DNA from: Deltaproteobacteria bacterium
Lineage (GTDB): Bacteria > SZUA-79 > Acidulodesulfobacterales > Acidulodesulfobacteraceae
NCBI GenBank assembly: GCA_023489335.1
Contig: JAMDCP010000001.1
Location: 1 to 64,000, forward strand
Length of the DNA stretch: 64,000 nucleotides
Reading direction: 5' to 3'
Positions 1-64,000 of this stretch are shown one piece after another; positions within the stretch are counted from its first letter, which is position 1; every line of letters starts with the position of its first letter. The notes beneath the pieces are model-generated. The model saw nothing but the letters and a program-made list of their open reading frames with translations. It was not told the DNA's origin and made no database searches. Both the position numbers and the translations under genes were made by a program.

Positions 1-11
1 TAGCGTGAACT

Positions 12-917
12 TTATTTTTTTATTAATTTGATTAGCCTTTCGAGTTCTTCCGCGGAAGAAAAGCTAATTTCAATCTTTCCTTTTAGTTCATTTCCCTTAT
101 TTTTGTAGTCTATTCTTACTTTAGCTTGAAGTCTTTCAAAAAGCACGCCTTCATAGTTTTTAATCTGGGAAAATATCGAAAAATCCTTTTTGGGTTTATA
201 CTTCTGTTTTCCGGATTTAATTGCTTTAGCCGCACGCTCCGTCTCTCTTACGGTTAATTTTTCATTGGAAATTTTATTTAGAAGCATGTCTATCTCGCCG
301 CCTGAAAGACCGATAAGGTTCCTTGCATGGGACGGGGTAATTTTTCCATAGATAAGGTCATTTTTAATTTCGTCCGGCAAAGAAAGCATCCTTATCATAT
401 TTGTAATCGTGGCCCTATCTTTGCCGACTTTGACCGAAAGTTCTTCGTGAGTTAATTTATATTCTTCTATTAATCTCACATAGCAGTTTGCTTCTTCGAT
501 AACATTTAAATCCTGCCTCTGGATATTTTCGATAAGGGCAATTTCAAGGGCTAAAACGCCCGAAATGTCTTTGATGAGCGCGGGAACCGTATTTAATCTT
601 AGCTCTTTAGCGGCTCTATATCTCCTTTCACCCGCGATTAAATCGTAGCCGTCTCCGTTTTTAGATTTAGAGACTATCAAAGGTTGAATGATGCCGTTTT
701 CTTTAATAGAGTTTTTTAATTCGGCGAGCTTATCCTCGTCGAAATACTGCCTTGGCTGATAAATTCCGGTATTTATCTTATCTATTTCGATTTCAAAGAC
801 TGAAAGCTTTCCGTCCCTGTCCGCATGGATGCCGTCCTGCGCATAGGCATCCGTTAAAAGCGCGCCTAACCCCCTACCTAATACGACCCTTTTTGACGAT
901 TTTTCTTTTTCTTCCAT
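12..917 (-). CDS. parB: Chromosome-partitioning protein ParB/Spo0J
   Basis: GRGLGALL N-terminus, QPRQYFDE.KLAELKNSIKENGIIQPLIV, AGERRYRAAKELRL; adjacent to parA. Confidence 0.96.
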   Translation of the reverse strand: MEEKEKSSKRVVLGRGLGALLTDAYAQDGIHADRDGKLSVFEIEIDKINTGIYQPRQYFDEDKLAELKNSIKENGIIQPLIVSKSKNGDGYDLIAGERRYRAAKELRLNTVPALIKDISGVLALEIALIENIQRQDLNVIEEANCYVRLIEEYKLTHEELSVKVGKDRATITNMIRMLSLPDEIKNDLIYGKITPSHARNLIGLSGGEIDMLLNKISNEKLTVRETERAAKAIKSGKQKYKPKKDFSIFSQIKNYEGVLFERLQAKVRIDYKNKGNELKGKIEISFSSAEELERLIKLIKK

Positions 918-949
918 AAAATAAATAACCCGCTTGTCATTCCTGTTTT

Positions 950-1717
950 TTATGCAACCTTGGACAAAAATTCCTTAGTTAATTCGATATAATAAATTGC
1001 GCCCTTGGAATTTATATCGTATAATATGATAGGCTTCCCAAAACTTGAACTTTCCGGAAGCTTGACATTCCTCGGTATGACATTTTCATATATCTTTTGC
1101 CCAAAATATTTTTTAACCTCGCTAACTATCTGGTTTGTAAGGTTTGCCCTTCCGTCAAACATCGTAAATAAAACCCCCTCGATTTGCAAATCCTTGTTGA
1201 GCCGCTGGTTAACAAGCCTAATTGTCTGCATTAGCCTTGATATTCCTTCCAGCGAATAATACTCGCACTGCATAGGGATTAAGACGCTGTTGGAAGCGGT
1301 TAATGCGTTTATCGTAAGCAGCCCTAAAGACGGCGGGGTATCGATAAAAATATAATCATAATCGCCGCTTATTTTATCGATAATATTTCTTTTAAGAAAA
1401 TATTCCCTTTCATCCATGCCTACTAATTCTACCTCTATGCCCGCAAGGTCGGAGGTCGATGGAATTATATAAAGATTTTTCAATTGCGTTGCGTATATGG
1501 CATCAGCAGCCGTAGATTCACCTGTGAGGCATTCATAAACAGTCGGCTTTGACTTATCAACCGTAATATTTAACCCGCTTGTCGCATTAGCCTGGGGATC
1601 GGCATCGATTAAGAGGATTTTCTTCTCGTACGCCGAAAGACAGGCGGCAATATTGATTGCCGTGGTGGTTTTTCCTACCCCGCCCTTTTGATTGGAAATG
1701 CAGATTACCTTTGCCAT
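950..1717 (-). CDS. parA: ParA/Soj-family ATPase
   Basis: Walker A NQKGGVGKTTTAINIA, LLIDADPQANATSGL, IFIDTPPSLGLLTINAL. Confidence 0.96.
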   Translation of the reverse strand: MAKVICISNQKGGVGKTTTAINIAACLSAYEKKILLIDADPQANATSGLNITVDKSKPTVYECLTGESTAADAIYATQLKNLYIIPSTSDLAGIEVELVGMDEREYFLKRNIIDKISGDYDYIFIDTPPSLGLLTINALTASNSVLIPMQCEYYSLEGISRLMQTIRLVNQRLNKDLQIEGVLFTMFDGRANLTNQIVSEVKKYFGQKIYENVIPRNVKLPESSSFGKPIILYDINSKGAIYYIELTKEFLSKVA

Positions 1718-1832
1718 TAGCGTTTAATTTACTTAAATTATCTAAACGGAAAAAATTTGCGAACAATAATTAATAACTCTTTTAATTTATAAACCAAAAT
1801 TTTATTAAAGTAAAGATAAATTTTTTAACAAA

Positions 1833-1848
1833 TGTTTCATGTGAAACA
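1833..1848. promoter_or_regulatory. parS-like site TGTTTCATGTGAAACA
   Basis: One base from the canonical parS TGTTTCACGTGAAACA; upstream of parA. Confidence 0.8.
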
Positions 1849-1987
1849 TTTATTCTTTTTGTAACAAAAATTTAACAAAATCTTCATAAAATTGTAATAA
1901 TAAAAATATATAATTGAATTAATGCAGGCAAATACAAACTCGGCCGCATCAAAAGCATAAATTTTTTAAAATAAGCGGAGGCTAAAA

Positions 1988-2284
1988 ATGGAAGAATTTT
2001 TAAATAACCGTCTTGAGCAAAAAAAACCTGAATCATTTCTGGAAAAAGTGCTCGAAAAAGCCTCTCAAAGCGCCGTTCTTGCGAGATCAAAATATATGAA
2101 TATCATTAAAAGGGATATCGCATCCTCTACTAGAAAAGAAGCCGTAATGAACTTAAAATGCGGATGCGATGAATATGATATGAATGTTTTGGTAACCGAA
2201 AGGGATGTTGAAAAAATTTACGAAAAGTTTGTCAAAAAATGTATTAAATGCAACCAACCGATAAAAATTTCTTTCAAATTTTAA
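1988..2284 (+). CDS. Hypothetical protein with CGC...CIKC cysteines (possible Zn ribbon)
   Basis: 98-aa ORF; preceded by a GGAG-like RBS. Confidence 0.6.
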   Translation: MEEFLNNRLEQKKPESFLEKVLEKASQSAVLARSKYMNIIKRDIASSTRKEAVMNLKCGCDEYDMNVLVTERDVEKIYEKFVKKCIKCNQPIKISFKF

Positions 2285-2366
2285 CGGGGAAATACTTAAT
2301 AAGACAACAAACCTCTTTAATTCCTCTTTTTGCGAGAAGGGGCTGTTATTCCGGCAGGATGTTTTT

Positions 2367-2394
2367 GAATTCCCCTTTTTTAAAAGGGGAATTC
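2367..2394. repeat. Perfect inverted repeat GAATTCCCCTTTT-tt-AAAAGGGGAATTC
   Basis: 13-bp arms, 2-nt spacer. Confidence 0.8.
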
Positions 2395-2436
2395 AGGATG
2401 CCCTGAACGAGCGCCCTTTCTAAGACAAGAAATGCC

Positions 2437-2469
2437 TTTAATTCCCCTTTTAAAAAAAGGGGAATTAAA
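2437..2469. repeat. Perfect inverted repeat TTTAATTCCCCTTTT-aaa-AAAAGGGGAATTAAA
   Basis: 15-bp arms, same core as the 2367 repeat. Confidence 0.8.
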
Positions 2470-2731
2470 ACAATACTCGTCATGCGGAAAGCATGAAGTA
2501 AAATATACCCTTTTGGGGAAAGGGGAATTAAAGCGGGTTAATACGGGAGCGGATAACCTCCTTTAATTAGAGTTAATGGTGTTATCCGCTATTTTATTAT
2601 TATTTTTTAGTTAAGGAATAGACAAATTAAAAGTTATTTTGTTATAGACATTTTAAAAGTTATTAACACACAATTTTGGGCTCTTGACATAATTTTCTAT
2701 CCGTGCAAAAATACGCAAATAAATAATTTTT

Positions 2732-3352
2732 ATGGAAAAACCGGAAACAAAAAGACTCTTTATTGCCGTAGATTTGCCTTACAAGATTAAAGGAGCAATA
2801 ACTAAACTCGTTAAATCCGCCCGCCTTGCGGATAATAAGTATTTCAGGTTGACCCTGCAAAAAAACTTGCATATAACGATATTGTTCCTCGGCAACATCG
2901 AATTAAATCAAGAAAGGGTTATCAAAAAGCTATTACCTGCAATAGAAATTAAAAGCTTCGACATATCCATCTGCAATAACTTATTTTTTTCTTTAAAAAA
3001 CGGTTCCGGAATAGTTTATTTAAAAATCGAAAAGGGCGCGCGCGAGTTAAAATTTATATATGAAAATTTGCTAAAAGGCATGCTTAATTCCGGAATTAAT
3101 ATTAAAATCGATAAAAGACCGTTTATGCCCCATATCACCCTGGCAAGGATAAAGAACGGCCCGAACAATAAAAACGATATTCTTAATTTGTTAAAGCCAT
3201 TTAACCCGGATAATATATTACCTGACGGATTAAAACTCCCCGAATTTAATTGTAAAAAAATTATACTTAAACAAAGCATTACATCCAACAGTTCGCCGGT
3301 TTATAAAAATATTTACTCTCACCCCTTTACGCAAATTACGGGAGACAGGTAA
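2732..3352 (+). CDS. thpR: RNA 2',3'-cyclic phosphodiesterase (ThpR/LigT family)
   Basis: RLFIAVDLP; HITILFLGN and PHITLARIK (two HxTxxxxG-like motifs). Confidence 0.9.
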   Translation: MEKPETKRLFIAVDLPYKIKGAITKLVKSARLADNKYFRLTLQKNLHITILFLGNIELNQERVIKKLLPAIEIKSFDISICNNLFFSLKNGSGIVYLKIEKGARELKFIYENLLKGMLNSGINIKIDKRPFMPHITLARIKNGPNNKNDILNLLKPFNPDNILPDGLKLPEFNCKKIILKQSITSNSSPVYKNIYSHPFTQITGDR

Positions 3353-4773
3353 CAAACCCTTTTTGCCAGCCTTGCCTTCTCGGTGGCTTCCGCTACGGCA
3401 TCGACATTTTTATACGCATCCGGGGCCTCTTCCGCAATGCCCCTCATAGACCTGCTTCTTATAATTATGCCCTTTTCCTTTAGTTCGTCCACGACTTCCC
3501 TGCCTCTCCACAATTTTAAAGCCTGATTTCTGCTCATTGCCCTTCCGGCTCCGTGGCTTGCCGAAGAAAAAGACCTCTCTTCGCTTTCTTTAGTTCCGGC
3601 AAGAACATACGAACCCGTCCCCATGCTTCCGCCGATAATAACGGGCTGTCCAGCTTCTTTAAAAAGGTCAGGCAACGAGGGGTGATAAGGACCGAAAGCC
3701 CTTGTTGCCCCTTTTCTGTGAACATATAATAAGAGTTCTTCGCCGTTTACCGTGTGCTTTTCGGCCTTGCAGGTATTGTGCGAGACATCGAAAAGGGTTT
3801 TAATAGCGGCTTCCGGAAATATTCTTTTGAACGCTTCTCTCGTTAAATGCGCCAGCATCTGCCTGTTGCACAAAGCTATATTAATAGCGGCGTTCATTGC
3901 GCCCAAATACATACCGCCTTCTACGGAATTAATCGGGGCGCAGGCCAGTTCCCTGTCCGGAAGATTTATCCCGTATTTCGCGGCGGCTTTTGCCAAAGTT
4001 ATTAAATAATCGGTTCCAACCTGATGTCCGAGTCCCCTTGAACCGCAATGAATCGAAATAACTATCTGGTTTTTTTTAAGGCCGAAAACTCTTGCGGTAT
4101 TTTCATCAAATATCCGTTTTACTACCTGAACTTCCAGATAATGGTTGCCGGAGCCCAGAGTCCCCATTTCGGACTTTTGCCTTCTTTTTGCGGAAGTGGA
4201 AACCATGGAAGGGTCGGCGCCGCTTACCTTTCCGCCGTCCTCTATATATAAAATATCCTCTTTCGTTCCGTATCCCTTTTCGACTGCATAGTGGGCGCCG
4301 TTAAGCATAATATCGTCAAGCTCCGCCTCGTTAAGCGTAATATTTCCTCCTGCGCCTACCCCCGCAGGAATATCTCTAAAAAGCAAATCTGATAATTTTT
4401 CCGCATAAGGAGATACATCTTCTATGGTTAAATCGGTTTTAAGGCATCTTATCCCGCACGATATGTCAAAACCAACACCGCCCGCAGAAATAATCCCGCC
4501 CTCTTCTGGATCGAAAGCGGCAACCCCCCCGATCGGAAATCCGTATCCCCAGTGGGCATCCGGCATTGCAAAGGCATAGCCTTTAAGTCCCGGGAGCCTC
4601 GAAACATTAATTATCTGCTCTCTCACCTTTTCGTCCATTGCCGCGAGCAGCTCCTTATCGGCATAGAAACGCACGGGAGGCATAACGGCTTCCCTGCCGG
4701 CTCCTTCGCCTCCTTCTTTTGGCCGAACCGCCCAGCAGTTCGGCTCGATTTGAATGAAATTTTCTAAATTCAT
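3319..4773 (-). CDS. rtcB: RNA-splicing ligase RtcB
   Basis: DAHWGYGFPIGGVAAFD, GVGFDISCGIRCL, GTLGSGNHYLEVQ, HCGSRGLGHQVG. Confidence 0.96.
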   Translation of the reverse strand: MNLENFIQIEPNCWAVRPKEGGEGAGREAVMPPVRFYADKELLAAMDEKVREQIINVSRLPGLKGYAFAMPDAHWGYGFPIGGVAAFDPEEGGIISAGGVGFDISCGIRCLKTDLTIEDVSPYAEKLSDLLFRDIPAGVGAGGNITLNEAELDDIMLNGAHYAVEKGYGTKEDILYIEDGGKVSGADPSMVSTSAKRRQKSEMGTLGSGNHYLEVQVVKRIFDENTARVFGLKKNQIVISIHCGSRGLGHQVGTDYLITLAKAAAKYGINLPDRELACAPINSVEGGMYLGAMNAAINIALCNRQMLAHLTREAFKRIFPEAAIKTLFDVSHNTCKAEKHTVNGEELLLYVHRKGATRAFGPYHPSLPDLFKEAGQPVIIGGSMGTGSYVLAGTKESEERSFSSASHGAGRAMSRNQALKLWRGREVVDELKEKGIIIRSRSMRGIAEEAPDAYKNVDAVAEATEKARLAKRVCYLSPVICVKG

Positions 4774-4807
4774 ATAGTCTTTTAATTTTACATTTTAAAT
4801 AGCAATC

Positions 4808-5227
4808 CTAAACATCTACGACACAGCTTGCGATCCAGAGCCCGTTTTCATTTGTTACGGATAATTTCGTCAAAGTCGCCCCTTTTACCTCGGTGCCCCT
4901 TTCCAGACCGTTACGCCACGGTTCCCCAAAAGCTTCGCATATCCACGCATCTTTATCCCTTTCGACATGAAAACGGCTAAACACCATGTTTAATAGATGA
5001 GATTCGTTTAACAGGTTATTAAGCCACGATATAAAAGCGAATTCGATGTCCTGCTCGATAAAATTAAATTTTATCCGTTTAACCGGTTTTACCTTAGAAA
5101 TATCCGTAATTATCATAAACATCGCAACCGCCGCAGCTTCGAACGATTTTTCGAGGGTTTCCCCCTTTCCTGTAATGCCGACATCCGCTCCATGTTCGAA
5201 ATAAGAGTAATTTTGAATTTCATCCAT
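4808..5227 (-). CDS. Archease
   Basis: YFEHGADVGITGKGETLEKSFEAAA...; C-terminal KGATLTKLSV; adjacent to rtcB. Confidence 0.9.
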   Translation of the reverse strand: MDEIQNYSYFEHGADVGITGKGETLEKSFEAAAVAMFMIITDISKVKPVKRIKFNFIEQDIEFAFISWLNNLLNESHLLNMVFSRFHVERDKDAWICEAFGEPWRNGLERGTEVKGATLTKLSVTNENGLWIASCVVDV

Positions 5228-5454
5228 TATTCGCGAAAAAATTTCCTGACCCGGCTATTAAATTTTATTACCTTTTTACCCGTGTATTGTTATATATTAT
5301 ATCTTATATTTCTATAAAAACCCTATTTTTAAAATCATCAGGTAAAATCATGGTCGCTAAAACCTTAAAAGAAAAATTTATTAACGAGGTCTATAATTAT
5401 TTGGTAAATTACGGAATTATATCTTTTGGGAGAAATTTTGAAAGAGAAGGAGAC

Positions 5455-6078
5455 ATGGAATTAAGACAGCTCATCGAGAAATTTTACATATTTTACGAGG
5501 AACTTTTGGAATGGAATAAAAAAATAAATCTTACGGCGATAACCGGCATGGATGAATTTATTAAAAAACATATTATAGACAGCGCCTTTCTATTAAAAAT
5601 TTTACGCACGGGGAACGAATGCGGGTTAGACGGAGCCAAATCTATTATGGACATCGGCTCCGGCGCAGGATTGCCCGGAATTATTTTAAGCATATTAAGG
5701 CCTGATTTACATGTTATTTCGGTAGAAAGAGTGTTTAAAAAATGCAATTTTCAAAAGGCGGCGGCAAGGAAACTAAATCTTTCAAATTTTCGGTGTTTGA
5801 ATGAAAACATATTCACATATAAAGATTTTAGCAATATTGATGCGATAACCACCCGGGCAGCTTTTAACGCAGACGAACTTATTAACTTAATAGAAAGGCT
5901 GGATTTAAAAAGCGGCACAGGTTTATATTTATTCTTATCGAAAACGGATGAGGTAAAAAAAATTGAAACCTTTAAATATAAATCCAAGCGGGTTAGCTTA
6001 GACAGGATTTTATTTTATAAAACAGATTATACCGATAAAAATAGCGATTTTAGGCTTATCGCAAAATTTACGACATAG
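5455..6078 (+). CDS. rsmG: 16S rRNA (guanine527-N7)-methyltransferase RsmG (GidB)
   Basis: LLEWNKKINLTAIT, HIIDS, IMDIGSGAGLPGIIL; ATG at 5455 has SD AGAAGGAGA (the longer track ORF from 5287 is less likely). Confidence 0.92.
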   Translation: MELRQLIEKFYIFYEELLEWNKKINLTAITGMDEFIKKHIIDSAFLLKILRTGNECGLDGAKSIMDIGSGAGLPGIILSILRPDLHVISVERVFKKCNFQKAAARKLNLSNFRCLNENIFTYKDFSNIDAITTRAAFNADELINLIERLDLKSGTGLYLFLSKTDEVKKIETFKYKSKRVSLDRILFYKTDYTDKNSDFRLIAKFTT

Positions 6079-6096
6079 CTTGTTAAGCGTTGCGTT

Positions 6097-6987
6097 TCAT
6101 GATATCGAAATAGCAAGCATTAAAATACCTAATAAAATTATAAATGTTCCCTGATAAATTCTTAAAGTTTTTGCTTTGGAATTTTTAGAAATAAAAGCGC
6201 CGATTTTAGAGCCGATTAAAGCGCCTGCCCCTAAGGGAATAATATAAATTGCCATGTGTAAAGGATTTTTAATATAGTAAAAGTGGATTAGCCCGCCGAT
6301 TAAAGAAATAATTGCCATAATGGATATTACAGTCGAAAAGGCAACCCTTGGCGGAATTTGTTCAACCGCCGTTAAAAAAGTTCCCGTTATTCCTCCTATG
6401 CCTATTCCGATAAATCCGGAAATGAAGCCCGCGATTAAAGAAAAAATATTAATCGATAAAGGGTTTTTTATTTCATAATCGTAAGCCGTTCCATTCGATT
6501 CTTTAAGAGTCTTTCTTATATGTCCGTTAAAAAAATTGGCGGAGCGGCTTTTTAAGGGTACGGCATGCTGAATATTATAATTACTTTTATATGCCGCCTG
6601 TTTTTTTGTTGCAACCAATGAAAATATTCCGATTCCGATTATAATAAACGAAAAAATCCATTTAAATTGATTTGTTAAGATATAGCGGCTTAATACGGAA
6701 CCTATTATGATACCAAGGAGCGCGGGCAACAAAATCATTAAATAAAGATTTAAGTCAATCGTTTTATCTTTATAAAAGATATAGGATCCTCCCATGGTGC
6801 TTAACATAATAGTAAAAAGAGACAACCCGCTTGATTCTACGGGCGATAAATGCATATAAAAAATAAAAAACGGCACGAGCAAAATCCCGCCGCCTATCCC
6901 AATTGTATTGCCGATAACTCCGACAAAAAACGCAGTTACCAAAAGGGTAAAATATACAATAAATAAATTTAAAACATTCATATACAT
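6097..6987 (-). CDS. TauE/SafE-family sulfite exporter-like membrane protein
   Basis: NTIGIGGGILLVPFF and GFIGIGIGGITGTFLT repeats, multiple TM segments. Confidence 0.85.
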   Translation of the reverse strand: MYMNVLNLFIVYFTLLVTAFFVGVIGNTIGIGGGILLVPFFIFYMHLSPVESSGLSLFTIMLSTMGGSYIFYKDKTIDLNLYLMILLPALLGIIIGSVLSRYILTNQFKWIFSFIIIGIGIFSLVATKKQAAYKSNYNIQHAVPLKSRSANFFNGHIRKTLKESNGTAYDYEIKNPLSINIFSLIAGFISGFIGIGIGGITGTFLTAVEQIPPRVAFSTVISIMAIISLIGGLIHFYYIKNPLHMAIYIIPLGAGALIGSKIGAFISKNSKAKTLRIYQGTFIILLGILMLAISIS

Positions 6988-7284
6988 ATATTAAACGACT
7001 TAACCCTCAAATTGCAAGGCTAACATATAATTTCCACCTGCAAATTAAAATAATTGACAATATTTTTTCTATATTTGTATAATAATTCATAATATTTTAA
7101 ACACTTTATTTATTATTTATTAAAATAACATATTTAACGCTGGGCGGAATTTATTTTTATAGAAAATATTAACTTTAAAGATTATGATATACAATTAAAA
7201 CGGGATAGGGAGCTTGCATATTTTTTAGCCAAAAAAAACAGGGTATCTTACATATATAATGTTTGCAAGCTTGAAGGCAATCCG

Positions 7285-7875
7285 ATGACTTTCCCCGAGG
7301 TTCAAACTCTTCTGGACGGCATAACGGTCGGCGGCTATAAAATAGAAGATGAGAAACAGGTATTAAATCAAGAAAAGGCTCTCGAACTTTTATTATCCTT
7401 AGTTAAAGATGATAAGTTTAAATTAGACAAAGAAACATTTATGAATCTTAATTATTATGTGTCTTTAGAAGAATCGCTTGCACCGGGTAAGTTTAGAACA
7501 GGCGCGGTAACTATAGGCGGAACTAATTATATTCCTCCAGCGGCAAACGAATTAGACAGGATTTTCGAGGAAGGGAAAGAAGAAATCCTAAAAATAGAAA
7601 ACTCTATTACAAGAGGGTTTGTCTTGTTTGGCTTTTGCAGCCGCAACCAATTTTTTTGGGACGGCAACAAAAGAACCGCAAGGCTTATGACAAACGGTTT
7701 ATTAATGGATAACGGTTGCCCCGTTCTGAATATTAAAGCCGAAAATAGCCTGGAATTTAATAAAATAATGGTAAAATTTTATGACACGGATGATTATAAT
7801 ATCCTTTTATCTTATCTAATTCCGTATTATAAACAAGAAGTTTTAACGCAAGGATTTGAAATATTGGGCCAATAA
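7285..7875 (+). CDS. Fic-family protein with Gln in place of the catalytic His (QFFWDGNKR); 5' end uncertain
   Basis: NQFFWDGNKRTARLMTNG motif; in-frame homologous-looking codons continue upstream to about 7142 with no ATG/GTG/TTG. Confidence 0.82.
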   Translation: MTFPEVQTLLDGITVGGYKIEDEKQVLNQEKALELLLSLVKDDKFKLDKETFMNLNYYVSLEESLAPGKFRTGAVTIGGTNYIPPAANELDRIFEEGKEEILKIENSITRGFVLFGFCSRNQFFWDGNKRTARLMTNGLLMDNGCPVLNIKAENSLEFNKIMVKFYDTDDYNILLSYLIPYYKQEVLTQGFEILGQ

Positions 7876-8004
7876 AGATTCAATTTAACAAGGTTAAGAT
7901 AATAGGCGAACTTGCGGAGTTATTGGAAAGTATTAGGCTTGCCAAAAAGTTAAAAAATATATAAACTTAAGAGGGTAACTAACAGATAACTAATATCTAT
8001 AAAA

Positions 8005-8053
8005 ATCTATTGAATACATTATTATATTTTATATAATAATGTATTCAATAGAT
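8005..8053. repeat. Perfect 23-bp inverted repeat with 3-nt loop spanning the tnpA start codon
   Basis: ATCTATTGAATACATTATTATAT-ttt-ATATAATAATGTATTCAATAGAT. Confidence 0.95.
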
Positions 8054-8638
8054 CAATTTTCAAAACTTATAGGCAAGACAGTCCAGACATTAAGAGATTG
8101 GGATAAAAAAAATATTTTAAAGCCGGCTTATATTACATCAGGCGGACATAGGATATATAGCGAAGAACAATTAAATATAATTTTACAAAGAGATATATAT
8201 AAAGAAAAAATTAATGTTGGTTACGCAAGAATATCATCCGAACATCAAAAAGATGATTTAAAAAGACAGATTGAATTATTAGAAAATTATTTATCTAAGC
8301 AAGGCAAACAATTTAAAATAATATCGGATATAGGCGGCGGAATAAACTATCAAAAAAAGGGTTTAAAGGAACTTTTAAAATTTATTGCTATAAACCAAAT
8401 TGATACAATTTATGTATTGCACAAGGACAGAATGCTTAGATTTGGTTTTGAATTAATAGAAGAATTTGCAAAACTTCATAATGTTAAAATTGTAATAATC
8501 AATCAAGTTCAAGAAAAAACATCGGAAGAAGAGCTTGTAGAAGATATTTTAAACATAATTCATGTATTTTCCCGCAAGCTTAACGACAAAAGAAGCCATA
8601 TTAACCGAAAGATAATAGAAAAACTTAAAAATGACTAA
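8039..8638 (+). CDS. tnpA: IS607-family TnpA (MerR-like HTH + serine resolvase)
   Basis: FSKLIGKTVQTLRDWDKKNILKP...GGHRIYSEEQL; VGYARISSEHQKDDLKRQIELL. Confidence 0.94.
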   Translation: MYSIDQFSKLIGKTVQTLRDWDKKNILKPAYITSGGHRIYSEEQLNIILQRDIYKEKINVGYARISSEHQKDDLKRQIELLENYLSKQGKQFKIISDIGGGINYQKKGLKELLKFIAINQIDTIYVLHKDRMLRFGFELIEEFAKLHNVKIVIINQVQEKTSEEELVEDILNIIHVFSRKLNDKRSHINRKIIEKLKND

Positions 8639-10136
8639 TTCATTAAGGACATTCAAAATAAGAATTAATGACGACAAGCTAAACAATATGCTTTTATCTT
8701 TTATTTATAAATATCGTCATTTTGAAAATATTCTGCTAATTCTTATTAAGCAGAATTATGATTTATTTAAATCAGGCAAAGATGCTAACGATTTTAATAT
8801 CTTGACGAATAAACAAACGTTAAGAAACGCCTTAATGGGTTATAAATCTAAAAAACAAGATAATACTGATTATCTTGTAAATAAATATAAAGATAATCAG
8901 TTATTTAAAGATTTGACCCTTTTATCCAAAAACATAAAGCAGCATAATTTCACTTATATTATAAATAGAGTAAAAAGCCAGTATAAGACATTTTTTACGG
9001 CTATTAAATCTAATGCCAAAGCAAGATTGCCAAAAGCTAAAAAGTTATCCAAAATAACTAATTATTCTATTGATGTAGATAAAGATTGTTCATTATCGTT
9101 TAAAAAGTTAGCAAAGCATAATCTAATCGGCATTAACTTATCAGACAAAATGTTTTATGTTCACTGCTATTACGATTCCATTAAAAGCCTGATAGATAAC
9201 GATATAAATAATCTTAATTCGGCTAAATTAGTTTATGATAATGGGCTGTTATATTTAAACGTAAGTTATTATAAAGAAATACCGAAATTTACATCCGACG
9301 GCGCCATTAAAGAATCGGGGTTAGATATAGGCGTAAATAATTTAGTCGCTATATTTGTAAATGACGAAGAAACCAAATCGCTAATAATAGACGGCAAGCC
9401 TTACAAGAAATATAATTCTGATTTTAACCGGCTTATTTCCAAATTAAACATATCTAAATCAAATGAAGTTTTAGAGTGGGGACTATCTAAAAACGGAACT
9501 AAATACCCCAAGAAATATTCTATTAAAGGTATCAAGATAAATAAATTCATATCGTTCTTATATCAAAAAAGAAATAGATATTTTGACGATAATTTCCATA
9601 AAATATCCGTAAGGATACTTGAATATCTTAAAAATTCAAATGTAACGGATTTATACATATCTAAAAACCTTGCCGAACTTAAGAGCAACGGCAAATGCAA
9701 ATTAAGAAAATCTACCAAACAGAATTTTATCCAGATTCCGTTTTTTAAATTATTAAATATATTTGAATATAAAGCGGCTGAATTTAGCATTATGGTTCAT
9801 TCGATAGACGAAGCATATACATCTAAAACAAGTTGTATATCCGACAATGTTGTGGATATTCAAAACAATCGTCTCTTGTCTAATGCTTTCAATGGAAAGC
9901 GCGATAAGAGAGGATTGTTTAAGGATACTTTAATGAAAAAAGTATTTAATGCCGATTTAAACGGGGCCGTAAATCATATTAAGGTAGGAACCTCCAAATC
10001 TTTTGAATGGTTAAAAAATTATCTATTCAAATTATGCAATCCGATTAAAATCAAATGCGACTGCGAGTTTATCGTTGTGATAAATAGTGTGTCGGGTAAG
10101 TCCAATAATTTAACTTTTAATTATGGAGGCGTTTAA
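8631..10136 (+). CDS. tnpB: TnpB RNA-guided nuclease, lineage without CxxC zinc finger
   Basis: RuvC-like residues in ESGLDIGVNNLVAIF, DEAYTSKTS and FNADLNGAVNHI; overlaps tnpA by 8 nt. Confidence 0.9.
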   Translation: MTNSLRTFKIRINDDKLNNMLLSFIYKYRHFENILLILIKQNYDLFKSGKDANDFNILTNKQTLRNALMGYKSKKQDNTDYLVNKYKDNQLFKDLTLLSKNIKQHNFTYIINRVKSQYKTFFTAIKSNAKARLPKAKKLSKITNYSIDVDKDCSLSFKKLAKHNLIGINLSDKMFYVHCYYDSIKSLIDNDINNLNSAKLVYDNGLLYLNVSYYKEIPKFTSDGAIKESGLDIGVNNLVAIFVNDEETKSLIIDGKPYKKYNSDFNRLISKLNISKSNEVLEWGLSKNGTKYPKKYSIKGIKINKFISFLYQKRNRYFDDNFHKISVRILEYLKNSNVTDLYISKNLAELKSNGKCKLRKSTKQNFIQIPFFKLLNIFEYKAAEFSIMVHSIDEAYTSKTSCISDNVVDIQNNRLLSNAFNGKRDKRGLFKDTLMKKVFNADLNGAVNHIKVGTSKSFEWLKNYLFKLCNPIKIKCDCEFIVVINSVSGKSNNLTFNYGGV

Positions 10137-10183
10137 GCTTAAATTTATAGATTTTTATAGGTTTAAGCTGACGGTTATCGAAT

Positions 10184-11152
10184 ATGATAATAGTTACAGG
10201 CGGAGCCGGATTTATAGGGTCTAATATTGTAGAAGCTCTCAACAAAATGGGTGAAACAAATATTTTAGTTGTCGATAATCTTACAAATGGCCGAAAAATG
10301 CGTAATCTTGCAGACCTTAATATTTTAGATTACATGGATAAGGATGATTTTATAGAAAATATTAAAAAAGGATATAATTTTGGAGGCATAAGGGCTATTT
10401 TTCATGAAGGCGCCTGTTCTTCCACAACCGAATGGGACGGAAAGTTTATAATGAGAAACAACTTCGAATATTCAAAAGAGTTATTAAAATGGTGCCAGGA
10501 AATGGGGGCGCAATATATATATGCATCATCCGCTTCCGTTTACGGCAGCGGTAAAAATGGATTTACGGAAGATAGAACCTGCGAACACCCCATTAATATG
10601 TATGCCTATTCTAAGTTCCAATTTGACCAGTATGTAAGAAGTATTATAAAAAAGACAAAATATCAGATAGCAGGCTTTAGATATTTTAATGTCTATGGGC
10701 CGAGAGAAACTCATAAAGGAACTATGTCGAGCGTTGCGTTTCACTTTAATAACCAGATACTTGCACAGGGCAAGGCGAAACTCTTCGAGGGAACCGGCGG
10801 CTATGGAAACGGCGAGCAAAGGCGTGATTTTATTTATGTCGAAGATTGCGCGGATGTTAATTTGTGGTTTTTAGATAATCCTGATAAATCCGGCATATTT
10901 AACCTTGGAACTGGAAAAGCAAGGTCGTTTAACGATGTCGCAAACGCCGTAATAAAATGGCACGGCCTTGGCGGGATTGAGTATATCCCTTTCCCTGATC
11001 ACCTTAAAGGCGCATATCAGAGCTTTACCGAGGCAGATATAACTGCCTTACGCAATAAAGGGTATAATAAACCCTTTCTTTCGGTCGAAGAAGGGGTTAA
11101 AAAATATTTGGATTGGCTGAACGGCGGAGATAAAAGCCGGCTGTCATATTAA
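10184..11152 (+). CDS. hldD: ADP-L-glycero-D-manno-heptose-6-epimerase
   Basis: [51 protein letters not shown]. Confidence 0.92.
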
Positions 11153-11172
11153 ATTAATAATCTAATTTTATA

Positions 11173-11188
11173 TGTTTCACATGAAACA
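11173..11188. promoter_or_regulatory. parS-like site TGTTTCACATGAAACA
   Basis: Reverse complement of the 16-mer at 1833; intergenic after hldD. Confidence 0.8.
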
Positions 11189-11229
11189 TATAAATATTTT
11201 TTAATATTTATTGTGGAGGATTAATTATC

Positions 11230-11481
11230 ATGGCCGGCTTCGGAATGTTAGGATTTGGAATGCTATTTATGTTTTTATTCTGGATTGCTTCAATAGTGTT
11301 ATGGATTAGCGCTCTTATCGATATTCTTAAAAGTGATTTCAGGGGCGGGTCGGATAAGATTGTATGGCTTTTGGTCGTGGTTTTTTTGCCGCTTTTAGGT
11401 GCGATACTGTATTTCACTATTGGGAAAAACCAAAAGATTGACAAACCAGCAGTAAATAACAATCAAAATAACCCTGAATAA
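11230..11481 (+). CDS. PLDc N-terminal-domain small membrane protein
   Basis: WISALIDILKSDFRGGSDKIVWLLVVVFLPLLGAILYFTIGK. Confidence 0.75.
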   Translation: MAGFGMLGFGMLFMFLFWIASIVLWISALIDILKSDFRGGSDKIVWLLVVVFLPLLGAILYFTIGKNQKIDKPAVNNNQNNPE

Positions 11482-11497
11482 GTCTGGCAAAAAAAAG

Positions 11498-12346
11498 CTA
11501 TTTTTTTACCATATTCTTTAAAATATCTAAATCAATTTTATGTTCTCCGTCGCTTCCGGGTGTTTCGACGATTAAGGGCACGACTTTAAGCCTCTTATCG
11601 TTTACAATAAATCTGAAAGCATCCAAACCGATATAGCCCTTGCCTATGGGGGCATGCCTATCTACTTTGGAGCCAAGAGGTCTTAGGGAATCGTTAAGAT
11701 GCATAACCTTTAACTTATCAAAACCGATAATATTTTCAAAATCTTTCATGAATTTATTATATTCAGGCAAAGTTCTTATATCATAGCCTGCTGCAAAGAT
11801 GTGGCATGTATCGATGCAAACGCCTAACCTTTCGCTATTTCCAGCCAGTTCAATAACCCTTGCAATATGTTCCAGCCTGTATCCTATCTGATTTCCCTGC
11901 CCTGCCGTAGTTTCAAGAACTAAAATAACATCTTTAAATTCCGCCGTTTGTTGTATAATACCGCTTAAATTCAATGCAATTTGTTTTATCGTTTCCTCTT
12001 CGGCCAAATATTTATTTGACCCCGGATGAAATACCAAATATTTTATGCCAAGCAAACCGCATCTTTTAATTTCATTTATAATACCGCTAATAGATTTTTC
12101 TTTTATTACTTCATCCGTACTGCCGGGATTAACCAGATATGAAAGGTGGGCCGCAACCGTCAAGTTCTGGCTAATTACGCATTTTTTAAAAGAAGATATT
12201 TCGTTAGAATCAAGCTCCCCCGCCGACCACTGCAACTGATTTTTTGTAAATATCTGAACGGCATTGGACCCTGTATTTTTTGCATGCGCACAGGCATTTT
12301 TTAGTCCCCCTGAAATAGAAACATGCGCGCCTAATAATATTTTCAT
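11498..12346 (-). CDS. nfo: Endonuclease IV
   Basis: LLGAHVSISGGLKNA, GVCIDTCHIFAAGYD, HLNDSLRPLGSKVDRHAPIGKGYIG. Confidence 0.95.
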   Translation of the reverse strand: MKILLGAHVSISGGLKNACAHAKNTGSNAVQIFTKNQLQWSAGELDSNEISSFKKCVISQNLTVAAHLSYLVNPGSTDEVIKEKSISGIINEIKRCGLLGIKYLVFHPGSNKYLAEEETIKQIALNLSGIIQQTAEFKDVILVLETTAGQGNQIGYRLEHIARVIELAGNSERLGVCIDTCHIFAAGYDIRTLPEYNKFMKDFENIIGFDKLKVMHLNDSLRPLGSKVDRHAPIGKGYIGLDAFRFIVNDKRLKVVPLIVETPGSDGEHKIDLDILKNMVKK

Positions 12347-12431
12347 GGTATAATTAATTATAAGTTAATTTTTTGCTGCATTGCAATATTTAAAATAAAC
12401 AAAATAATATTTTAAAAGCGGGGGTAATTTT

Positions 12432-12899
12432 ATGAAAGGAAACGAAGAAATTCTTAAGAGGCTTAATTTGAGATTAGCCGAGGAGTTAACCGCTATCAAT
12501 CAATATATGGTTCACTCCGAAATGTGCGATAACTGGGGTTATAGCGAACTCCATAAAGAAATCGAAAAACGTGCGATAGACGAAATGAAACATGCCGAAA
12601 AATTAATCGGCAGAATATTATTTCTCGAAGGAATACCCATAGTTTCAAATTACAACAAAATGTATATAGGTTCAACGGTTGAATTAATGCATAAAAACGA
12701 CAGAAATGCCGAAGAGAATGCCATTAAAGCATACAACGAAGATATAAAGTTTACCGCCGAGATTAAAGACAACGGAACAAAGGATTTGATAGAATCCATA
12801 CTGGAAGACGAAGAGGCGCATATCGATAAACTTGAAGAATATCTGGATCAAATTGGGCAAATGGGACTTCAAATTTATCTTTCGACATATAGAAAATAA
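12432..12899 (+). CDS. bfr: Bacterioferritin
   Basis: LNLRLAEELTAINQYMVHSEMCDNWG, EIEKRAIDEMKHAEKLIGRILFLEG, EDEEAHIDKLEEYLDQI. Confidence 0.92.
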   Translation: MKGNEEILKRLNLRLAEELTAINQYMVHSEMCDNWGYSELHKEIEKRAIDEMKHAEKLIGRILFLEGIPIVSNYNKMYIGSTVELMHKNDRNAEENAIKAYNEDIKFTAEIKDNGTKDLIESILEDEEAHIDKLEEYLDQIGQMGLQIYLSTYRK

Positions 12900-12960
12900 A
12901 AAGGCCTCCCGATAAACTAAATAATTTAAATTAATTTAAACTAAATTTGGAGGCATAATC

Positions 12961-13425
12961 ATGAAATGGCTGTTTTTAATCTTTGCTTCAATCCTTATTT
13001 TAAGCTTTAGCTCATTTCCCGCATTTGCAATGCCAAATGCAAATTATGGCGGTTTTTACAAAAACTATAAGAAACCCGTAAAGATAGTTATTGGCGTCAA
13101 TCTGCCGGGACAACAATTTGGGATTTCCATGTTAAATGTGGAACATGCAATAAATTATATTAAATCGATTGGCGGAAAATATTCTATTCAAGTAGTTTTC
13201 TACGGACCGATTGTAAAATTGCTAATTACTTCGCATAAGATGTGTAATAATACGATTAAGACGCTTAGAAGCGAAGGCGTGAGTTTCAGGGTTAGCAAAA
13301 ATGCCTTAATGTTAAATCATGTGAACTTTAAAAATATACCTCGCTTTGTAAAAATAATCCCTAGTGGAACATTGCAGGTTTTTAAAAAAATAAACGAGGG
13401 TTATACCTATCTAATTGCGATGTGA
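12961..13425 (+). CDS. Secreted DsrE/DsrF-like family protein
   Basis: Signal peptide; IQVVFYGPIVKLL...TIKTLRSEGVSFRVSKNAL...IIPSGTLQVFKKINEGYTYLIA. Confidence 0.7.
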   Translation: MKWLFLIFASILILSFSSFPAFAMPNANYGGFYKNYKKPVKIVIGVNLPGQQFGISMLNVEHAINYIKSIGGKYSIQVVFYGPIVKLLITSHKMCNNTIKTLRSEGVSFRVSKNALMLNHVNFKNIPRFVKIIPSGTLQVFKKINEGYTYLIAM

Positions 13426-13582
13426 GGATAGCAAAAATTTTAATTTATTTTAACATATTAATCTTTAAATCTTTGTCATAATTGGCGGCTCGTTGTAGCG
13501 AAAGCGAAGCGTTAAATTTACCCCAAACTATTTGACGGCATCTAAAAAAGCGGTAATTCATTGTCGGGCAAAACGGTAAATT

Positions 13583-14704
13583 ATGGATACGATAGAAAAA
13601 TTAAAGATACTTTCGGAAGATTCCCGTTACGATATGGCGTGCGCCTGCGGTTCCAGCGATGATGACCGCAGAAAAAGGGGGCTGGACGGAAAATGGCTTT
13701 ATCCCGTTACCCTTCCGAACGGCGGATATTCCATACTTTTAAAGACGCTTCTTTCCAATGCGTGTTCGAACGATTGCAAATACTGTCCTATCCGTTCCGA
13801 TGCCAATCTGCCCAGATGTACCCTTAAACCCGAAGAGACAGCAAACTTATTTATGGATTATGTTAAAAAGAAAAAGGTATTCGGCCTTTTTTTAAGTTCC
13901 GGAATAATCAATAACCCTGATTACATAATGGATAAAATCAATGCCGTTTCCCGTTTGTTAAGATATAAACACGGCTATAAAGGGTATATTCATCTGAAAA
14001 TTATTCCCGGCGCATCGGATGCGGCTATCGAGGATACCCTCGCTCTTGCAAGCGCCGTATCGTTGAATATCGAAACGCCCGGTAAAGAAAGATTCGATTT
14101 GCTTTCAAACAAAAAGAATTATATAAACGACATAATCCGTCCGATAAAACTGATTAGCAAGCTAACATCTGAAGGCGGGCGGTTTTCAAGGGTAAAATCC
14201 ACGACGCAGTTTATCGTCGGCGCTTCAAACGAAACCGATTCCGAAATAATAAAATATATGCTCGGCCTATACAAAAAACTAAATTTTCAAAGAGTTTATT
14301 TTTCCGCATACCAAAAAGGCCTCGGTCATCATACTATACCCGGAGAACAAAAAACCGATTCTACGCCCGAACAAACCTTTATGCGCGAACACCGTCTTTA
14401 TCAGGTCGATTATCTTATAAGGAAATACGGATTCTCCGGCGAAGACATTATTTTGGATAAATCGGGTAATTTAGAGCTTGATAAAGACCCTAAGGAAATA
14501 TGGGCTGACCGTCATACCGAGTTTTACCCGGTGAGGATTAATAAGGCGGATAAGAGAACCCTGCTCAGAGTTCCGGGGCTCGGGCCGGCTACGGTGGACA
14601 TTATACTGAAAACGCGCCTTCGCGGAAGCATAGCGCACTTTGAGGATTTGGGCATAAAAGGCAAGAGGCTCGAAAATGTAAAAAAGCATGCGATTATTGC
14701 ATAA
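13583..14704 (+). CDS. Putative DNA modification/repair radical SAM protein with C-terminal helix-hairpin-helix
   Basis: CSNDCKYC cluster motif, N-terminal YDMACACGSSDDDRRKRG, C-terminal LLRVPGLGPATVDIIL. Confidence 0.85.
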   Translation: MDTIEKLKILSEDSRYDMACACGSSDDDRRKRGLDGKWLYPVTLPNGGYSILLKTLLSNACSNDCKYCPIRSDANLPRCTLKPEETANLFMDYVKKKKVFGLFLSSGIINNPDYIMDKINAVSRLLRYKHGYKGYIHLKIIPGASDAAIEDTLALASAVSLNIETPGKERFDLLSNKKNYINDIIRPIKLISKLTSEGGRFSRVKSTTQFIVGASNETDSEIIKYMLGLYKKLNFQRVYFSAYQKGLGHHTIPGEQKTDSTPEQTFMREHRLYQVDYLIRKYGFSGEDIILDKSGNLELDKDPKEIWADRHTEFYPVRINKADKRTLLRVPGLGPATVDIILKTRLRGSIAHFEDLGIKGKRLENVKKHAIIA

Positions 14705-14708
14705 TTTA

Positions 14709-14724
14709 TACTGCCCGTTTAGTA
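14709..14724. promoter_or_regulatory. Operator-like near-palindrome TACTGCCCGTTTAGTA
   Basis: 14/16 identical to the motif at 15284; upstream of the first TusA-like gene. Confidence 0.55.
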
Positions 14725-14785
14725 TTTATTTTGGGCTTAATTGATGAATTTTCCTTAAAATTAAAATATTTCAATCGAGGATACC

Positions 14786-15043
14786 ATGAATTACGATTGT
14801 AAAGTCGATATTACGGACTTATGTTCCAGCTGCTGCCTGGGGGTGACAAAGATATCTAAAGAGCTTAAGGATATGCAGAGCGGAGAGGTTCTGTTGGCCG
14901 TTTCGGATGAAATTTCTAATTTGGATAAAGTCTCTATGAAATATAATGTTTCTGCTTTTTGCAGGCAGTCCGGAGACGAGCTTCTTAGTTGGGAAACCCC
15001 AGGGCAGGACGACACGCTTGCATTCTATATTAAAAAGGGGTAA
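14786..15043 (+). CDS. TusA-like sulfurtransferase paralog, degenerate active-site motif
   Basis: DITDLCSSCCLGVTKISKELKDMQSGEVLLAVSD...VSAFCRQSGDELLSWETPGQDDTLAFYIKKG. Confidence 0.75.
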   Translation: MNYDCKVDITDLCSSCCLGVTKISKELKDMQSGEVLLAVSDEISNLDKVSMKYNVSAFCRQSGDELLSWETPGQDDTLAFYIKKG

Positions 15044-15249
15044 CAGGCGCATCCTTCTAAGGATTTTTGGTTATAGGCTTCCCTCGACATACCTATGAAT
15101 AACGGAACGTATCAAGACCTGATACGGGATACCTCCCTTTTTAAAAGCCTGATATTTATTATCTTCTTTTCGGAATAAAAATTATCCTTCATAATTTTTT
15201 TAATTCTATCCTTTTCATTTTCTACATCAGGCACAGATTTAAAATTTAC

Positions 15250-15277
15250 TTGACATAAATTTTTTAAATTGTATAAT
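15250..15277 (+). promoter_or_regulatory. Sigma70 consensus promoter TTGACA-N16-TATAAT
   Basis: Both hexamers perfect; just upstream of the operator-like site. Confidence 0.75.
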
Positions 15278-15283
15278 TATACA

Positions 15284-15299
15284 TACTAACCGTTTAGTA
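15284..15299. promoter_or_regulatory. TetR-type operator-like near-palindrome TACTAACCGTTTAGTA
   Basis: Positioned near the expected +1 of the promoter; tetR gene downstream. Confidence 0.6.
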
Positions 15300-15391
15300 T
15301 ATAATTTTAATTTATTATATTTGATTGTTTATATATAGCTTAATCAATTTATTTCGCAATATTAAATTAATCTTTAAACAGGAGGGATATT

Positions 15392-15625
15392 ATGGATAAC
15401 GATCGTAAAATCGACATTACGGGCTTATGCTGCTCCGTTCCGATAATAAAGATATCTAAAGAGCTTAAAGATATGCAGAGCGGAGAGGTTCTGTTAGCCG
15501 TTTCGGATAAAGATTCTATGAAAAACGATATTCCCGCTTTTTGCAGGCAGTCCGGAAACGAGCTTCTTGGTTTGGAAACCTCCGGGCAAGACGACACGCT
15601 TGCATTTTATATTAAAAAGGGATAA
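15392..15625 (+). CDS. TusA-like sulfurtransferase paralog (CSVP in place of CPxP)
   Basis: DITGLCCSVPIIKISKELKDMQSGEVLLAVSDKDSMKNDIPAFCRQSGNELLGLETSGQDDTLAFYIKKG. Confidence 0.82.
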   Translation: MDNDRKIDITGLCCSVPIIKISKELKDMQSGEVLLAVSDKDSMKNDIPAFCRQSGNELLGLETSGQDDTLAFYIKKG

Positions 15626-15638
15626 TTTATTAAGAGGA

Positions 15639-16244
15639 ATGAAAAAAAATGATACTAAAAGAAAAGAGATAATAAACGCATCCTTTGAGCTTATGCTTAC
15701 AAAAGGCTACGAAGGCACGTCCATTCAGGATATTACCGATAAGATAAATGCCACTAAAGGCTTAGTCTATCATTATTTTGACTCTAAAAAAGATGTTGCC
15801 GCCGCAGTCATAGAAGAGGCGATAAAACCCGCCTATAATGAATTCTGGGGCCATACCTGGGATAAGCTGTACGGCGGCGGGGAAAACCCCTTAGAAAATA
15901 TCATCGCCGTCATCGATAAGCTTTATGAAAAAAGAGGCGGGGATTTTTCAAAGACCGGCTGTCCCCTCGGAAATCTGATACTTGAATTATCCACAAAAGA
16001 TATGTATCTTTCCCGGCTGACCGATGAAGTGCTTCTTTTATGGCATACGCACATTGAAAAGGCATTGCTTAAGGCAAAGGAAAAGGGGGTTATAAGCAAG
16101 GATGCCGATATAATTAACATTAGCAATTTTATAATAGCGGGGGTCGAAGGCTGCATTATGCTTTCCAAATCAAAACATAACAAAGAAGTATTAAGGGGAT
16201 GCTTCGATATCTTAAAAAGCTATATAAGGTCATTGCAATTATGA
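15639..16244 (+). CDS. TetR/AcrR-family transcriptional regulator
   Basis: RKEIINASFELMLTKGYEGTSIQDITDKINATKGLVYHYFDSKKDV; ATG at 15639. Confidence 0.92.
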   Translation: MKKNDTKRKEIINASFELMLTKGYEGTSIQDITDKINATKGLVYHYFDSKKDVAAAVIEEAIKPAYNEFWGHTWDKLYGGGENPLENIIAVIDKLYEKRGGDFSKTGCPLGNLILELSTKDMYLSRLTDEVLLLWHTHIEKALLKAKEKGVISKDADIINISNFIIAGVEGCIMLSKSKHNKEVLRGCFDILKSYIRSLQL

Positions 16245-16296
16245 TAAAAAACAATAAAACCGTTAAAAATAATTATTTAAATTTGCTGGGGGGTCT

Positions 16297-17355
16297 ATGA
16301 ATTACACGAGACTTGGGAACACGGGGCTTAAGGTTTCAAGGCTTTGCCTCGGAACAATGACATTCGGATTCAAATTTAGAAATATCGGCGCCGTCGGACA
16401 GGATGATGCAAACATTATGGTTAAAAGAGCATATGAAGCCGGAATAAATTTCTTCGACACAGCCGATATGTATTCATTTGGACAATCGGAAGAAATCCTT
16501 GGAAATGCGTTAAAAGAACTGAATATGCCGAGAGAAAAATTCGTAATAGCCACGAAGGTTCGTTCGCCTTTAAGCGAAGACGCCATGAAAGGAACAGGCG
16601 ATGTAAACAATGCAGGGCTTTCAAGAAAGCACATAACGGAAGCCTGCAATAACAGCTTAAAAAGATTAAAAACTGACTATATAGACCTTTATCAGGTGCA
16701 TGGCTGGGATGCGTCCTGCGGAATGGAAGAAACATTAGAGGCATTAAACGATTTAGTAAGACAGGGGAAAGTATTATATTTGGGCGTTTCAAACTGGAGC
16801 GCAAGGCATATAATGAAAGCGGTCTATCTGGCTAAAGCCAAAAAATTCAGCCGCTTTGTTTCTCTTCAGGCATATTATTCTTTGGTCGGGAGGGACTTAG
16901 AACACGAACTTCTTCCTTTATGCAACGAGGAAGGGCTCGGCGTTCTCCCATGGTCCCCATTATCGGGAGGCTTTTTAACCGGCAAATACACCCGCCAAAA
17001 CCCCAAACCTGCGGGAGCAAGGAGAAGCGAGTTTAACTTCCCGCCCATAGACGAAAGGAGTTATGATGCGATAGATGCGTTGGCCGAAATAGCTAAAAAC
17101 AAAAATATTTCTATTCCCCAGGCATCGCTTGCATGGCTTCTGGCTCAAAAAGGCGTTACATCCATTATTATAGGCGCCAATAAAATATCCCAGTTGGAGG
17201 ATAACCTGAAATCCACTGAGATAAGCCTGACGGATGAGGAAATTGAAAAACTTTCGGATACAACGAAGCCCAAAAAATTATACCCTCAATGGATGGTTGA
17301 ATGGCAAAACGAAAGAACCTCGCTAAATCCCGAAGAATTGAATAAAAATATTTAA
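16297..17355 (+). CDS. Aldo/keto reductase
   Basis: MNYTRLGNTGLKVSRLCLGTMTFG, FFDTADMYSFGQSEEILGNAL, DYIDLYQVHGWD. Confidence 0.95.
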   Translation: MNYTRLGNTGLKVSRLCLGTMTFGFKFRNIGAVGQDDANIMVKRAYEAGINFFDTADMYSFGQSEEILGNALKELNMPREKFVIATKVRSPLSEDAMKGTGDVNNAGLSRKHITEACNNSLKRLKTDYIDLYQVHGWDASCGMEETLEALNDLVRQGKVLYLGVSNWSARHIMKAVYLAKAKKFSRFVSLQAYYSLVGRDLEHELLPLCNEEGLGVLPWSPLSGGFLTGKYTRQNPKPAGARRSEFNFPPIDERSYDAIDALAEIAKNKNISIPQASLAWLLAQKGVTSIIIGANKISQLEDNLKSTEISLTDEEIEKLSDTTKPKKLYPQWMVEWQNERTSLNPEELNKNI

Positions 17356-17370
17356 ACTTTTCGATGAATT

Positions 17371-18042
17371 ATGAATCCTCGAGAGCTTGTGAAAAAATAT
17401 GGCGGAAGGTTTTCATCTGCTCTGGGTATCCGCCTCTCCTCATCCGATGCCGGTGAAATATTCAAATGGTTTATCGCTTCCATGCTCTTTGGCGCAAGAA
17501 TATCCGGAAACATTGCAATAAGGACATATAAAGAATTCGAGTCGAGAGGCATTGCTTCTCCGGAAGAGGTCGTAAAAACGGGATGGGACGGCCTTGTCGC
17601 AATCTTGGATGAGGGGGGTTATGCAAGATATGACTTTAAAACCGTAACCAAACTCCTTGCGGTTTGCAAGATGTTAATGGAAAAGTATAAAGGCGACCTT
17701 AATATATTACATTCAAAATCCCTGGACAATGAAGACCTTGAAAATAGGTTAAAAGCCCTTGGTAAAGGCATTGGGGATGTAACGGTAAATATATTTTTAA
17801 GGGAATTAAGGGGAATATGGCAAAAGGCAATGCCTCTGCCATCCGACATCGTCATGACGGCGGCAAAAAAGGAGGGTTTTATCCCTGAAGAACTGACCGA
17901 TAGGCAAAAAGCGCTGAAGATGCTCCTGAGTAGTTGGACGGGTGGCAAAGAAGGGGAAAACAACCTGAAGTCCCTTCCCGATTTTGAATCCGCATTAGTT
18001 AAAAGCGGCCTTGCAACCAGAAGAAAGAGCTCTAAAAAATAA
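17371..18042 (+). CDS. Endonuclease III/HhH-GPD-like protein (tentative)
   Basis: FIASMLFGARISGNIAIRTYKEF..., KALGKGIGDVTVNIFLRELRGIW. Confidence 0.5.
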   Translation: MNPRELVKKYGGRFSSALGIRLSSSDAGEIFKWFIASMLFGARISGNIAIRTYKEFESRGIASPEEVVKTGWDGLVAILDEGGYARYDFKTVTKLLAVCKMLMEKYKGDLNILHSKSLDNEDLENRLKALGKGIGDVTVNIFLRELRGIWQKAMPLPSDIVMTAAKKEGFIPEELTDRQKALKMLLSSWTGGKEGENNLKSLPDFESALVKSGLATRRKSSKK

Positions 18043-18047
18043 ATTTA

Positions 18048-18572
18048 TTATTTTTTAATCTCATTTAACTTTTTTATTGTTTCTTGCAAAAAAACAGGGA
18101 GATCGGAAGGCTGCCTCGATGTTACAAGATTGCCGTCAACCACGACATCTTTATCTTCATATAAAGCGCCTGCTTCTTTAAGTTCAGAGGCAACAGTCTT
18201 GTAAGAGGTCGCGTGCCTGCCTTTTAAAAGTCCTGCCGTCACCAAGGTCTGCGGTCCGTGGCATATGGCGGAAACCGGTTTTTTCTTCTCAAAAAAAGAT
18301 TTTGCTATTCTAACGGCATCTTTATCCTTTCTGACGGTTTCGGGGGCTTTTCCTCCGGGAAGTATAAGCATGTCGTAATCATCGGGGTTTATTTCTCCAA
18401 GAGTTTTATTTGCCTCTACCTCGTATCCGTGCTTGCCTTTAAGCCTGCCCTTCTTCATCGAAGCAATATCCGTATGGACGCCTTCTTCCTTTAAACGATA
18501 ATACGGGACTAAAAGTTCCGTGTCTTCAAAATCATCGGCGCTGACGATTAACGCTTTTAATGTTCTTGTCAT
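18048..18572 (-). CDS. DJ-1/PfpI-family protein
   Basis: DYDMLILPGGKAPETVR, VSAICHGPQTLVTAGLLKGR; MTRTLK start more plausible than the longer track ORF. Confidence 0.92.
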   Translation of the reverse strand: MTRTLKALIVSADDFEDTELLVPYYRLKEEGVHTDIASMKKGRLKGKHGYEVEANKTLGEINPDDYDMLILPGGKAPETVRKDKDAVRIAKSFFEKKKPVSAICHGPQTLVTAGLLKGRHATSYKTVASELKEAGALYEDKDVVVDGNLVTSRQPSDLPVFLQETIKKLNEIKK

Positions 18573-18712
18573 AACATCCCCCCTTCCCCTCTTATACATA
18601 AAACTTCTTTATTTCTTGATTTTTCTATTTTATATGTTACATTTAAATTATATCAATAAAATCAGAAAAATACATATAGCTATTTATTTTTATTTGATTA
18701 TACTTCAAAACT

Positions 18713-19792
18713 TTGAACTTTAAACAGGAAAGTCCTATCAGTATTGCCGGAGCCGGACCTGCCGGCTTGACTGCCGCCATCGTCCTGGCAAAACACGGCT
18801 GTAAGGCAAGGGTTTACGAAATATCCCCCGATGTCGGCCATCGCATGAACGGCGATTTTCAAGGGTTGGAAAACTGGAGTTCCGACAAAGATATTACATC
18901 GCTTTTAAAGAATGATATAGGCATAGATATTAATTTTTTATGCGCTCCTTACTACGGAGGCGATATATGCGCCCCCGGAATGGGTCCGTTAGAAATAAAA
19001 TCGAAAAAGCCTATTTTCTATCTTGTAAAAAGGGGCGCTATGGGCGGTTCGCTTGACAAAGGGCTTAAGGAACAGGCTCTTTCGCTGGGGGTTGAAATAA
19101 TTTTTAACAGCCGCCTTAATTTTGCCGAGGGGGGAACCATCATTGGCACCGGTCCAAAAAGGGCAGATTTTATTGCGGTCGGCATAACATTCGATACCGG
19201 AATGAAAGACCTGGCAACCGTGGTTTTTAATGACGAAATTGCGCCTAAGGGATATGCTTACCTCCTTGTAAATAAGGGTTACGGAACTATGGCGACGGTT
19301 ATATATAAGGATTACAAAAATGAAAAAAAATATTTTGAAAATATGCTTAATTTTTTTAAAAATAATAAAAATCTTGATATTAAAAATGACAAAAAGTTTG
19401 GCGGCTGCGGAAATTTCTTCTTAAAAGATACTAATGTAGAACAAAAAACTATATATGTGGGGGAATCGGCTGGATTTCAGGACTGCCTTTGGGGATTCGG
19501 AATGAAGTATGCAATTGTTTCGGGTTATTTGGCGGCCATGAGTATTATCAAAAATTCGGATTATGACTTACTCTGGAAAAAGGAACTAAAACCTATGCTG
19601 GAGACATCCCTCGTTAACAGGTATCTGTTCGAAAAATTTGGCCATACGGGATACAGGTATCTGGCAAAGGGATTTGCCAAAGGCGACCCGTGCGATTTCC
19701 TTAAATACCATTATAACCAAACTTTTTTTAAAAATCTTATTTTACCCATTGCAAAAAGCAGGTATAAAAGTCAAATAAAAGATAAAAACTAA
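18713..19792 (+). CDS. FAD-dependent oxidoreductase (geranylgeranyl-reductase-like)
   Basis: ISIAGAGPAGLTAAIVLAKHGCKARVYE Rossmann fold; C-terminal GESAGFQDCLWGFGMKYAIVSGYLAA. Confidence 0.8.
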   Translation: MNFKQESPISIAGAGPAGLTAAIVLAKHGCKARVYEISPDVGHRMNGDFQGLENWSSDKDITSLLKNDIGIDINFLCAPYYGGDICAPGMGPLEIKSKKPIFYLVKRGAMGGSLDKGLKEQALSLGVEIIFNSRLNFAEGGTIIGTGPKRADFIAVGITFDTGMKDLATVVFNDEIAPKGYAYLLVNKGYGTMATVIYKDYKNEKKYFENMLNFFKNNKNLDIKNDKKFGGCGNFFLKDTNVEQKTIYVGESAGFQDCLWGFGMKYAIVSGYLAAMSIIKNSDYDLLWKKELKPMLETSLVNRYLFEKFGHTGYRYLAKGFAKGDPCDFLKYHYNQTFFKNLILPIAKSRYKSQIKDKN

Positions 19793-19838
19793 ATTATTAA
19801 CTGCCTCTGTGTATGGTGCGGCTTAAAGATAAGGATGG

Positions 19839-22154
19839 ATGTTTATGAAACTTTCAAAGAATTTGGAATGTGAAGAATGTAAGGTTTCCGGGACGGCGGA
19901 CGGCGGATTGATAAACGGCGCCGCATATACCGCCGCCGTTTATACCTGTCCCATGCACCCCGAGGTGAGGCAGGCAGGGCCCGGAAACTGCCCCATTTGC
20001 GGAATGGCCCTCGAACCTGTTGTTCCGGTTGCCGCCGCCGCAAAAATGGAGTGGGTATGCCCCATGCATCCGCAGATTATTCGCAATGCGCCAGGGAATT
20101 GCCCTATTTGCGGGATGGCTCTCGAACCGCGCTCCGGTTCCCCCGAAAAAGAAAAGAATACCGAACTTCTAAATATGACAAGGCGTTTTTGGGTCAGTCT
20201 CATCCTAACGGTTCCGCTTCTATTCATTGCCATGAGTGTTTATGTTCCTGCCATATCTACCTTAAGCCTTCTTCATCCAAAAATAGCGGAATGGCTGGAA
20301 CTTATACTTGCTACGCCAGTGGTTTTATGGGGAGGATGGCCGTTTTTCGTCAGAGGGGTCAATTCCGTAAAAAACCGTAGCCTGAATATGTTCACGCTGA
20401 TAAGCTTAGGTGTCGGAGTTGCATATTTATATAGCCTTACGGCTGCGCTTATGCCGTGGATATTTCCCGCATCTTTTCGGAATAAAGGCGGGCAGGTGGA
20501 CACATATTTTGAAGCCGCCGCTTTCATCGTAACGCTTGTGCTTTTGGGTCAGATGCTTGAACTTAAGGCTCGCAGCAAAACCGGAGCGGCAATTAAAGCG
20601 CTTCTCGGTCTGTCTCCTAAAACGGCAAGGCTTATAAAGGGAGAAAAAGAGGAGGATATCCCTCTTGATGAGGTTAATCCCGGCGACTTGCTTCGCGTTC
20701 GTCCAGGGGAAAAAATCCCTGTTGACGGCATAGTGATAGAGGGGGTAAGTTCGGTTGACGAATCGATGATTACGGGGGAATCTATCCCCGTAGAAAAACA
20801 TAAAGGAGACAAAATAATAGGCGCAACTATAAATGGTACGGGGTCGCTTATAATGACGGCTGAAAAAGTAGGCGCCGATACCCTGCTTTTTAGAATCGTT
20901 CAAATGGTTGCCGAAGCTCAAAGGAGCCGCGCTCCTATCCAGAAACTCGTTGATATCGTCGCCGCTTACTTTGTTCAGATAGTGGTCGCCGTTGCGGTTT
21001 TAACCTTTATTATCTGGTCGTTAATCGGCCCGGAACCGAGAATGGCGCTTGCGCTTGTCAATGCCGTTGCCGTGCTGATAATTGCATGCCCCTGCGCCCT
21101 TGGGCTTGCGACACCTATGTCTATAATGGTAGCTACGGGAAAGGGGGCTACGGAGGGCGTGCTTTTCAAAAATGCCGAAGCGATAGAGATTATGAAAAAA
21201 GTGGATACCCTTGTGGTGGATAAGACTGGAACACTCACGGTAGGCAAGCCTAAACTTGCTTCCGTGGTTCCGGCGGAGGGATTCGACGAAAATAAAATAT
21301 TATCTTTTGCCGCCGGCATAGAAAGGGGCAGCGAACATCCGCTTGCGGCGGCTATAGTTTCGGGAGCCGACGAAAGAGGCGTAAAACCAGGCAAAACGGA
21401 TTCTTTCGAATCATTGACCGGAAAAGGTGTTACGGGAAGCATAGAAGGGCGCCGTATAGCCCTCGGCAACCGTATGCTTCTTGACGACCTTAAGATAGAC
21501 CATAAAAGCCTTGACTTAAAAGCTAAAGATTTGCGAACGGAAGGAATGATAGTTATGTTTGTTGCGGTAGACGGGCAAACTGCGGGATTAGTGGCGGTAG
21601 CCGACCCCATAAAAGATACGACCTCTGCGGCAATAAACCAGCTCCATGAAGAAGGCATCCGAATAGTTATGCTTACGGGGGATAACAAAATAACCGCCGA
21701 AGCCGTTTCTAAAAAGCTCGGCATCGACGAAGTAATCAGCGAAGTGCTGCCGGATCAGAAGGCTTTGATGGTAAAGAAATTACAGGATGAAGGAAGAATA
21801 GTCGCAATGGCGGGAGACGGAGTAAACGACGCGCCCGCTCTTGCGCAGGCTCATGTCGGTATAGCTATGGGAACCGGCACCGATGTTGCAATGGAAAGCG
21901 CCGGCGTAACCTTAGTTAAAGGCGACTTAAGAGGGATAGTGCGGGCAAGGCGCTTAAGCAAGTTAACGATGCGCAACATCAAACAGAACCTTTTTTTTGC
22001 TTTTATTTATAATACGGCGGGCATTCCGATTGCGGCGGGCATTCTTTATCCTTTTTTTGGAATATTGCTCAGTCCTGCCATTGCCGCTGCGGCAATGAGC
22101 TTTAGTTCCGTATCGGTGGTAAGCAACGCTTTAAGGCTGCGAAGGGTTAAATAA
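19839..22154 (+). CDS. Copper-translocating P-type ATPase with tandem CPMHP...CPICGM metal-binding domains
   Basis: [17 protein letters not shown], two [22 protein letters not shown]-type repeats. Confidence 0.95.
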
Positions 22155-22228
22155 TATAGTTGACTTATTTCGGATACCTTATTTCTAAAATTCGAAGCAC
22201 CGGCGTAAAGAGTGGTATTAGCTTTTGT

Positions 22229-23257
22229 TTATGAAATCCTTAAAACTTTGGCGCCGAAAATCTTTTTATTTTTTATCTCATTTAAAGCAATGTTTGCTTC
22301 GTCTAAATTAAAAACCTGAATTTCAGGTTTAATATTATAGCCGGACGCAATCTTCAGAACCTCTTCGATGTCGTTAAAGGTTACATTCGCAACAGATTTT
22401 ATCTCTTTTTCCATCCATAAATCTCTTGAATAATCTATATTTATAAGATAGTCTTTATCAAAATCTTCTTTTCGTATGTTGTTTATAACAAGCCGTCCGT
22501 TAGGTTTTAAATTTTTCAAAACTTCCACGACGGGCATCCAGACTGGCGTCGTATCTATGACCGCGTTTAACTTGTGGGCGGGAGACTCCGAAATATCGCC
22601 GCTCCAGTATGCGCCAAGCTCCATAGCAAGTTTTCTTTCGTTTTCCGCCCTTGCAAAGACAAATAGCTTTAAATTAGGATAAATTGCTTTTGCGAGCTTT
22701 AAAACTAAATGATTCGAAGCTCCAAATCCTAAAAAACCTAAATTCATTTTATCGTTAATGTTTGTTAATTTTAAAGCCCTGTACCCAACTGCTCCGGCGC
22801 AAAGCAAAGGCGAAGCTTCTTCATCGGAAAAATTTTCTGGAATTAACGCTGCATAATTTTCGTTTATCTTTGTATATTCGGCATAACCGCCGTCCACATC
22901 TTTGCCCGTTGCCGTAAAATTTGGGCATAAATTTTCAAAACCGCTTTTACAGTAAACGCAATTGCCGCAGGCGGAATTAATCCAGCCTATACCGACCCTG
23001 TCGCCTTTCTTTAATTTTTTTACTTCGCTTCCGGTTTCGATTACCCTGCCGACTATCTGATGTCCCGGAATGACGGGTAATTTAATAGGCTTAATTCTGC
23101 CTTCAATTTCGTCTAATTCGGTATGGCATACGGCACAGGAATTTACTTTAATTAAAACCTCGTTTTTGCAGATTTCGGGTATTTTAACATCTATATGCGA
23201 TAAAGGATTTTTATTTATTTTTAAATCGGATATTTCCGTTAATGCCATGGACTTCAT
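22229..23257 (-). CDS. Zinc-dependent alcohol dehydrogenase
   Basis: CAVCHTELDEIEG, GHQIVGRVIETG, CGNCVYCKSGFENLC. Confidence 0.9.
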   Translation of the reverse strand: MKSMALTEISDLKINKNPLSHIDVKIPEICKNEVLIKVNSCAVCHTELDEIEGRIKPIKLPVIPGHQIVGRVIETGSEVKKLKKGDRVGIGWINSACGNCVYCKSGFENLCPNFTATGKDVDGGYAEYTKINENYAALIPENFSDEEASPLLCAGAVGYRALKLTNINDKMNLGFLGFGASNHLVLKLAKAIYPNLKLFVFARAENERKLAMELGAYWSGDISESPAHKLNAVIDTTPVWMPVVEVLKNLKPNGRLVINNIRKEDFDKDYLINIDYSRDLWMEKEIKSVANVTFNDIEEVLKIASGYNIKPEIQVFNLDEANIALNEIKNKKIFGAKVLRIS

Positions 23258-23333
23258 ATTAATATTATACTATATTATATATTAAATAAAAATCTTTCAT
23301 TTTTTGTTATAATACAAATAGGGATTAAAAAAT

Positions 23334-23738
23334 ATGCATGATTTTTTATACTCCGACCTTGCTTCTATTGTTTCTCTTGTGCATATTGGATATACCTTGT
23401 TTATAATAATAGGGTTTATTCTTATTTGGATTGGATATTTTGTTAAATGGAAGTGGGTCAGGAATTATATATTCAGGCTTGTTCATCTTGCAATGATGGG
23501 ATTTGTCGGTCTTGAAGCTGTTTTTAGCATAGAATGTCCTTTAACATGGGCGGAATACAGGCTCCTAACCCTTGCAAGATTAAAACACGGTAATATGCCT
23601 TTTATAGCCGGCTTTGTCGATAAAGTCCTATTTTATAACTTTCCGATATGGATATTTAATTTAATCTATATAAGTTTTACCGCACTGCTCGTTGCAACAT
23701 GGTTTATTGTAAAACCGGAAAGAGAGAATAAAATCTAA
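23334..23738 (+). CDS. DUF2784-like membrane protein
   Basis: LASIVSLVHIGYTLFIIIGFILI...ECPLTWAEYRLL. Confidence 0.75.
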   Translation: MHDFLYSDLASIVSLVHIGYTLFIIIGFILIWIGYFVKWKWVRNYIFRLVHLAMMGFVGLEAVFSIECPLTWAEYRLLTLARLKHGNMPFIAGFVDKVLFYNFPIWIFNLIYISFTALLVATWFIVKPERENKI

Positions 23739-24134
23739 ATGGAAACATATAATTTTTCTATAAAAAGCGGTAAAAGAACCGAATTAATCGATATTACAAA
23801 AATAATCGAGGGTTTTGTTTCAAAATCTTCAAATACTGCCGGCATATGCCTGATTTATTCTCCCCACACGACCACAGGCATTATTATTAATGAAGCATAC
23901 GACCCCGATGTTGCTTTCGATATAAATTATTTTTTAGATAATTTAGCGCCGAAAAATTACAATTATCGCCATAGCGAGGGGAATTCGGATGCCCATATAA
24001 AATCATCGATAATAGGAAATTCAAGGATTATACCCTATTCTAACAATAAACTGAATCTCGGGAGATGGGAGGGAATTTTTCTCTGTGAATTTGACGGGCC
24101 GAGACAAAGAAATATAAATTTAACTTTAGTTTAA
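23739..24134 (+). CDS. YjbQ/UPF0047 family protein
   Basis: SPHTTTGIIINE, HSEGNSDAHIKSSIIG, LGRWEGIFLCEFDGPRQR. Confidence 0.93.
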   Translation: METYNFSIKSGKRTELIDITKIIEGFVSKSSNTAGICLIYSPHTTTGIIINEAYDPDVAFDINYFLDNLAPKNYNYRHSEGNSDAHIKSSIIGNSRIIPYSNNKLNLGRWEGIFLCEFDGPRQRNINLTLV

Positions 24135-24181
24135 AAAAGTTAATATGATGATAAGCTATTCACGGTAAAATGGTATCCGAA

Positions 24182-24436
24182 TTATTTTTTCATTTCTTCC
24201 ACGTCTCTTTTTATCACTTTCCACCACCAGTTAAAAACTTCAACTTTGTCGCTTAATTCATTGACTTTACGCTCAATATAAGTTCCGTTCTCATAATTCA
24301 TAAAAAGCTTTTTGACATCTCCATTATAACTATATATTTCTTCCAGATAATCTTTAATATTTTCTATTTCTATTATCAAACTTTGAATGGTATCTTGAAA
24401 CTCCTCATTGTTATCCATTATTTTACTTCCCCCCAT
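24182..24436 (-). CDS. Hypothetical small coiled-coil protein
   Basis: 84-aa ORF rich in Glu/Lys. Confidence 0.5.
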   Translation of the reverse strand: MGGSKIMDNNEEFQDTIQSLIIEIENIKDYLEEIYSYNGDVKKLFMNYENGTYIERKVNELSDKVEVFNWWWKVIKRDVEEMKK

Positions 24437-24479
24437 TTTTTTACTTAATAATATAACATGTTAACATCAAAACAATAAA

Positions 24480-24773
24480 TCAACAACATTCGACAGGCGA
24501 TGAACTGCCGCAATCGCACGAAGGCGGACCGCCGGTGAGCATGCCGTTTATTATACCCGAAGCACATCCCATGCCGGAATTTACGGTAATCGCACCATAT
24601 TTGCAATTAAGGGCGCAGGCACCGCATTCCATACACAAATTTTTGTCTTTAACCTCAACTTTTTTATTTTTCAGGAAAAATACTTCGTGAGGACATACAT
24701 CGATGCATATTGCGCAATTTGCGCATTTTTCTGGGAAAAACCTGAGACTAGATACATTCCGAAGATATTTCAT
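24480..24773 (-). CDS. hgcB: Mercury methylation ferredoxin HgcB
   Basis: CANCAICIDVCP and CMECGACALNC [4Fe-4S] motifs; C-terminal PVECC; 4-nt overlap with hgcA. Confidence 0.92.
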   Translation of the reverse strand: MKYLRNVSSLRFFPEKCANCAICIDVCPHEVFFLKNKKVEVKDKNLCMECGACALNCKYGAITVNSGMGCASGIINGMLTGGPPSCDCGSSSPVECC

Positions 24774-25837
24774 ATAACCCCCGATTTGTGAAGTTTGTAA
24801 ATTATCAATAAAACAATCGATGCCGCAACCGATATTAAATAAACGGGCAAAGCTATTTTTAATTCTTTTTTTACACCGGACATATTTGTAAATGTGGTCG
24901 AGCCCGTAAATTGCAATGCCAAATATGAACTTGCCATCGGGAAGAAAAGAATATCAGCCATAAAAATTATAATATTTTTTTGCGCCGATAAATCTAAAAA
25001 CCTTAATACAAACACAACTAATAAAATCCCGATTATCCAGCCCTTGATGGCAAAAGAACGAAACGGAATAAAAGGGAGAAGAACAGGGGCAATAAATGCT
25101 CCGCCTATAATGCTTGACAATCCGAGCAGCAAAAAAGGCGCTCCATATGACCAGGCGCTTTTAAATAAAATACCGGAGGGTTGAAGGCCGAAAAATAAAA
25201 GAATGATTATGCCAAAAATAAAAAATTTTTTAATTGCGGGGATTATTTCCATGGGCGTAAGAACAAGCCTGTCTATTACCGAAAATCCAATTTTTCTCAT
25301 TTCAGGAGTTTTTCGTTTGCCTGCCTTCAAATAATCTTTAATATCTTTTGCATAAACAGGACCAAAATAAACCTTGAAGCCAGTCTGCCTAAATACGGCA
25401 TCGGCATCAACTCCAACCGCACCCAGCTGTGGAACGATTATCCGACCGTGATTTAAAATACTGCTAAGCTCAACCTTATTTATGCGCTTAACAAGCTCTT
25501 TGGTACCGAATGTTCCTTTACCGGCGGCGCACCAGACATTGATTCCTTTTGTATCTAATACCAGTATCCATACATCCAGGCCGCTTAATTCTTTCCTCAG
25601 AATATCAAAGCTCAACTTATAATTAGCGCTTACAAAAACATCGGAATTTTCATCAGGCTTGCCTAAAGAGTAAAGCCCGGGCTCAACCTTATATTTCATC
25701 CTGAATGAATTGCTTACTCTGCATTTTACCCTGCCAAAGTAATCCGCCGGCGTCCATTTAGGTGATGCTTTATAAACGGAGGTCAATTGTTCCGGCTTTT
25801 TGCAACAATCTATAATATTTATATTTTCACTAAACAT
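24770..25837 (-). CDS. hgcA: Mercury methylation corrinoid protein HgcA
   Basis: Cap-helix motif NVWCAAGKGTFGT; N-terminal corrinoid domain followed by several TM helices; adjacent HgcB. Confidence 0.94.
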   Translation of the reverse strand: MFSENINIIDCCKKPEQLTSVYKASPKWTPADYFGRVKCRVSNSFRMKYKVEPGLYSLGKPDENSDVFVSANYKLSFDILRKELSGLDVWILVLDTKGINVWCAAGKGTFGTKELVKRINKVELSSILNHGRIIVPQLGAVGVDADAVFRQTGFKVYFGPVYAKDIKDYLKAGKRKTPEMRKIGFSVIDRLVLTPMEIIPAIKKFFIFGIIILLFFGLQPSGILFKSAWSYGAPFLLLGLSSIIGGAFIAPVLLPFIPFRSFAIKGWIIGILLVVFVLRFLDLSAQKNIIIFMADILFFPMASSYLALQFTGSTTFTNMSGVKKELKIALPVYLISVAASIVLLIIYKLHKSGVI

Positions 25838-25893
25838 TATTTCTATATAATACCATATAATACCATTGTATTCTTTTATATTTGAAGTTATTA

Positions 25894-25909
25894 TGTTTCA
25901 CATGAAACA
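25894..25909. promoter_or_regulatory. parS-like site TGTTTCACATGAAACA in the hgcA-arsC gap
   Basis: Identical to the 16-mers at 11173 and 46165. Confidence 0.8.
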
Positions 25910-25920
25910 TAATAACTTAT

Positions 25921-26352
25921 TTATTCAACGATAGATTTAAAAAAATCTTTTACCCTGATTTCAATATCGTCCCTTATGCTTCTAAAAAAATTTAGCCTAT
26001 CATCTTCGCTCCCTTCGGCGTTGGCGGGGTCTAACAAATCCCAGTGCAAATTTTTAGTTTTCGCCTCCACATAAGGACAGTTATCTTTGGCATCCCCGCA
26101 TAAAGTAATTATGTAATCCGCATTTGTTAAATCGATATCGTCTAAGGATTTTGATTTATGCTTTGTTAAGTCTATGCCTTTTTCAGCCATAACCCTGATA
26201 GATAAAGGATTAATCGGTTTGGGAGAAACGCCTGCGCTTAATATTAATAAATCCTTATCCTTATAAGTTTTTTCTTTCAAGTAATTGGCAAACCCTTCGG
26301 CCATTTGACTCCTTGCGGAATTTCCCGTGCATAAAAATATGATTTTTATCAT
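25921..26352 (-). CDS. arsC: Arsenate reductase ArsC (LMW-PTP fold)
   Basis: IIFLCTGNSARSQMAEGFA; CGDAKDNCP. Confidence 0.93.
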   Translation of the reverse strand: MIKIIFLCTGNSARSQMAEGFANYLKEKTYKDKDLLILSAGVSPKPINPLSIRVMAEKGIDLTKHKSKSLDDIDLTNADYIITLCGDAKDNCPYVEAKTKNLHWDLLDPANAEGSEDDRLNFFRSIRDDIEIRVKDFFKSIVE

Positions 26353-26404
26353 TTTTTCTTTTCACCTTATTTATAACAGATTAGCACAATTAATCGATAA
26401 AAAA

Positions 26405-28216
26405 CTATATTACCATGGAATATAACTTATCTAACGAATCTGGATTATTTATCTCATTTATACTTTTAGGTATAAAAAATGCGGGGATATTAAATTTCTC
26501 TTTTATGGAAAAAAGATAGGTATCCTGCAATCTTTTCATATTTTTAAAAAAGGAATCCTTATAAATGTCTGTAAGTATATAATTAACAACCAGAAAAGAT
26601 ACATTTATTCCGGCTAATTTTAAATCGTCGTAAGCCCTTTTAGCTTCTTCGATAGGACTAAATTCGGGATAAAGGCATAATGAAAACATTGTCTTATTGC
26701 AATCTTTAAGAATATTAACAAATCTTTCCAATTCCAAATCCTTTTTATTCATTTTTGCATATTCCAAACTGATGTATAAAAGCCTTAATGCATGGCCTGT
26801 GGGAGCGGCATCAAAAATAATTATATCAAAATCTTTATATCCAACAAAATAACTGCTAAATTTTTTAAAAACGGCAACCTCTTCCGTACATGGAGAATTC
26901 AGCTCTTCTTCTAAAACTTTAAAAGAATCTTCATTATTTGAATATGATTTAAAGTATTCAACCGTCTTTGCTTTGTATTCGTCTAACGCCTGAGTAGGCG
27001 AGATTTTTGCCAAATAAAGTTCATAATTTCCGTCTAACTTTTTCGGAATTTCATTTGAAATATCGATCCCCATTACCCTGGCTGTATGATATGAAGAATC
27101 GGCGGATATAACCAAAGTTTTTTTACCATGCGAGGCAAAATATTTTCCAAATAAAAGCGAAGATGTTGTTTTTCCCGTTCCGCCTTTACCGGTAAAAAAG
27201 AAATAAAAAGGCGTTTTTTGCGGGGTTATGGTTTTAATAAATTTATTGTTTTCCTCTTTGATATTTTCTAAGTTATCATTGAAATTATAAACATTTAACG
27301 CTGCGCCCTCACGCTTTGCGTTCGTGATTTCGCTGCGCTCAATTCCATTGGATTTATCGTTTAGGGCATTACCTGCAAAAAAATCAATTAAGGAACTCAA
27401 ACCCTTGACCTCACCGCCTTTTAAGTAAATCTTCGATGTTTTATATCCCGACGAATCAACCTGTTTTAAAATTTCTCTTTGAAGGGAAACGGCTTCTTTA
27501 AAATCATTATTGGCGGACAATTCATCCGGCAAAACGGCATTAACTATAATTTCTATATTTGTTATGCCAAGTTTTTTAATCTCATCGGCGGATAATTTAA
27601 TCTCGTTAAAATCTAGCTCCTGGGGATGCATTACAAAAATAAATGTCGTTAAATCAGTGTCTTTTAAAGCATTCAGGGCAGTCCTGTATTGGTCGTAATA
27701 TCCGTCTAAGTTTACGACGGGACCCATGCAAGTCATGCCAGCCCCTTTTTTAACTTCGTCTAAATATGTCGTCCACTCGAGGGGAAGTTCGAGCAATCTT
27801 AGCGTATGAGCGGACGGCGCGGTATCGAAGATTATATTGTCATAACCCTTTTTTAAAAAAAATTCCGTAAAACTATTAAAAAAAGCAATCTCGGAGACAC
27901 AGGGTGACCTGAACTCCTCTTCAATCATTTCGATAACTTCCTGCGGCAAAAGATTTTCGTTGTCCCCCAGAACCCTTTTTTTATACTTTAAAATCTCGGT
28001 ATCCGAATCCATCTCTACCGCATAAAGATTGTTTAATCCTTCTATTTTTTTTTCCGTTCCGCCGATATTTTGTTCAAAAACATCGCCGATATTGGATGCC
28101 GGATCCGTCGAGACAATTAATGTCTTTTCGCCGTTAAGCGAAAGTTTAACGGCGAAAGCGGAAGCAATAGTCGTCTTGCCGACCCCGCCTTTTCCATGAA
28201 AAAAATAATAATGCAT
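26405..28216 (-). CDS. arsA: Two-domain arsenical pump ATPase ArsA
   Basis: Two P-loops: HGKGGVGKTTIA and TGKGGTGKTTSS; DTAPSAHTLRLLELP and DAAPTGHALRLLYIS. Confidence 0.95.
   Translation of the reverse strand: MHYYFFHGKGGVGKTTIASAFAVKLSLNGEKTLIVSTDPASNIGDVFEQNIGGTEKKIEGLNNLYAVEMDSDTEILKYKKRVLGDNENLLPQEVIEMIEEEFRSPCVSEIAFFNSFTEFFLKKGYDNIIFDTAPSAHTLRLLELPLEWTTYLDEVKKGAGMTCMGPVVNLDGYYDQYRTALNALKDTDLTTFIFVMHPQELDFNEIKLSADEIKKLGITNIEIIVNAVLPDELSANNDFKEAVSLQREILKQVDSSGYKTSKIYLKGGEVKGLSSLIDFFAGNALNDKSNGIERSEITNAKREGAALNVYNFNDNLENIKEENNKFIKTITPQKTPFYFFFTGKGGTGKTTSSLLFGKYFASHGKKTLVISADSSYHTARVMGIDISNEIPKKLDGNYELYLAKISPTQALDEYKAKTVEYFKSYSNNEDSFKVLEEELNSPCTEEVAVFKKFSSYFVGYKDFDIIIFDAAPTGHALRLLYISLEYAKMNKKDLELERFVNILKDCNKTMFSLCLYPEFSPIEEAKRAYDDLKLAGINVSFLVVNYILTDIYKDSFFKNMKRLQDTYLFSIKEKFNIPAFFIPKSINEINNPDSLDKLYSMVI
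27299..27340. repeat. Repeat-like insert in the arsA interdomain linker
   Basis: CGCTGCGC direct repeats flank a TCACG..CGTGA hairpin; encodes ERSEITNAKREGAA in frame. Confidence 0.5.
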
Positions 28217-28258
28217 TTTCGCCCCGCTTATTTTAACGAACTCAGGTGAAATAAAATA

Positions 28259-28585
28259 TTATGATGCCGCCTTCGAAATATAATCATAAATCTCTTTTGT
28301 ATCTGGATACCTTCCGTATGTTATAACCTTGCCGTTTAAAATACAAACCGGCAAAGCCGCTTTACCTTCATTTTTTATCAAGAGCTGGACGGACGGATTT
28401 TCAAGAAATTTCTTTGGTTCCTGCGAAATTGTCTGCCTTTTGATTTCAACATATTCGCCAAAATCCGATTTTAATTTATCGATTAAATCCCTAATCTTTA
28501 TAAGTTTTTCATCCGGATTTGGACCGCAAACCCCTGTTGAACAACACAAAGCAGGATCATAAATCTCAAAAACAATCTTATTCAT
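28259..28585 (-). CDS. arsD: Arsenic metallochaperone ArsD
   Basis: EIYDPALCCSTGVCGPNPD. Confidence 0.94.
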   Translation of the reverse strand: MNKIVFEIYDPALCCSTGVCGPNPDEKLIKIRDLIDKLKSDFGEYVEIKRQTISQEPKKFLENPSVQLLIKNEGKAALPVCILNGKVITYGRYPDTKEIYDYISKAAS

Positions 28586-28625
28586 CTTAACCCTCCTATT
28601 TTTTAAAAAATATAATTATCCGGAT

Positions 28626-28958
28626 TTAAGTAATGCAGATTTTGTCGTCGCAATTACTGTTTTTAACTTCTCTTATATTTTTAATTCCAAGCAACTTATC
28701 ATAAATATCTTCAATTTCTTTAAATGCTTCTTTATTGAGGGAATAATAAACCCACCTTCCCGCTTTCCTCCCGTTAATTAACCCTGCCTTTTTTAATGCG
28801 GATAAATGATGCGAAACCAGCGTTTGATCTAAGCCAAGTTCTTTGTATATGACACAAACGCACCTCTCCCCTTTCATAAGCGTCAAAATAATTCTGAATT
28901 TATTATCGTCGCCGAGCAGTTTAAAAAATTTTTTGAGTATCGATTCGTCTTTTGCCAT
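28626..28958 (-). CDS. arsR: ArsR-family metalloregulator
   Basis: GERCVCVIYKELGLDQTLVSHHLSALKKAGLINGRKAGRWVYYSL. Confidence 0.94.
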   Translation of the reverse strand: MAKDESILKKFFKLLGDDNKFRIILTLMKGERCVCVIYKELGLDQTLVSHHLSALKKAGLINGRKAGRWVYYSLNKEAFKEIEDIYDKLLGIKNIREVKNSNCDDKICIT

Positions 28959-29002
28959 ACATTTTTGATAAATTAAAAATCAAAGAATAATGAAAAATTT
29001 TA

Positions 29003-29026
29003 ACATATGAATTATAATTCATATGT
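29003..29026. promoter_or_regulatory. Perfect 24-bp palindrome ACATATGAATTATAATTCATATGT, candidate ArsR operator
   Basis: About 45 bp upstream of the arsR start codon; ATATGAA..TTCATAT pattern of ArsR/SmtB sites. Confidence 0.75.
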
Positions 29027-29162
29027 TTATGATATAACTTTTTATTTAAAATTGTCAATAATTTTATTATTTTTTTTATTTTTATGATATATTGCTAAAT
29101 AATAATAATTTAAATATAACTTTCCATGATTACCAAATTAATTAAAGTGGGGGGTATGCGAA

Positions 29163-30065
29163 ATGAAAAAGATTTTAGTTTTGTTTGCTGCATTTTTTAT
29201 GTTTAGCGCCGTTAATGTTTATGCGCAAACCATGTCAAAGTATGGGTATCCAATATCATCTGAAAAACAAAATTCGGCATATTCATTAATTAATTCCATA
29301 AATATTTTTTATGGAACAGATTATATGCATTATGCCGAAAAAGCATCAGCCGTTCCTTCCGGCTATCTACAATCATCACCAGTAGGATCAACTCTTGACA
29401 ATGAAGCAGCTTCGCTTCCAGGTTATGGAATAAAATTAAGCGGAATAGTATCACAAAATATACCTGTTTATCTTAGCGCTAACTTTTCTACTTATGTAGG
29501 CAATTCAGATTATACAGGAGCTTTGCAAACTACGCCGCCTACGCCAATTGAAAGTACTGACGGTTCGCAATACATAAATTATGGCATTAATGCCGGCTAT
29601 ACTTTTAATCTTTATAATGGCAAATTGGCTATAATTCCAAATGTAGGCTATGAATGGATAAAATGGAATAGAAATGTAAAAGGTATTATTTTAGGTACAG
29701 GTGATAATGTCGAGCATTATGAATTTAATCATTATGATATAGGGATTAGAGGATATTATTTTTTAACGCATAAATTTTGGCTTGAAGGTAATTATTATTA
29801 TTTAATTAATAATAGCAATAAAATGACTAACAATCTGGGCACCGCTGATCTTGGTAATAAAAATGGTTACGAACTTGGCGCTAAAATAGGTTATATTGCA
29901 TATCGGGGAAATAATATCCAAGTAAGCCCATATGTGGGAATAAATTATATCCAGGATCAAGAAGGGCAATCCCCATGGATGCCGACAAATAGCGGAATTT
30001 GGCAAGAACCAGCGGATCAATCAAATCAGCTTATTTTCAATTTAGGCATTAAAGTAGGTTTTTAA
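29163..30065 (+). CDS. Outer-membrane beta-barrel protein, secreted
   Basis: Signal peptide MKKILVLFAAFFMFSAVNVYAQ; alternating aromatic beta strands; C-terminal LIFNLGIKVGF. Confidence 0.7.
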   Translation: MKKILVLFAAFFMFSAVNVYAQTMSKYGYPISSEKQNSAYSLINSINIFYGTDYMHYAEKASAVPSGYLQSSPVGSTLDNEAASLPGYGIKLSGIVSQNIPVYLSANFSTYVGNSDYTGALQTTPPTPIESTDGSQYINYGINAGYTFNLYNGKLAIIPNVGYEWIKWNRNVKGIILGTGDNVEHYEFNHYDIGIRGYYFLTHKFWLEGNYYYLINNSNKMTNNLGTADLGNKNGYELGAKIGYIAYRGNNIQVSPYVGINYIQDQEGQSPWMPTNSGIWQEPADQSNQLIFNLGIKVGF

Positions 30066-30231
30066 TTAAAATTTTGCTATTAAATTATTAAAAAGGTGAC
30101 ATTTCTAAATTGGCTTGACATTTTAAGCCTGATATTTGACTTTGGGGGTAATTGCGTGTATATTCCAGATTAAGAGTGATATGCTGTAAACTATCCGGCG
30201 CATATCAAGAAAAGTAATGGGAGATTAAGGA

Positions 30232-30897
30232 ATGGAAAAGAACGATAACTCCTACCCTATGCGCAAAGAGGTTCTAATTAAGCTCAAGGGCAAAGATATA
30301 GCGGGAAGCATGGAAATTCCGGCAAATGCAAAAGGGCTCGTCATTTTTGCCCATGGAAGCGGCAGCAGCAGGTTCAGCCCAAGGAATAGATATGTGGCCG
30401 GGATTTTAAACAAAAATAATCTCGGCACGCTTCTGTTTGATTTGCTCACCGCCGAAGAAGAAAAGATTGATGAATACACCGCCGAGTACCGTTTTAATGT
30501 ACAGCTTCTTGCGGAAAGGCTTATCAATGTTACCGATTGGCTGCTTAAGGAACCATCCTTAAAGGGTTTAAAGCTGGGATATTTTGGGGCAAGCACGGGA
30601 GCGGCGGCGGCTTTAATCGCCGCAGCCAAAAAATCCGACATTATTTATGCCGTCGTTTCAAGAGGCGGCCGTCCCGACCTTGCCATGGAAAGTTTATCCG
30701 AAGTTAAAGCGCCCACACTGCTAATAGTCGGAGGAGAAGACTTCGAGGTTATCGAACTAAATAAAGCCGCCCTTGAAAATATCACGGCTAAAAAGAAGCT
30801 TGAAATTATACCGGGAGCTACCCATCTGTTTGAAGAACCAGGGGCGTTGGAAGAAGTTGCCAGAATTACGGCAAAGTGGTTTATCGGAAATTTGTAA
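30232..30897 (+). CDS. Dienelactone-hydrolase-like alpha/beta hydrolase
   Basis: LVIFAHGSGSSRFSPRNRYVA, GYFGASTGAAAAL, GATHLFEEPGALE. Confidence 0.88.
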   Translation: MEKNDNSYPMRKEVLIKLKGKDIAGSMEIPANAKGLVIFAHGSGSSRFSPRNRYVAGILNKNNLGTLLFDLLTAEEEKIDEYTAEYRFNVQLLAERLINVTDWLLKEPSLKGLKLGYFGASTGAAAALIAAAKKSDIIYAVVSRGGRPDLAMESLSEVKAPTLLIVGGEDFEVIELNKAALENITAKKKLEIIPGATHLFEEPGALEEVARITAKWFIGNL

Positions 30898-30932
30898 TAT
30901 TATATAGTCTCCAAGATTATTTTTTGGAATTT

Positions 30933-31556
30933 TTAATATATTATATCCTTTATATCGATTTCTATGTCCCCCGGTTCAAGCATGGCATTAATTAAAGATA
31001 TTTTTTGAAAATATTTTAAATCGTTGGCGGAAACCCTTTCTTCCGTGATAATTCCGCTATCTAAAAGATAACGCCTTTTTACCCCGTTTAACAAAAAAGC
31101 ATCCGGCGTAATCCATTTTTTACCGTCGAATAAAATGACATTGGAAAAGGAGGTATCGGTTATTAAGCCATGTTTTACGATAAGTATATCGCTTGCATCG
31201 CCTAACCCACCCAATAACGAATTTATGAAACTTCTGTCTTCGTATTTAAACGAATAATCAAATAACTTACCCCCCGGCAAAAACGGGTAAGTGTCTAAAT
31301 TAACTATTTTTAATCTCTTAATTTTCCTTTTAAAATAAGGGGTAATTTCAACATCTTCGACATTGTTTGAATAAACCACCCTGCATTTGTAAATACCTTG
31401 CGGGTATTTTTTAGCATCCGGCAAAAAATCGGCAAGGGATTTCCCGCAATCCATATTAAAAAAATGTGCAACGGTTGTATTCATTCTCTTATAGTGATAA
31501 CCTAATAGCTTATAATTTCCGTCCGCTAATTTAATTGTTTCAATAAATCGGGGCAT
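30933..31556 (-). CDS. Aminotransferase class IV (PabC-like)
   Basis: MPRFIETIKLADGNYKLLGYH, DTSFSNVILFDGKKWITP, GVKRRYLLD. Confidence 0.82.
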   Translation of the reverse strand: MPRFIETIKLADGNYKLLGYHYKRMNTTVAHFFNMDCGKSLADFLPDAKKYPQGIYKCRVVYSNNVEDVEITPYFKRKIKRLKIVNLDTYPFLPGGKLFDYSFKYEDRSFINSLLGGLGDASDILIVKHGLITDTSFSNVILFDGKKWITPDAFLLNGVKRRYLLDSGIITEERVSANDLKYFQKISLINAMLEPGDIEIDIKDIIY

Positions 31557-32544
31557 AAATCTTTTCCACCATTTCGTTATATTCCTTTTCAACATCGCTA
31601 TAAACGGTTATCCCGCCGCCGCTTCTATAAAAATATTCCTCTCCCTTCTTTTCGATAAATCTTATCATAACCGAACTTTTAAGATTTTTCCCGTCATATA
31701 TGCCAAAAACGCCAGTATAATAACCCCTGCTATCCAATTCGGCCTCTTTAATAATTTCTAAAGTTTTTCTTTTCGGAGCCCCGCAGATAGACCCTGCCGG
31801 AAGCATATTAAAAAGAATATCGCCATTGCGGCCCTTAAAATTTGGCTTAATTTTACCCTCAATCTCGGAAGTCATCTGCAATAACTCCCCGAAATTTGTC
31901 TTTACTTTGCGGATAAAACAGAACCTGTTTACCCTCGCTCCAACGCAAACGATATTTAAATCATTTCTTAAAAGGTCCACGACGGTTAAATGTTCCGCCC
32001 TTTCTTTTTTATCGTTTAAAAGGATTTCCTTTGCACCCTGGATATTTGCATCGATTGTTCCTTTAATAGGATAAGTAAAAATCCTGCCTTCCGTTATATT
32101 AATAAAAGTCTCGGGAGAAAACAATACAAATTCGTTTTCTTCATCCTTGAAATAAAGCTTATATTTAGACCGGCTTTTATAAAATATCTCTTCTAAGCTA
32201 AAATTAATTTTGACAGGATTTTTAAAGGTTAGATTTAAAAGATATGAATTGCCGTCCTTTTCATTTTCGATAACATGATTAAAAGCCTTTTTATAAACCT
32301 CAAAGGGAATAGGATATTTTTGAATATTTAATTCTTTATTATTAAGAACTGGGGCAATATTGTCATTATAGTTTTTTGCTCCGTCTATAAAATACTTAAT
32401 GCAAAAACCGTTTAGTTCGGATAACTTGAAAACCATGGGGGCTTTCATCTCATAATCAATAATAAAAAGAAAATTAATCCCGTTTCTCGTATAAAAATTC
32501 ATCTTTTCAATACAACTTTCGATACAACTCAATTCCTGAATCAT
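31540..32544 (-). CDS. pabB: Aminodeoxychorismate synthase component I (PabB-like)
   Basis: SPETFINITEGRIFTYPIKGTI, MLPAGSICGAPKRKTLEII, SRGYYTGVFGIYD. Confidence 0.9.
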   Translation of the reverse strand: MIQELSCIESCIEKMNFYTRNGINFLFIIDYEMKAPMVFKLSELNGFCIKYFIDGAKNYNDNIAPVLNNKELNIQKYPIPFEVYKKAFNHVIENEKDGNSYLLNLTFKNPVKINFSLEEIFYKSRSKYKLYFKDEENEFVLFSPETFINITEGRIFTYPIKGTIDANIQGAKEILLNDKKERAEHLTVVDLLRNDLNIVCVGARVNRFCFIRKVKTNFGELLQMTSEIEGKIKPNFKGRNGDILFNMLPAGSICGAPKRKTLEIIKEAELDSRGYYTGVFGIYDGKNLKSSVMIRFIEKKGEEYFYRSGGGITVYSDVEKEYNEMVEKIYAPIY

Positions 32545-32679
32545 AAATGGCGGTAAATTTAATTATAAATCAGATACCGATGCGATAACATGAAAATAAA
32601 TATCATATAAACCTTGAATTAACGAAGCTAAGTAGGCTATAATAATATAACATAAAAATCTTAAGGATAAACATAAAAA

Positions 32680-33423
32680 TTGCCTGTTATCTCTCCTTTT
32701 GACATAATTATCGGAATTATCGTAATTTTAACTGCTTTTTTCGTTCGCGCTACAATAGGTTTTGGTTCGGGATTGATTTCCGTATCTTTGTTGACGATAT
32801 TCCTTCCTATAAGAATTACCGTCCCAGCAGTTTTCATTCTTGATTTTTTGGGCAGCATTTTGCTTGGGGCTTATGATTTTAAAGAAGTAAAATGGGGCGA
32901 CCTGTCATATTTGCTTCCAGCAACCGTTTTCGGCCTTTTATCCGGCGCATATATTTTAAAATACGCAAACCCTCAAAAGCTGACTATTTTCCTTGGAATT
33001 TTTATTTTAATGTATATAATATACGCTTTAAAGGTAAAGCAGGATAAACTGCCTTATGTGAAAAATAGCGTGGGAGCTCCTCTGGGATTTTTGGGCGGGT
33101 TAATCGGCAGTTTATACGGCGGAGGAGGTCCGCCTATAGTAGCATACCTGCAAATGAAACACCACGGCAAACGCACATTTAGGGCAACATTTCAAATAGT
33201 CGCAATTACGGACAGCATTTTTAGGGCCATAATTTATGCATCGCTTGGTTTTTTAACGATTGAGGTATTAAAATTTTCCGCAATTTTAATACCATCTTTG
33301 TTAGTAGGACTTTTTTTGGGAAATAAACTCCATTTTATTATAAACCCAAAAACATTTTACCGTTTGGTAATGATAATTTTATCTTTAGCCGCCTTTGGTC
33401 TAATATTTCATTCCGTATTTTAG
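32680..33423 (+). CDS. TauE/SafE-family membrane protein (TTG start)
   Basis: RATIGFGSGLISVSLL, GGLIGSLYGGGGPPIVAYLQ. Confidence 0.85.
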   Translation: MPVISPFDIIIGIIVILTAFFVRATIGFGSGLISVSLLTIFLPIRITVPAVFILDFLGSILLGAYDFKEVKWGDLSYLLPATVFGLLSGAYILKYANPQKLTIFLGIFILMYIIYALKVKQDKLPYVKNSVGAPLGFLGGLIGSLYGGGGPPIVAYLQMKHHGKRTFRATFQIVAITDSIFRAIIYASLGFLTIEVLKFSAILIPSLLVGLFLGNKLHFIINPKTFYRLVMIILSLAAFGLIFHSVF

Positions 33424-33938
33424 AATGAGATTTTCACTATATCCATAAAGTTTAAAAACCCGGATATTATTGCTTCGGGTTCGGGCGGGCATCCCTTTAT
33501 GTGCATTGCAACCTTTAAATATTTTGAAACGGGGCCGCATACGGCATAGGAATCTTTAAAAGGTCCGCCTGTTTCGGGGCAATCGCCTGCCGTAATAACA
33601 AACTTAGGTTCCGGAACATTCTCAAAAGTCTTTAAGAGCGGGTTAAGCATGTTCCTGGCTAAGCATCCCGTTACAATAATAACATCCGCATGCTTTGGAG
33701 AAGCAACGAATTTTATGCCGAATCTTTCTAAATCGTAATAAGGATTGGAAAGAGCGGAAAGCTCGTTTTCGCAGGCGTTGCAGGAACCCGTATCGACAAG
33801 CCTTACAAATAAACTCCTGCCGAATATCCTGTCAACCGATTGCCTTAATTCATCCCCTTTTATCAAAATCGAATCGCTATTGCCGCTAACAATATCCTGC
33901 GTCTTATTTTTAAATAATAATTTGCTTAAAAAGCTCAT
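33420..33938 (-). CDS. NuoB/HyfI-like small subunit of group-4-hydrogenase-related complex
   Basis: VDTGSCNACENE, TGCLARN, AGDCPETGGPF, GCPPEPEAI. Confidence 0.9.
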   Translation of the reverse strand: MSFLSKLLFKNKTQDIVSGNSDSILIKGDELRQSVDRIFGRSLFVRLVDTGSCNACENELSALSNPYYDLERFGIKFVASPKHADVIIVTGCLARNMLNPLLKTFENVPEPKFVITAGDCPETGGPFKDSYAVCGPVSKYLKVAMHIKGCPPEPEAIISGFLNFMDIVKISF

Positions 33939-33979
33939 ATATTACCACCTGTTATAAATATAGAAATTTCTTATATGAA

Positions 33980-35494
33980 TTACATATCGTTACCTGAATA
34001 AGATAAATTCAGACTTTTGTTTATCAATGGAAAATCCGCAATTATATCGCCCAATACGCCATACTGAATGGAAGGCCATATCCTGAACGACGGGTCTATA
34101 TATTTAAGCCTGAAAATTTTCCCGTCGCCGTCCGCCATTATGTAGAAAAACGCATTGCCTCTCGGCGTCTCCGCATTCCCTACGGCATATTTATACGGCT
34201 CTGCCGTATTTTCATAAGAGGTTATAATTTTGCCTTCAGGCAAGTTAAACAAAAGTTCGGTAACTATTTTAGCGGAAAACAAAATCTCTTTAATCCTTAA
34301 AATTGTCCTTGCAAAAACATCCCCGCTCTCAAGCAAAGCAGGCTTTAAATTAAATTTATCGTATATAAGATAAGGAAATTCGACTCTGGAATCCCTGAAT
34401 AATCCTGATGCCCGCGCGCTTATCCCGCATAATGAAAGCTCTTCCGCCGTCTTTTTGTTAATCTTTCCCGTAAATTCCAACCTGTCTAAAACGGTCGACG
34501 AATTTAAAATAAATGCTTCGGACTCTTTTATTGCCTTTTCAACCTTTTTAATAATATTATCTATCGTAAATAGCTTTGAAGAATCAAAATCGACGCTCAC
34601 GCCGCTGGGAATCAGGGCATTAAACATAAACCTGCTTCCCGTTAAACTTTTGTTAAGCCTCATCAATTCTTCCTGTAAAGCAAATAAGTTTTGGGCGGGC
34701 AACGCAAAACCGATATCCATAAAAATCCAGGCTATGTCCCTGACATAGTTCCAAATGCGCTCGAGTTCCGCGAGTATTACCCTGATATGTTTTGCTCTTT
34801 CGGGAATTTCGATATTTAAAAGATTTTCGACGGCTTCGAGATAGCTTGCAGCTATATTTACATTGTTATCGCCTGAAACCTTAGAAACCAGATTCAACGC
34901 TTCGTTAAAATTCTTCCCCTCGCAAATTTTTTCTATCCCCTTATGTTTCCAGAAGTGCCTTATCTCAAGCTGTAAAACAGGCTCCCCGGCTAATGAAAAC
35001 CTGAAATGCCCCGGCTCTATAATTCCGGCGTGCACCGGTCCGACAAGAACCTCAAAAATTCCCTCTCCCGAAACCTCCTTATACTTATAATCCCCATATT
35101 TCCTGAATTCAGGAATTACATTGTTATAGTCTTTTCTCAAGGGGTGAACGGAAAAATCCCAATTTTCGGGATATAACATCAAGGGTCTTAAATCGGGATG
35201 CCCAAGGGGCGTAAGTCCAAATAAATCATTGATTTCCCTTTCATACATCTTGGCGGCGGGACAAATTTTAGAAATAGACTGAAAACTTCCATCCCCCGCC
35301 GGAAGGGAAACGGAATATTCGTCGATAAGATTTTTGCCGCCAAAAAAATATCTAATTTTAAATCCTGAACCCTTAAGCCTCTCGTCGCTTGCGGCGATGC
35401 CGAGCAGGTATCTTCCCGATTCCTTAACATGGGTCGCAAGCCTTGCAAAATCGTTTGAGTCAATTATATTCGCGTTAATTTTCATTTTATTCAT
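33980..35494 (-). CDS. NuoCD/HyfG-like large subunit lacking Ni-Fe cysteine ligands
   Basis: ReINDLFGLTPLGHPDLRPLM...PLRKDY; GPVHAGIIEPGHFRF; L1 region LVSKVSGDNNVNIAAS; L2 region IDPSFRIWPSIQ. Confidence 0.88.
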   Translation of the reverse strand: MNKMKINANIIDSNDFARLATHVKESGRYLLGIAASDERLKGSGFKIRYFFGGKNLIDEYSVSLPAGDGSFQSISKICPAAKMYEREINDLFGLTPLGHPDLRPLMLYPENWDFSVHPLRKDYNNVIPEFRKYGDYKYKEVSGEGIFEVLVGPVHAGIIEPGHFRFSLAGEPVLQLEIRHFWKHKGIEKICEGKNFNEALNLVSKVSGDNNVNIAASYLEAVENLLNIEIPERAKHIRVILAELERIWNYVRDIAWIFMDIGFALPAQNLFALQEELMRLNKSLTGSRFMFNALIPSGVSVDFDSSKLFTIDNIIKKVEKAIKESEAFILNSSTVLDRLEFTGKINKKTAEELSLCGISARASGLFRDSRVEFPYLIYDKFNLKPALLESGDVFARTILRIKEILFSAKIVTELLFNLPEGKIITSYENTAEPYKYAVGNAETPRGNAFFYIMADGDGKIFRLKYIDPSFRIWPSIQYGVLGDIIADFPLINKSLNLSYSGNDM

Positions 35495-37002
35495 TAAAAA
35501 ATTATCTTGCCTCCAAATTCGGCCGATGCCGATTTTACGATATGTAAAAACGGGGAAGGCATATAAAATAATAATATCGAAGAAATCAGCAAAAGGATTA
35601 AGGGAACATATAACATAAACGGATGAATCTCCTTTTCTCCTTTATTTTGCTTGCCTTTTCTAGTCCCGCTATCAGCTTTATTTTCATTTTGCTGCCCATT
35701 TTCGCCGTCTTTAACGCCTATATACATTTTAAGAATTTTACTAAAAAGTCCCGCAAAAATAAAAATCAATAACAAGAAAACTAAAAATCCAAACCAGATA
35801 TTGGTTTTAAATACGCCGAACATAATATAAATTTCTCCCAGAAACATTGCGAAAGGGGGCATCCCGCTAATTCCCATCACCCCGAAAAGAAGCATAAGCC
35901 CCGTAACCGGAAAATGTTTGGATAGGCTTCTTATTTTATCGATTTTTCGTTCATGCGTAACCGCAAGAACATTACCCGAAGATAAAAATAGGGCTCCCTT
36001 ATTTAAAGCATGAAATAATATCTGAAACAGGCTCCCTACTACGGCAATTCCGCCGACGCCGAAGCCTAATGCAATAAGGCCCATATTTTCCATAGAGGAA
36101 AATGCAAACAGGCGTTTATAATCTTTCTGCTTTATTATAGACAGCGCGGAAACCAAAATCGTAAGAAAACCAAAACCTATCAAAAAATACCTCGGATAAT
36201 ATATCCCTGCCGAGGCATTTATTTGATAAAATCTTAAAATGCCTAACAGCGCCGTATTAAGTAGAACCCCGGATAATAAAGCGCTAACCGGACTCGGACC
36301 CTGCGAATGGGCATCTGGAAGCCAGTTATGCATAGGCGCAAAACCTACCTTCGTTCCAAATCCGACAAGAGCAAGAATAAACGCAAGCATAAGAAAGTTT
36401 TTGTCTAATTCAGAACCCGCCTGTATAATATTAATAAAGGATAAAGATTTCATGCTCTCGCCGTAAACCTGCGAAGTAGTGAAATATAGAATAACGATAG
36501 CAAAAAGCCCGATTGCTATGCCGACCGAGCACATAATTACATACTTCCATGTTGCCTCAAAAGACTCTTTTGTCCTGTTGAAAGAGACCAATAAGGCAGT
36601 GGCTAAGGTGGTTGCCTCAAGCCCTGTCCAGTAAATACCGAGGTTATTAGACATTATCGAGGCCATCATGCTAAAAATAAATAAATTTTTCCAAAAATAG
36701 TAGAATTTAAATTTTCTTTTTGACAGCCCGTGTTTTATTTCCGTCCTTACATAACCGAACGAATAAAATGCAACAAATAATTCAAGGATTGAAACGGTAA
36801 TAAGTATTACTAAATTGATATAATCGACAAAGAAAAGTCCTCCGAAAAATACCGTGATGGCATGAAAAGATAAAGAAATTGCAACAACCGTTAAAAAAAC
36901 AAATGTAGAAATTATCAATTGCAGGTAAGACATTAACAAGACATCCGTGAAAACGGAAAAAATTAAGGCAACCGCCGGAAGTATCAATACTAATTCATAC
37001 AT
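35494..37002 (-). CDS. HyfF/NuoN-like proton-antiporter subunit
   Basis: GTKVGFAPMHNWLPDAHSQGPSPVSALLSGVLLN. Confidence 0.92.
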   Translation of the reverse strand: MYELVLILPAVALIFSVFTDVLLMSYLQLIISTFVFLTVVAISLSFHAITVFFGGLFFVDYINLVILITVSILELFVAFYSFGYVRTEIKHGLSKRKFKFYYFWKNLFIFSMMASIMSNNLGIYWTGLEATTLATALLVSFNRTKESFEATWKYVIMCSVGIAIGLFAIVILYFTTSQVYGESMKSLSFINIIQAGSELDKNFLMLAFILALVGFGTKVGFAPMHNWLPDAHSQGPSPVSALLSGVLLNTALLGILRFYQINASAGIYYPRYFLIGFGFLTILVSALSIIKQKDYKRLFAFSSMENMGLIALGFGVGGIAVVGSLFQILFHALNKGALFLSSGNVLAVTHERKIDKIRSLSKHFPVTGLMLLFGVMGISGMPPFAMFLGEIYIMFGVFKTNIWFGFLVFLLLIFIFAGLFSKILKMYIGVKDGENGQQNENKADSGTRKGKQNKGEKEIHPFMLYVPLILLLISSILLFYMPSPFLHIVKSASAEFGGKIIF

Positions 37003-37088
37003 CGTTTTAATCCCCTATCGTCATTCCTGCGCAAGCAGAAATCCGGAATGCTAAATAATATTTTAAAGTTTATTTAAATTTATAAATT

Positions 37089-37706
37089 TCATGCGGCGGC
37101 GCTTCTTTTCAGGTTTAGTATAAGAATAGATAATATCAGTATGCTGACAAAAAGATCGAAAAGCACGCCCAACTCAACCAGAAGGGGCATACCGTGGGTT
37201 ATGCTATTAGCCGCTAAAAAAATGGCGTTGTCGATGGTTAAAAATCCGATAATTTGAGAAAAAAGGGTTTTTCTTGTAATCATAAGCATAGCTCCAATCA
37301 AAAATGTGGCAAGGGAAATCGTAAAAACAAAAGCCCCGAATGTTATGCCTGCCGTAACAATTTTTTGGGCTATCAAATTGGAAAGCAGGGTTAAAGAACC
37401 TGCAAAAACAACCGCCTCGGGTATGCCTATATACATATCTATTTCTTTATCCATTTTAACCCTCTTAAGTGTTTTAAATAAAAAATAGGGGATTAAAATA
37501 ACCTTAAAGATTACGGTAATTACAAAAGACCCGTATAAGTTTATAGAATTAAAATGAACGGCGCCTATTAAAATATATAATGCCAGCATTAGGGATTGAA
37601 ATGAATAAAGCTTTATGGCAAATTTTATAAAGGGGGAGCTGACATTTAAAACTACCGAAACCAATATTAAAATAATAAATAACTCAGCTATTTTTTCCAT
37701 TAACAT
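37089..37706 (-). CDS. HyfE-like membrane subunit
   Basis: Multi-TM; position in the cluster; FLTIDNAIFLAANSITHGMPLLVELGVLFDLFV. Confidence 0.82.
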   Translation of the reverse strand: MLMEKIAELFIILILVSVVLNVSSPFIKFAIKLYSFQSLMLALYILIGAVHFNSINLYGSFVITVIFKVILIPYFLFKTLKRVKMDKEIDMYIGIPEAVVFAGSLTLLSNLIAQKIVTAGITFGAFVFTISLATFLIGAMLMITRKTLFSQIIGFLTIDNAIFLAANSITHGMPLLVELGVLFDLFVSILILSILILNLKRSAAA

Positions 37707-37746
37707 TTTGGTATTCCTTAATTTTTCAAATTTTAAAACCTTCCGT

Positions 37747-38772
37747 TTAAAACCCTCTGATAGACAAAATCATAGCTATCAAAGACAAAATAAAAGCAAC
37801 CGAAAGTATATTCGGCACTCTGAAAATTCTCATTTTAGGATTAAAAATTTCTACGCCTGCAATAAAAACACAGAGAATCATCATCTTTAAAAAATATACC
37901 GCTAAAGCTGACGGAACTTGATAGATATTCACAGCCATATAGGGAAATAAGATAAGGGACATTAAAGTTAAAAAGACGGTAAGTTTCACATAACTGCCGT
38001 ATTCAAATATGCCGAGATGCTTACCGCTCGCCTCTAAAATATTTGCCTCATGAAACATCGTAAGCTCAAGATGGGTCTCCGGATTATCTATCGGAATCCT
38101 TGCATTTTCCGATATGCTTACAATAAAAAGCGAAACAAACAGCAAAAAGGGAATGGCGATAGATATAGCATTGGAATGAGCCCCCGATAAAAATGTGTTT
38201 GAGACCTCTTTTTGAATAAAATAAAATATGCCGGTTATCCTTCCATTTTTGGTATAAATAGCAAGGGATATAAATACAAATATCAAAGACGGCTCGGAAA
38301 GGACGGTTAAAAACCATTCCCTGCTTGCCCCAAGCCCTCCGAAAGCGCTGCCCTGGTCCATTGCATAAAGAGTCATAAAAAAGGTTGAAAGGGCAAAGGT
38401 ATAAGCGACCAGTATTACATCGGAAGATATGCCGAGCAAAGAATACCTGTAAAACGCGGGCAGCATTAACAAGACAACAAGATAGGAAACGAGGACGATA
38501 TAGGGAGCTATATTGGATACAAAAGTTGCATCTTTAGATAAAACAATCTCCTTTTTTAATAACTTATTAAAATTTATATAAAACTGAAAGATGCTTATTC
38601 CTTTTTGCCCCCTTGCCCGCTGTTTTAATTTATGGATAAAACCCGCAAAAAAGGGGGAAAGAAGGATTATTATAACAAACTGAAAGATGCCTATTCCAAT
38701 ATGTTGAATATTATAATTATAGGTCATATCGTTTATATGTACCTCAAAACTTGCAGGTAGAATTTTTGTCAT
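37747..38772 (-). CDS. HyfC/NuoH-like membrane subunit (true start may be an internal Met)
   Basis: LLSPFFAGFIHKLKQRARGQKGISIFQFY, SENARIPIDNPETHLELTMFHEA. Confidence 0.9.
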   Translation of the reverse strand: MTKILPASFEVHINDMTYNYNIQHIGIGIFQFVIIILLSPFFAGFIHKLKQRARGQKGISIFQFYINFNKLLKKEIVLSKDATFVSNIAPYIVLVSYLVVLLMLPAFYRYSLLGISSDVILVAYTFALSTFFMTLYAMDQGSAFGGLGASREWFLTVLSEPSLIFVFISLAIYTKNGRITGIFYFIQKEVSNTFLSGAHSNAISIAIPFLLFVSLFIVSISENARIPIDNPETHLELTMFHEANILEASGKHLGIFEYGSYVKLTVFLTLMSLILFPYMAVNIYQVPSALAVYFLKMMILCVFIAGVEIFNPKMRIFRVPNILSVAFILSLIAMILSIRGF

Positions 38773-38794
38773 TCCTGCGCAAGCAGGAATCCAT
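38771..38794. repeat. Dispersed palindromic repeat TCATTCCTGCGCAAGCAGGAATCC (second copy 37021-37044)
   Basis: ATTCCTGC/GCAGGAAT arms; the two copies differ at one base (GCAGAAATCC at 37021). Confidence 0.8.
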
Positions 38795-38797
38795 TTA

Positions 38798-40714
38798 TTA
38801 TCTTATTATAAATATATATATAACGAAGCAAACGATTAGGGATAAAAATAAATATCCCAGAGAAACATTTATATTTTCCGAATTGGCTAATACATTGAAA
38901 ATATCGGATAATTTTAAATATAATTTCCCGATAGGAATATATAAGTACTTTTCAAAAATATCGTTAATTTCTTCGGTATAAACGGATTTGAGCCTGAAAT
39001 ATTTTTTTACATCCTTTTCAAAGTTGATTTCGGAAACGGATGAATAAAAAGAGGAAAAAACCTTCATTATGCTTGAGGAAAATCCGCTGCCGGAATATTG
39101 GGCTTTCGAATTTTTTTCGTCGAGCCCGCATGACCATGTTTCAAATATCCTTTTCTTATTAGCAGAAAAAGCCCTGAGATAGAAAAATAAAATTAATAAA
39201 ACGGCCGCAAAAGCAATTGCGATTAAGCCGGGCGCATACAAAGAAAACGAACGGGCATGTATAATTTGCACTGCCGAAAGCGGATTTACGCTTACGGTTC
39301 CGCCCGTTAAATAAAACATAACGGCATTTAAGGCCGATATTATTTGATAAGGATAAATACCGATAAAAACGCATAACAAAACAGGTAAAGCCAATCCGAT
39401 TCTTTCGATAATATGGGGCTCTACCGCATTTTCGGCATTAACCGTTCTCGGCTTTCCCAAAAAGGTAATGCCGAATAGCTTTGTAAAAGCGGCTCCTGCC
39501 GCGGCTCCGCTTAACGACAGAAGGGCAATGGCTATAACGGAAAAATACACCATATATAGATTTCCGGTGAAGACCGAACCAATCAATGAAATATATAAAT
39601 ACCACTCGCTTAAGAAGCCGTTTAGCGGCGGCAGCGCGGAAATCGACATTACGCCTATAAGAAACAAGACGGACAACTGCTTCATTTTTTTGGAAAGTCC
39701 ACCCAGCCTTTCCATATTTCTGGTATGGGCATATTTATCTATAAGTCCGGAACCCATAAAAAGCGAACTCTTGCTTAACCCATGGTTTATTATATGAAGC
39801 AAAACTGCAAGCATTGCAAGATATTCCAGGGATTTGAAATTTTCAATCTTTGCCCAGTAAGATACGCCCATCCCCATAAAAATTATGCCCATGTTTTCAA
39901 TCGTCGAAAAGGCCAGCAGTTTTTTTATATCCTTTTGAACCATCGCATACATTATGCCTAAAAGCGCCGATAAAGCCCCGAGGGTAAGTAATGCAATGCC
40001 TAAAAAAGCACCGCCGCCGGAACTAAAAATAAATAAAAATTTTAAAATACCGTATATTGCCATATTTACCATTATGCCCGACATAATAGCGGAGATATTT
40101 GCGGGGGCAACCGGGTGGGCATAAGGAAGCCATGTATGAAACGGCATAATGCCTGCTTTAATGGAAAATCCGAGTATCGCAATTGCTATTATAATAACCC
40201 CGGCAGTGCCTTTATAATAATCGAAAGATAACGAAGAGGTTTTTAAATACAGCATTATAAAGCTTGCCGTTATAAGGACGGTTCCGATATGCGTCATTAA
40301 AAAATATAAAAAGCCTGCTTTCCTTGATTCCTCGTTTCCCTCATAAATAACCAATAAAAAGGAAAATATCGACATTAATTCCCAGAATATCAAAAATGTC
40401 AATATATCGTTGCTTATAACTAAGATTATCATGGACACTACAAAGAAAAAAGAATAGAAAAAAAGGGACGGTTTTTTATCGTATTTATCGCCATATTTAA
40501 TCGAAAAAATCGAAATAAACACGGAAAGGGCGGATATAAATATTACAAAAAACACGGAAAGCGGGTCAAATTTGAACGAAAAGCTTAGGAGTGCCGATTT
40601 TATAATAAATTCTTGCTTAAAATCATAAAAACTTAAGGCTATAAAAAAAGCGGGTATTAAAATGGACAGGCATCCGAAAAAATATCTATAAATGCCGTTA
40701 TATTTAGTATTCAT
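38798..40714 (-). CDS. HyfB/NuoL-like proton-antiporter subunit
   Basis: GFSIKAGIMPFHTWLPYAHPVAPANISAIMSGIMVN, NHGLSKSSLFMGSG. Confidence 0.92.
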   Translation of the reverse strand: MNTKYNGIYRYFFGCLSILIPAFFIALSFYDFKQEFIIKSALLSFSFKFDPLSVFFVIFISALSVFISIFSIKYGDKYDKKPSLFFYSFFFVVSMIILVISNDILTFLIFWELMSIFSFLLVIYEGNEESRKAGFLYFLMTHIGTVLITASFIMLYLKTSSLSFDYYKGTAGVIIIAIAILGFSIKAGIMPFHTWLPYAHPVAPANISAIMSGIMVNMAIYGILKFLFIFSSGGGAFLGIALLTLGALSALLGIMYAMVQKDIKKLLAFSTIENMGIIFMGMGVSYWAKIENFKSLEYLAMLAVLLHIINHGLSKSSLFMGSGLIDKYAHTRNMERLGGLSKKMKQLSVLFLIGVMSISALPPLNGFLSEWYLYISLIGSVFTGNLYMVYFSVIAIALLSLSGAAAGAAFTKLFGITFLGKPRTVNAENAVEPHIIERIGLALPVLLCVFIGIYPYQIISALNAVMFYLTGGTVSVNPLSAVQIIHARSFSLYAPGLIAIAFAAVLLILFFYLRAFSANKKRIFETWSCGLDEKNSKAQYSGSGFSSSIMKVFSSFYSSVSEINFEKDVKKYFRLKSVYTEEINDIFEKYLYIPIGKLYLKLSDIFNVLANSENINVSLGYLFLSLIVCFVIYIFIIR

Positions 40715-40852
40715 CTACTATCTTTCAAAACCCTTATAAGCCCCTTTCTATTAAAAATTATTTACTTATTTATCTACATAAATTAAAGGTAAATTAAAGC
40801 AAACTTTTAGATTATAACAAAAATTAAAAAATCAGTATATAATAAAATCATA

Positions 40853-41032
40853 ATGAAGAAAAAAAGTTTGCCCGATGAACGGGCTAAAGAAGACAAAAGC
40901 GGTAAGGGTAAAGCAGGAAGAACTGCCTATCGTAATCTTTTTGAAAGAGTTAAGCAAAACGAAAGGGAAAAGATTAAAGAAGAACTTGATAAAAAAGAAA
41001 TAAAAGACTGGGATCATAAAGAAAAAAAATAG
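40853..41032 (+). CDS. Small highly charged hypothetical protein (59 aa)
   Basis: MKKKSLPDERAKEDKSGKGKAGRTAYRNLFERVKQNEREKIKEELDKKEIKDWDHKEKK; below the ORF-track cutoff. Confidence 0.5.
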   Translation: MKKKSLPDERAKEDKSGKGKAGRTAYRNLFERVKQNEREKIKEELDKKEIKDWDHKEKK

Positions 41033-41061
41033 GATTCTTTATTAACCGGAGGAATTACGAT

Positions 41062-41625
41062 ATGGATATTAAAAATGCGGCTTACCCCGCCTTGCATTTA
41101 TGGTGGAGATACACATGGAGAGTATGGTTATTTATTTTAGCAATAGGAAGTATGCTTGTTATCGTGGTAAGTCTTTCGCTGGGTAAAAGCGGGATGGCGT
41201 TTTTTGCCGAAATGATGAAAAATCATCTATACCGTTATACGCCCTATCCCTATAATATGAAAGTAATGGGGATAATGACCGCGCTTATATTAATATTTTT
41301 TATTGCGGCATTATTTTTTGGCATATGGCTGTTTCGTTCGGAGCTTTTTAAGAAAAGTTTCGTTTTTAACGGTATATCGGAAAGATTTTCGGTAAACTAC
41401 GATAATACGATTTTAAATATTCCTGTATCGTGGAGTATTGCATCAAGGCTTTGGTGGGGCGTTGTCTGGCGTGGATTTGTTTTAGGTATTATTGCGCGGC
41501 TTCTATTTTTTTGGACAGGTCCTTTAATGACACTGATTAGTTTTGCCGTAAGCTATTTGGCATTTTTATGGCTTTTATTATATAATTACGGAAAAACAAA
41601 GATAATTATCAACCAGGGTATTTGA
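41062..41625 (+). CDS. Hypothetical membrane protein
   Basis: Four or more hydrophobic segments; GGAGGAATT RBS. Confidence 0.7.
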   Translation: MDIKNAAYPALHLWWRYTWRVWLFILAIGSMLVIVVSLSLGKSGMAFFAEMMKNHLYRYTPYPYNMKVMGIMTALILIFFIAALFFGIWLFRSELFKKSFVFNGISERFSVNYDNTILNIPVSWSIASRLWWGVVWRGFVLGIIARLLFFWTGPLMTLISFAVSYLAFLWLLLYNYGKTKIIINQGI

Positions 41626-41690
41626 GGGAGACCCTGCCGCCGTGTGTCCGTTAGATGAGTGGCCGGACGACGAACCGCTTTTGTCCATTG

Positions 41691-42362
41691 CGGCGGAAAC
41701 ATTCTTGCCGCCGATATTAAAAATATATTTGCGCATTAATTTATTCAGGGATATTCATGTCGAAACTTAAAACATTTCCGTTATTCAATTCACGTTTATC
41801 ATTTATTCTGGATAACGGATTAAGGGCTATCGTAGAAAATGTGGAGAAAAATATCCTGTTAATGGGGATTAAACCGGGAATGAGGGTTTTAGAAGTCGGC
41901 TGCGGAAGCGGTTTTGTGACCGGTTATTTATCTGAAACGGTTGCAGACAGCGGATTTATAATATCTATAGATATTCAGGAAAAAATGATAAACAAGGCAA
42001 AAATAAAAAGGGGTTTTTTAAAAAATGTGGATTTTAGGGTGGAAAACGCCTCGGATTTGAAAAGCGTTAAGGATCAAGAAATCGACCTTGTCCTTTTGTA
42101 TTATTCGTTTCATGAAATAAGCAGTAAAGACAAAGCGGTTTCAGAATTTCACCGGGTATTAAAACAGGGCGGCATATTGTCGCTTAGAGAGCCCAGACCG
42201 GAGGTTTTCAGGAAAGACCGGCAATTATATAAAGAATTTATAGAAGGACAGGGTTTTGAATCTGTCGGAAATGCCGCAATTTGCGATTTACTTGGATGCC
42301 ATTTAAAATTTATTAAAAAATAGGGCATTGGTTTATGAGAAAGCAAAAATATTCGATTACCG
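41691..42362. repeat. Direct repeat, full copy (partner 45830-46096)
   Basis: Segments 41691-41807 and 42213-42362 recur nearly identically. Confidence 0.92.
41757..42323 (+). CDS. Class I SAM-dependent methyltransferase
   Basis: GMRVLEVGCGSGFVTGYLSE, SIDIQEKMINKAK, DLVLLYYSFHEI. Confidence 0.9.
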   Translation: MSKLKTFPLFNSRLSFILDNGLRAIVENVEKNILLMGIKPGMRVLEVGCGSGFVTGYLSETVADSGFIISIDIQEKMINKAKIKRGFLKNVDFRVENASDLKSVKDQEIDLVLLYYSFHEISSKDKAVSEFHRVLKQGGILSLREPRPEVFRKDRQLYKEFIEGQGFESVGNAAICDLLGCHLKFIKK

Positions 42363-42949
42363 ATAAAAATGAAATAACCGATTTCCTGAACGATTCTATC
42401 GTGGGAATTTTGTCGATGATTGACCCCGACGGTTTTCCTTATTCCGTTTGCGTAAATTATTTATATAAAGAAAATAAATTTTATTTCCACAGCGCCAAAT
42501 CGGGAAAGAAATTCTTGAGCCTTGATAAAAACCGTCAAGCGGCTTTTATAGTATTCAAAGAATATTCCGTTATTCCTTCTCATTTCTCCGGCTCGGATAT
42601 TGCCTGCAATATCACGCAATTTTACAAGTCGGTTCACATTCGCGGAACCGTAAAATTAATCGAAGAAGATAATGATAAAGTTTTTATTCTAAACGACCTT
42701 ATGAAAAAGTTTCAACCGGAGCTCGGTTTTAAAAATATCGAGCTATCCGATAAAGATTATTTTAAAAACATTAATTTAACCGCCGTTTTTGAATTAACCC
42801 CCTTAAATATCAACGCAAAATATAATTTTGGACAGGGCTATGCCAAGGAAAGATTGAATAACATCATAAGCGGCTTATGTAAAAGAGGGACAAAATTAGA
42901 TGCGGAAACCGCGGATATGATAAAAAAATATAACGACTTAAACTTATAA
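42335..42949 (+). CDS. Pyridoxamine 5'-phosphate oxidase-like FMN-binding protein
   Basis: VGILSMIDPDGFPYSVCVNYLYKENKFYFHSAKSGKKFLSL. Confidence 0.85.
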   Translation: MRKQKYSITDKNEITDFLNDSIVGILSMIDPDGFPYSVCVNYLYKENKFYFHSAKSGKKFLSLDKNRQAAFIVFKEYSVIPSHFSGSDIACNITQFYKSVHIRGTVKLIEEDNDKVFILNDLMKKFQPELGFKNIELSDKDYFKNINLTAVFELTPLNINAKYNFGQGYAKERLNNIISGLCKRGTKLDAETADMIKKYNDLNL

Positions 42950-42996
42950 ATTCTTAGTTGGTGATTGAATAAATAAATATGGAGGACATTGTGAAA

Positions 42997-43146
42997 ATGA
43001 GGAATTTTGACCATAATTCGGGGGATACTTTAGATATCGACGGAGCAAGAATCTATTACGAGGTCGCCGGCAATGAGAACAGTCCGGCCTTATTGGTCTT
43101 GCATGGGGGGTTTGGGAACATGGAAGATTTTAATACTATAATATAA
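42997..43146 (+). pseudogene. Truncated N-terminus of an alpha/beta hydrolase
   Basis: IYYEVAGNENSPALLVLHGGFGNMEDFN then stop. Confidence 0.7.
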
Positions 43147-43233
43147 ATTTCTATTGCAGGATTAAAGTTTATAACTTTGATTTTTATATTTTTATAATGT
43201 AAACTATACTTGTATATTAATAAAAGATGGATT

Positions 43234-43428
43234 ATGAGCACTAAAGAATTACTTTTAAATGAAATAGAGCATTTTCCGGAGCCTCTTCTTGACGAGGTTT
43301 TAGATTTTATGAATTTTTTGAAAGCAAAATCCGTTCAGGAAAGACTTGAAGCTACCGTTATAAGCGAGTCTTCTCTTAAAAAAGACTGGCTGAAGCCGGA
43401 GGAAGATAAAGCATGGCAGAATTTGTAA
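43234..43428 (+). CDS. Antitoxin-like protein (DUF2281/MazE-like)
   Basis: ELLLNEIEHFPEPLLDEVLDFMNFLKAK; overlaps the mazF-like gene. Confidence 0.75.
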   Translation: MSTKELLLNEIEHFPEPLLDEVLDFMNFLKAKSVQERLEATVISESSLKKDWLKPEEDKAWQNL

Positions 43429-43745
43429 AAGGCGATGTTGTCGTAGTTCCTTTCCCTTTTTCCGATTTGAGCCAGGCTAAAAAACGACCTGCCATAGTTA
43501 TTTCAAAATTAGAGGGTGACGATTTAATCCTTTGTCAAATAACCAGCCAAACTGTTAAAGACAGCTACGCCGTTCCAATCAATAAGAGCGATTTTGAATC
43601 GGGGGACTTAAAACAATCGAGCAATATAAGGCCTAACCGGATATTTACGGCCGACAGCCATATTATTCTTTATAAAATCGGCAATCTTACCAAGAATAAG
43701 GTTAATCAAATTATTGAAAGCATAGTTGAAATCATACGAAGATGA
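43413..43745 (+). CDS. MazF/PemK-family toxin
   Basis: FVKGDVVVVPFPFSDLSQAKKRPAIVIS. Confidence 0.88.
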   Translation: MAEFVKGDVVVVPFPFSDLSQAKKRPAIVISKLEGDDLILCQITSQTVKDSYAVPINKSDFESGDLKQSSNIRPNRIFTADSHIILYKIGNLTKNKVNQIIESIVEIIRR

Positions 43746-43843
43746 ATTGCCTATAAAACGTATTCACTTAACCAACCGAGGTTAATAGGGGCTTATACAA
43801 AGGATTTAATTATTTTACGTGAATAGAAACAAAAATTTCCGCA

Positions 43844-44020
43844 ATGTCTATTCATCATTTACCTAATGCCGAGAAACAGAGGTTATTTACTAAAATATAT
43901 ATTCACCTTAAACCGGGCGGGATATTCGTTAATGCCGAACAGGTATCGGGAAATACCGATACGATAGAAGCTTATTATAAAAAAGAGTGGGGGAGAACAA
44001 TCAGGGAAAACGGCGTCTAA
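43844..44020 (+). pseudogene. C-terminal fragment of a SAM methyltransferase
   Basis: ISAMSIHHLPNAEKQRLFTKIYIHLKPGGIFVNAEQVSG, no N-terminal domain. Confidence 0.7.
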
Positions 44021-44132
44021 ACTGCGCCCTTTCGTCAAGACAATTTTTTAGTCCTTCTTATGTGTATTGGTTTTTGTCTTTAATCTTTTTTCTTCTATTG
44101 TCTTATTTATATATAGAAAACAACAGTTAATA

Positions 44133-44729
44133 TTATAATTTCGGTTCTATCACCGTAAATTCTTTTATCTCGTCCGTCGCTCCCGTGCATATTACGAGAG
44201 CGACGGTTTCGACAATATTTAAATTAATGTGCGGATGCCCTTCGGGGTTTAGCACATAATCTCCGGAAAATGATTTTTGCCTGCCGCTGTCGTCGCAAAA
44301 TCCTCCTTCAAGGATATAAACATGTTCATCAGAACGGGCAACGGCGACGGTTCTAATCATTTTGCCTTCGGGAGGAAGTAATTTAATTAAATAAGCTACT
44401 CCTTTTCCGTATTCAAGCCTGTTGCTTAACTGCTTGGTGAATGCTATTTCTTTGCCGTTATATAAAGCTCCTTCGCCCCTGACGGAACTGGCAGGTGTCC
44501 AGCTTGTATCATGTTTTATAAAAACGGCATCGCAATACGGCAAATGTTTTGATTTTCCGCATACGCAAATGGACAATGTTTCGTTTGTCGGCTCTAAAAC
44601 GGCAGGGACGATATTTTCGGAGAGGGTTTTGTGCGTTCCGTCGCAATACGGTAAATTTTTTGATTTGCCGCATTGGCAAATATAGGTTTTTTCTTTAATT
44701 CCGTTTAAAAGCAGAGGTTCTTTTTCCAT
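44133..44729 (-). CDS. CDGSH iron-sulfur domain protein fused to a cupin-like domain
   Basis: CQCGKSKNLPYCDGTHK; second CVCGKSKHLPYCDAVF; EHVYILEGGFCDD...GDYVLNPEGHPHIN. Confidence 0.82.
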   Translation of the reverse strand: MEKEPLLLNGIKEKTYICQCGKSKNLPYCDGTHKTLSENIVPAVLEPTNETLSICVCGKSKHLPYCDAVFIKHDTSWTPASSVRGEGALYNGKEIAFTKQLSNRLEYGKGVAYLIKLLPPEGKMIRTVAVARSDEHVYILEGGFCDDSGRQKSFSGDYVLNPEGHPHINLNIVETVALVICTGATDEIKEFTVIEPKL

Positions 44730-44847
44730 GGTTTTTCTCCTTATTTATTTTAAACTATTAATTTTTTAATTTAATATTTCTGTTATTATAATTTTGGTAT
44801 AATTATAAGTAAAATGAATAATGTTCATATAGTATGAGGAAAAACTA

Positions 44848-45750
44848 ATAACATTAAATCAACTTACGATTTTAACTAAAGTAATTGAACTGCAAAGCTT
44901 TTCAAGAGCGGCGGAAGAACTTTATATTACTCAGCCGGGGGTAAGCCATTCTATATCCGATTTAGAATCGGAATTAGGCATAAAACTTATAGAGCGGGGA
45001 AAAGAAGGACTTTATCCTACGGAAGCGGGAAATTTAGTTCTAAAACACGCCTCCGCGATTACGGCAAGTATGGAACGGATAAAACAGGAAGTTGCTTTGC
45101 TGGGGACAGAAACGAGACAATTAAAGATAGGAAGTTTCGGGAGTATTTCAACTGATTTTCTCCCCGGGATAATGCGCTTATTTAAGTTAAGATATCACGG
45201 TATTGAATTAAAAATATTTAAAGGAACGGAAACCGAAATAAGAGACTGGATTGCGTCCGGAACGATAGATATAGGGTTTGTTACATTACCGTGCAATAAT
45301 CTTAAAACTATTCCTATCGTCTTGGACGATATGGTGGCGATTTTATCTAAAAATCATACTTTGGCAGCTCAGAAATCGGTCAGCATCGAGCAATTAACCG
45401 AAAATCAAACGATGATAACATGGAATAGCAACTGCCAGATTTTAGTAAAAAAAGCGTTTAAATCTTCAACGGGGGAACTTCCCCTGTGGAAATACAAGGT
45501 AAGCAATATGGGAACAATGCTGGCCATGATTAAAGAAGGGCAGGGGATAGGAATTATACCAAAAATTTGCATTCCCGGAAATATATCGAATGTACAAACT
45601 TTACCGCTTGAACCGGCATTACAACGCAAGATAGGTCTTGCTTCTATAATACCCTTTACCGGCCTGCCTCCTGCCGCTTCCGCTTTTGCAGAACTTACTA
45701 AGAAATGGGTAGAAAATAATATTAAAACTGTCCGGCTGTCCCATTTTTAG
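44848..45750 (+). CDS. LysR-family transcriptional regulator; start codon unclear (ATA or frameshift)
   Basis: TLNQLTILTKVIELQSFSRAAEELYITQPGVSHSISDLESELGIKLIERG reads upstream of the track ORF start at 45070. Confidence 0.8.
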   Translation: MTLNQLTILTKVIELQSFSRAAEELYITQPGVSHSISDLESELGIKLIERGKEGLYPTEAGNLVLKHASAITASMERIKQEVALLGTETRQLKIGSFGSISTDFLPGIMRLFKLRYHGIELKIFKGTETEIRDWIASGTIDIGFVTLPCNNLKTIPIVLDDMVAILSKNHTLAAQKSVSIEQLTENQTMITWNSNCQILVKKAFKSSTGELPLWKYKVSNMGTMLAMIKEGQGIGIIPKICIPGNISNVQTLPLEPALQRKIGLASIIPFTGLPPAASAFAELTKKWVENNIKTVRLSHF

Positions 45751-45829
45751 CACCTAATACTTTGGGAAAAGCTGTTGGCGATGTGTTTTCTAAAAAAACT
45801 GGTATAATTAATTCAGTTGTTATAAAATC

Positions 45830-46096
45830 CGGCGGAAATATTCTTGCCGCCGATATTAAAAATATATTTGCGCATTAATTTATTCAGGGATATTCATGTC
45901 GAAACTTAAAACATTTCCGTTATTCAATTCACGTTTATCATTTATTAAAGACAGGCAATTATATAAAGAATTTATAGAAGGACAGGGTTTTGAATCTGTC
46001 GGAAATGCTGCAATTTGCGATTTACTTGGATGCCATTTAAAATTTATTAAAAAATAGGGCATTGGTTTATGAGAAAGCAAAAATATTCGATTACCG
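45830..46096. repeat. Direct repeat, deleted copy of 41691-42362, including an in-frame internally deleted methyltransferase (ATG 45896)
   Basis: Lacks the equivalent of 41808-42212 (405 bp). Confidence 0.92.
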
Positions 46097-46164
46097 TAAA
46101 ATTAAATTAATGGATAAATAGGTCATAGGATTTATTATAAATTCGGCATAAAACTTCTCAATAA

Positions 46165-46180
46165 TGTTTCACATGAAACA
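46165..46180. promoter_or_regulatory. parS-like site TGTTTCACATGAAACA
   Basis: 16-mer shared with 11173 and 25894; just downstream of mnmG. Confidence 0.8.
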
Positions 46181-46194
46181 AGATTTTCGTTAAG

Positions 46195-48015
46195 TCAGGA
46201 CGCGCGGCACCTCATCAATAAAATACTAACGGCGGCAGGCGTAATACCAGATATTCTGCCTGCTTCGGCAATAGTTTTAGGTCTTATTTTATTGAGTTTT
46301 TCGATTACTTCGAGTGATAAACCGGGAATAGCCTTAAAATCGAGGGCTTCATCTAATTTAATATACTCATATTTTTTTAACCGGCTGATTTCCTCTTTTT
46401 GCCTGTTAATATAGCCTTCATATTTAATAAAAAGCTGGACCCTGTTTAATATGTCCCTGCCGAATCGACAAGTTTCAGTCCCAAATTCATTCATAAGATT
46501 TTCCATAATAACATCCGGCCGCTTCAACAGGTCGTAATACTTGCCGTTTTCATATGTTTTTAAATAAGATAATAATTCATTAAACATGGATAACCTGTCT
46601 TTATATATGGAGTATCTTTCTTCATCTAATAAACCTGCTTTTTTGCCGTATTCGCAAAGCCTGAAATCGGCGTTGTCTTCCCGCAATAAAAGACGGTATT
46701 CGGCACGCGATGTAAACATTCTATATGGTTCTGCCGTCCCAAGCGTAATTAAATCATCGATTAAAACCCCGATATATGCCTCATCCCTTCCAAGTATTAA
46801 AGGGTTTTCGCCCTTAATCTTCAAAGCGGCGTTAATTCCGGCGATAATCCCCTGGGCTGCCGCTTCTTCATAGCCCGATGTTCCGTTAATCTGCCCCGCC
46901 AAAAAAAGATTTTCGATATTTTTGGTCTCCAGGGAATGTTTAAGCTGGGTGGGCAGGACATAATCGTATTCGATGGCATACCCCGGCCTCATAATCTTAA
47001 CCTGCTCAAGCCCTTTTATCGTTCTTAAAAATCTAAGCTGGGTATCTAACGACAGGCTTGTCGAAAGCCCGTTCGGATAATATTCCACGGAATCAAGGCT
47101 TTCCCTTTCCAAAAATATCTGGTGCCTTTCTTTATCTTTAAACCTGACGACTTTATCCTCTATGGAAGGGCAATACCTTGGTCCCACGCCCTTAATAACC
47201 CCGCAATATAACGGAGATTTATCGAGGTCGTTTAAAATTATATTGTGCGTTTTTTCGTTTGTATAGGTTATGTAGCAGCTTATGATATTTGTGATATTTT
47301 TACTTGCAAGAGAAAAAGGAATAAAATCGTCTTCGCCTTTTTGCTCTTCAAGCTCGGAAAAATCGATTGTTCTTCCGTCTAATCTTGGGGTAGTGCCTGT
47401 TTTAAGCCTTCCCAGTTCAAGGCCGTTTTCAAGCAGGCTTAAAGACAGCTTATTGGCGGCAAAATCCCCCGCCCTTCCCGCATTATAATTAAAAAGGCCG
47501 ATGTGAACCAGTCCCCTTAAAAATGTTCCGGTGGTTAAAATAACCGCGTTCGAATAAAGCCGTTCGCCTGTCCATAAAACAACCCCCGTTGTTTTTCCAT
47601 CTTCGACAATCAGGGAATCAACCATAGACTGGATAATCGTTAAATTATCCGCGGACTCCAATGCCTTTTTCATATAAGTTTTATACCGGAACATATCGGC
47701 TTGAGCGCGTGAAGACCTGACCGCAGGGCCCTTTTTGGTATTAAGCGTTCTAAACTGGATACCAGTTTTGTCGGTTGCCTTTCCCATTTCTCCGCCGAGG
47801 GCATCGATTTCCCTTACGAGATGTCCTTTAGCCAAACCCCCTATCGCCGGATTGCAGGACATCTGCCCGATATTGTCTAAATTAATCGTAATGACGGCGG
47901 TTTTCAAGCCCATTTTTGCGGCCGCCAGAGAAGCCTCTATGCCGGCATGCCCTGCCCCGACAACAATTACATCAAAAAAAACATCTTTATCTTTTTTTAT
48001 AATCATATCTATCAT
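46195..48015 (-). CDS. mnmG: tRNA uridine-5-carboxymethylaminomethyl modification protein MnmG (GidA)
   Basis: DVIVVGAGHAGIEASLAAAKMG, MSCNPAIGGLAKGHLVREIDALGG, FTSRAEYRLLLREDNAD. Confidence 0.97.
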   Translation of the reverse strand: MIDMIIKKDKDVFFDVIVVGAGHAGIEASLAAAKMGLKTAVITINLDNIGQMSCNPAIGGLAKGHLVREIDALGGEMGKATDKTGIQFRTLNTKKGPAVRSSRAQADMFRYKTYMKKALESADNLTIIQSMVDSLIVEDGKTTGVVLWTGERLYSNAVILTTGTFLRGLVHIGLFNYNAGRAGDFAANKLSLSLLENGLELGRLKTGTTPRLDGRTIDFSELEEQKGEDDFIPFSLASKNITNIISCYITYTNEKTHNIILNDLDKSPLYCGVIKGVGPRYCPSIEDKVVRFKDKERHQIFLERESLDSVEYYPNGLSTSLSLDTQLRFLRTIKGLEQVKIMRPGYAIEYDYVLPTQLKHSLETKNIENLFLAGQINGTSGYEEAAAQGIIAGINAALKIKGENPLILGRDEAYIGVLIDDLITLGTAEPYRMFTSRAEYRLLLREDNADFRLCEYGKKAGLLDEERYSIYKDRLSMFNELLSYLKTYENGKYYDLLKRPDVIMENLMNEFGTETCRFGRDILNRVQLFIKYEGYINRQKEEISRLKKYEYIKLDEALDFKAIPGLSLEVIEKLNKIRPKTIAEAGRISGITPAAVSILLMRCRAS

Positions 48016-48120
48016 TATTTATTATACAAAAATAATCATCACATTTGACATATTTATTTTTGGTGATATACTCAAATTAAATTTGTCATCCTAATTAATT
48101 TTATTAATTTTAAAGATTAA

Positions 48121-51100
48121 ATGCGGAGGGGTAAAATGCAGGTTTCAAGGCGCTCGTTTATTAAAGGAGTACTGATAGCCTCAATAATCGGGGAAACCGA
48201 CTTGTTCGGGCTTTCCATGAATAAAGCCATGGCGGAATCGAGAACATTAAAAATAGAAAAGGCAAAGGAGACTAAAAGTATCTGTCCATTTTGCGCTGTA
48301 GGATGCTCTATGATAGCATATTCGACAGGGGACGGTTCCGTAAATGCCAGACCTTCGATAATGCATATAGAAGGCGATCCCGACAGCCCGATAAATCAGG
48401 GAAGGCTCTGCGCAAAAGGTTCTGCAACAATGCAGATAACGGTAAATAAAAACAGGGTTAAAACCCCTCTTTACAGAAGAAAGGGCTCGAAAGAGTGGGA
48501 AGAGGTTTCATGGGATTTTGCACTGGATAAAATTGCATTACTTATTAAAGAAGAAAGGGATAAGAATTTTATAACAAAAGATTCGCAAGGCTACACTTTA
48601 AATCAGCTCCCGACTATTGCCGCAGTCGGAGGTTCGCCGTGCGCAAACGAAAACAATTATCTTTTTGTAAAGGCTATGAGGTCGCTTGGTCTCGTCTATA
48701 TCGACGGGCAAGCAAGAATATGACACGCCCCCACAGTGGTCAGTTTGGCCGCTTCCTTTGGTCGTGGGGCTATGACAAATCATTGGATAGACCTGAAAAA
48801 CTCGGATGTCGTAATGATAATGGGCGCGAATCCTGCGGAAAATCATCCTGTAGGCTTTAGATGGGCGCTAAAAGCTCGTGAGAAAAAAAATGCGAAAATA
48901 ATCGTGATTGATCCGCGTTTAACCAGAACCGCCGCCGTGGCGGATATTTTTGTCCCTCTCAGGTCGGGAACCGACATTGCGTTCTTAGGCTGGCTCATCA
49001 ATTACACCCTCGCCAACAATTTATATTTTAAGGAATATGTTATAAATTATACCAATGCCCCGTTCCTCGTTAAAAGTAATTATGGCTTTAAAGACGGGCT
49101 TTTCAGCGGATATTTGGAAGCAGAACATCGATACGACACCGAAAGCTGGGGCTTTCAGCTTGACGCAGCGGGCAATGTCCTGAAAGATAATACGCTTGAA
49201 AACCCCCATTCCGTTTTTCAAATAGTCAAGCGGCATTACTCAAGATATACCGCCGAAACAGTTTCTAAAATAACCGGAGTATCCGAAGAAAAGTTAATCG
49301 AAGCGGCAAAGGTCATATGTTCCACCGGCAATCCAAATATGGTTGGAACCGTAATGTATGCCGTCGGATGGACGCAGCATACCGTCGGCTCCCAAAATAT
49401 AAGGGCGGCGGCAATGCTTCAACTTCTTTTGGGCAATATCGGAAGACCCGGGGGCGGCATTAATGCCCTGAGGGGACATGCAAATGTCCAGGGGCAAACT
49501 GATCACGGCCTTGTTGCCACAACCCTGCCCGGTTATCTTAAAATACCGGTTAAAACACAAACGAATATTAAAACATATTTAAAAGAAAATACCCCTTCTA
49601 AAATAGATAAACATGCCGTAAACTACTGGTCTAATACTTCCAAATTTCTCGTCAGCCTGTTAAAGGCATGGTGGGGAAACAGCGCAACAAAAGAAAACGA
49701 TTTCAATTATGAATATCTCCCGAAGATTGACAGCAATACAACATGGATGTTTGCTTTTAATGCGATGTTTAATGGAAAGATAAACGGACTTATCGATTTC
49801 GGAATGAATCCGGCATGCGTAGGACCAAACTCCGATAAAATGCTTGCTTCGCTCGGAAGGCTGAAGTGGCTTGTCGTTATAGACCCTTTTGCCCATGAAA
49901 CCGCATGCTTCTGGAAAAGGCCCGGGAATGACTATGATTCCAAGGGGATAGCCGCCAATTCCGCAGATATAGACACGGAGGTTTTCATGCTCCCGTCTTC
50001 CGACTGGATAGAAGAGGACGGATCTTTCACGAACAGCGGCAGGTGGGTGCAGTGGAAATATAAGTCGTATGACCCCGCGCATAACGCAAAATCCGATACA
50101 TGGATAATCTCGAATATTTTCTTGAAAATCAGGAAGCTGTACGAGAAAAGCGGAGGGATATTCCCTGAACCTATTACAAAACTATCATGGGATTACGAGG
50201 ATATCTATTCCCCTACAAAAGAGGAAATAGCAAAAGAGATTAACGGAAAAGACCTGAAAACCGGAAAACAGCTTCCTTCATTTATTGTTTTAAAAGACGA
50301 CGGCAGCACGGCCAGCGGAAACTGGATATATTCGGGGTCGTTTACGGAAGCGGGCAATATGATGAAAAGGAAAAAACTTACGGATAATACCAAAATGGGT
50401 ATGTTCCATGAATGGTCATGGAGCTGGCCGGTAAACAGAAGAATACTGTATAACAGGGCGTCCGCCGATCTTAAAGGCAATCCATGGAATGAAAAACTCC
50501 GCGCTTTATGGTGGAACGGCAAGGAATGGGTAGGCGATGTGCCCGATTATCCGCCGACAGCCCCTCCGTCGAAAGAAATAGGTCCTTTTATTATGACTAA
50601 CAGCGGTTATGCCAATATATTCTCCAGCGCTCTCGTCGATGGTCCTATTGCCGAACATTATGAACCTATCGAATCGCCAACGGTTAATATTCTTCATCCG
50701 AATGTTTCGATAAACCCGGCGGTAAAATTTTTTAAAGATAAGCTCGACATTATCGGAAAATCCTCCAAATATCCTTATGTATGCACGACTTACAGGGTTG
50801 CCGAGCATGAGCATTATCTTACCAGATGGGTTCCGTATCTTGTCGAAATAATGCCCGACTTTTTCGTTGAACTTCCGTATGAACTTGCAAAAGAAAAAAA
50901 CATCGAAAACGGCGGAAAAGTCAAGGTATATTCGGCAAGGGGCGAAGTGACCGGCGTTGCCGTAGTTACAAAAAGAATCGAACCGCTTATCGTTAATGGT
51001 AAAAAGGTGTGGCAGATAGGTATTCCTCTTCACTGGGGATATGAAGGATTGGTCAAGGGTCCCCTTGCAAACCTGCTTACGCTTAATGTCGGAGACCCGA

Positions 51101-51153
51101 ATGCCTTTACGCCGGAATATAAAACATTCCTTGTTAATATTTCTAAACCATAA
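48121..51153 (+). CDS. Formate dehydrogenase alpha subunit, selenocysteine-containing (UGA at 48721-48723), Tat signal
   Basis: SRRSFIK twin-arginine; CPFCAVGC [4Fe-4S]; ...DGQARI-U-HAPTVVSLAASFGRGAMTNHWIDLKN continuous in frame. Confidence 0.95.
48736..48752 (+). promoter_or_regulatory. Candidate bacterial SECIS upper hairpin GUGGUC-AGUUU-GGCCGC
   Basis: 6-bp stem (with G-U pairs) 12 nt after the UGA. Confidence 0.6.
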
Positions 51154-51165
51154 GGAGAGCTTGCC

Positions 51166-52650
51166 ATGATTAATAATAGTATAGCCATAAAAAACGCTTC
51201 GGCGGTTTCGTCGAATGCGCCGCTTATAAGAACGGAAACGCCTGAATTCGTTAAACTTATAGACCTGTCGAGATGCACAGGGTGCAAGGCTTGCGAGGTG
51301 GCATGCAAAGAATGGAACAACTTGCCCCCCGATAAAACCGAAAACTTCGGCAGCATGCAGCTTCACCGCTCGCTTACGCCTACAACCTGGACGATGGTGT
51401 ATTTTAACGAAGCCGTAATAGGCGGAAATGTCCAGTACCTTATGAGAAAAAACGGCTGCATGCATTGCGATAACCCTGCCTGCCTTACCGCATGCCCTTC
51501 TCCTTACGCTATAGTCCAGTATGAAAACGGCATAGTGGATTTTAATCAGGATAAATGTACCGGCTGCCAATTTTGCGTCTCAGCCTGCCCGTTCAACATT
51601 CCCCAATTCGACGGCGTATCAAACAGGGTATATAAATGCACGCTTTGCATAGACAGAATAGACGCGGGGCTTCCACCTTCATGCGCCAAAGCCTGCCCTA
51701 CTTCCGCCATAACATTTGGGGAAAAGCATAAGATATTGGACAATGCAAAAACGGAAATTAAAAAGCTTGTAAAAAGAGGGTTTAAGAACGCAAAATTGTA
51801 CAGCCCCAGGGGTGTCGGCGGAACGCATGTCATGACTATTCTTCCTTACGGAAATAATGTAGAAGATTATAAACTCCCAAAAAATCCAGAAGTTTCGCCG
51901 CTTACGACATTCACTAAAGGTCCGCTTGCGGTATTCGGAGGGTTATTTATGGGACTAACCACTGCAGGCTCATTTATCCACCTGATAACGGCCGGCCCGT
52001 CAAAGGTGCCGGAAGCGCCTGAAGTTTCAGCGGCTAAAGAAGGCAGGGAAGAGGAAATAGACAGGCATAATCTTGCAACCAGAATTATTCACTGGACCGT
52101 TGCAATATCAGCTATTTTGCTCATTGTGTCAGGATTGTCCCTTTATTCCCCGAAACTTTTCTGGCTGTCAAATATCCTTGGAGGGCCGCAGTCTTCCCGG
52201 TTTCTTCACCCGTGGATAGGGGTTGTCTTTCTTATATCGTTCGGTCTTCTCTTCATTAGATGGTTTAAGGATATGGTGATAAAACCGTACGATATAGATT
52301 TCATTAAAAATATATATTCGTATTTGATTCATGATGAAAAAAATATCGTTAAATCGGATAAATTTAACGGCGGACAAAAATTAGTCTTCTGGTGTTTTTC
52401 GGCCGGACTTGCACTGCTTTTCATCTCGGGGCTGTTTATATGGTTCCCTGGCTTCTTTGGCTCCTTTGCGGGGAGATTCGGCCTGTTTATTCACGAACTA
52501 ACGGCAATATTTTTCATAAGCGCGATAATAGCGCACATATACTTAAGTTTAATAGCCATCCCAGGTTCGCTTGCGGGCATGATTACGGGAAAAGTAAAAT
52601 CGTCATGGGCAAGGTTCCATCACGGATTATGGCTTAACGGCAATAAATAA
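51166..52650 (+). CDS. Fused formate dehydrogenase beta (4x[4Fe-4S]) and gamma (cytochrome b) subunits
   Basis: CTGCKACEVACKEW, CMHCDNPACLTACP, CTGCQFCVSACPFNIP, CTLCIDRI; then HNLATRIIHWTVAISAILLIVSGLSLY...FIHELTAIFFISAIIAHIYLS. Confidence 0.92.
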   Translation: MINNSIAIKNASAVSSNAPLIRTETPEFVKLIDLSRCTGCKACEVACKEWNNLPPDKTENFGSMQLHRSLTPTTWTMVYFNEAVIGGNVQYLMRKNGCMHCDNPACLTACPSPYAIVQYENGIVDFNQDKCTGCQFCVSACPFNIPQFDGVSNRVYKCTLCIDRIDAGLPPSCAKACPTSAITFGEKHKILDNAKTEIKKLVKRGFKNAKLYSPRGVGGTHVMTILPYGNNVEDYKLPKNPEVSPLTTFTKGPLAVFGGLFMGLTTAGSFIHLITAGPSKVPEAPEVSAAKEGREEEIDRHNLATRIIHWTVAISAILLIVSGLSLYSPKLFWLSNILGGPQSSRFLHPWIGVVFLISFGLLFIRWFKDMVIKPYDIDFIKNIYSYLIHDEKNIVKSDKFNGGQKLVFWCFSAGLALLFISGLFIWFPGFFGSFAGRFGLFIHELTAIFFISAIIAHIYLSLIAIPGSLAGMITGKVKSSWARFHHGLWLNGNK

Positions 52651-52662
52651 GGGGAATACGAA

Positions 52663-53520
52663 ATGACGGGTAGCATGAATAGCTTTGAACAGGTAATGAA
52701 AAATATAGACCTTAAATTGTCTAATTTAAATAAAAGAAAAGGGGTCGGAGCAACCCTTGAAGGCGTGCCGGATATTTATAAAAATATCCTCATTTCGCAA
52801 AAGAACCTTGTTTCAAAAATTTTAAAGGAAAATATTAAAGATATTTACAGTCTGCCCGCGGGGGAAAAAACTTTTGACCGCCCGTTTATCGGAAACCTGA
52901 GCATTAATGCCGGCTCGGTAGCAAATCTGTTTGGTCTTTTTATTCAAAATACGCCGTTTTATAACATTTCATCCGGTTTAAATAATAATATAGAAAAATA
53001 CGTGCGCAATGTTTTTAATGATAATTACGATTATTTGACCCGGCTTAAACCAGATGAAATTGTTTTATTCGAGGGATTTTTAAGGCCGTTTTTGGAGTCT
53101 ATGGCTATATATCTGAGAAGTAAATTTGAGCAGGGCGATAGCGATAACATGGATAATTTTAGCAATACCTGCTCTTTTTGCGGCAGCGAGCCTTCTTACG
53201 GTTTTTTAAAATCCGACGACGAAACGCAAAATTATTTAATGCTCGAATGCTCTAAGTGCGGAAGCGCATGGCGATATTATAGGGTTCAGTGTGTTTTTTG
53301 CGGCGAGGAAGACCCCTCTAAATTAGAAATTTTCAAATCCGATGAATACGGCAATGCCGGTTTGCAATACTGCAAAACATGCAAAAATTATTTTAAAATA
53401 ATCGACCTTAGAAACGACCAGACCCTTATACCCGAAATCGAGGATATTCTTACTATCCCTTTTGATATCTGGATGCATAAAAATATGCCTTTAGAAATTT
53501 CCGCAAATGCGGTCTTGTAA
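52663..53520 (+). CDS. fdhE: Formate dehydrogenase accessory protein FdhE
   Basis: CSFCGSEPSYG, LECSKCGSAWRYYRVQCVFCGEED, QYCKTCKNYFKIID. Confidence 0.9.
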   Translation: MTGSMNSFEQVMKNIDLKLSNLNKRKGVGATLEGVPDIYKNILISQKNLVSKILKENIKDIYSLPAGEKTFDRPFIGNLSINAGSVANLFGLFIQNTPFYNISSGLNNNIEKYVRNVFNDNYDYLTRLKPDEIVLFEGFLRPFLESMAIYLRSKFEQGDSDNMDNFSNTCSFCGSEPSYGFLKSDDETQNYLMLECSKCGSAWRYYRVQCVFCGEEDPSKLEIFKSDEYGNAGLQYCKTCKNYFKIIDLRNDQTLIPEIEDILTIPFDIWMHKNMPLEISANAVL

Positions 53521-53588
53521 TATTTCTTAATCCGGTGTTATTTGCATTGGAATATCTAAAACATTTTCCAATGCGGGATTAAGGAATA

Positions 53589-55016
53589 TTATTTCCCGAT
53601 GCAAAACTCTTTGAAAAGTTTATCGAGTATATCTTCATTTGTAACGCCGCCGATTATTTCATCTAAATAACTAATAGCATCCCTTAAATCTATCGATATA
53701 AGTTCAAGGGGCTCTTTATCTTTATACTTCATGCGCCCTTTTTGCAATAAGTCATAGGATTTTTCTAAGAGCGCCTTTTGCCTTATAGTCGTAATGCCGA
53801 CATCTTCTTTGACGCCGCTTTCTATTTTTAAAATTATATCGTAAAGAGCGTCTTTTAACAAATCTATCCCGATATTATTTTTAACGCTCATTAAAACTAT
53901 CTCAGGCGATTCAAAATTACCTGCCGCCTTCTTAAATAACTCATCCTTCTTATTTGTTAAATCACCTGCCGGCAATAAATCAATCTTATTCAAAACAAAA
54001 ATCACATTTTTACGCTTGAGCATTTCATAACCCGCGCTAAAATTAAAATCGGTGAAATCATCCTGCGCATCGTAAATGTAAATTACTATATCGGCTTTCT
54101 CGATTTGCCTGTATGTTAATTTTATGCCTTCGCTTTCGATTAAATCGCGGGATTCGCGCAATCCAGCGGTATCGACGACTTTTATCGGTTTATTAAATAA
54201 AAATAAATTGTCCTCGATGTAATCCCTTGTGGTTCCGGGCACATCCGAAACGATTGCCCTGTTTTTTTCTAACAAGGCGTTTAGAAGACTGGACTTTCCT
54301 GCATTGGGTTTTCCTGCTATAACAACGCTTAAACCCTGCCTGTTTAAGTTATAATTTTCATAAGAGTTAATCAAATCTTTAATTAAACCTGCAAGTTCAT
54401 AGCCGGCATTAAGGAACCCGCTATCTAAATCATTAAACTCTTCCTCGGGAAAATCGATTAAAGCTTCCACCGCGGCCAAAAGATAAAGATAACCATCCTT
54501 AATAGTTTTTATCCTTTTTTCTAAAAGACCGTTCAATTCGTTGTTTGCAATCAAAAGCGTCTTTACCGAATTAGCCTTTATAATCTCTAAAATTGCCTCT
54601 GCTTGAATAAGATTAATCTTATTATTGAGATATGCCCTTTTAGTAAATTCCCCGTTATAAGCAAGCCTCGCCCCCGATTTAAGTATGATTTCAAGAATAT
54701 GCCGCGTATTAAATATGCCTCCGTGGGGATATATCTCAAACATATCTTCTCCTGTGTAGGAATCAGGACCCTTTATATAAATGCAGGCAGCTTCATCTAC
54801 AAAGGAACCTATAAACGGGTCGTAAATTCGACCTGCATAAAAATAACGCGGTTTAAAGGGATAAGCATTTTTGCCGTACGGCTTAAAAATTTTTTCCAGA
54901 ATAGTTATAGAGTCTGCGCCTGAAGCCCGTATAATGCTTATAGCACCCTCGCCGGCGGGGGAAGATATTGCGCAGATAGTGTCGATTTCTTTAAAAAGCG
55001 AGGATTTAACGGCCAT
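53589..55016 (-). CDS. mnmE: tRNA modification GTPase MnmE (TrmE)
   Basis: DTICAISSPAGEGAISIIRASG, AGKPNAGKSSLLNALL, DVPGTTRDYIED, C-terminal FCIGK. Confidence 0.97.
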   Translation of the reverse strand: MAVKSSLFKEIDTICAISSPAGEGAISIIRASGADSITILEKIFKPYGKNAYPFKPRYFYAGRIYDPFIGSFVDEAACIYIKGPDSYTGEDMFEIYPHGGIFNTRHILEIILKSGARLAYNGEFTKRAYLNNKINLIQAEAILEIIKANSVKTLLIANNELNGLLEKRIKTIKDGYLYLLAAVEALIDFPEEEFNDLDSGFLNAGYELAGLIKDLINSYENYNLNRQGLSVVIAGKPNAGKSSLLNALLEKNRAIVSDVPGTTRDYIEDNLFLFNKPIKVVDTAGLRESRDLIESEGIKLTYRQIEKADIVIYIYDAQDDFTDFNFSAGYEMLKRKNVIFVLNKIDLLPAGDLTNKKDELFKKAAGNFESPEIVLMSVKNNIGIDLLKDALYDIILKIESGVKEDVGITTIRQKALLEKSYDLLQKGRMKYKDKEPLELISIDLRDAISYLDEIIGGVTNEDILDKLFKEFCIGK

Positions 55017-55122
55017 TTTTAACTAACCTTAAAACATATGATTATATAATAATCATACAACGAAACATGCAATGAAAATAATGAAAACAACTCTTTGGTT
55101 TATTTAATTTACCCCCTGATAA

Positions 55123-56673
55123 TTATGCGAATTTTCTATTAATAATATACTGCTGGGTAATGGTTAATATATTGTTAACCGTCCAGTATAAAAGAAGCCC
55201 TGCCGGAAAATGGATAAAAACAAAAGTAAAAACTATCGGGAGGATTAACATTATTTTAGCCTGAGTGGGGTCTCCGATAACGGGGTTCATTTTTTGCGAA
55301 ATCAACATGGTCAGCCCCATCAAAACGGGTAAAATATAATAAGGGTCCTGGACCGAAAGATTATGTATCCATAAAATAAACGGCGCATTTCTAAGCTGTA
55401 TGGACATTAAAAGCGTCATATACAAACCGTAAAAAACCGGAATTTGTAATAACATGGGCAGGCATCCGCCAAAAGGGTTGACCTTGCTTTCTTTATAAAG
55501 TTCCATAATCTTTTTATTTAATTCCGTCTTGTTGTCTTTATATCTTTCCCTTAATTCGTTTATTTTAGGAGTTAACTTTTGCATCTGTTTCATCGATTTA
55601 AAACCCGTGTAGGTAAGCGGATAAAAAACGATTCTTATGGCTAAAACAAGAAGTATTATGGCAAGGCCGTAATTATGGACAAAGCCGTAAAAAAATTCCA
55701 GTATGTGCAATAAAATTATCGAGAAAAATCCAAAAAATCCAAAATCCAGGGTTGAATTAAGATTATGCCCCAGCGGCGTAAGGAGGGATAATTTTTTTGG
55801 GCCGCCGTAAATATTCAAAGAAATATCCACGGTTTTTCTGGGAGAAATCAATACCTTTTTGGGGATTATAAAAGAGATTATCCTATCGGTTTTTTTAACG
55901 GAAACCGTGTTGCCCGGCGATATCGCCGCAAGCATAAAGTATTTTGAGTTAAAACCCGCAAACGAAATAACTCCTTTATATTTTGTAGTTTGGGTCGTAT
56001 CAGGTGTGACGGAACCTTTATTAATATAAACAATCGGCGAAAAATTGATATAATTTAAATTTTTGGAAGCAGGTTTTAAGGCGGCGGAAAGAACATAATG
56101 GCCGTTAAATATTAGAGGTTTATTTGTAAGGTTTTTTATAGAAATGTCATTGGTTAAAAGATATTTGCCGTTTAAAAATTTATAATCCTTTACTAAGATT
56201 ATCTTATTATTAATATCGTAAACAAACTTAACCGAATCCTTTTCTTTTTGTATTTTTACAAGCTTAAGAGAGGGTTGATTTTGAGGAATAAAATTAACCA
56301 TCTGCGCTATTTTTTGCGTGTTTGCCAGATTAACCTTATTTTCTAAATTTTTTTCGGTATATGAATAATTTAAAAGATTTAATTTAGAAATGCCGCCGTC
56401 CGGTATGTTAAACGCCGCATAAATTTTGTCCCCTTTATACGACACGCTTTTAATGGATTGGACGGATTTTGATACGGCAATTAGTTTATTAGGTTTTGGC
56501 GCGGCAATTTTTTTTACGGCAGGTTCTTTAGTCTGCGGCTGCTTGAGCTTGTTACTTGCAGGCGCCGGTTTGGTAACGGCGACCTTGCTTTGCTCTGCGT
56601 GAGGCATAAAGTAGCCCCATGCTAAAATTAAAATAACGGATAAAATTGACGCGATTATAATTCTTTTTTCCAA
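55123..56673 (-). CDS. yidC: Membrane protein insertase YidC
   Basis: KSMKQMQKLTPKINELRERYKDNKTELNKKIMELYKESKVNPFGGCLPMLLQIPVFYGLY. Confidence 0.96.
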   Translation of the reverse strand: MEKRIIIASILSVILILAWGYFMPHAEQSKVAVTKPAPASNKLKQPQTKEPAVKKIAAPKPNKLIAVSKSVQSIKSVSYKGDKIYAAFNIPDGGISKLNLLNYSYTEKNLENKVNLANTQKIAQMVNFIPQNQPSLKLVKIQKEKDSVKFVYDINNKIILVKDYKFLNGKYLLTNDISIKNLTNKPLIFNGHYVLSAALKPASKNLNYINFSPIVYINKGSVTPDTTQTTKYKGVISFAGFNSKYFMLAAISPGNTVSVKKTDRIISFIIPKKVLISPRKTVDISLNIYGGPKKLSLLTPLGHNLNSTLDFGFFGFFSIILLHILEFFYGFVHNYGLAIILLVLAIRIVFYPLTYTGFKSMKQMQKLTPKINELRERYKDNKTELNKKIMELYKESKVNPFGGCLPMLLQIPVFYGLYMTLLMSIQLRNAPFILWIHNLSVQDPYYILPVLMGLTMLISQKMNPVIGDPTQAKIMLILPIVFTFVFIHFPAGLLLYWTVNNILTITQQYIINRKFA

Positions 56674-56694
56674 AAAAATTCTCCATTAAAAATA

Positions 56695-56919
56695 TTAGTG
56701 TCTGGGAACAGGGTCGTATCCGCCTTTTGATAAAGGATTGCACCTTAAAATCCTATACAAAGAGAGATATAAAGCTTTAATAAAGCCGAAAGACTTAAAA
56801 CATTCAAGGGCATACTCCGAGCAGGTTGGATAAAACCTGCAGCTTTGCGGCAATAAGGGAGATATAAATTTCTTATAAAAATTTATTATTCCTATAAAAA
56901 TTTTATTTAGAATTTTCAT
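56695..56919 (-). CDS. yidD: Membrane protein insertion efficiency factor YidD
   Basis: [27 protein letters not shown]...[14 protein letters not shown]. Confidence 0.95.
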
Positions 56920-57248
56920 TTTATTAACAAAAACTCAAGTTCCTTAGATAATTGGCGCTTGGAAGAAGGATGCCTTGCAATTAAAATTGCGCAATCGATT
57001 TTTTTAAGGTTATATTGGTTAAGCCTTATAAATTCTTTAATTTGCCTTTTTAACTTATTTCGCCTTGCCGAATTTAACAGCTTTTTTTTAAAAGATATTA
57101 AAAATTTAAACCGGTCGGATTCGGTATAAAAGATGATCGAGCTTTTTTGAAGTTTTTTACTGCCTTTATTAAAGATATAATTAATATATCCTTTATCTTT
57201 TAGTTTAAAACTATCGCTTAATTTAAACCTGATAGGTGAAATAGCCAT
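56916..57248 (-). CDS. rnpA: Ribonuclease P protein component
   Basis: Position between yidD and rpm[22 protein letters not shown] motif. Confidence 0.88.
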
Positions 57249-57310
57249 TTAAAGATGGCGCTAAAATAAATATATTTTTGAATTGATAAAAAGTTATCAA
57301 GAGTAAAAAA

Positions 57311-57460
57311 TTATTTGGAACTTATAACGGGAACCAATATCTTGCGCCCTTTCCTTCTGCGCCTTGATAAGACTAATCTCCCTGTCCTTGTGCTCATGCG
57401 GCTCAAAAAACCGTGCGTTCTTTTTCTTTTTAATTTACTGGGTTGAAATGTTCGTTTCAT
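57311..57460 (-). CDS. rpmH: 50S ribosomal protein L34 (49 aa)
   Basis: [49 protein letters not shown]; missed by the ORF-track length cutoff. Confidence 0.97.
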
Positions 57461-57860
57461 AAGGTTGCTCCAAACTAAATTTTAAAATTATGATAAATTT
57501 TAATTAAAACAAATAAGAATAAAGATGTCAAGAATTTTTATTTTTCCACTTTAAAGCCAAAATATGTTATTATAAGGTTGTAAGAAGAAATTTATTCACT
57601 AACATATTGATTTTATTATAAAAAATTTGCTATAATATTATTGAAATATATTTAAAAATTTGATAAGGTTTTAATTGTCGCATATTTTTATTTTGTTATA
57701 TTTTAAAATTTATTAAAAGCATTAATTGATTTAAATAAATCTTAAATTTTAAAATATAACTTATCGTAATTATTATACTTTTAAAGTTATCAACAAGTGT
57801 TGGTAACTCTGTTTAATTCTAATATTCCTCTTATTATAAATAATACTAAAATAATAAATT
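57461..57860. other. Candidate oriC region upstream of dnaA
   Basis: Very AT-rich; inverted DnaA-box-like pair GTTATCAACA-AG-TGTTGGTAAC at 57786-57807. Confidence 0.6.
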
Positions 57861-59273
57861 ATGGATTTCGTAGAACCTTTATTGGAAGAATTAAGGAAAG
57901 AGATAGGCAGTAATAATTTTAATATCTGGTTTATTCCTGCTAATATCACATTAAATCAAAATACCATAACCTTTTCCGTTCCCAATAAATTCTTTAAAGA
58001 TATTATAAATGAATCCTATAGGGATATTATTCTAAATATTTGGAAAAAACTAAACAATAAAGATGAGTTAAATTTTATTTACAATATAAGCGACGAAAAC
58101 GCCTACGATATTAAAAATTATTATCAAAACTTAATTAAAACGGACGATAATAAAATTAACAGGGAAGAAAACAATAGCGGTTTTAACGGGGTATCTTTAG
58201 CGGCGCAGACGGATACAGAAAATAAACCTGTAAATAAAAAAAATCTTAAAAAGAATTACATAAATCTAAACCCCAAATACACTTTTGAAAATTTCGTTAT
58301 AGGCTCGGGAAATCAGTTTGCGCATGCGGCCAGTTTTGCCGTCGCCAATCTCCCGGGGCAAACATATAATCCAATGTTCATCTATAGCGATGTCGGATTA
58401 GGCAAAACACATTTGCTCAATGCTATCGCTAATAAAATAATTAAAGAAAAGGATTTAAATATATGCCTCGTTTCGTCGGAAAAATTTACAAATGAAATGA
58501 TTACTTCCATAAGAGACGATAAGATGGTAGAATTCAGGAATAAATATAGAAATGTCGATGTGCTTTTAATAGACGATATACAATTTATTGCCGGCAAAGA
58601 ACGCACCCAGGAGGAGTTTTTTTATACCTTTAATTCGTTATACGAAAATCAGAAACAGATTGTCGTTTCAAGCGATAAAATTCCAAGGGATATTATAAGC
58701 CTCGAAGAAAGAATAAGGTCGAGATTTGAATGGGGATTAATAGCGGATATTCAACCGCCGGATTTTGAAACCAGGATCGCTATCCTTAAAAAAAAGGCTT
58801 TTCTTAATAATATAGATTTTCCGGACGATGTTTTAAATCTTTTGGCGGATAAAATTAGTTCCAATATAAGAGAATTAGAGGGGGCAATGATTAAAATCGC
58901 CGCTTTTTCGTCGTTTACAGGAAAACCTATTTCAATAGACCTTGCGAGAGAGGCTACTTTAAATATTTTAAAGGAGGAAGAAAAGGTTATTACGGCAGAG
59001 GAGGTAATAAAAGTCGTCTGTAATTATTTTAATATTAAAATTTGTGATATTAAATCAAATAAAAAATTAAAGGAATTTGTCGTCCCCAGACAATTAGCGA
59101 TGTATCTAATAAGAAACCACACTAATTTATCGTTTCCCGAAATAGGCAACAAATTTGGCGGCAAGGATCATTCATCTATTGTTTATGCGGTTAATAAAGT
59201 TAAAAAAATGTTAAAGAATAACGATGAATTAGAAAAAACTTTAGATACTATTATTAAAATAATTAAAAAATAG
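57861..59273 (+). CDS. dnaA: Chromosomal replication initiator DnaA
   Basis: NPKYTFENFVIGSGNQFAHAA, GLGKTHLLNAI, LLIDDIQFIAGKERTQEEFFYTFN, GGKDHSSIVYA. Confidence 0.98.
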   Translation: MDFVEPLLEELRKEIGSNNFNIWFIPANITLNQNTITFSVPNKFFKDIINESYRDIILNIWKKLNNKDELNFIYNISDENAYDIKNYYQNLIKTDDNKINREENNSGFNGVSLAAQTDTENKPVNKKNLKKNYINLNPKYTFENFVIGSGNQFAHAASFAVANLPGQTYNPMFIYSDVGLGKTHLLNAIANKIIKEKDLNICLVSSEKFTNEMITSIRDDKMVEFRNKYRNVDVLLIDDIQFIAGKERTQEEFFYTFNSLYENQKQIVVSSDKIPRDIISLEERIRSRFEWGLIADIQPPDFETRIAILKKKAFLNNIDFPDDVLNLLADKISSNIRELEGAMIKIAAFSSFTGKPISIDLAREATLNILKEEEKVITAEEVIKVVCNYFNIKICDIKSNKKLKEFVVPRQLAMYLIRNHTNLSFPEIGNKFGGKDHSSIVYAVNKVKKMLKNNDELEKTLDTIIKIIKK

Positions 59274-59525
59274 TTTATGTAAAACCGATAAAATATTGTT
59301 GATAAAAATGTTTAATTCATGTTTGTATTGTGTTTAAAAAAAATAATTTAAAAAAATTAAACAATGTTTTTTTGGGAAAGGTATGAAAATTCTACATGTT
59401 TTTAAACAATATATTATTGAATAACTTTAAATGGTTATAGAGTTATAAACAGGTTTAAGCGCCACTATTACTATTAAGTTTTTAAAATATTATTAAATTA
59501 ATAATAATAATAGGAAAAGTTAAAA

Positions 59526-60788
59526 ATGTTAAATTTTAAAATTAAAAAGGATAGTTTTCTGAATTGCTTATTTATAGTTCAAGGGGCGGCTGAAAGAAAA
59601 GGAACCCTGCCTATTCTTTCCAATCTTTTAATAGAAAATATAGGAAAGGATTCTATTAAAATAAGCGCAACCGACCTGGAAATTAGCATTATAACATATT
59701 GCAAAGCGGAAATTATCGAGGAAGGAAAGGTTGCCGTAAATTCAAAAAAAATTTACAGTATCGTAAGGGAATTTCCTGAAAGTAAAAATAAAGACGATAT
59801 TTTCATAAATTTTAAAGAAAATGATTCAGGAATTGTTACTATCAGCTATAAAAAAACGGTTTTTAAATTAACAACCGTGCCAGCCATAGATTATCCGACG
59901 ATTGTCGATTTTAAATTGGAAGACGGCTTTAATATTGATTTTAAAATATTAAAGAAGCTTATTAATAATGTTATATTTTCTACGGCGGCGAACGAAGAGA
60001 CAAAGAGAAATCTTACGGGCGTATATTTTGTTTTGGTTGATTTAAACGGGCAGGATTATCTCAGATTAGTTGCAACCGACGGGCATAGATTGGCTTTAGC
60101 TCAAGCGGAAGTCGTTTATAGCAGTAAAAAAAATGAAGGTATTTATGATTTGTTAAAAAATGGAGTAATAATACCTAAAAAGGTTTTAGCCGAGATTTTA
60201 AAGTTAGATAAATCTGATTCGGTTAATATTTCAATAAATTCAAATAATGTATTTTTTCATTTTAACGGAAAACTTACCACTCCGCTCCCGGACGAAGGTC
60301 CTGCAAAACCTCTTAAAGGCTTGGATAGTTCAAATATTCAGGCAAGGGGCGCCGAATTTATATCAAGGTTAATCGAAGGGAAATTCCCCGATTATCAAAC
60401 CGTAATTCCCAAAGATAATTATAAGACATCGATAATAGATACTAAGAATTTTTTTAATTCAATTAAAAGGGTTTCTTTGTTAGCCGAGGAAAAAAGCCAT
60501 TCCATAGAATTAAGTTTTAGCGATAATAATTTATTAATTAAAACGGTAAATACAAGCGTTGGAGAGGCAAGCGACGAATTAGATATTAAGTATAGCGGCG
60601 AACCTATAAGTATTAAATTAAATTCAAGGTATATTATGGATTTTATCTTAAACATTGCAGAGGAAAATATAAAAGTTAAGTTTAACACGATTTACACCCC
60701 GTTTGTCATCGAACCTTTCACGGATGATAGTAAAAGCGGTAATAAAATGATGGAAATTATAGGCGTGTTTATGCCTATGAGATATTAA
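59526..60788 (+). CDS. dnaN: DNA polymerase III beta subunit
   Basis: ILSNLLIEN...ISATDLEISI; LRLVATDGHRLA; C-terminal MMEIIGVFMPMRY. Confidence 0.96.
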   Translation: MLNFKIKKDSFLNCLFIVQGAAERKGTLPILSNLLIENIGKDSIKISATDLEISIITYCKAEIIEEGKVAVNSKKIYSIVREFPESKNKDDIFINFKENDSGIVTISYKKTVFKLTTVPAIDYPTIVDFKLEDGFNIDFKILKKLINNVIFSTAANEETKRNLTGVYFVLVDLNGQDYLRLVATDGHRLALAQAEVVYSSKKNEGIYDLLKNGVIIPKKVLAEILKLDKSDSVNISINSNNVFFHFNGKLTTPLPDEGPAKPLKGLDSSNIQARGAEFISRLIEGKFPDYQTVIPKDNYKTSIIDTKNFFNSIKRVSLLAEEKSHSIELSFSDNNLLIKTVNTSVGEASDELDIKYSGEPISIKLNSRYIMDFILNIAEENIKVKFNTIYTPFVIEPFTDDSKSGNKMMEIIGVFMPMRY

Positions 60789-60805
60789 TATATTAAATGA
60801 GGTAA

Positions 60806-63307
<2,502 letters not shown>

Positions 63308-63325
63308 AGTTAAAGAACAGAGATA

Positions 63326-63673
63326 CTAAGGTTTTTGTTTGCTTTCTTTAGTTTTTGACTTTTTTGCGGGGTTTGTTTTAGCCGCCTCTTTTGCAGGTTT
63401 TTTTGAGCGGGTTTTTGACGCTTTAGCCGGTTTTCTTTTTGCGGGCTTTTTAATTGTTGTTTTTTCGCCGGGAATCAGGTTTGGGGATTCCGGCTGAGGC
63501 TGTTCTCCGTCATTCAAGGGATTAATTTGGTCTTTTAAATCGGAAGACGCTTTCTTGAATTCCCTGAGCCCTTTGCCGAGGGTTTTGCCGAGTTCCGGAA
63601 GTTTCGTGGGGCCAAATATTAATAAAGCAACCACGATAATAATAAGTATTTCCGGCGTTCCTATTCCAAACAT
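63326..63673 (-). CDS. tatA: Twin-arginine translocase TatA/TatE
   Basis: [43 protein letters not shown]; Lys/Ala/Pro-rich tail. Confidence 0.92.
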
Positions 63674-63736
63674 TTTTTATCCTCTATACAAAAATTATAT
63701 AACAATTTATTAAAATATTCAAATAAAAGAACTAAA

Positions 63737-64000
63737 ATGTTATTCGTAAACGATATTTTCTACAGTATTCAGGGCGAATCCTCCTTTGCGGGCTACCCCT
63801 GCAAATTTGTAAGGCTTGCGGGTTGCAACCTTAAATGTTCTTATTGCGATACCAAAGAGGCTTTGATAACTGAAAATTCTAAAAAATTAGCCGTAAGCGA
63901 AATTATTAATGAGTTGAATAAAATAGGCGGAAACATAAGGCTTGCGGAGATTACCGGCGGCGAACCCTTAATCCAGGAAGCCGTTTATGGATTGTTTGAT
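63737..64000 (+). CDS. queE: 7-carboxy-7-deazaguanine synthase QueE (partial, runs off window)
   Basis: MLFVNDIFYSIQGESSFAGYPCKFVRLAGCNLKCSYCDTKEA...EITGGEPLIQ. Confidence 0.93.
   Translation, partial: MLFVNDIFYSIQGESSFAGYPCKFVRLAGCNLKCSYCDTKEALITENSKKLAVSEIINELNKIGGNIRLAEITGGEPLIQEAVYGLFD

Follow-up and report, generated by a model that had tools for sequence, protein, structure and literature searches.

An arsRDAC-hgcAB gene run, predicted to form one ArsR-controlled operon, with a parS site directly upstream of hgcA

Within the window, i.e. the whole stretch of 64,000 nucleotides that was analysed, six genes on the minus strand between positions 28958 and 24480 are arranged in the order arsR-arsD-arsA-arsC-hgcA-hgcB. 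This arrangement had been noted in a preliminary description of the DNA and was confirmed by coordinates and family scores. Gene identities were assigned by comparing NCBIfam and Pfam profile scores with the curated cut-offs:

28626..28958, minus strand: arsR, ArsR/SmtB metalloregulator with a CVC motif (ERCVCVIYKEL); NF033788, 86.9 bits (cut-off 55); PF01022
28259..28585, minus strand: arsD, arsenite metallochaperone with a CCSTGVCG motif; NF033727, 101.8 bits (cut-off 90)
26405..28216, minus strand: arsA, two-domain anion pump ATPase; Pfam PF02374, 372 bits
25921..26352, minus strand: arsC, thioredoxin (pI258) type arsenate reductase; TIGR02691, 151.4 bits (curated cut-off 174.3)
24770..25837, minus strand: hgcA, mercury-methylation corrinoid protein with NVWC103AAGK and a membrane domain; NF040863, 396.5 bits (cut-off 275)
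24480..24773, minus strand: hgcB, dicluster ferredoxin with C70 and the C-terminal C96-C97; NF040864, 113.3 bits (cut-off 99)
24182..24436, minus strand: conserved small protein of 84 aa without a family, 43 nt 3' of hgcB

The intergenic gaps from arsR to hgcB, all on the minus strand, amount to 40, 42, 52, 83 and -4 nt, the last value corresponding to the previously described 4-nt overlap of hgcA and hgcB (24770-24773). The score of ArsC is below the curated cut-off, yet the CTGNSAR loop and the C-x6-C pair, which provide the catalytic cysteines, are present. The 84-aa protein has homologues in the related genomes G011, downstream of hgcAB, and G028, adjoining a parS site, and its gene is possibly the last one of the operon.

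A profile search placed both HgcA and HgcB above their equivalog cut-offs, whereas the acetyl-CoA decarbonylase/synthase gamma model matched HgcA with 69 bits against a cut-off of 306. The NVWCAAGK motif reported for the cap helix of HgcA was found again, and the cobalt-ligating C103 within the pattern N(V/I)WC(A/S)AGK is invariant across eight aligned sequences. HgcB contains two 4Fe-4S motifs (C17-C27 and C47-C57), the inner C70 and the C96-C97 pair; these cysteines C70 and C96-C97 along with C103 of HgcA are the counterparts of HgcB C73, C94 and C95 and HgcA C93, which are crucial according to PMC11588087. In an HgcA tree built without a CFeSP outgroup, the sequences of the phylum group with HgcA of other phyla, forming a clade with 99% SH-aLRT support beside those of Nitrospirota and Myxococcota. 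The equivalog scores and the tree speak against a CFeSP paralogue. Membership in these families supports the view that HgcA and HgcB are true mercury-methylation proteins, and methylation of Hg(II) is predicted. A search of viral contigs for HgcA yielded no match.

The region upstream of arsR contains two predicted control elements:

29029..29058, minus strand: predicted promoter of the ars-hgcAB run, TTGACA, 18 nt, TATCAT; 11/12 match to the consensus
29002..29027, no strand assigned: predicted ArsR operator, a perfect 13+13 palindrome (26 nt), AACATATGAATTATAATTCATATGTT, upstream of arsR

The operator core ATATGAATTATAATTCATAT is present in a single exact copy within the window, and the core or near copies of it are located upstream of arsR in G008, G011, G019, G020 and G024. 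In relatives, TTGACA and an A+T-rich -10 region likewise recur upstream of arsR ahead of the core. A diverged form of the operator was found in G014 and a similar palindrome at the arsR gene of G028, which does not precede hgcAB. In eight genomes, namely that of the window and G008, G011, G014, G019, G020, G022 and G024, arsR precedes hgcA in the same orientation. In G019 and G022 arsR alone precedes hgcAB, and G019 retains promoter and operator; in G024 the gap between arsC and hgcA comprises just 22 nt, with a parS site overlapping the 3' end of arsC.

The preliminary description had named a terminator between the ars genes and hgcAB as an observation that would uncouple them, and a scan of the gaps detected no intrinsic terminator facing hgcA. 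In particular, such a terminator between arsC and hgcA was ruled out, as the palindrome located there lacks a U-tract towards hgcA and contains a parS site as its core. A second operator resembling that of arsR was not found before hgcA. The conserved promoter and operator, the short gaps free of terminators and the presence of arsR alone before hgcAB in two relatives make a single ArsR-controlled operon arsR-D-A-C-hgcA-hgcB, with hgcAB in distal position, the best reading of the locus; we assign it a probability of roughly 0.7, with transcription and induction by arsenic deduced from the DNA sequence. The proposal that hgcAB is co-transcribed with the ars genes and induced through ArsR is thus upheld with respect to operon layout, by the short gaps, the lack of a terminator and the conserved operator, but linkage to ars genes does not extend to every relative. 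Since hgcAB is located behind a hydrogenase cluster in G012 and stands alone in G028, control by the ars system is not obligatory.

Further findings count against the operon: the palindrome between arsC and hgcA would give rise to a strong hairpin in the RNA, by which the arsC message could be uncoupled from that of hgcAB, a promoter-like sequence with a 9/12 match is located at 25886-25857 in the 83-nt gap, and an arsenite pump was not found in the assembly. The promoter-like sequence (TTCAAA-18-TATTAT with an extended -10) would allow hgcAB to be driven by a promoter of its own between parS and hgcA, making it a mere neighbour of the ars operon, and the occurrence of hgcAB away from ars genes in G012 and G028 is in line with this. 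However, such matches are about as frequent in this A+T-rich region as expected by chance (30 against an expectation of 27), the distance from parS to the start of hgcA is only about 36 nt in most relatives, and arsR precedes hgcA in eight genomes, so that an independent promoter appears rather unlikely.

The palindrome in the arsC-hgcA gap had been overlooked in the preliminary description, which was made from the sequence alone, and the parS site that it contains is new relative to that account. The following features belong to the deduced ParABS system:

25885..25918, no strand assigned: palindrome between arsC and hgcA, 34 nt with 16-nt arms and a TG centre, AAGTTATTATGTTTCATGTGAAACATAATAACTT
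25894..25909, minus strand: parS TGTTTCATGTGAAACA, core inside the arsC-hgcA palindrome
1833..1848, plus strand: parS adjoining parAB, exact copy of the core
11173..11188, minus strand: parS, exact copy of the core
46165..46180, minus strand: parS beside mnmG, exact copy of the core
12..917, minus strand: parB, predicted parS binder; PF02195, 116 bits; PF17762, 104 bits
950..1717, minus strand: parA; PF13614, 229 bits

The 1.8 Mb genome contains exactly four copies of the parS core, all within the window and no more than 46 kb from parAB, and no copy of a reversed control pattern. The genes dnaA, dnaN and gyrB (57861-63307) are located on the same contig. The sites are accordingly near-consensus, low in copy number and clustered at the origin together with parAB, as is characteristic of ParB-parS systems; the genomes of relatives carry between zero and five copies.

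A parS site adjoins hgcA in nine of the 11 hgcA-bearing genomes of the family. In G000, G008, G011, G012, G014, G019, G020 and G024 the site precedes the start of hgcA by 35-56 nt, in G022 a copy with one mismatch adjoins the start, and G028 and the fragment of G027, which is located at a contig edge, have none. The left-hand neighbour of this site is variously arsC, arsA, arsR or a hydrogenase subunit, indicating that parS and hgcA stay together as the other neighbours change. Within the phylum, no neighbour of hgcA other than hgcB is as constant as parS. Outside the phylum none of 74 hgcA loci has an adjoining parS, which rules out a general link between hgcA and parS across bacteria; in L096 a parS follows hgcB at a distance of about 0.5 kb and in L107 parAB is located about 2 kb from hgcB, which may reflect chance proximity to the origin. 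A search of the mostly open-access literature for hgcA together with parS yielded no paper.

Two further interpretations of this site were considered. The palindrome might act in the mRNA as a hairpin or attenuator that keeps the output of hgcAB below that of the ars genes, its likeness to parS being secondary. The long stem, a predicted fold of the gap of -20.4 kcal/mol and arms longer than parS itself at each of the eight exact sites beside hgcA (8/8) are compatible with such a role, but the extension of the arms does not significantly exceed that at other parS sites of the family (p = 0.11), a U-tract is missing towards hgcA, and the core matches exactly the parS that occurs elsewhere at only three places, all near parAB; we therefore regard an attenuator as distinctly unlikely. 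The assumption that longer palindrome arms are special to the hgcA site is likewise unsupported by the comparison with the other sites.

Alternatively, ParB bound at this parS might truly regulate hgcAB and thereby couple methylation to origin segregation or to the state of replication. In Pseudomonas aeruginosa, ParB represses promoters and genes beside the intergenic sites parS3 and parS4 (PMC5521831), and by analogy an effect of ParB on hgcAB is possible; the persistence of parS beside hgcA despite differing left neighbours points in the same direction. Nevertheless, one ancient chance placement that was inherited and moved by recombination could explain the pattern, the 74 loci beyond the phylum lack the site, and the corresponding ars region of G028 also carries a parS, the order arsR-arsB-Usp-parS being followed by homologues of the genes at 24182-24436 and 22229-23257 without hgcAB between them. 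Regulation by ParB is therefore considered unlikely.

Movement of the region by recombination is suggested by the comparison with G008. The ParA and ParB proteins of this genome are 93-94% identical to those of the window (91-94% with MnmG included), whereas its HgcA shares 73% identity with the window protein and about 90-93% with the genus-3 genomes G011, G020 and G024. The same reversal of identities was observed for ArsR, ArsD, ArsA, ArsC and HgcB, and a clade of the HgcA sequences from the window and G008 was rejected by the AU test (p = 0.0002). Moreover, the hgcA-side parS of G008 is CG-centred, in common with the majority of such sites in the other genus, and its three other parS sites are TG-centred. 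Transfer of the ars-parS-hgcAB block between genera as a unit would be the simplest reading of these data.

The linkage of ArsD to hgcAB is also new relative to the preliminary description. Two Chloroflexota genomes encode an HgcB-ArsD fusion directly after hgcA:

10973-11806 in L129: HgcB-ArsD fusion; HgcB 99.3 bits, ArsD 100.3 bits
2773-3402 in L127: HgcB-ArsD fusion, cut by the contig end

L129 additionally contains acr3 at 13284. In the Bacteroidota locus L102 the genes arsD-arsA-arsC-arsC-arsC are followed by hgcAB and by a gene that is acr3-like by sequence. Linkage of ArsD with hgcAB is hence present in three phyla (Chloroflexota, Bacteroidota and that of the window), and the CC-x4-C motif of ArsD is intact in the fusion as well as in the window protein. 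When 394 genomes of the class were searched for further fusions, a full-length match was obtained from the starting genome only, and a search of the mostly open-access literature for hgcB with ArsD retrieved PMC10349881 alone. The linkage in three phyla, including a fusion, suggests that ArsD may be a metal-delivery partner for HgcB. A broader proposal, in which ArsD is dedicated to HgcB, the ars genes supply the methylating complex, instead of a pump, with Hg(II) or As(III), and a ParB-loaded parS ties the expression of hgcA to the origin, appears improbable.

No ArsB or Acr3 pump is encoded in the window, as had been stated before, and a search of the assembly (1.80 Mb, 92% complete) detected neither ArsB (PF02040) nor Acr3 (TIGR00832), so that the expectation of a pump partner for ArsA and ArsD elsewhere was not borne out. 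An ArsB match, in one case a fragment, was obtained in 16 of the 18 family genomes searched, and arsB is located between arsA and arsC in G008, G020 and G024. Loss of the pump in this lineage is likely; incompleteness of the assembly may instead explain why it was not found.

Other mercury genes are present as well. Contig C20 encodes a MerA (469.8 bits, cut-off 454.45) accompanied by a MerR-family regulator, a MerT-like protein and an HMA (MerP-like) protein; MerA scored above the cut-off in all ten family genomes searched (10/10), and in G011 HMA and MerT-like genes are located directly downstream of hgcAB.

According to the preferred reading of a single operon, ArsR would block transcription by binding the palindrome at the promoter of its own gene, as its conserved site and CVC motif imply. 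Release of ArsR by As(III), and perhaps also by a different thiophilic metal, would permit synthesis of a single arsR-D-A-C-hgcA-hgcB transcript. ArsC would then reduce arsenate, ArsD and ArsA would handle trivalent arsenic, and HgcA and HgcB would methylate Hg(II) by the known corrinoid and ferredoxin chemistry. The chromosomal ParB should bind the parS in the arsC-hgcA gap, presumably an origin-region site that came to be surrounded by the operon and moved along with the hgcAB block; its role is probably segregation in the first place, and it may dampen local transcription. The locus bears on the route of Hg(II) to HgcAB, the native function of hgcAB and the way in which these genes are switched on, and it offers testable handles with arsenic as inducer, ArsD as chaperone and ParB as modulator. 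If arsenic induces the methylation genes, the output of methylmercury could rise in arsenic-rich mine drainage.

Among known systems, the locus resembles that of Pseudodesulfovibrio mercurii ND132 and related Desulfovibrio, in which an ArsR-type regulator upstream of hgcAB is co-transcribed with it and arsenic-responsive, according to PMC10349881 and PMC7438021; ArsR control of hgcAB and the arsenic response of ND132 are given as cited in PMC10349881. Unlike in ND132, arsR is separated from hgcA by most of an ars operon (D, A and C; B in relatives), and the gap before hgcA contains a parS. In diverse MAGs hgcAB is flanked by acr3, arsC or arsM (McDaniel et al. 2020, PMC7438021), and arsenic genes adjoin hgcAB here as well, but the present locus differs by its one-strand ArsD/ArsA set, its conserved operator and a pump that was not found. 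Among hgcA loci beyond the phylum for which 1.5 kb or more of upstream sequence was available, an ArsR-like gene was detected within 1.5 kb upstream in 14 of 60 and an ArsC-like gene in six of 60; the latter lies just upstream of hgcA in the unrelated loci L084, L106 and L110. The hgcAB genes reported in candidate phylum SZUA-79 from acid mine drainage sediments (PMC9948709) likely belong to the same lineage, and the available passages of that report do not mention the neighbourhood, parS or the operator. The ParABS components correspond to chromosomal systems with ParA, ParB and a few near-consensus parS sites near dnaA and parAB, but deviate from the usual pattern in that one site is located within a metal-resistance operon, directly before hgcA. 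The link between ars genes and hgcAB has already been published, and the present locus represents a fuller version of it.

Mer genes were identified on contig C20 of the genome to which the window belongs, and genes for mercury reduction and for mercury methylation are therefore present together in this genome. Mercury and heavy-metal genes of the window, its genome and a relative include:

Locus L181 on contig C20, 2487-5638: merA with genes for a MerR-family regulator, a MerT-like protein and an HMA protein
Locus L022 of the relative G011, 5701-6611: HMA (MerP-like) and MerT-like genes (CCWGP motif), immediately 3' of hgcAB
Window, 19839-22154: heavy-metal P-type ATPase, predicted to be of the copper type

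A homologue of this ATPase adjoins mer genes in the relative G008 (L182). Immediately 3' of hgcA, two Chloroflexota genomes of the Dehalococcoidia type encode an HgcB-ArsD fusion protein (L129:10973-11806 and L127:2773-3402).

Many predicted ParB-binding sites (parS) of the family, including those at positions 1833, 11173 and 46165 of the window and sites in its relatives, are enclosed by palindromes, the arms of which extend by up to 15 nt, in excess of chance expectation. The relative G028 contains a parS (L131:10670) in the matching ars region without hgcAB, which are located on a different contig. Moreover, hgcAB are close to parS (L096:4141) or parAB (L107:4049-5748) in two unrelated genomes.
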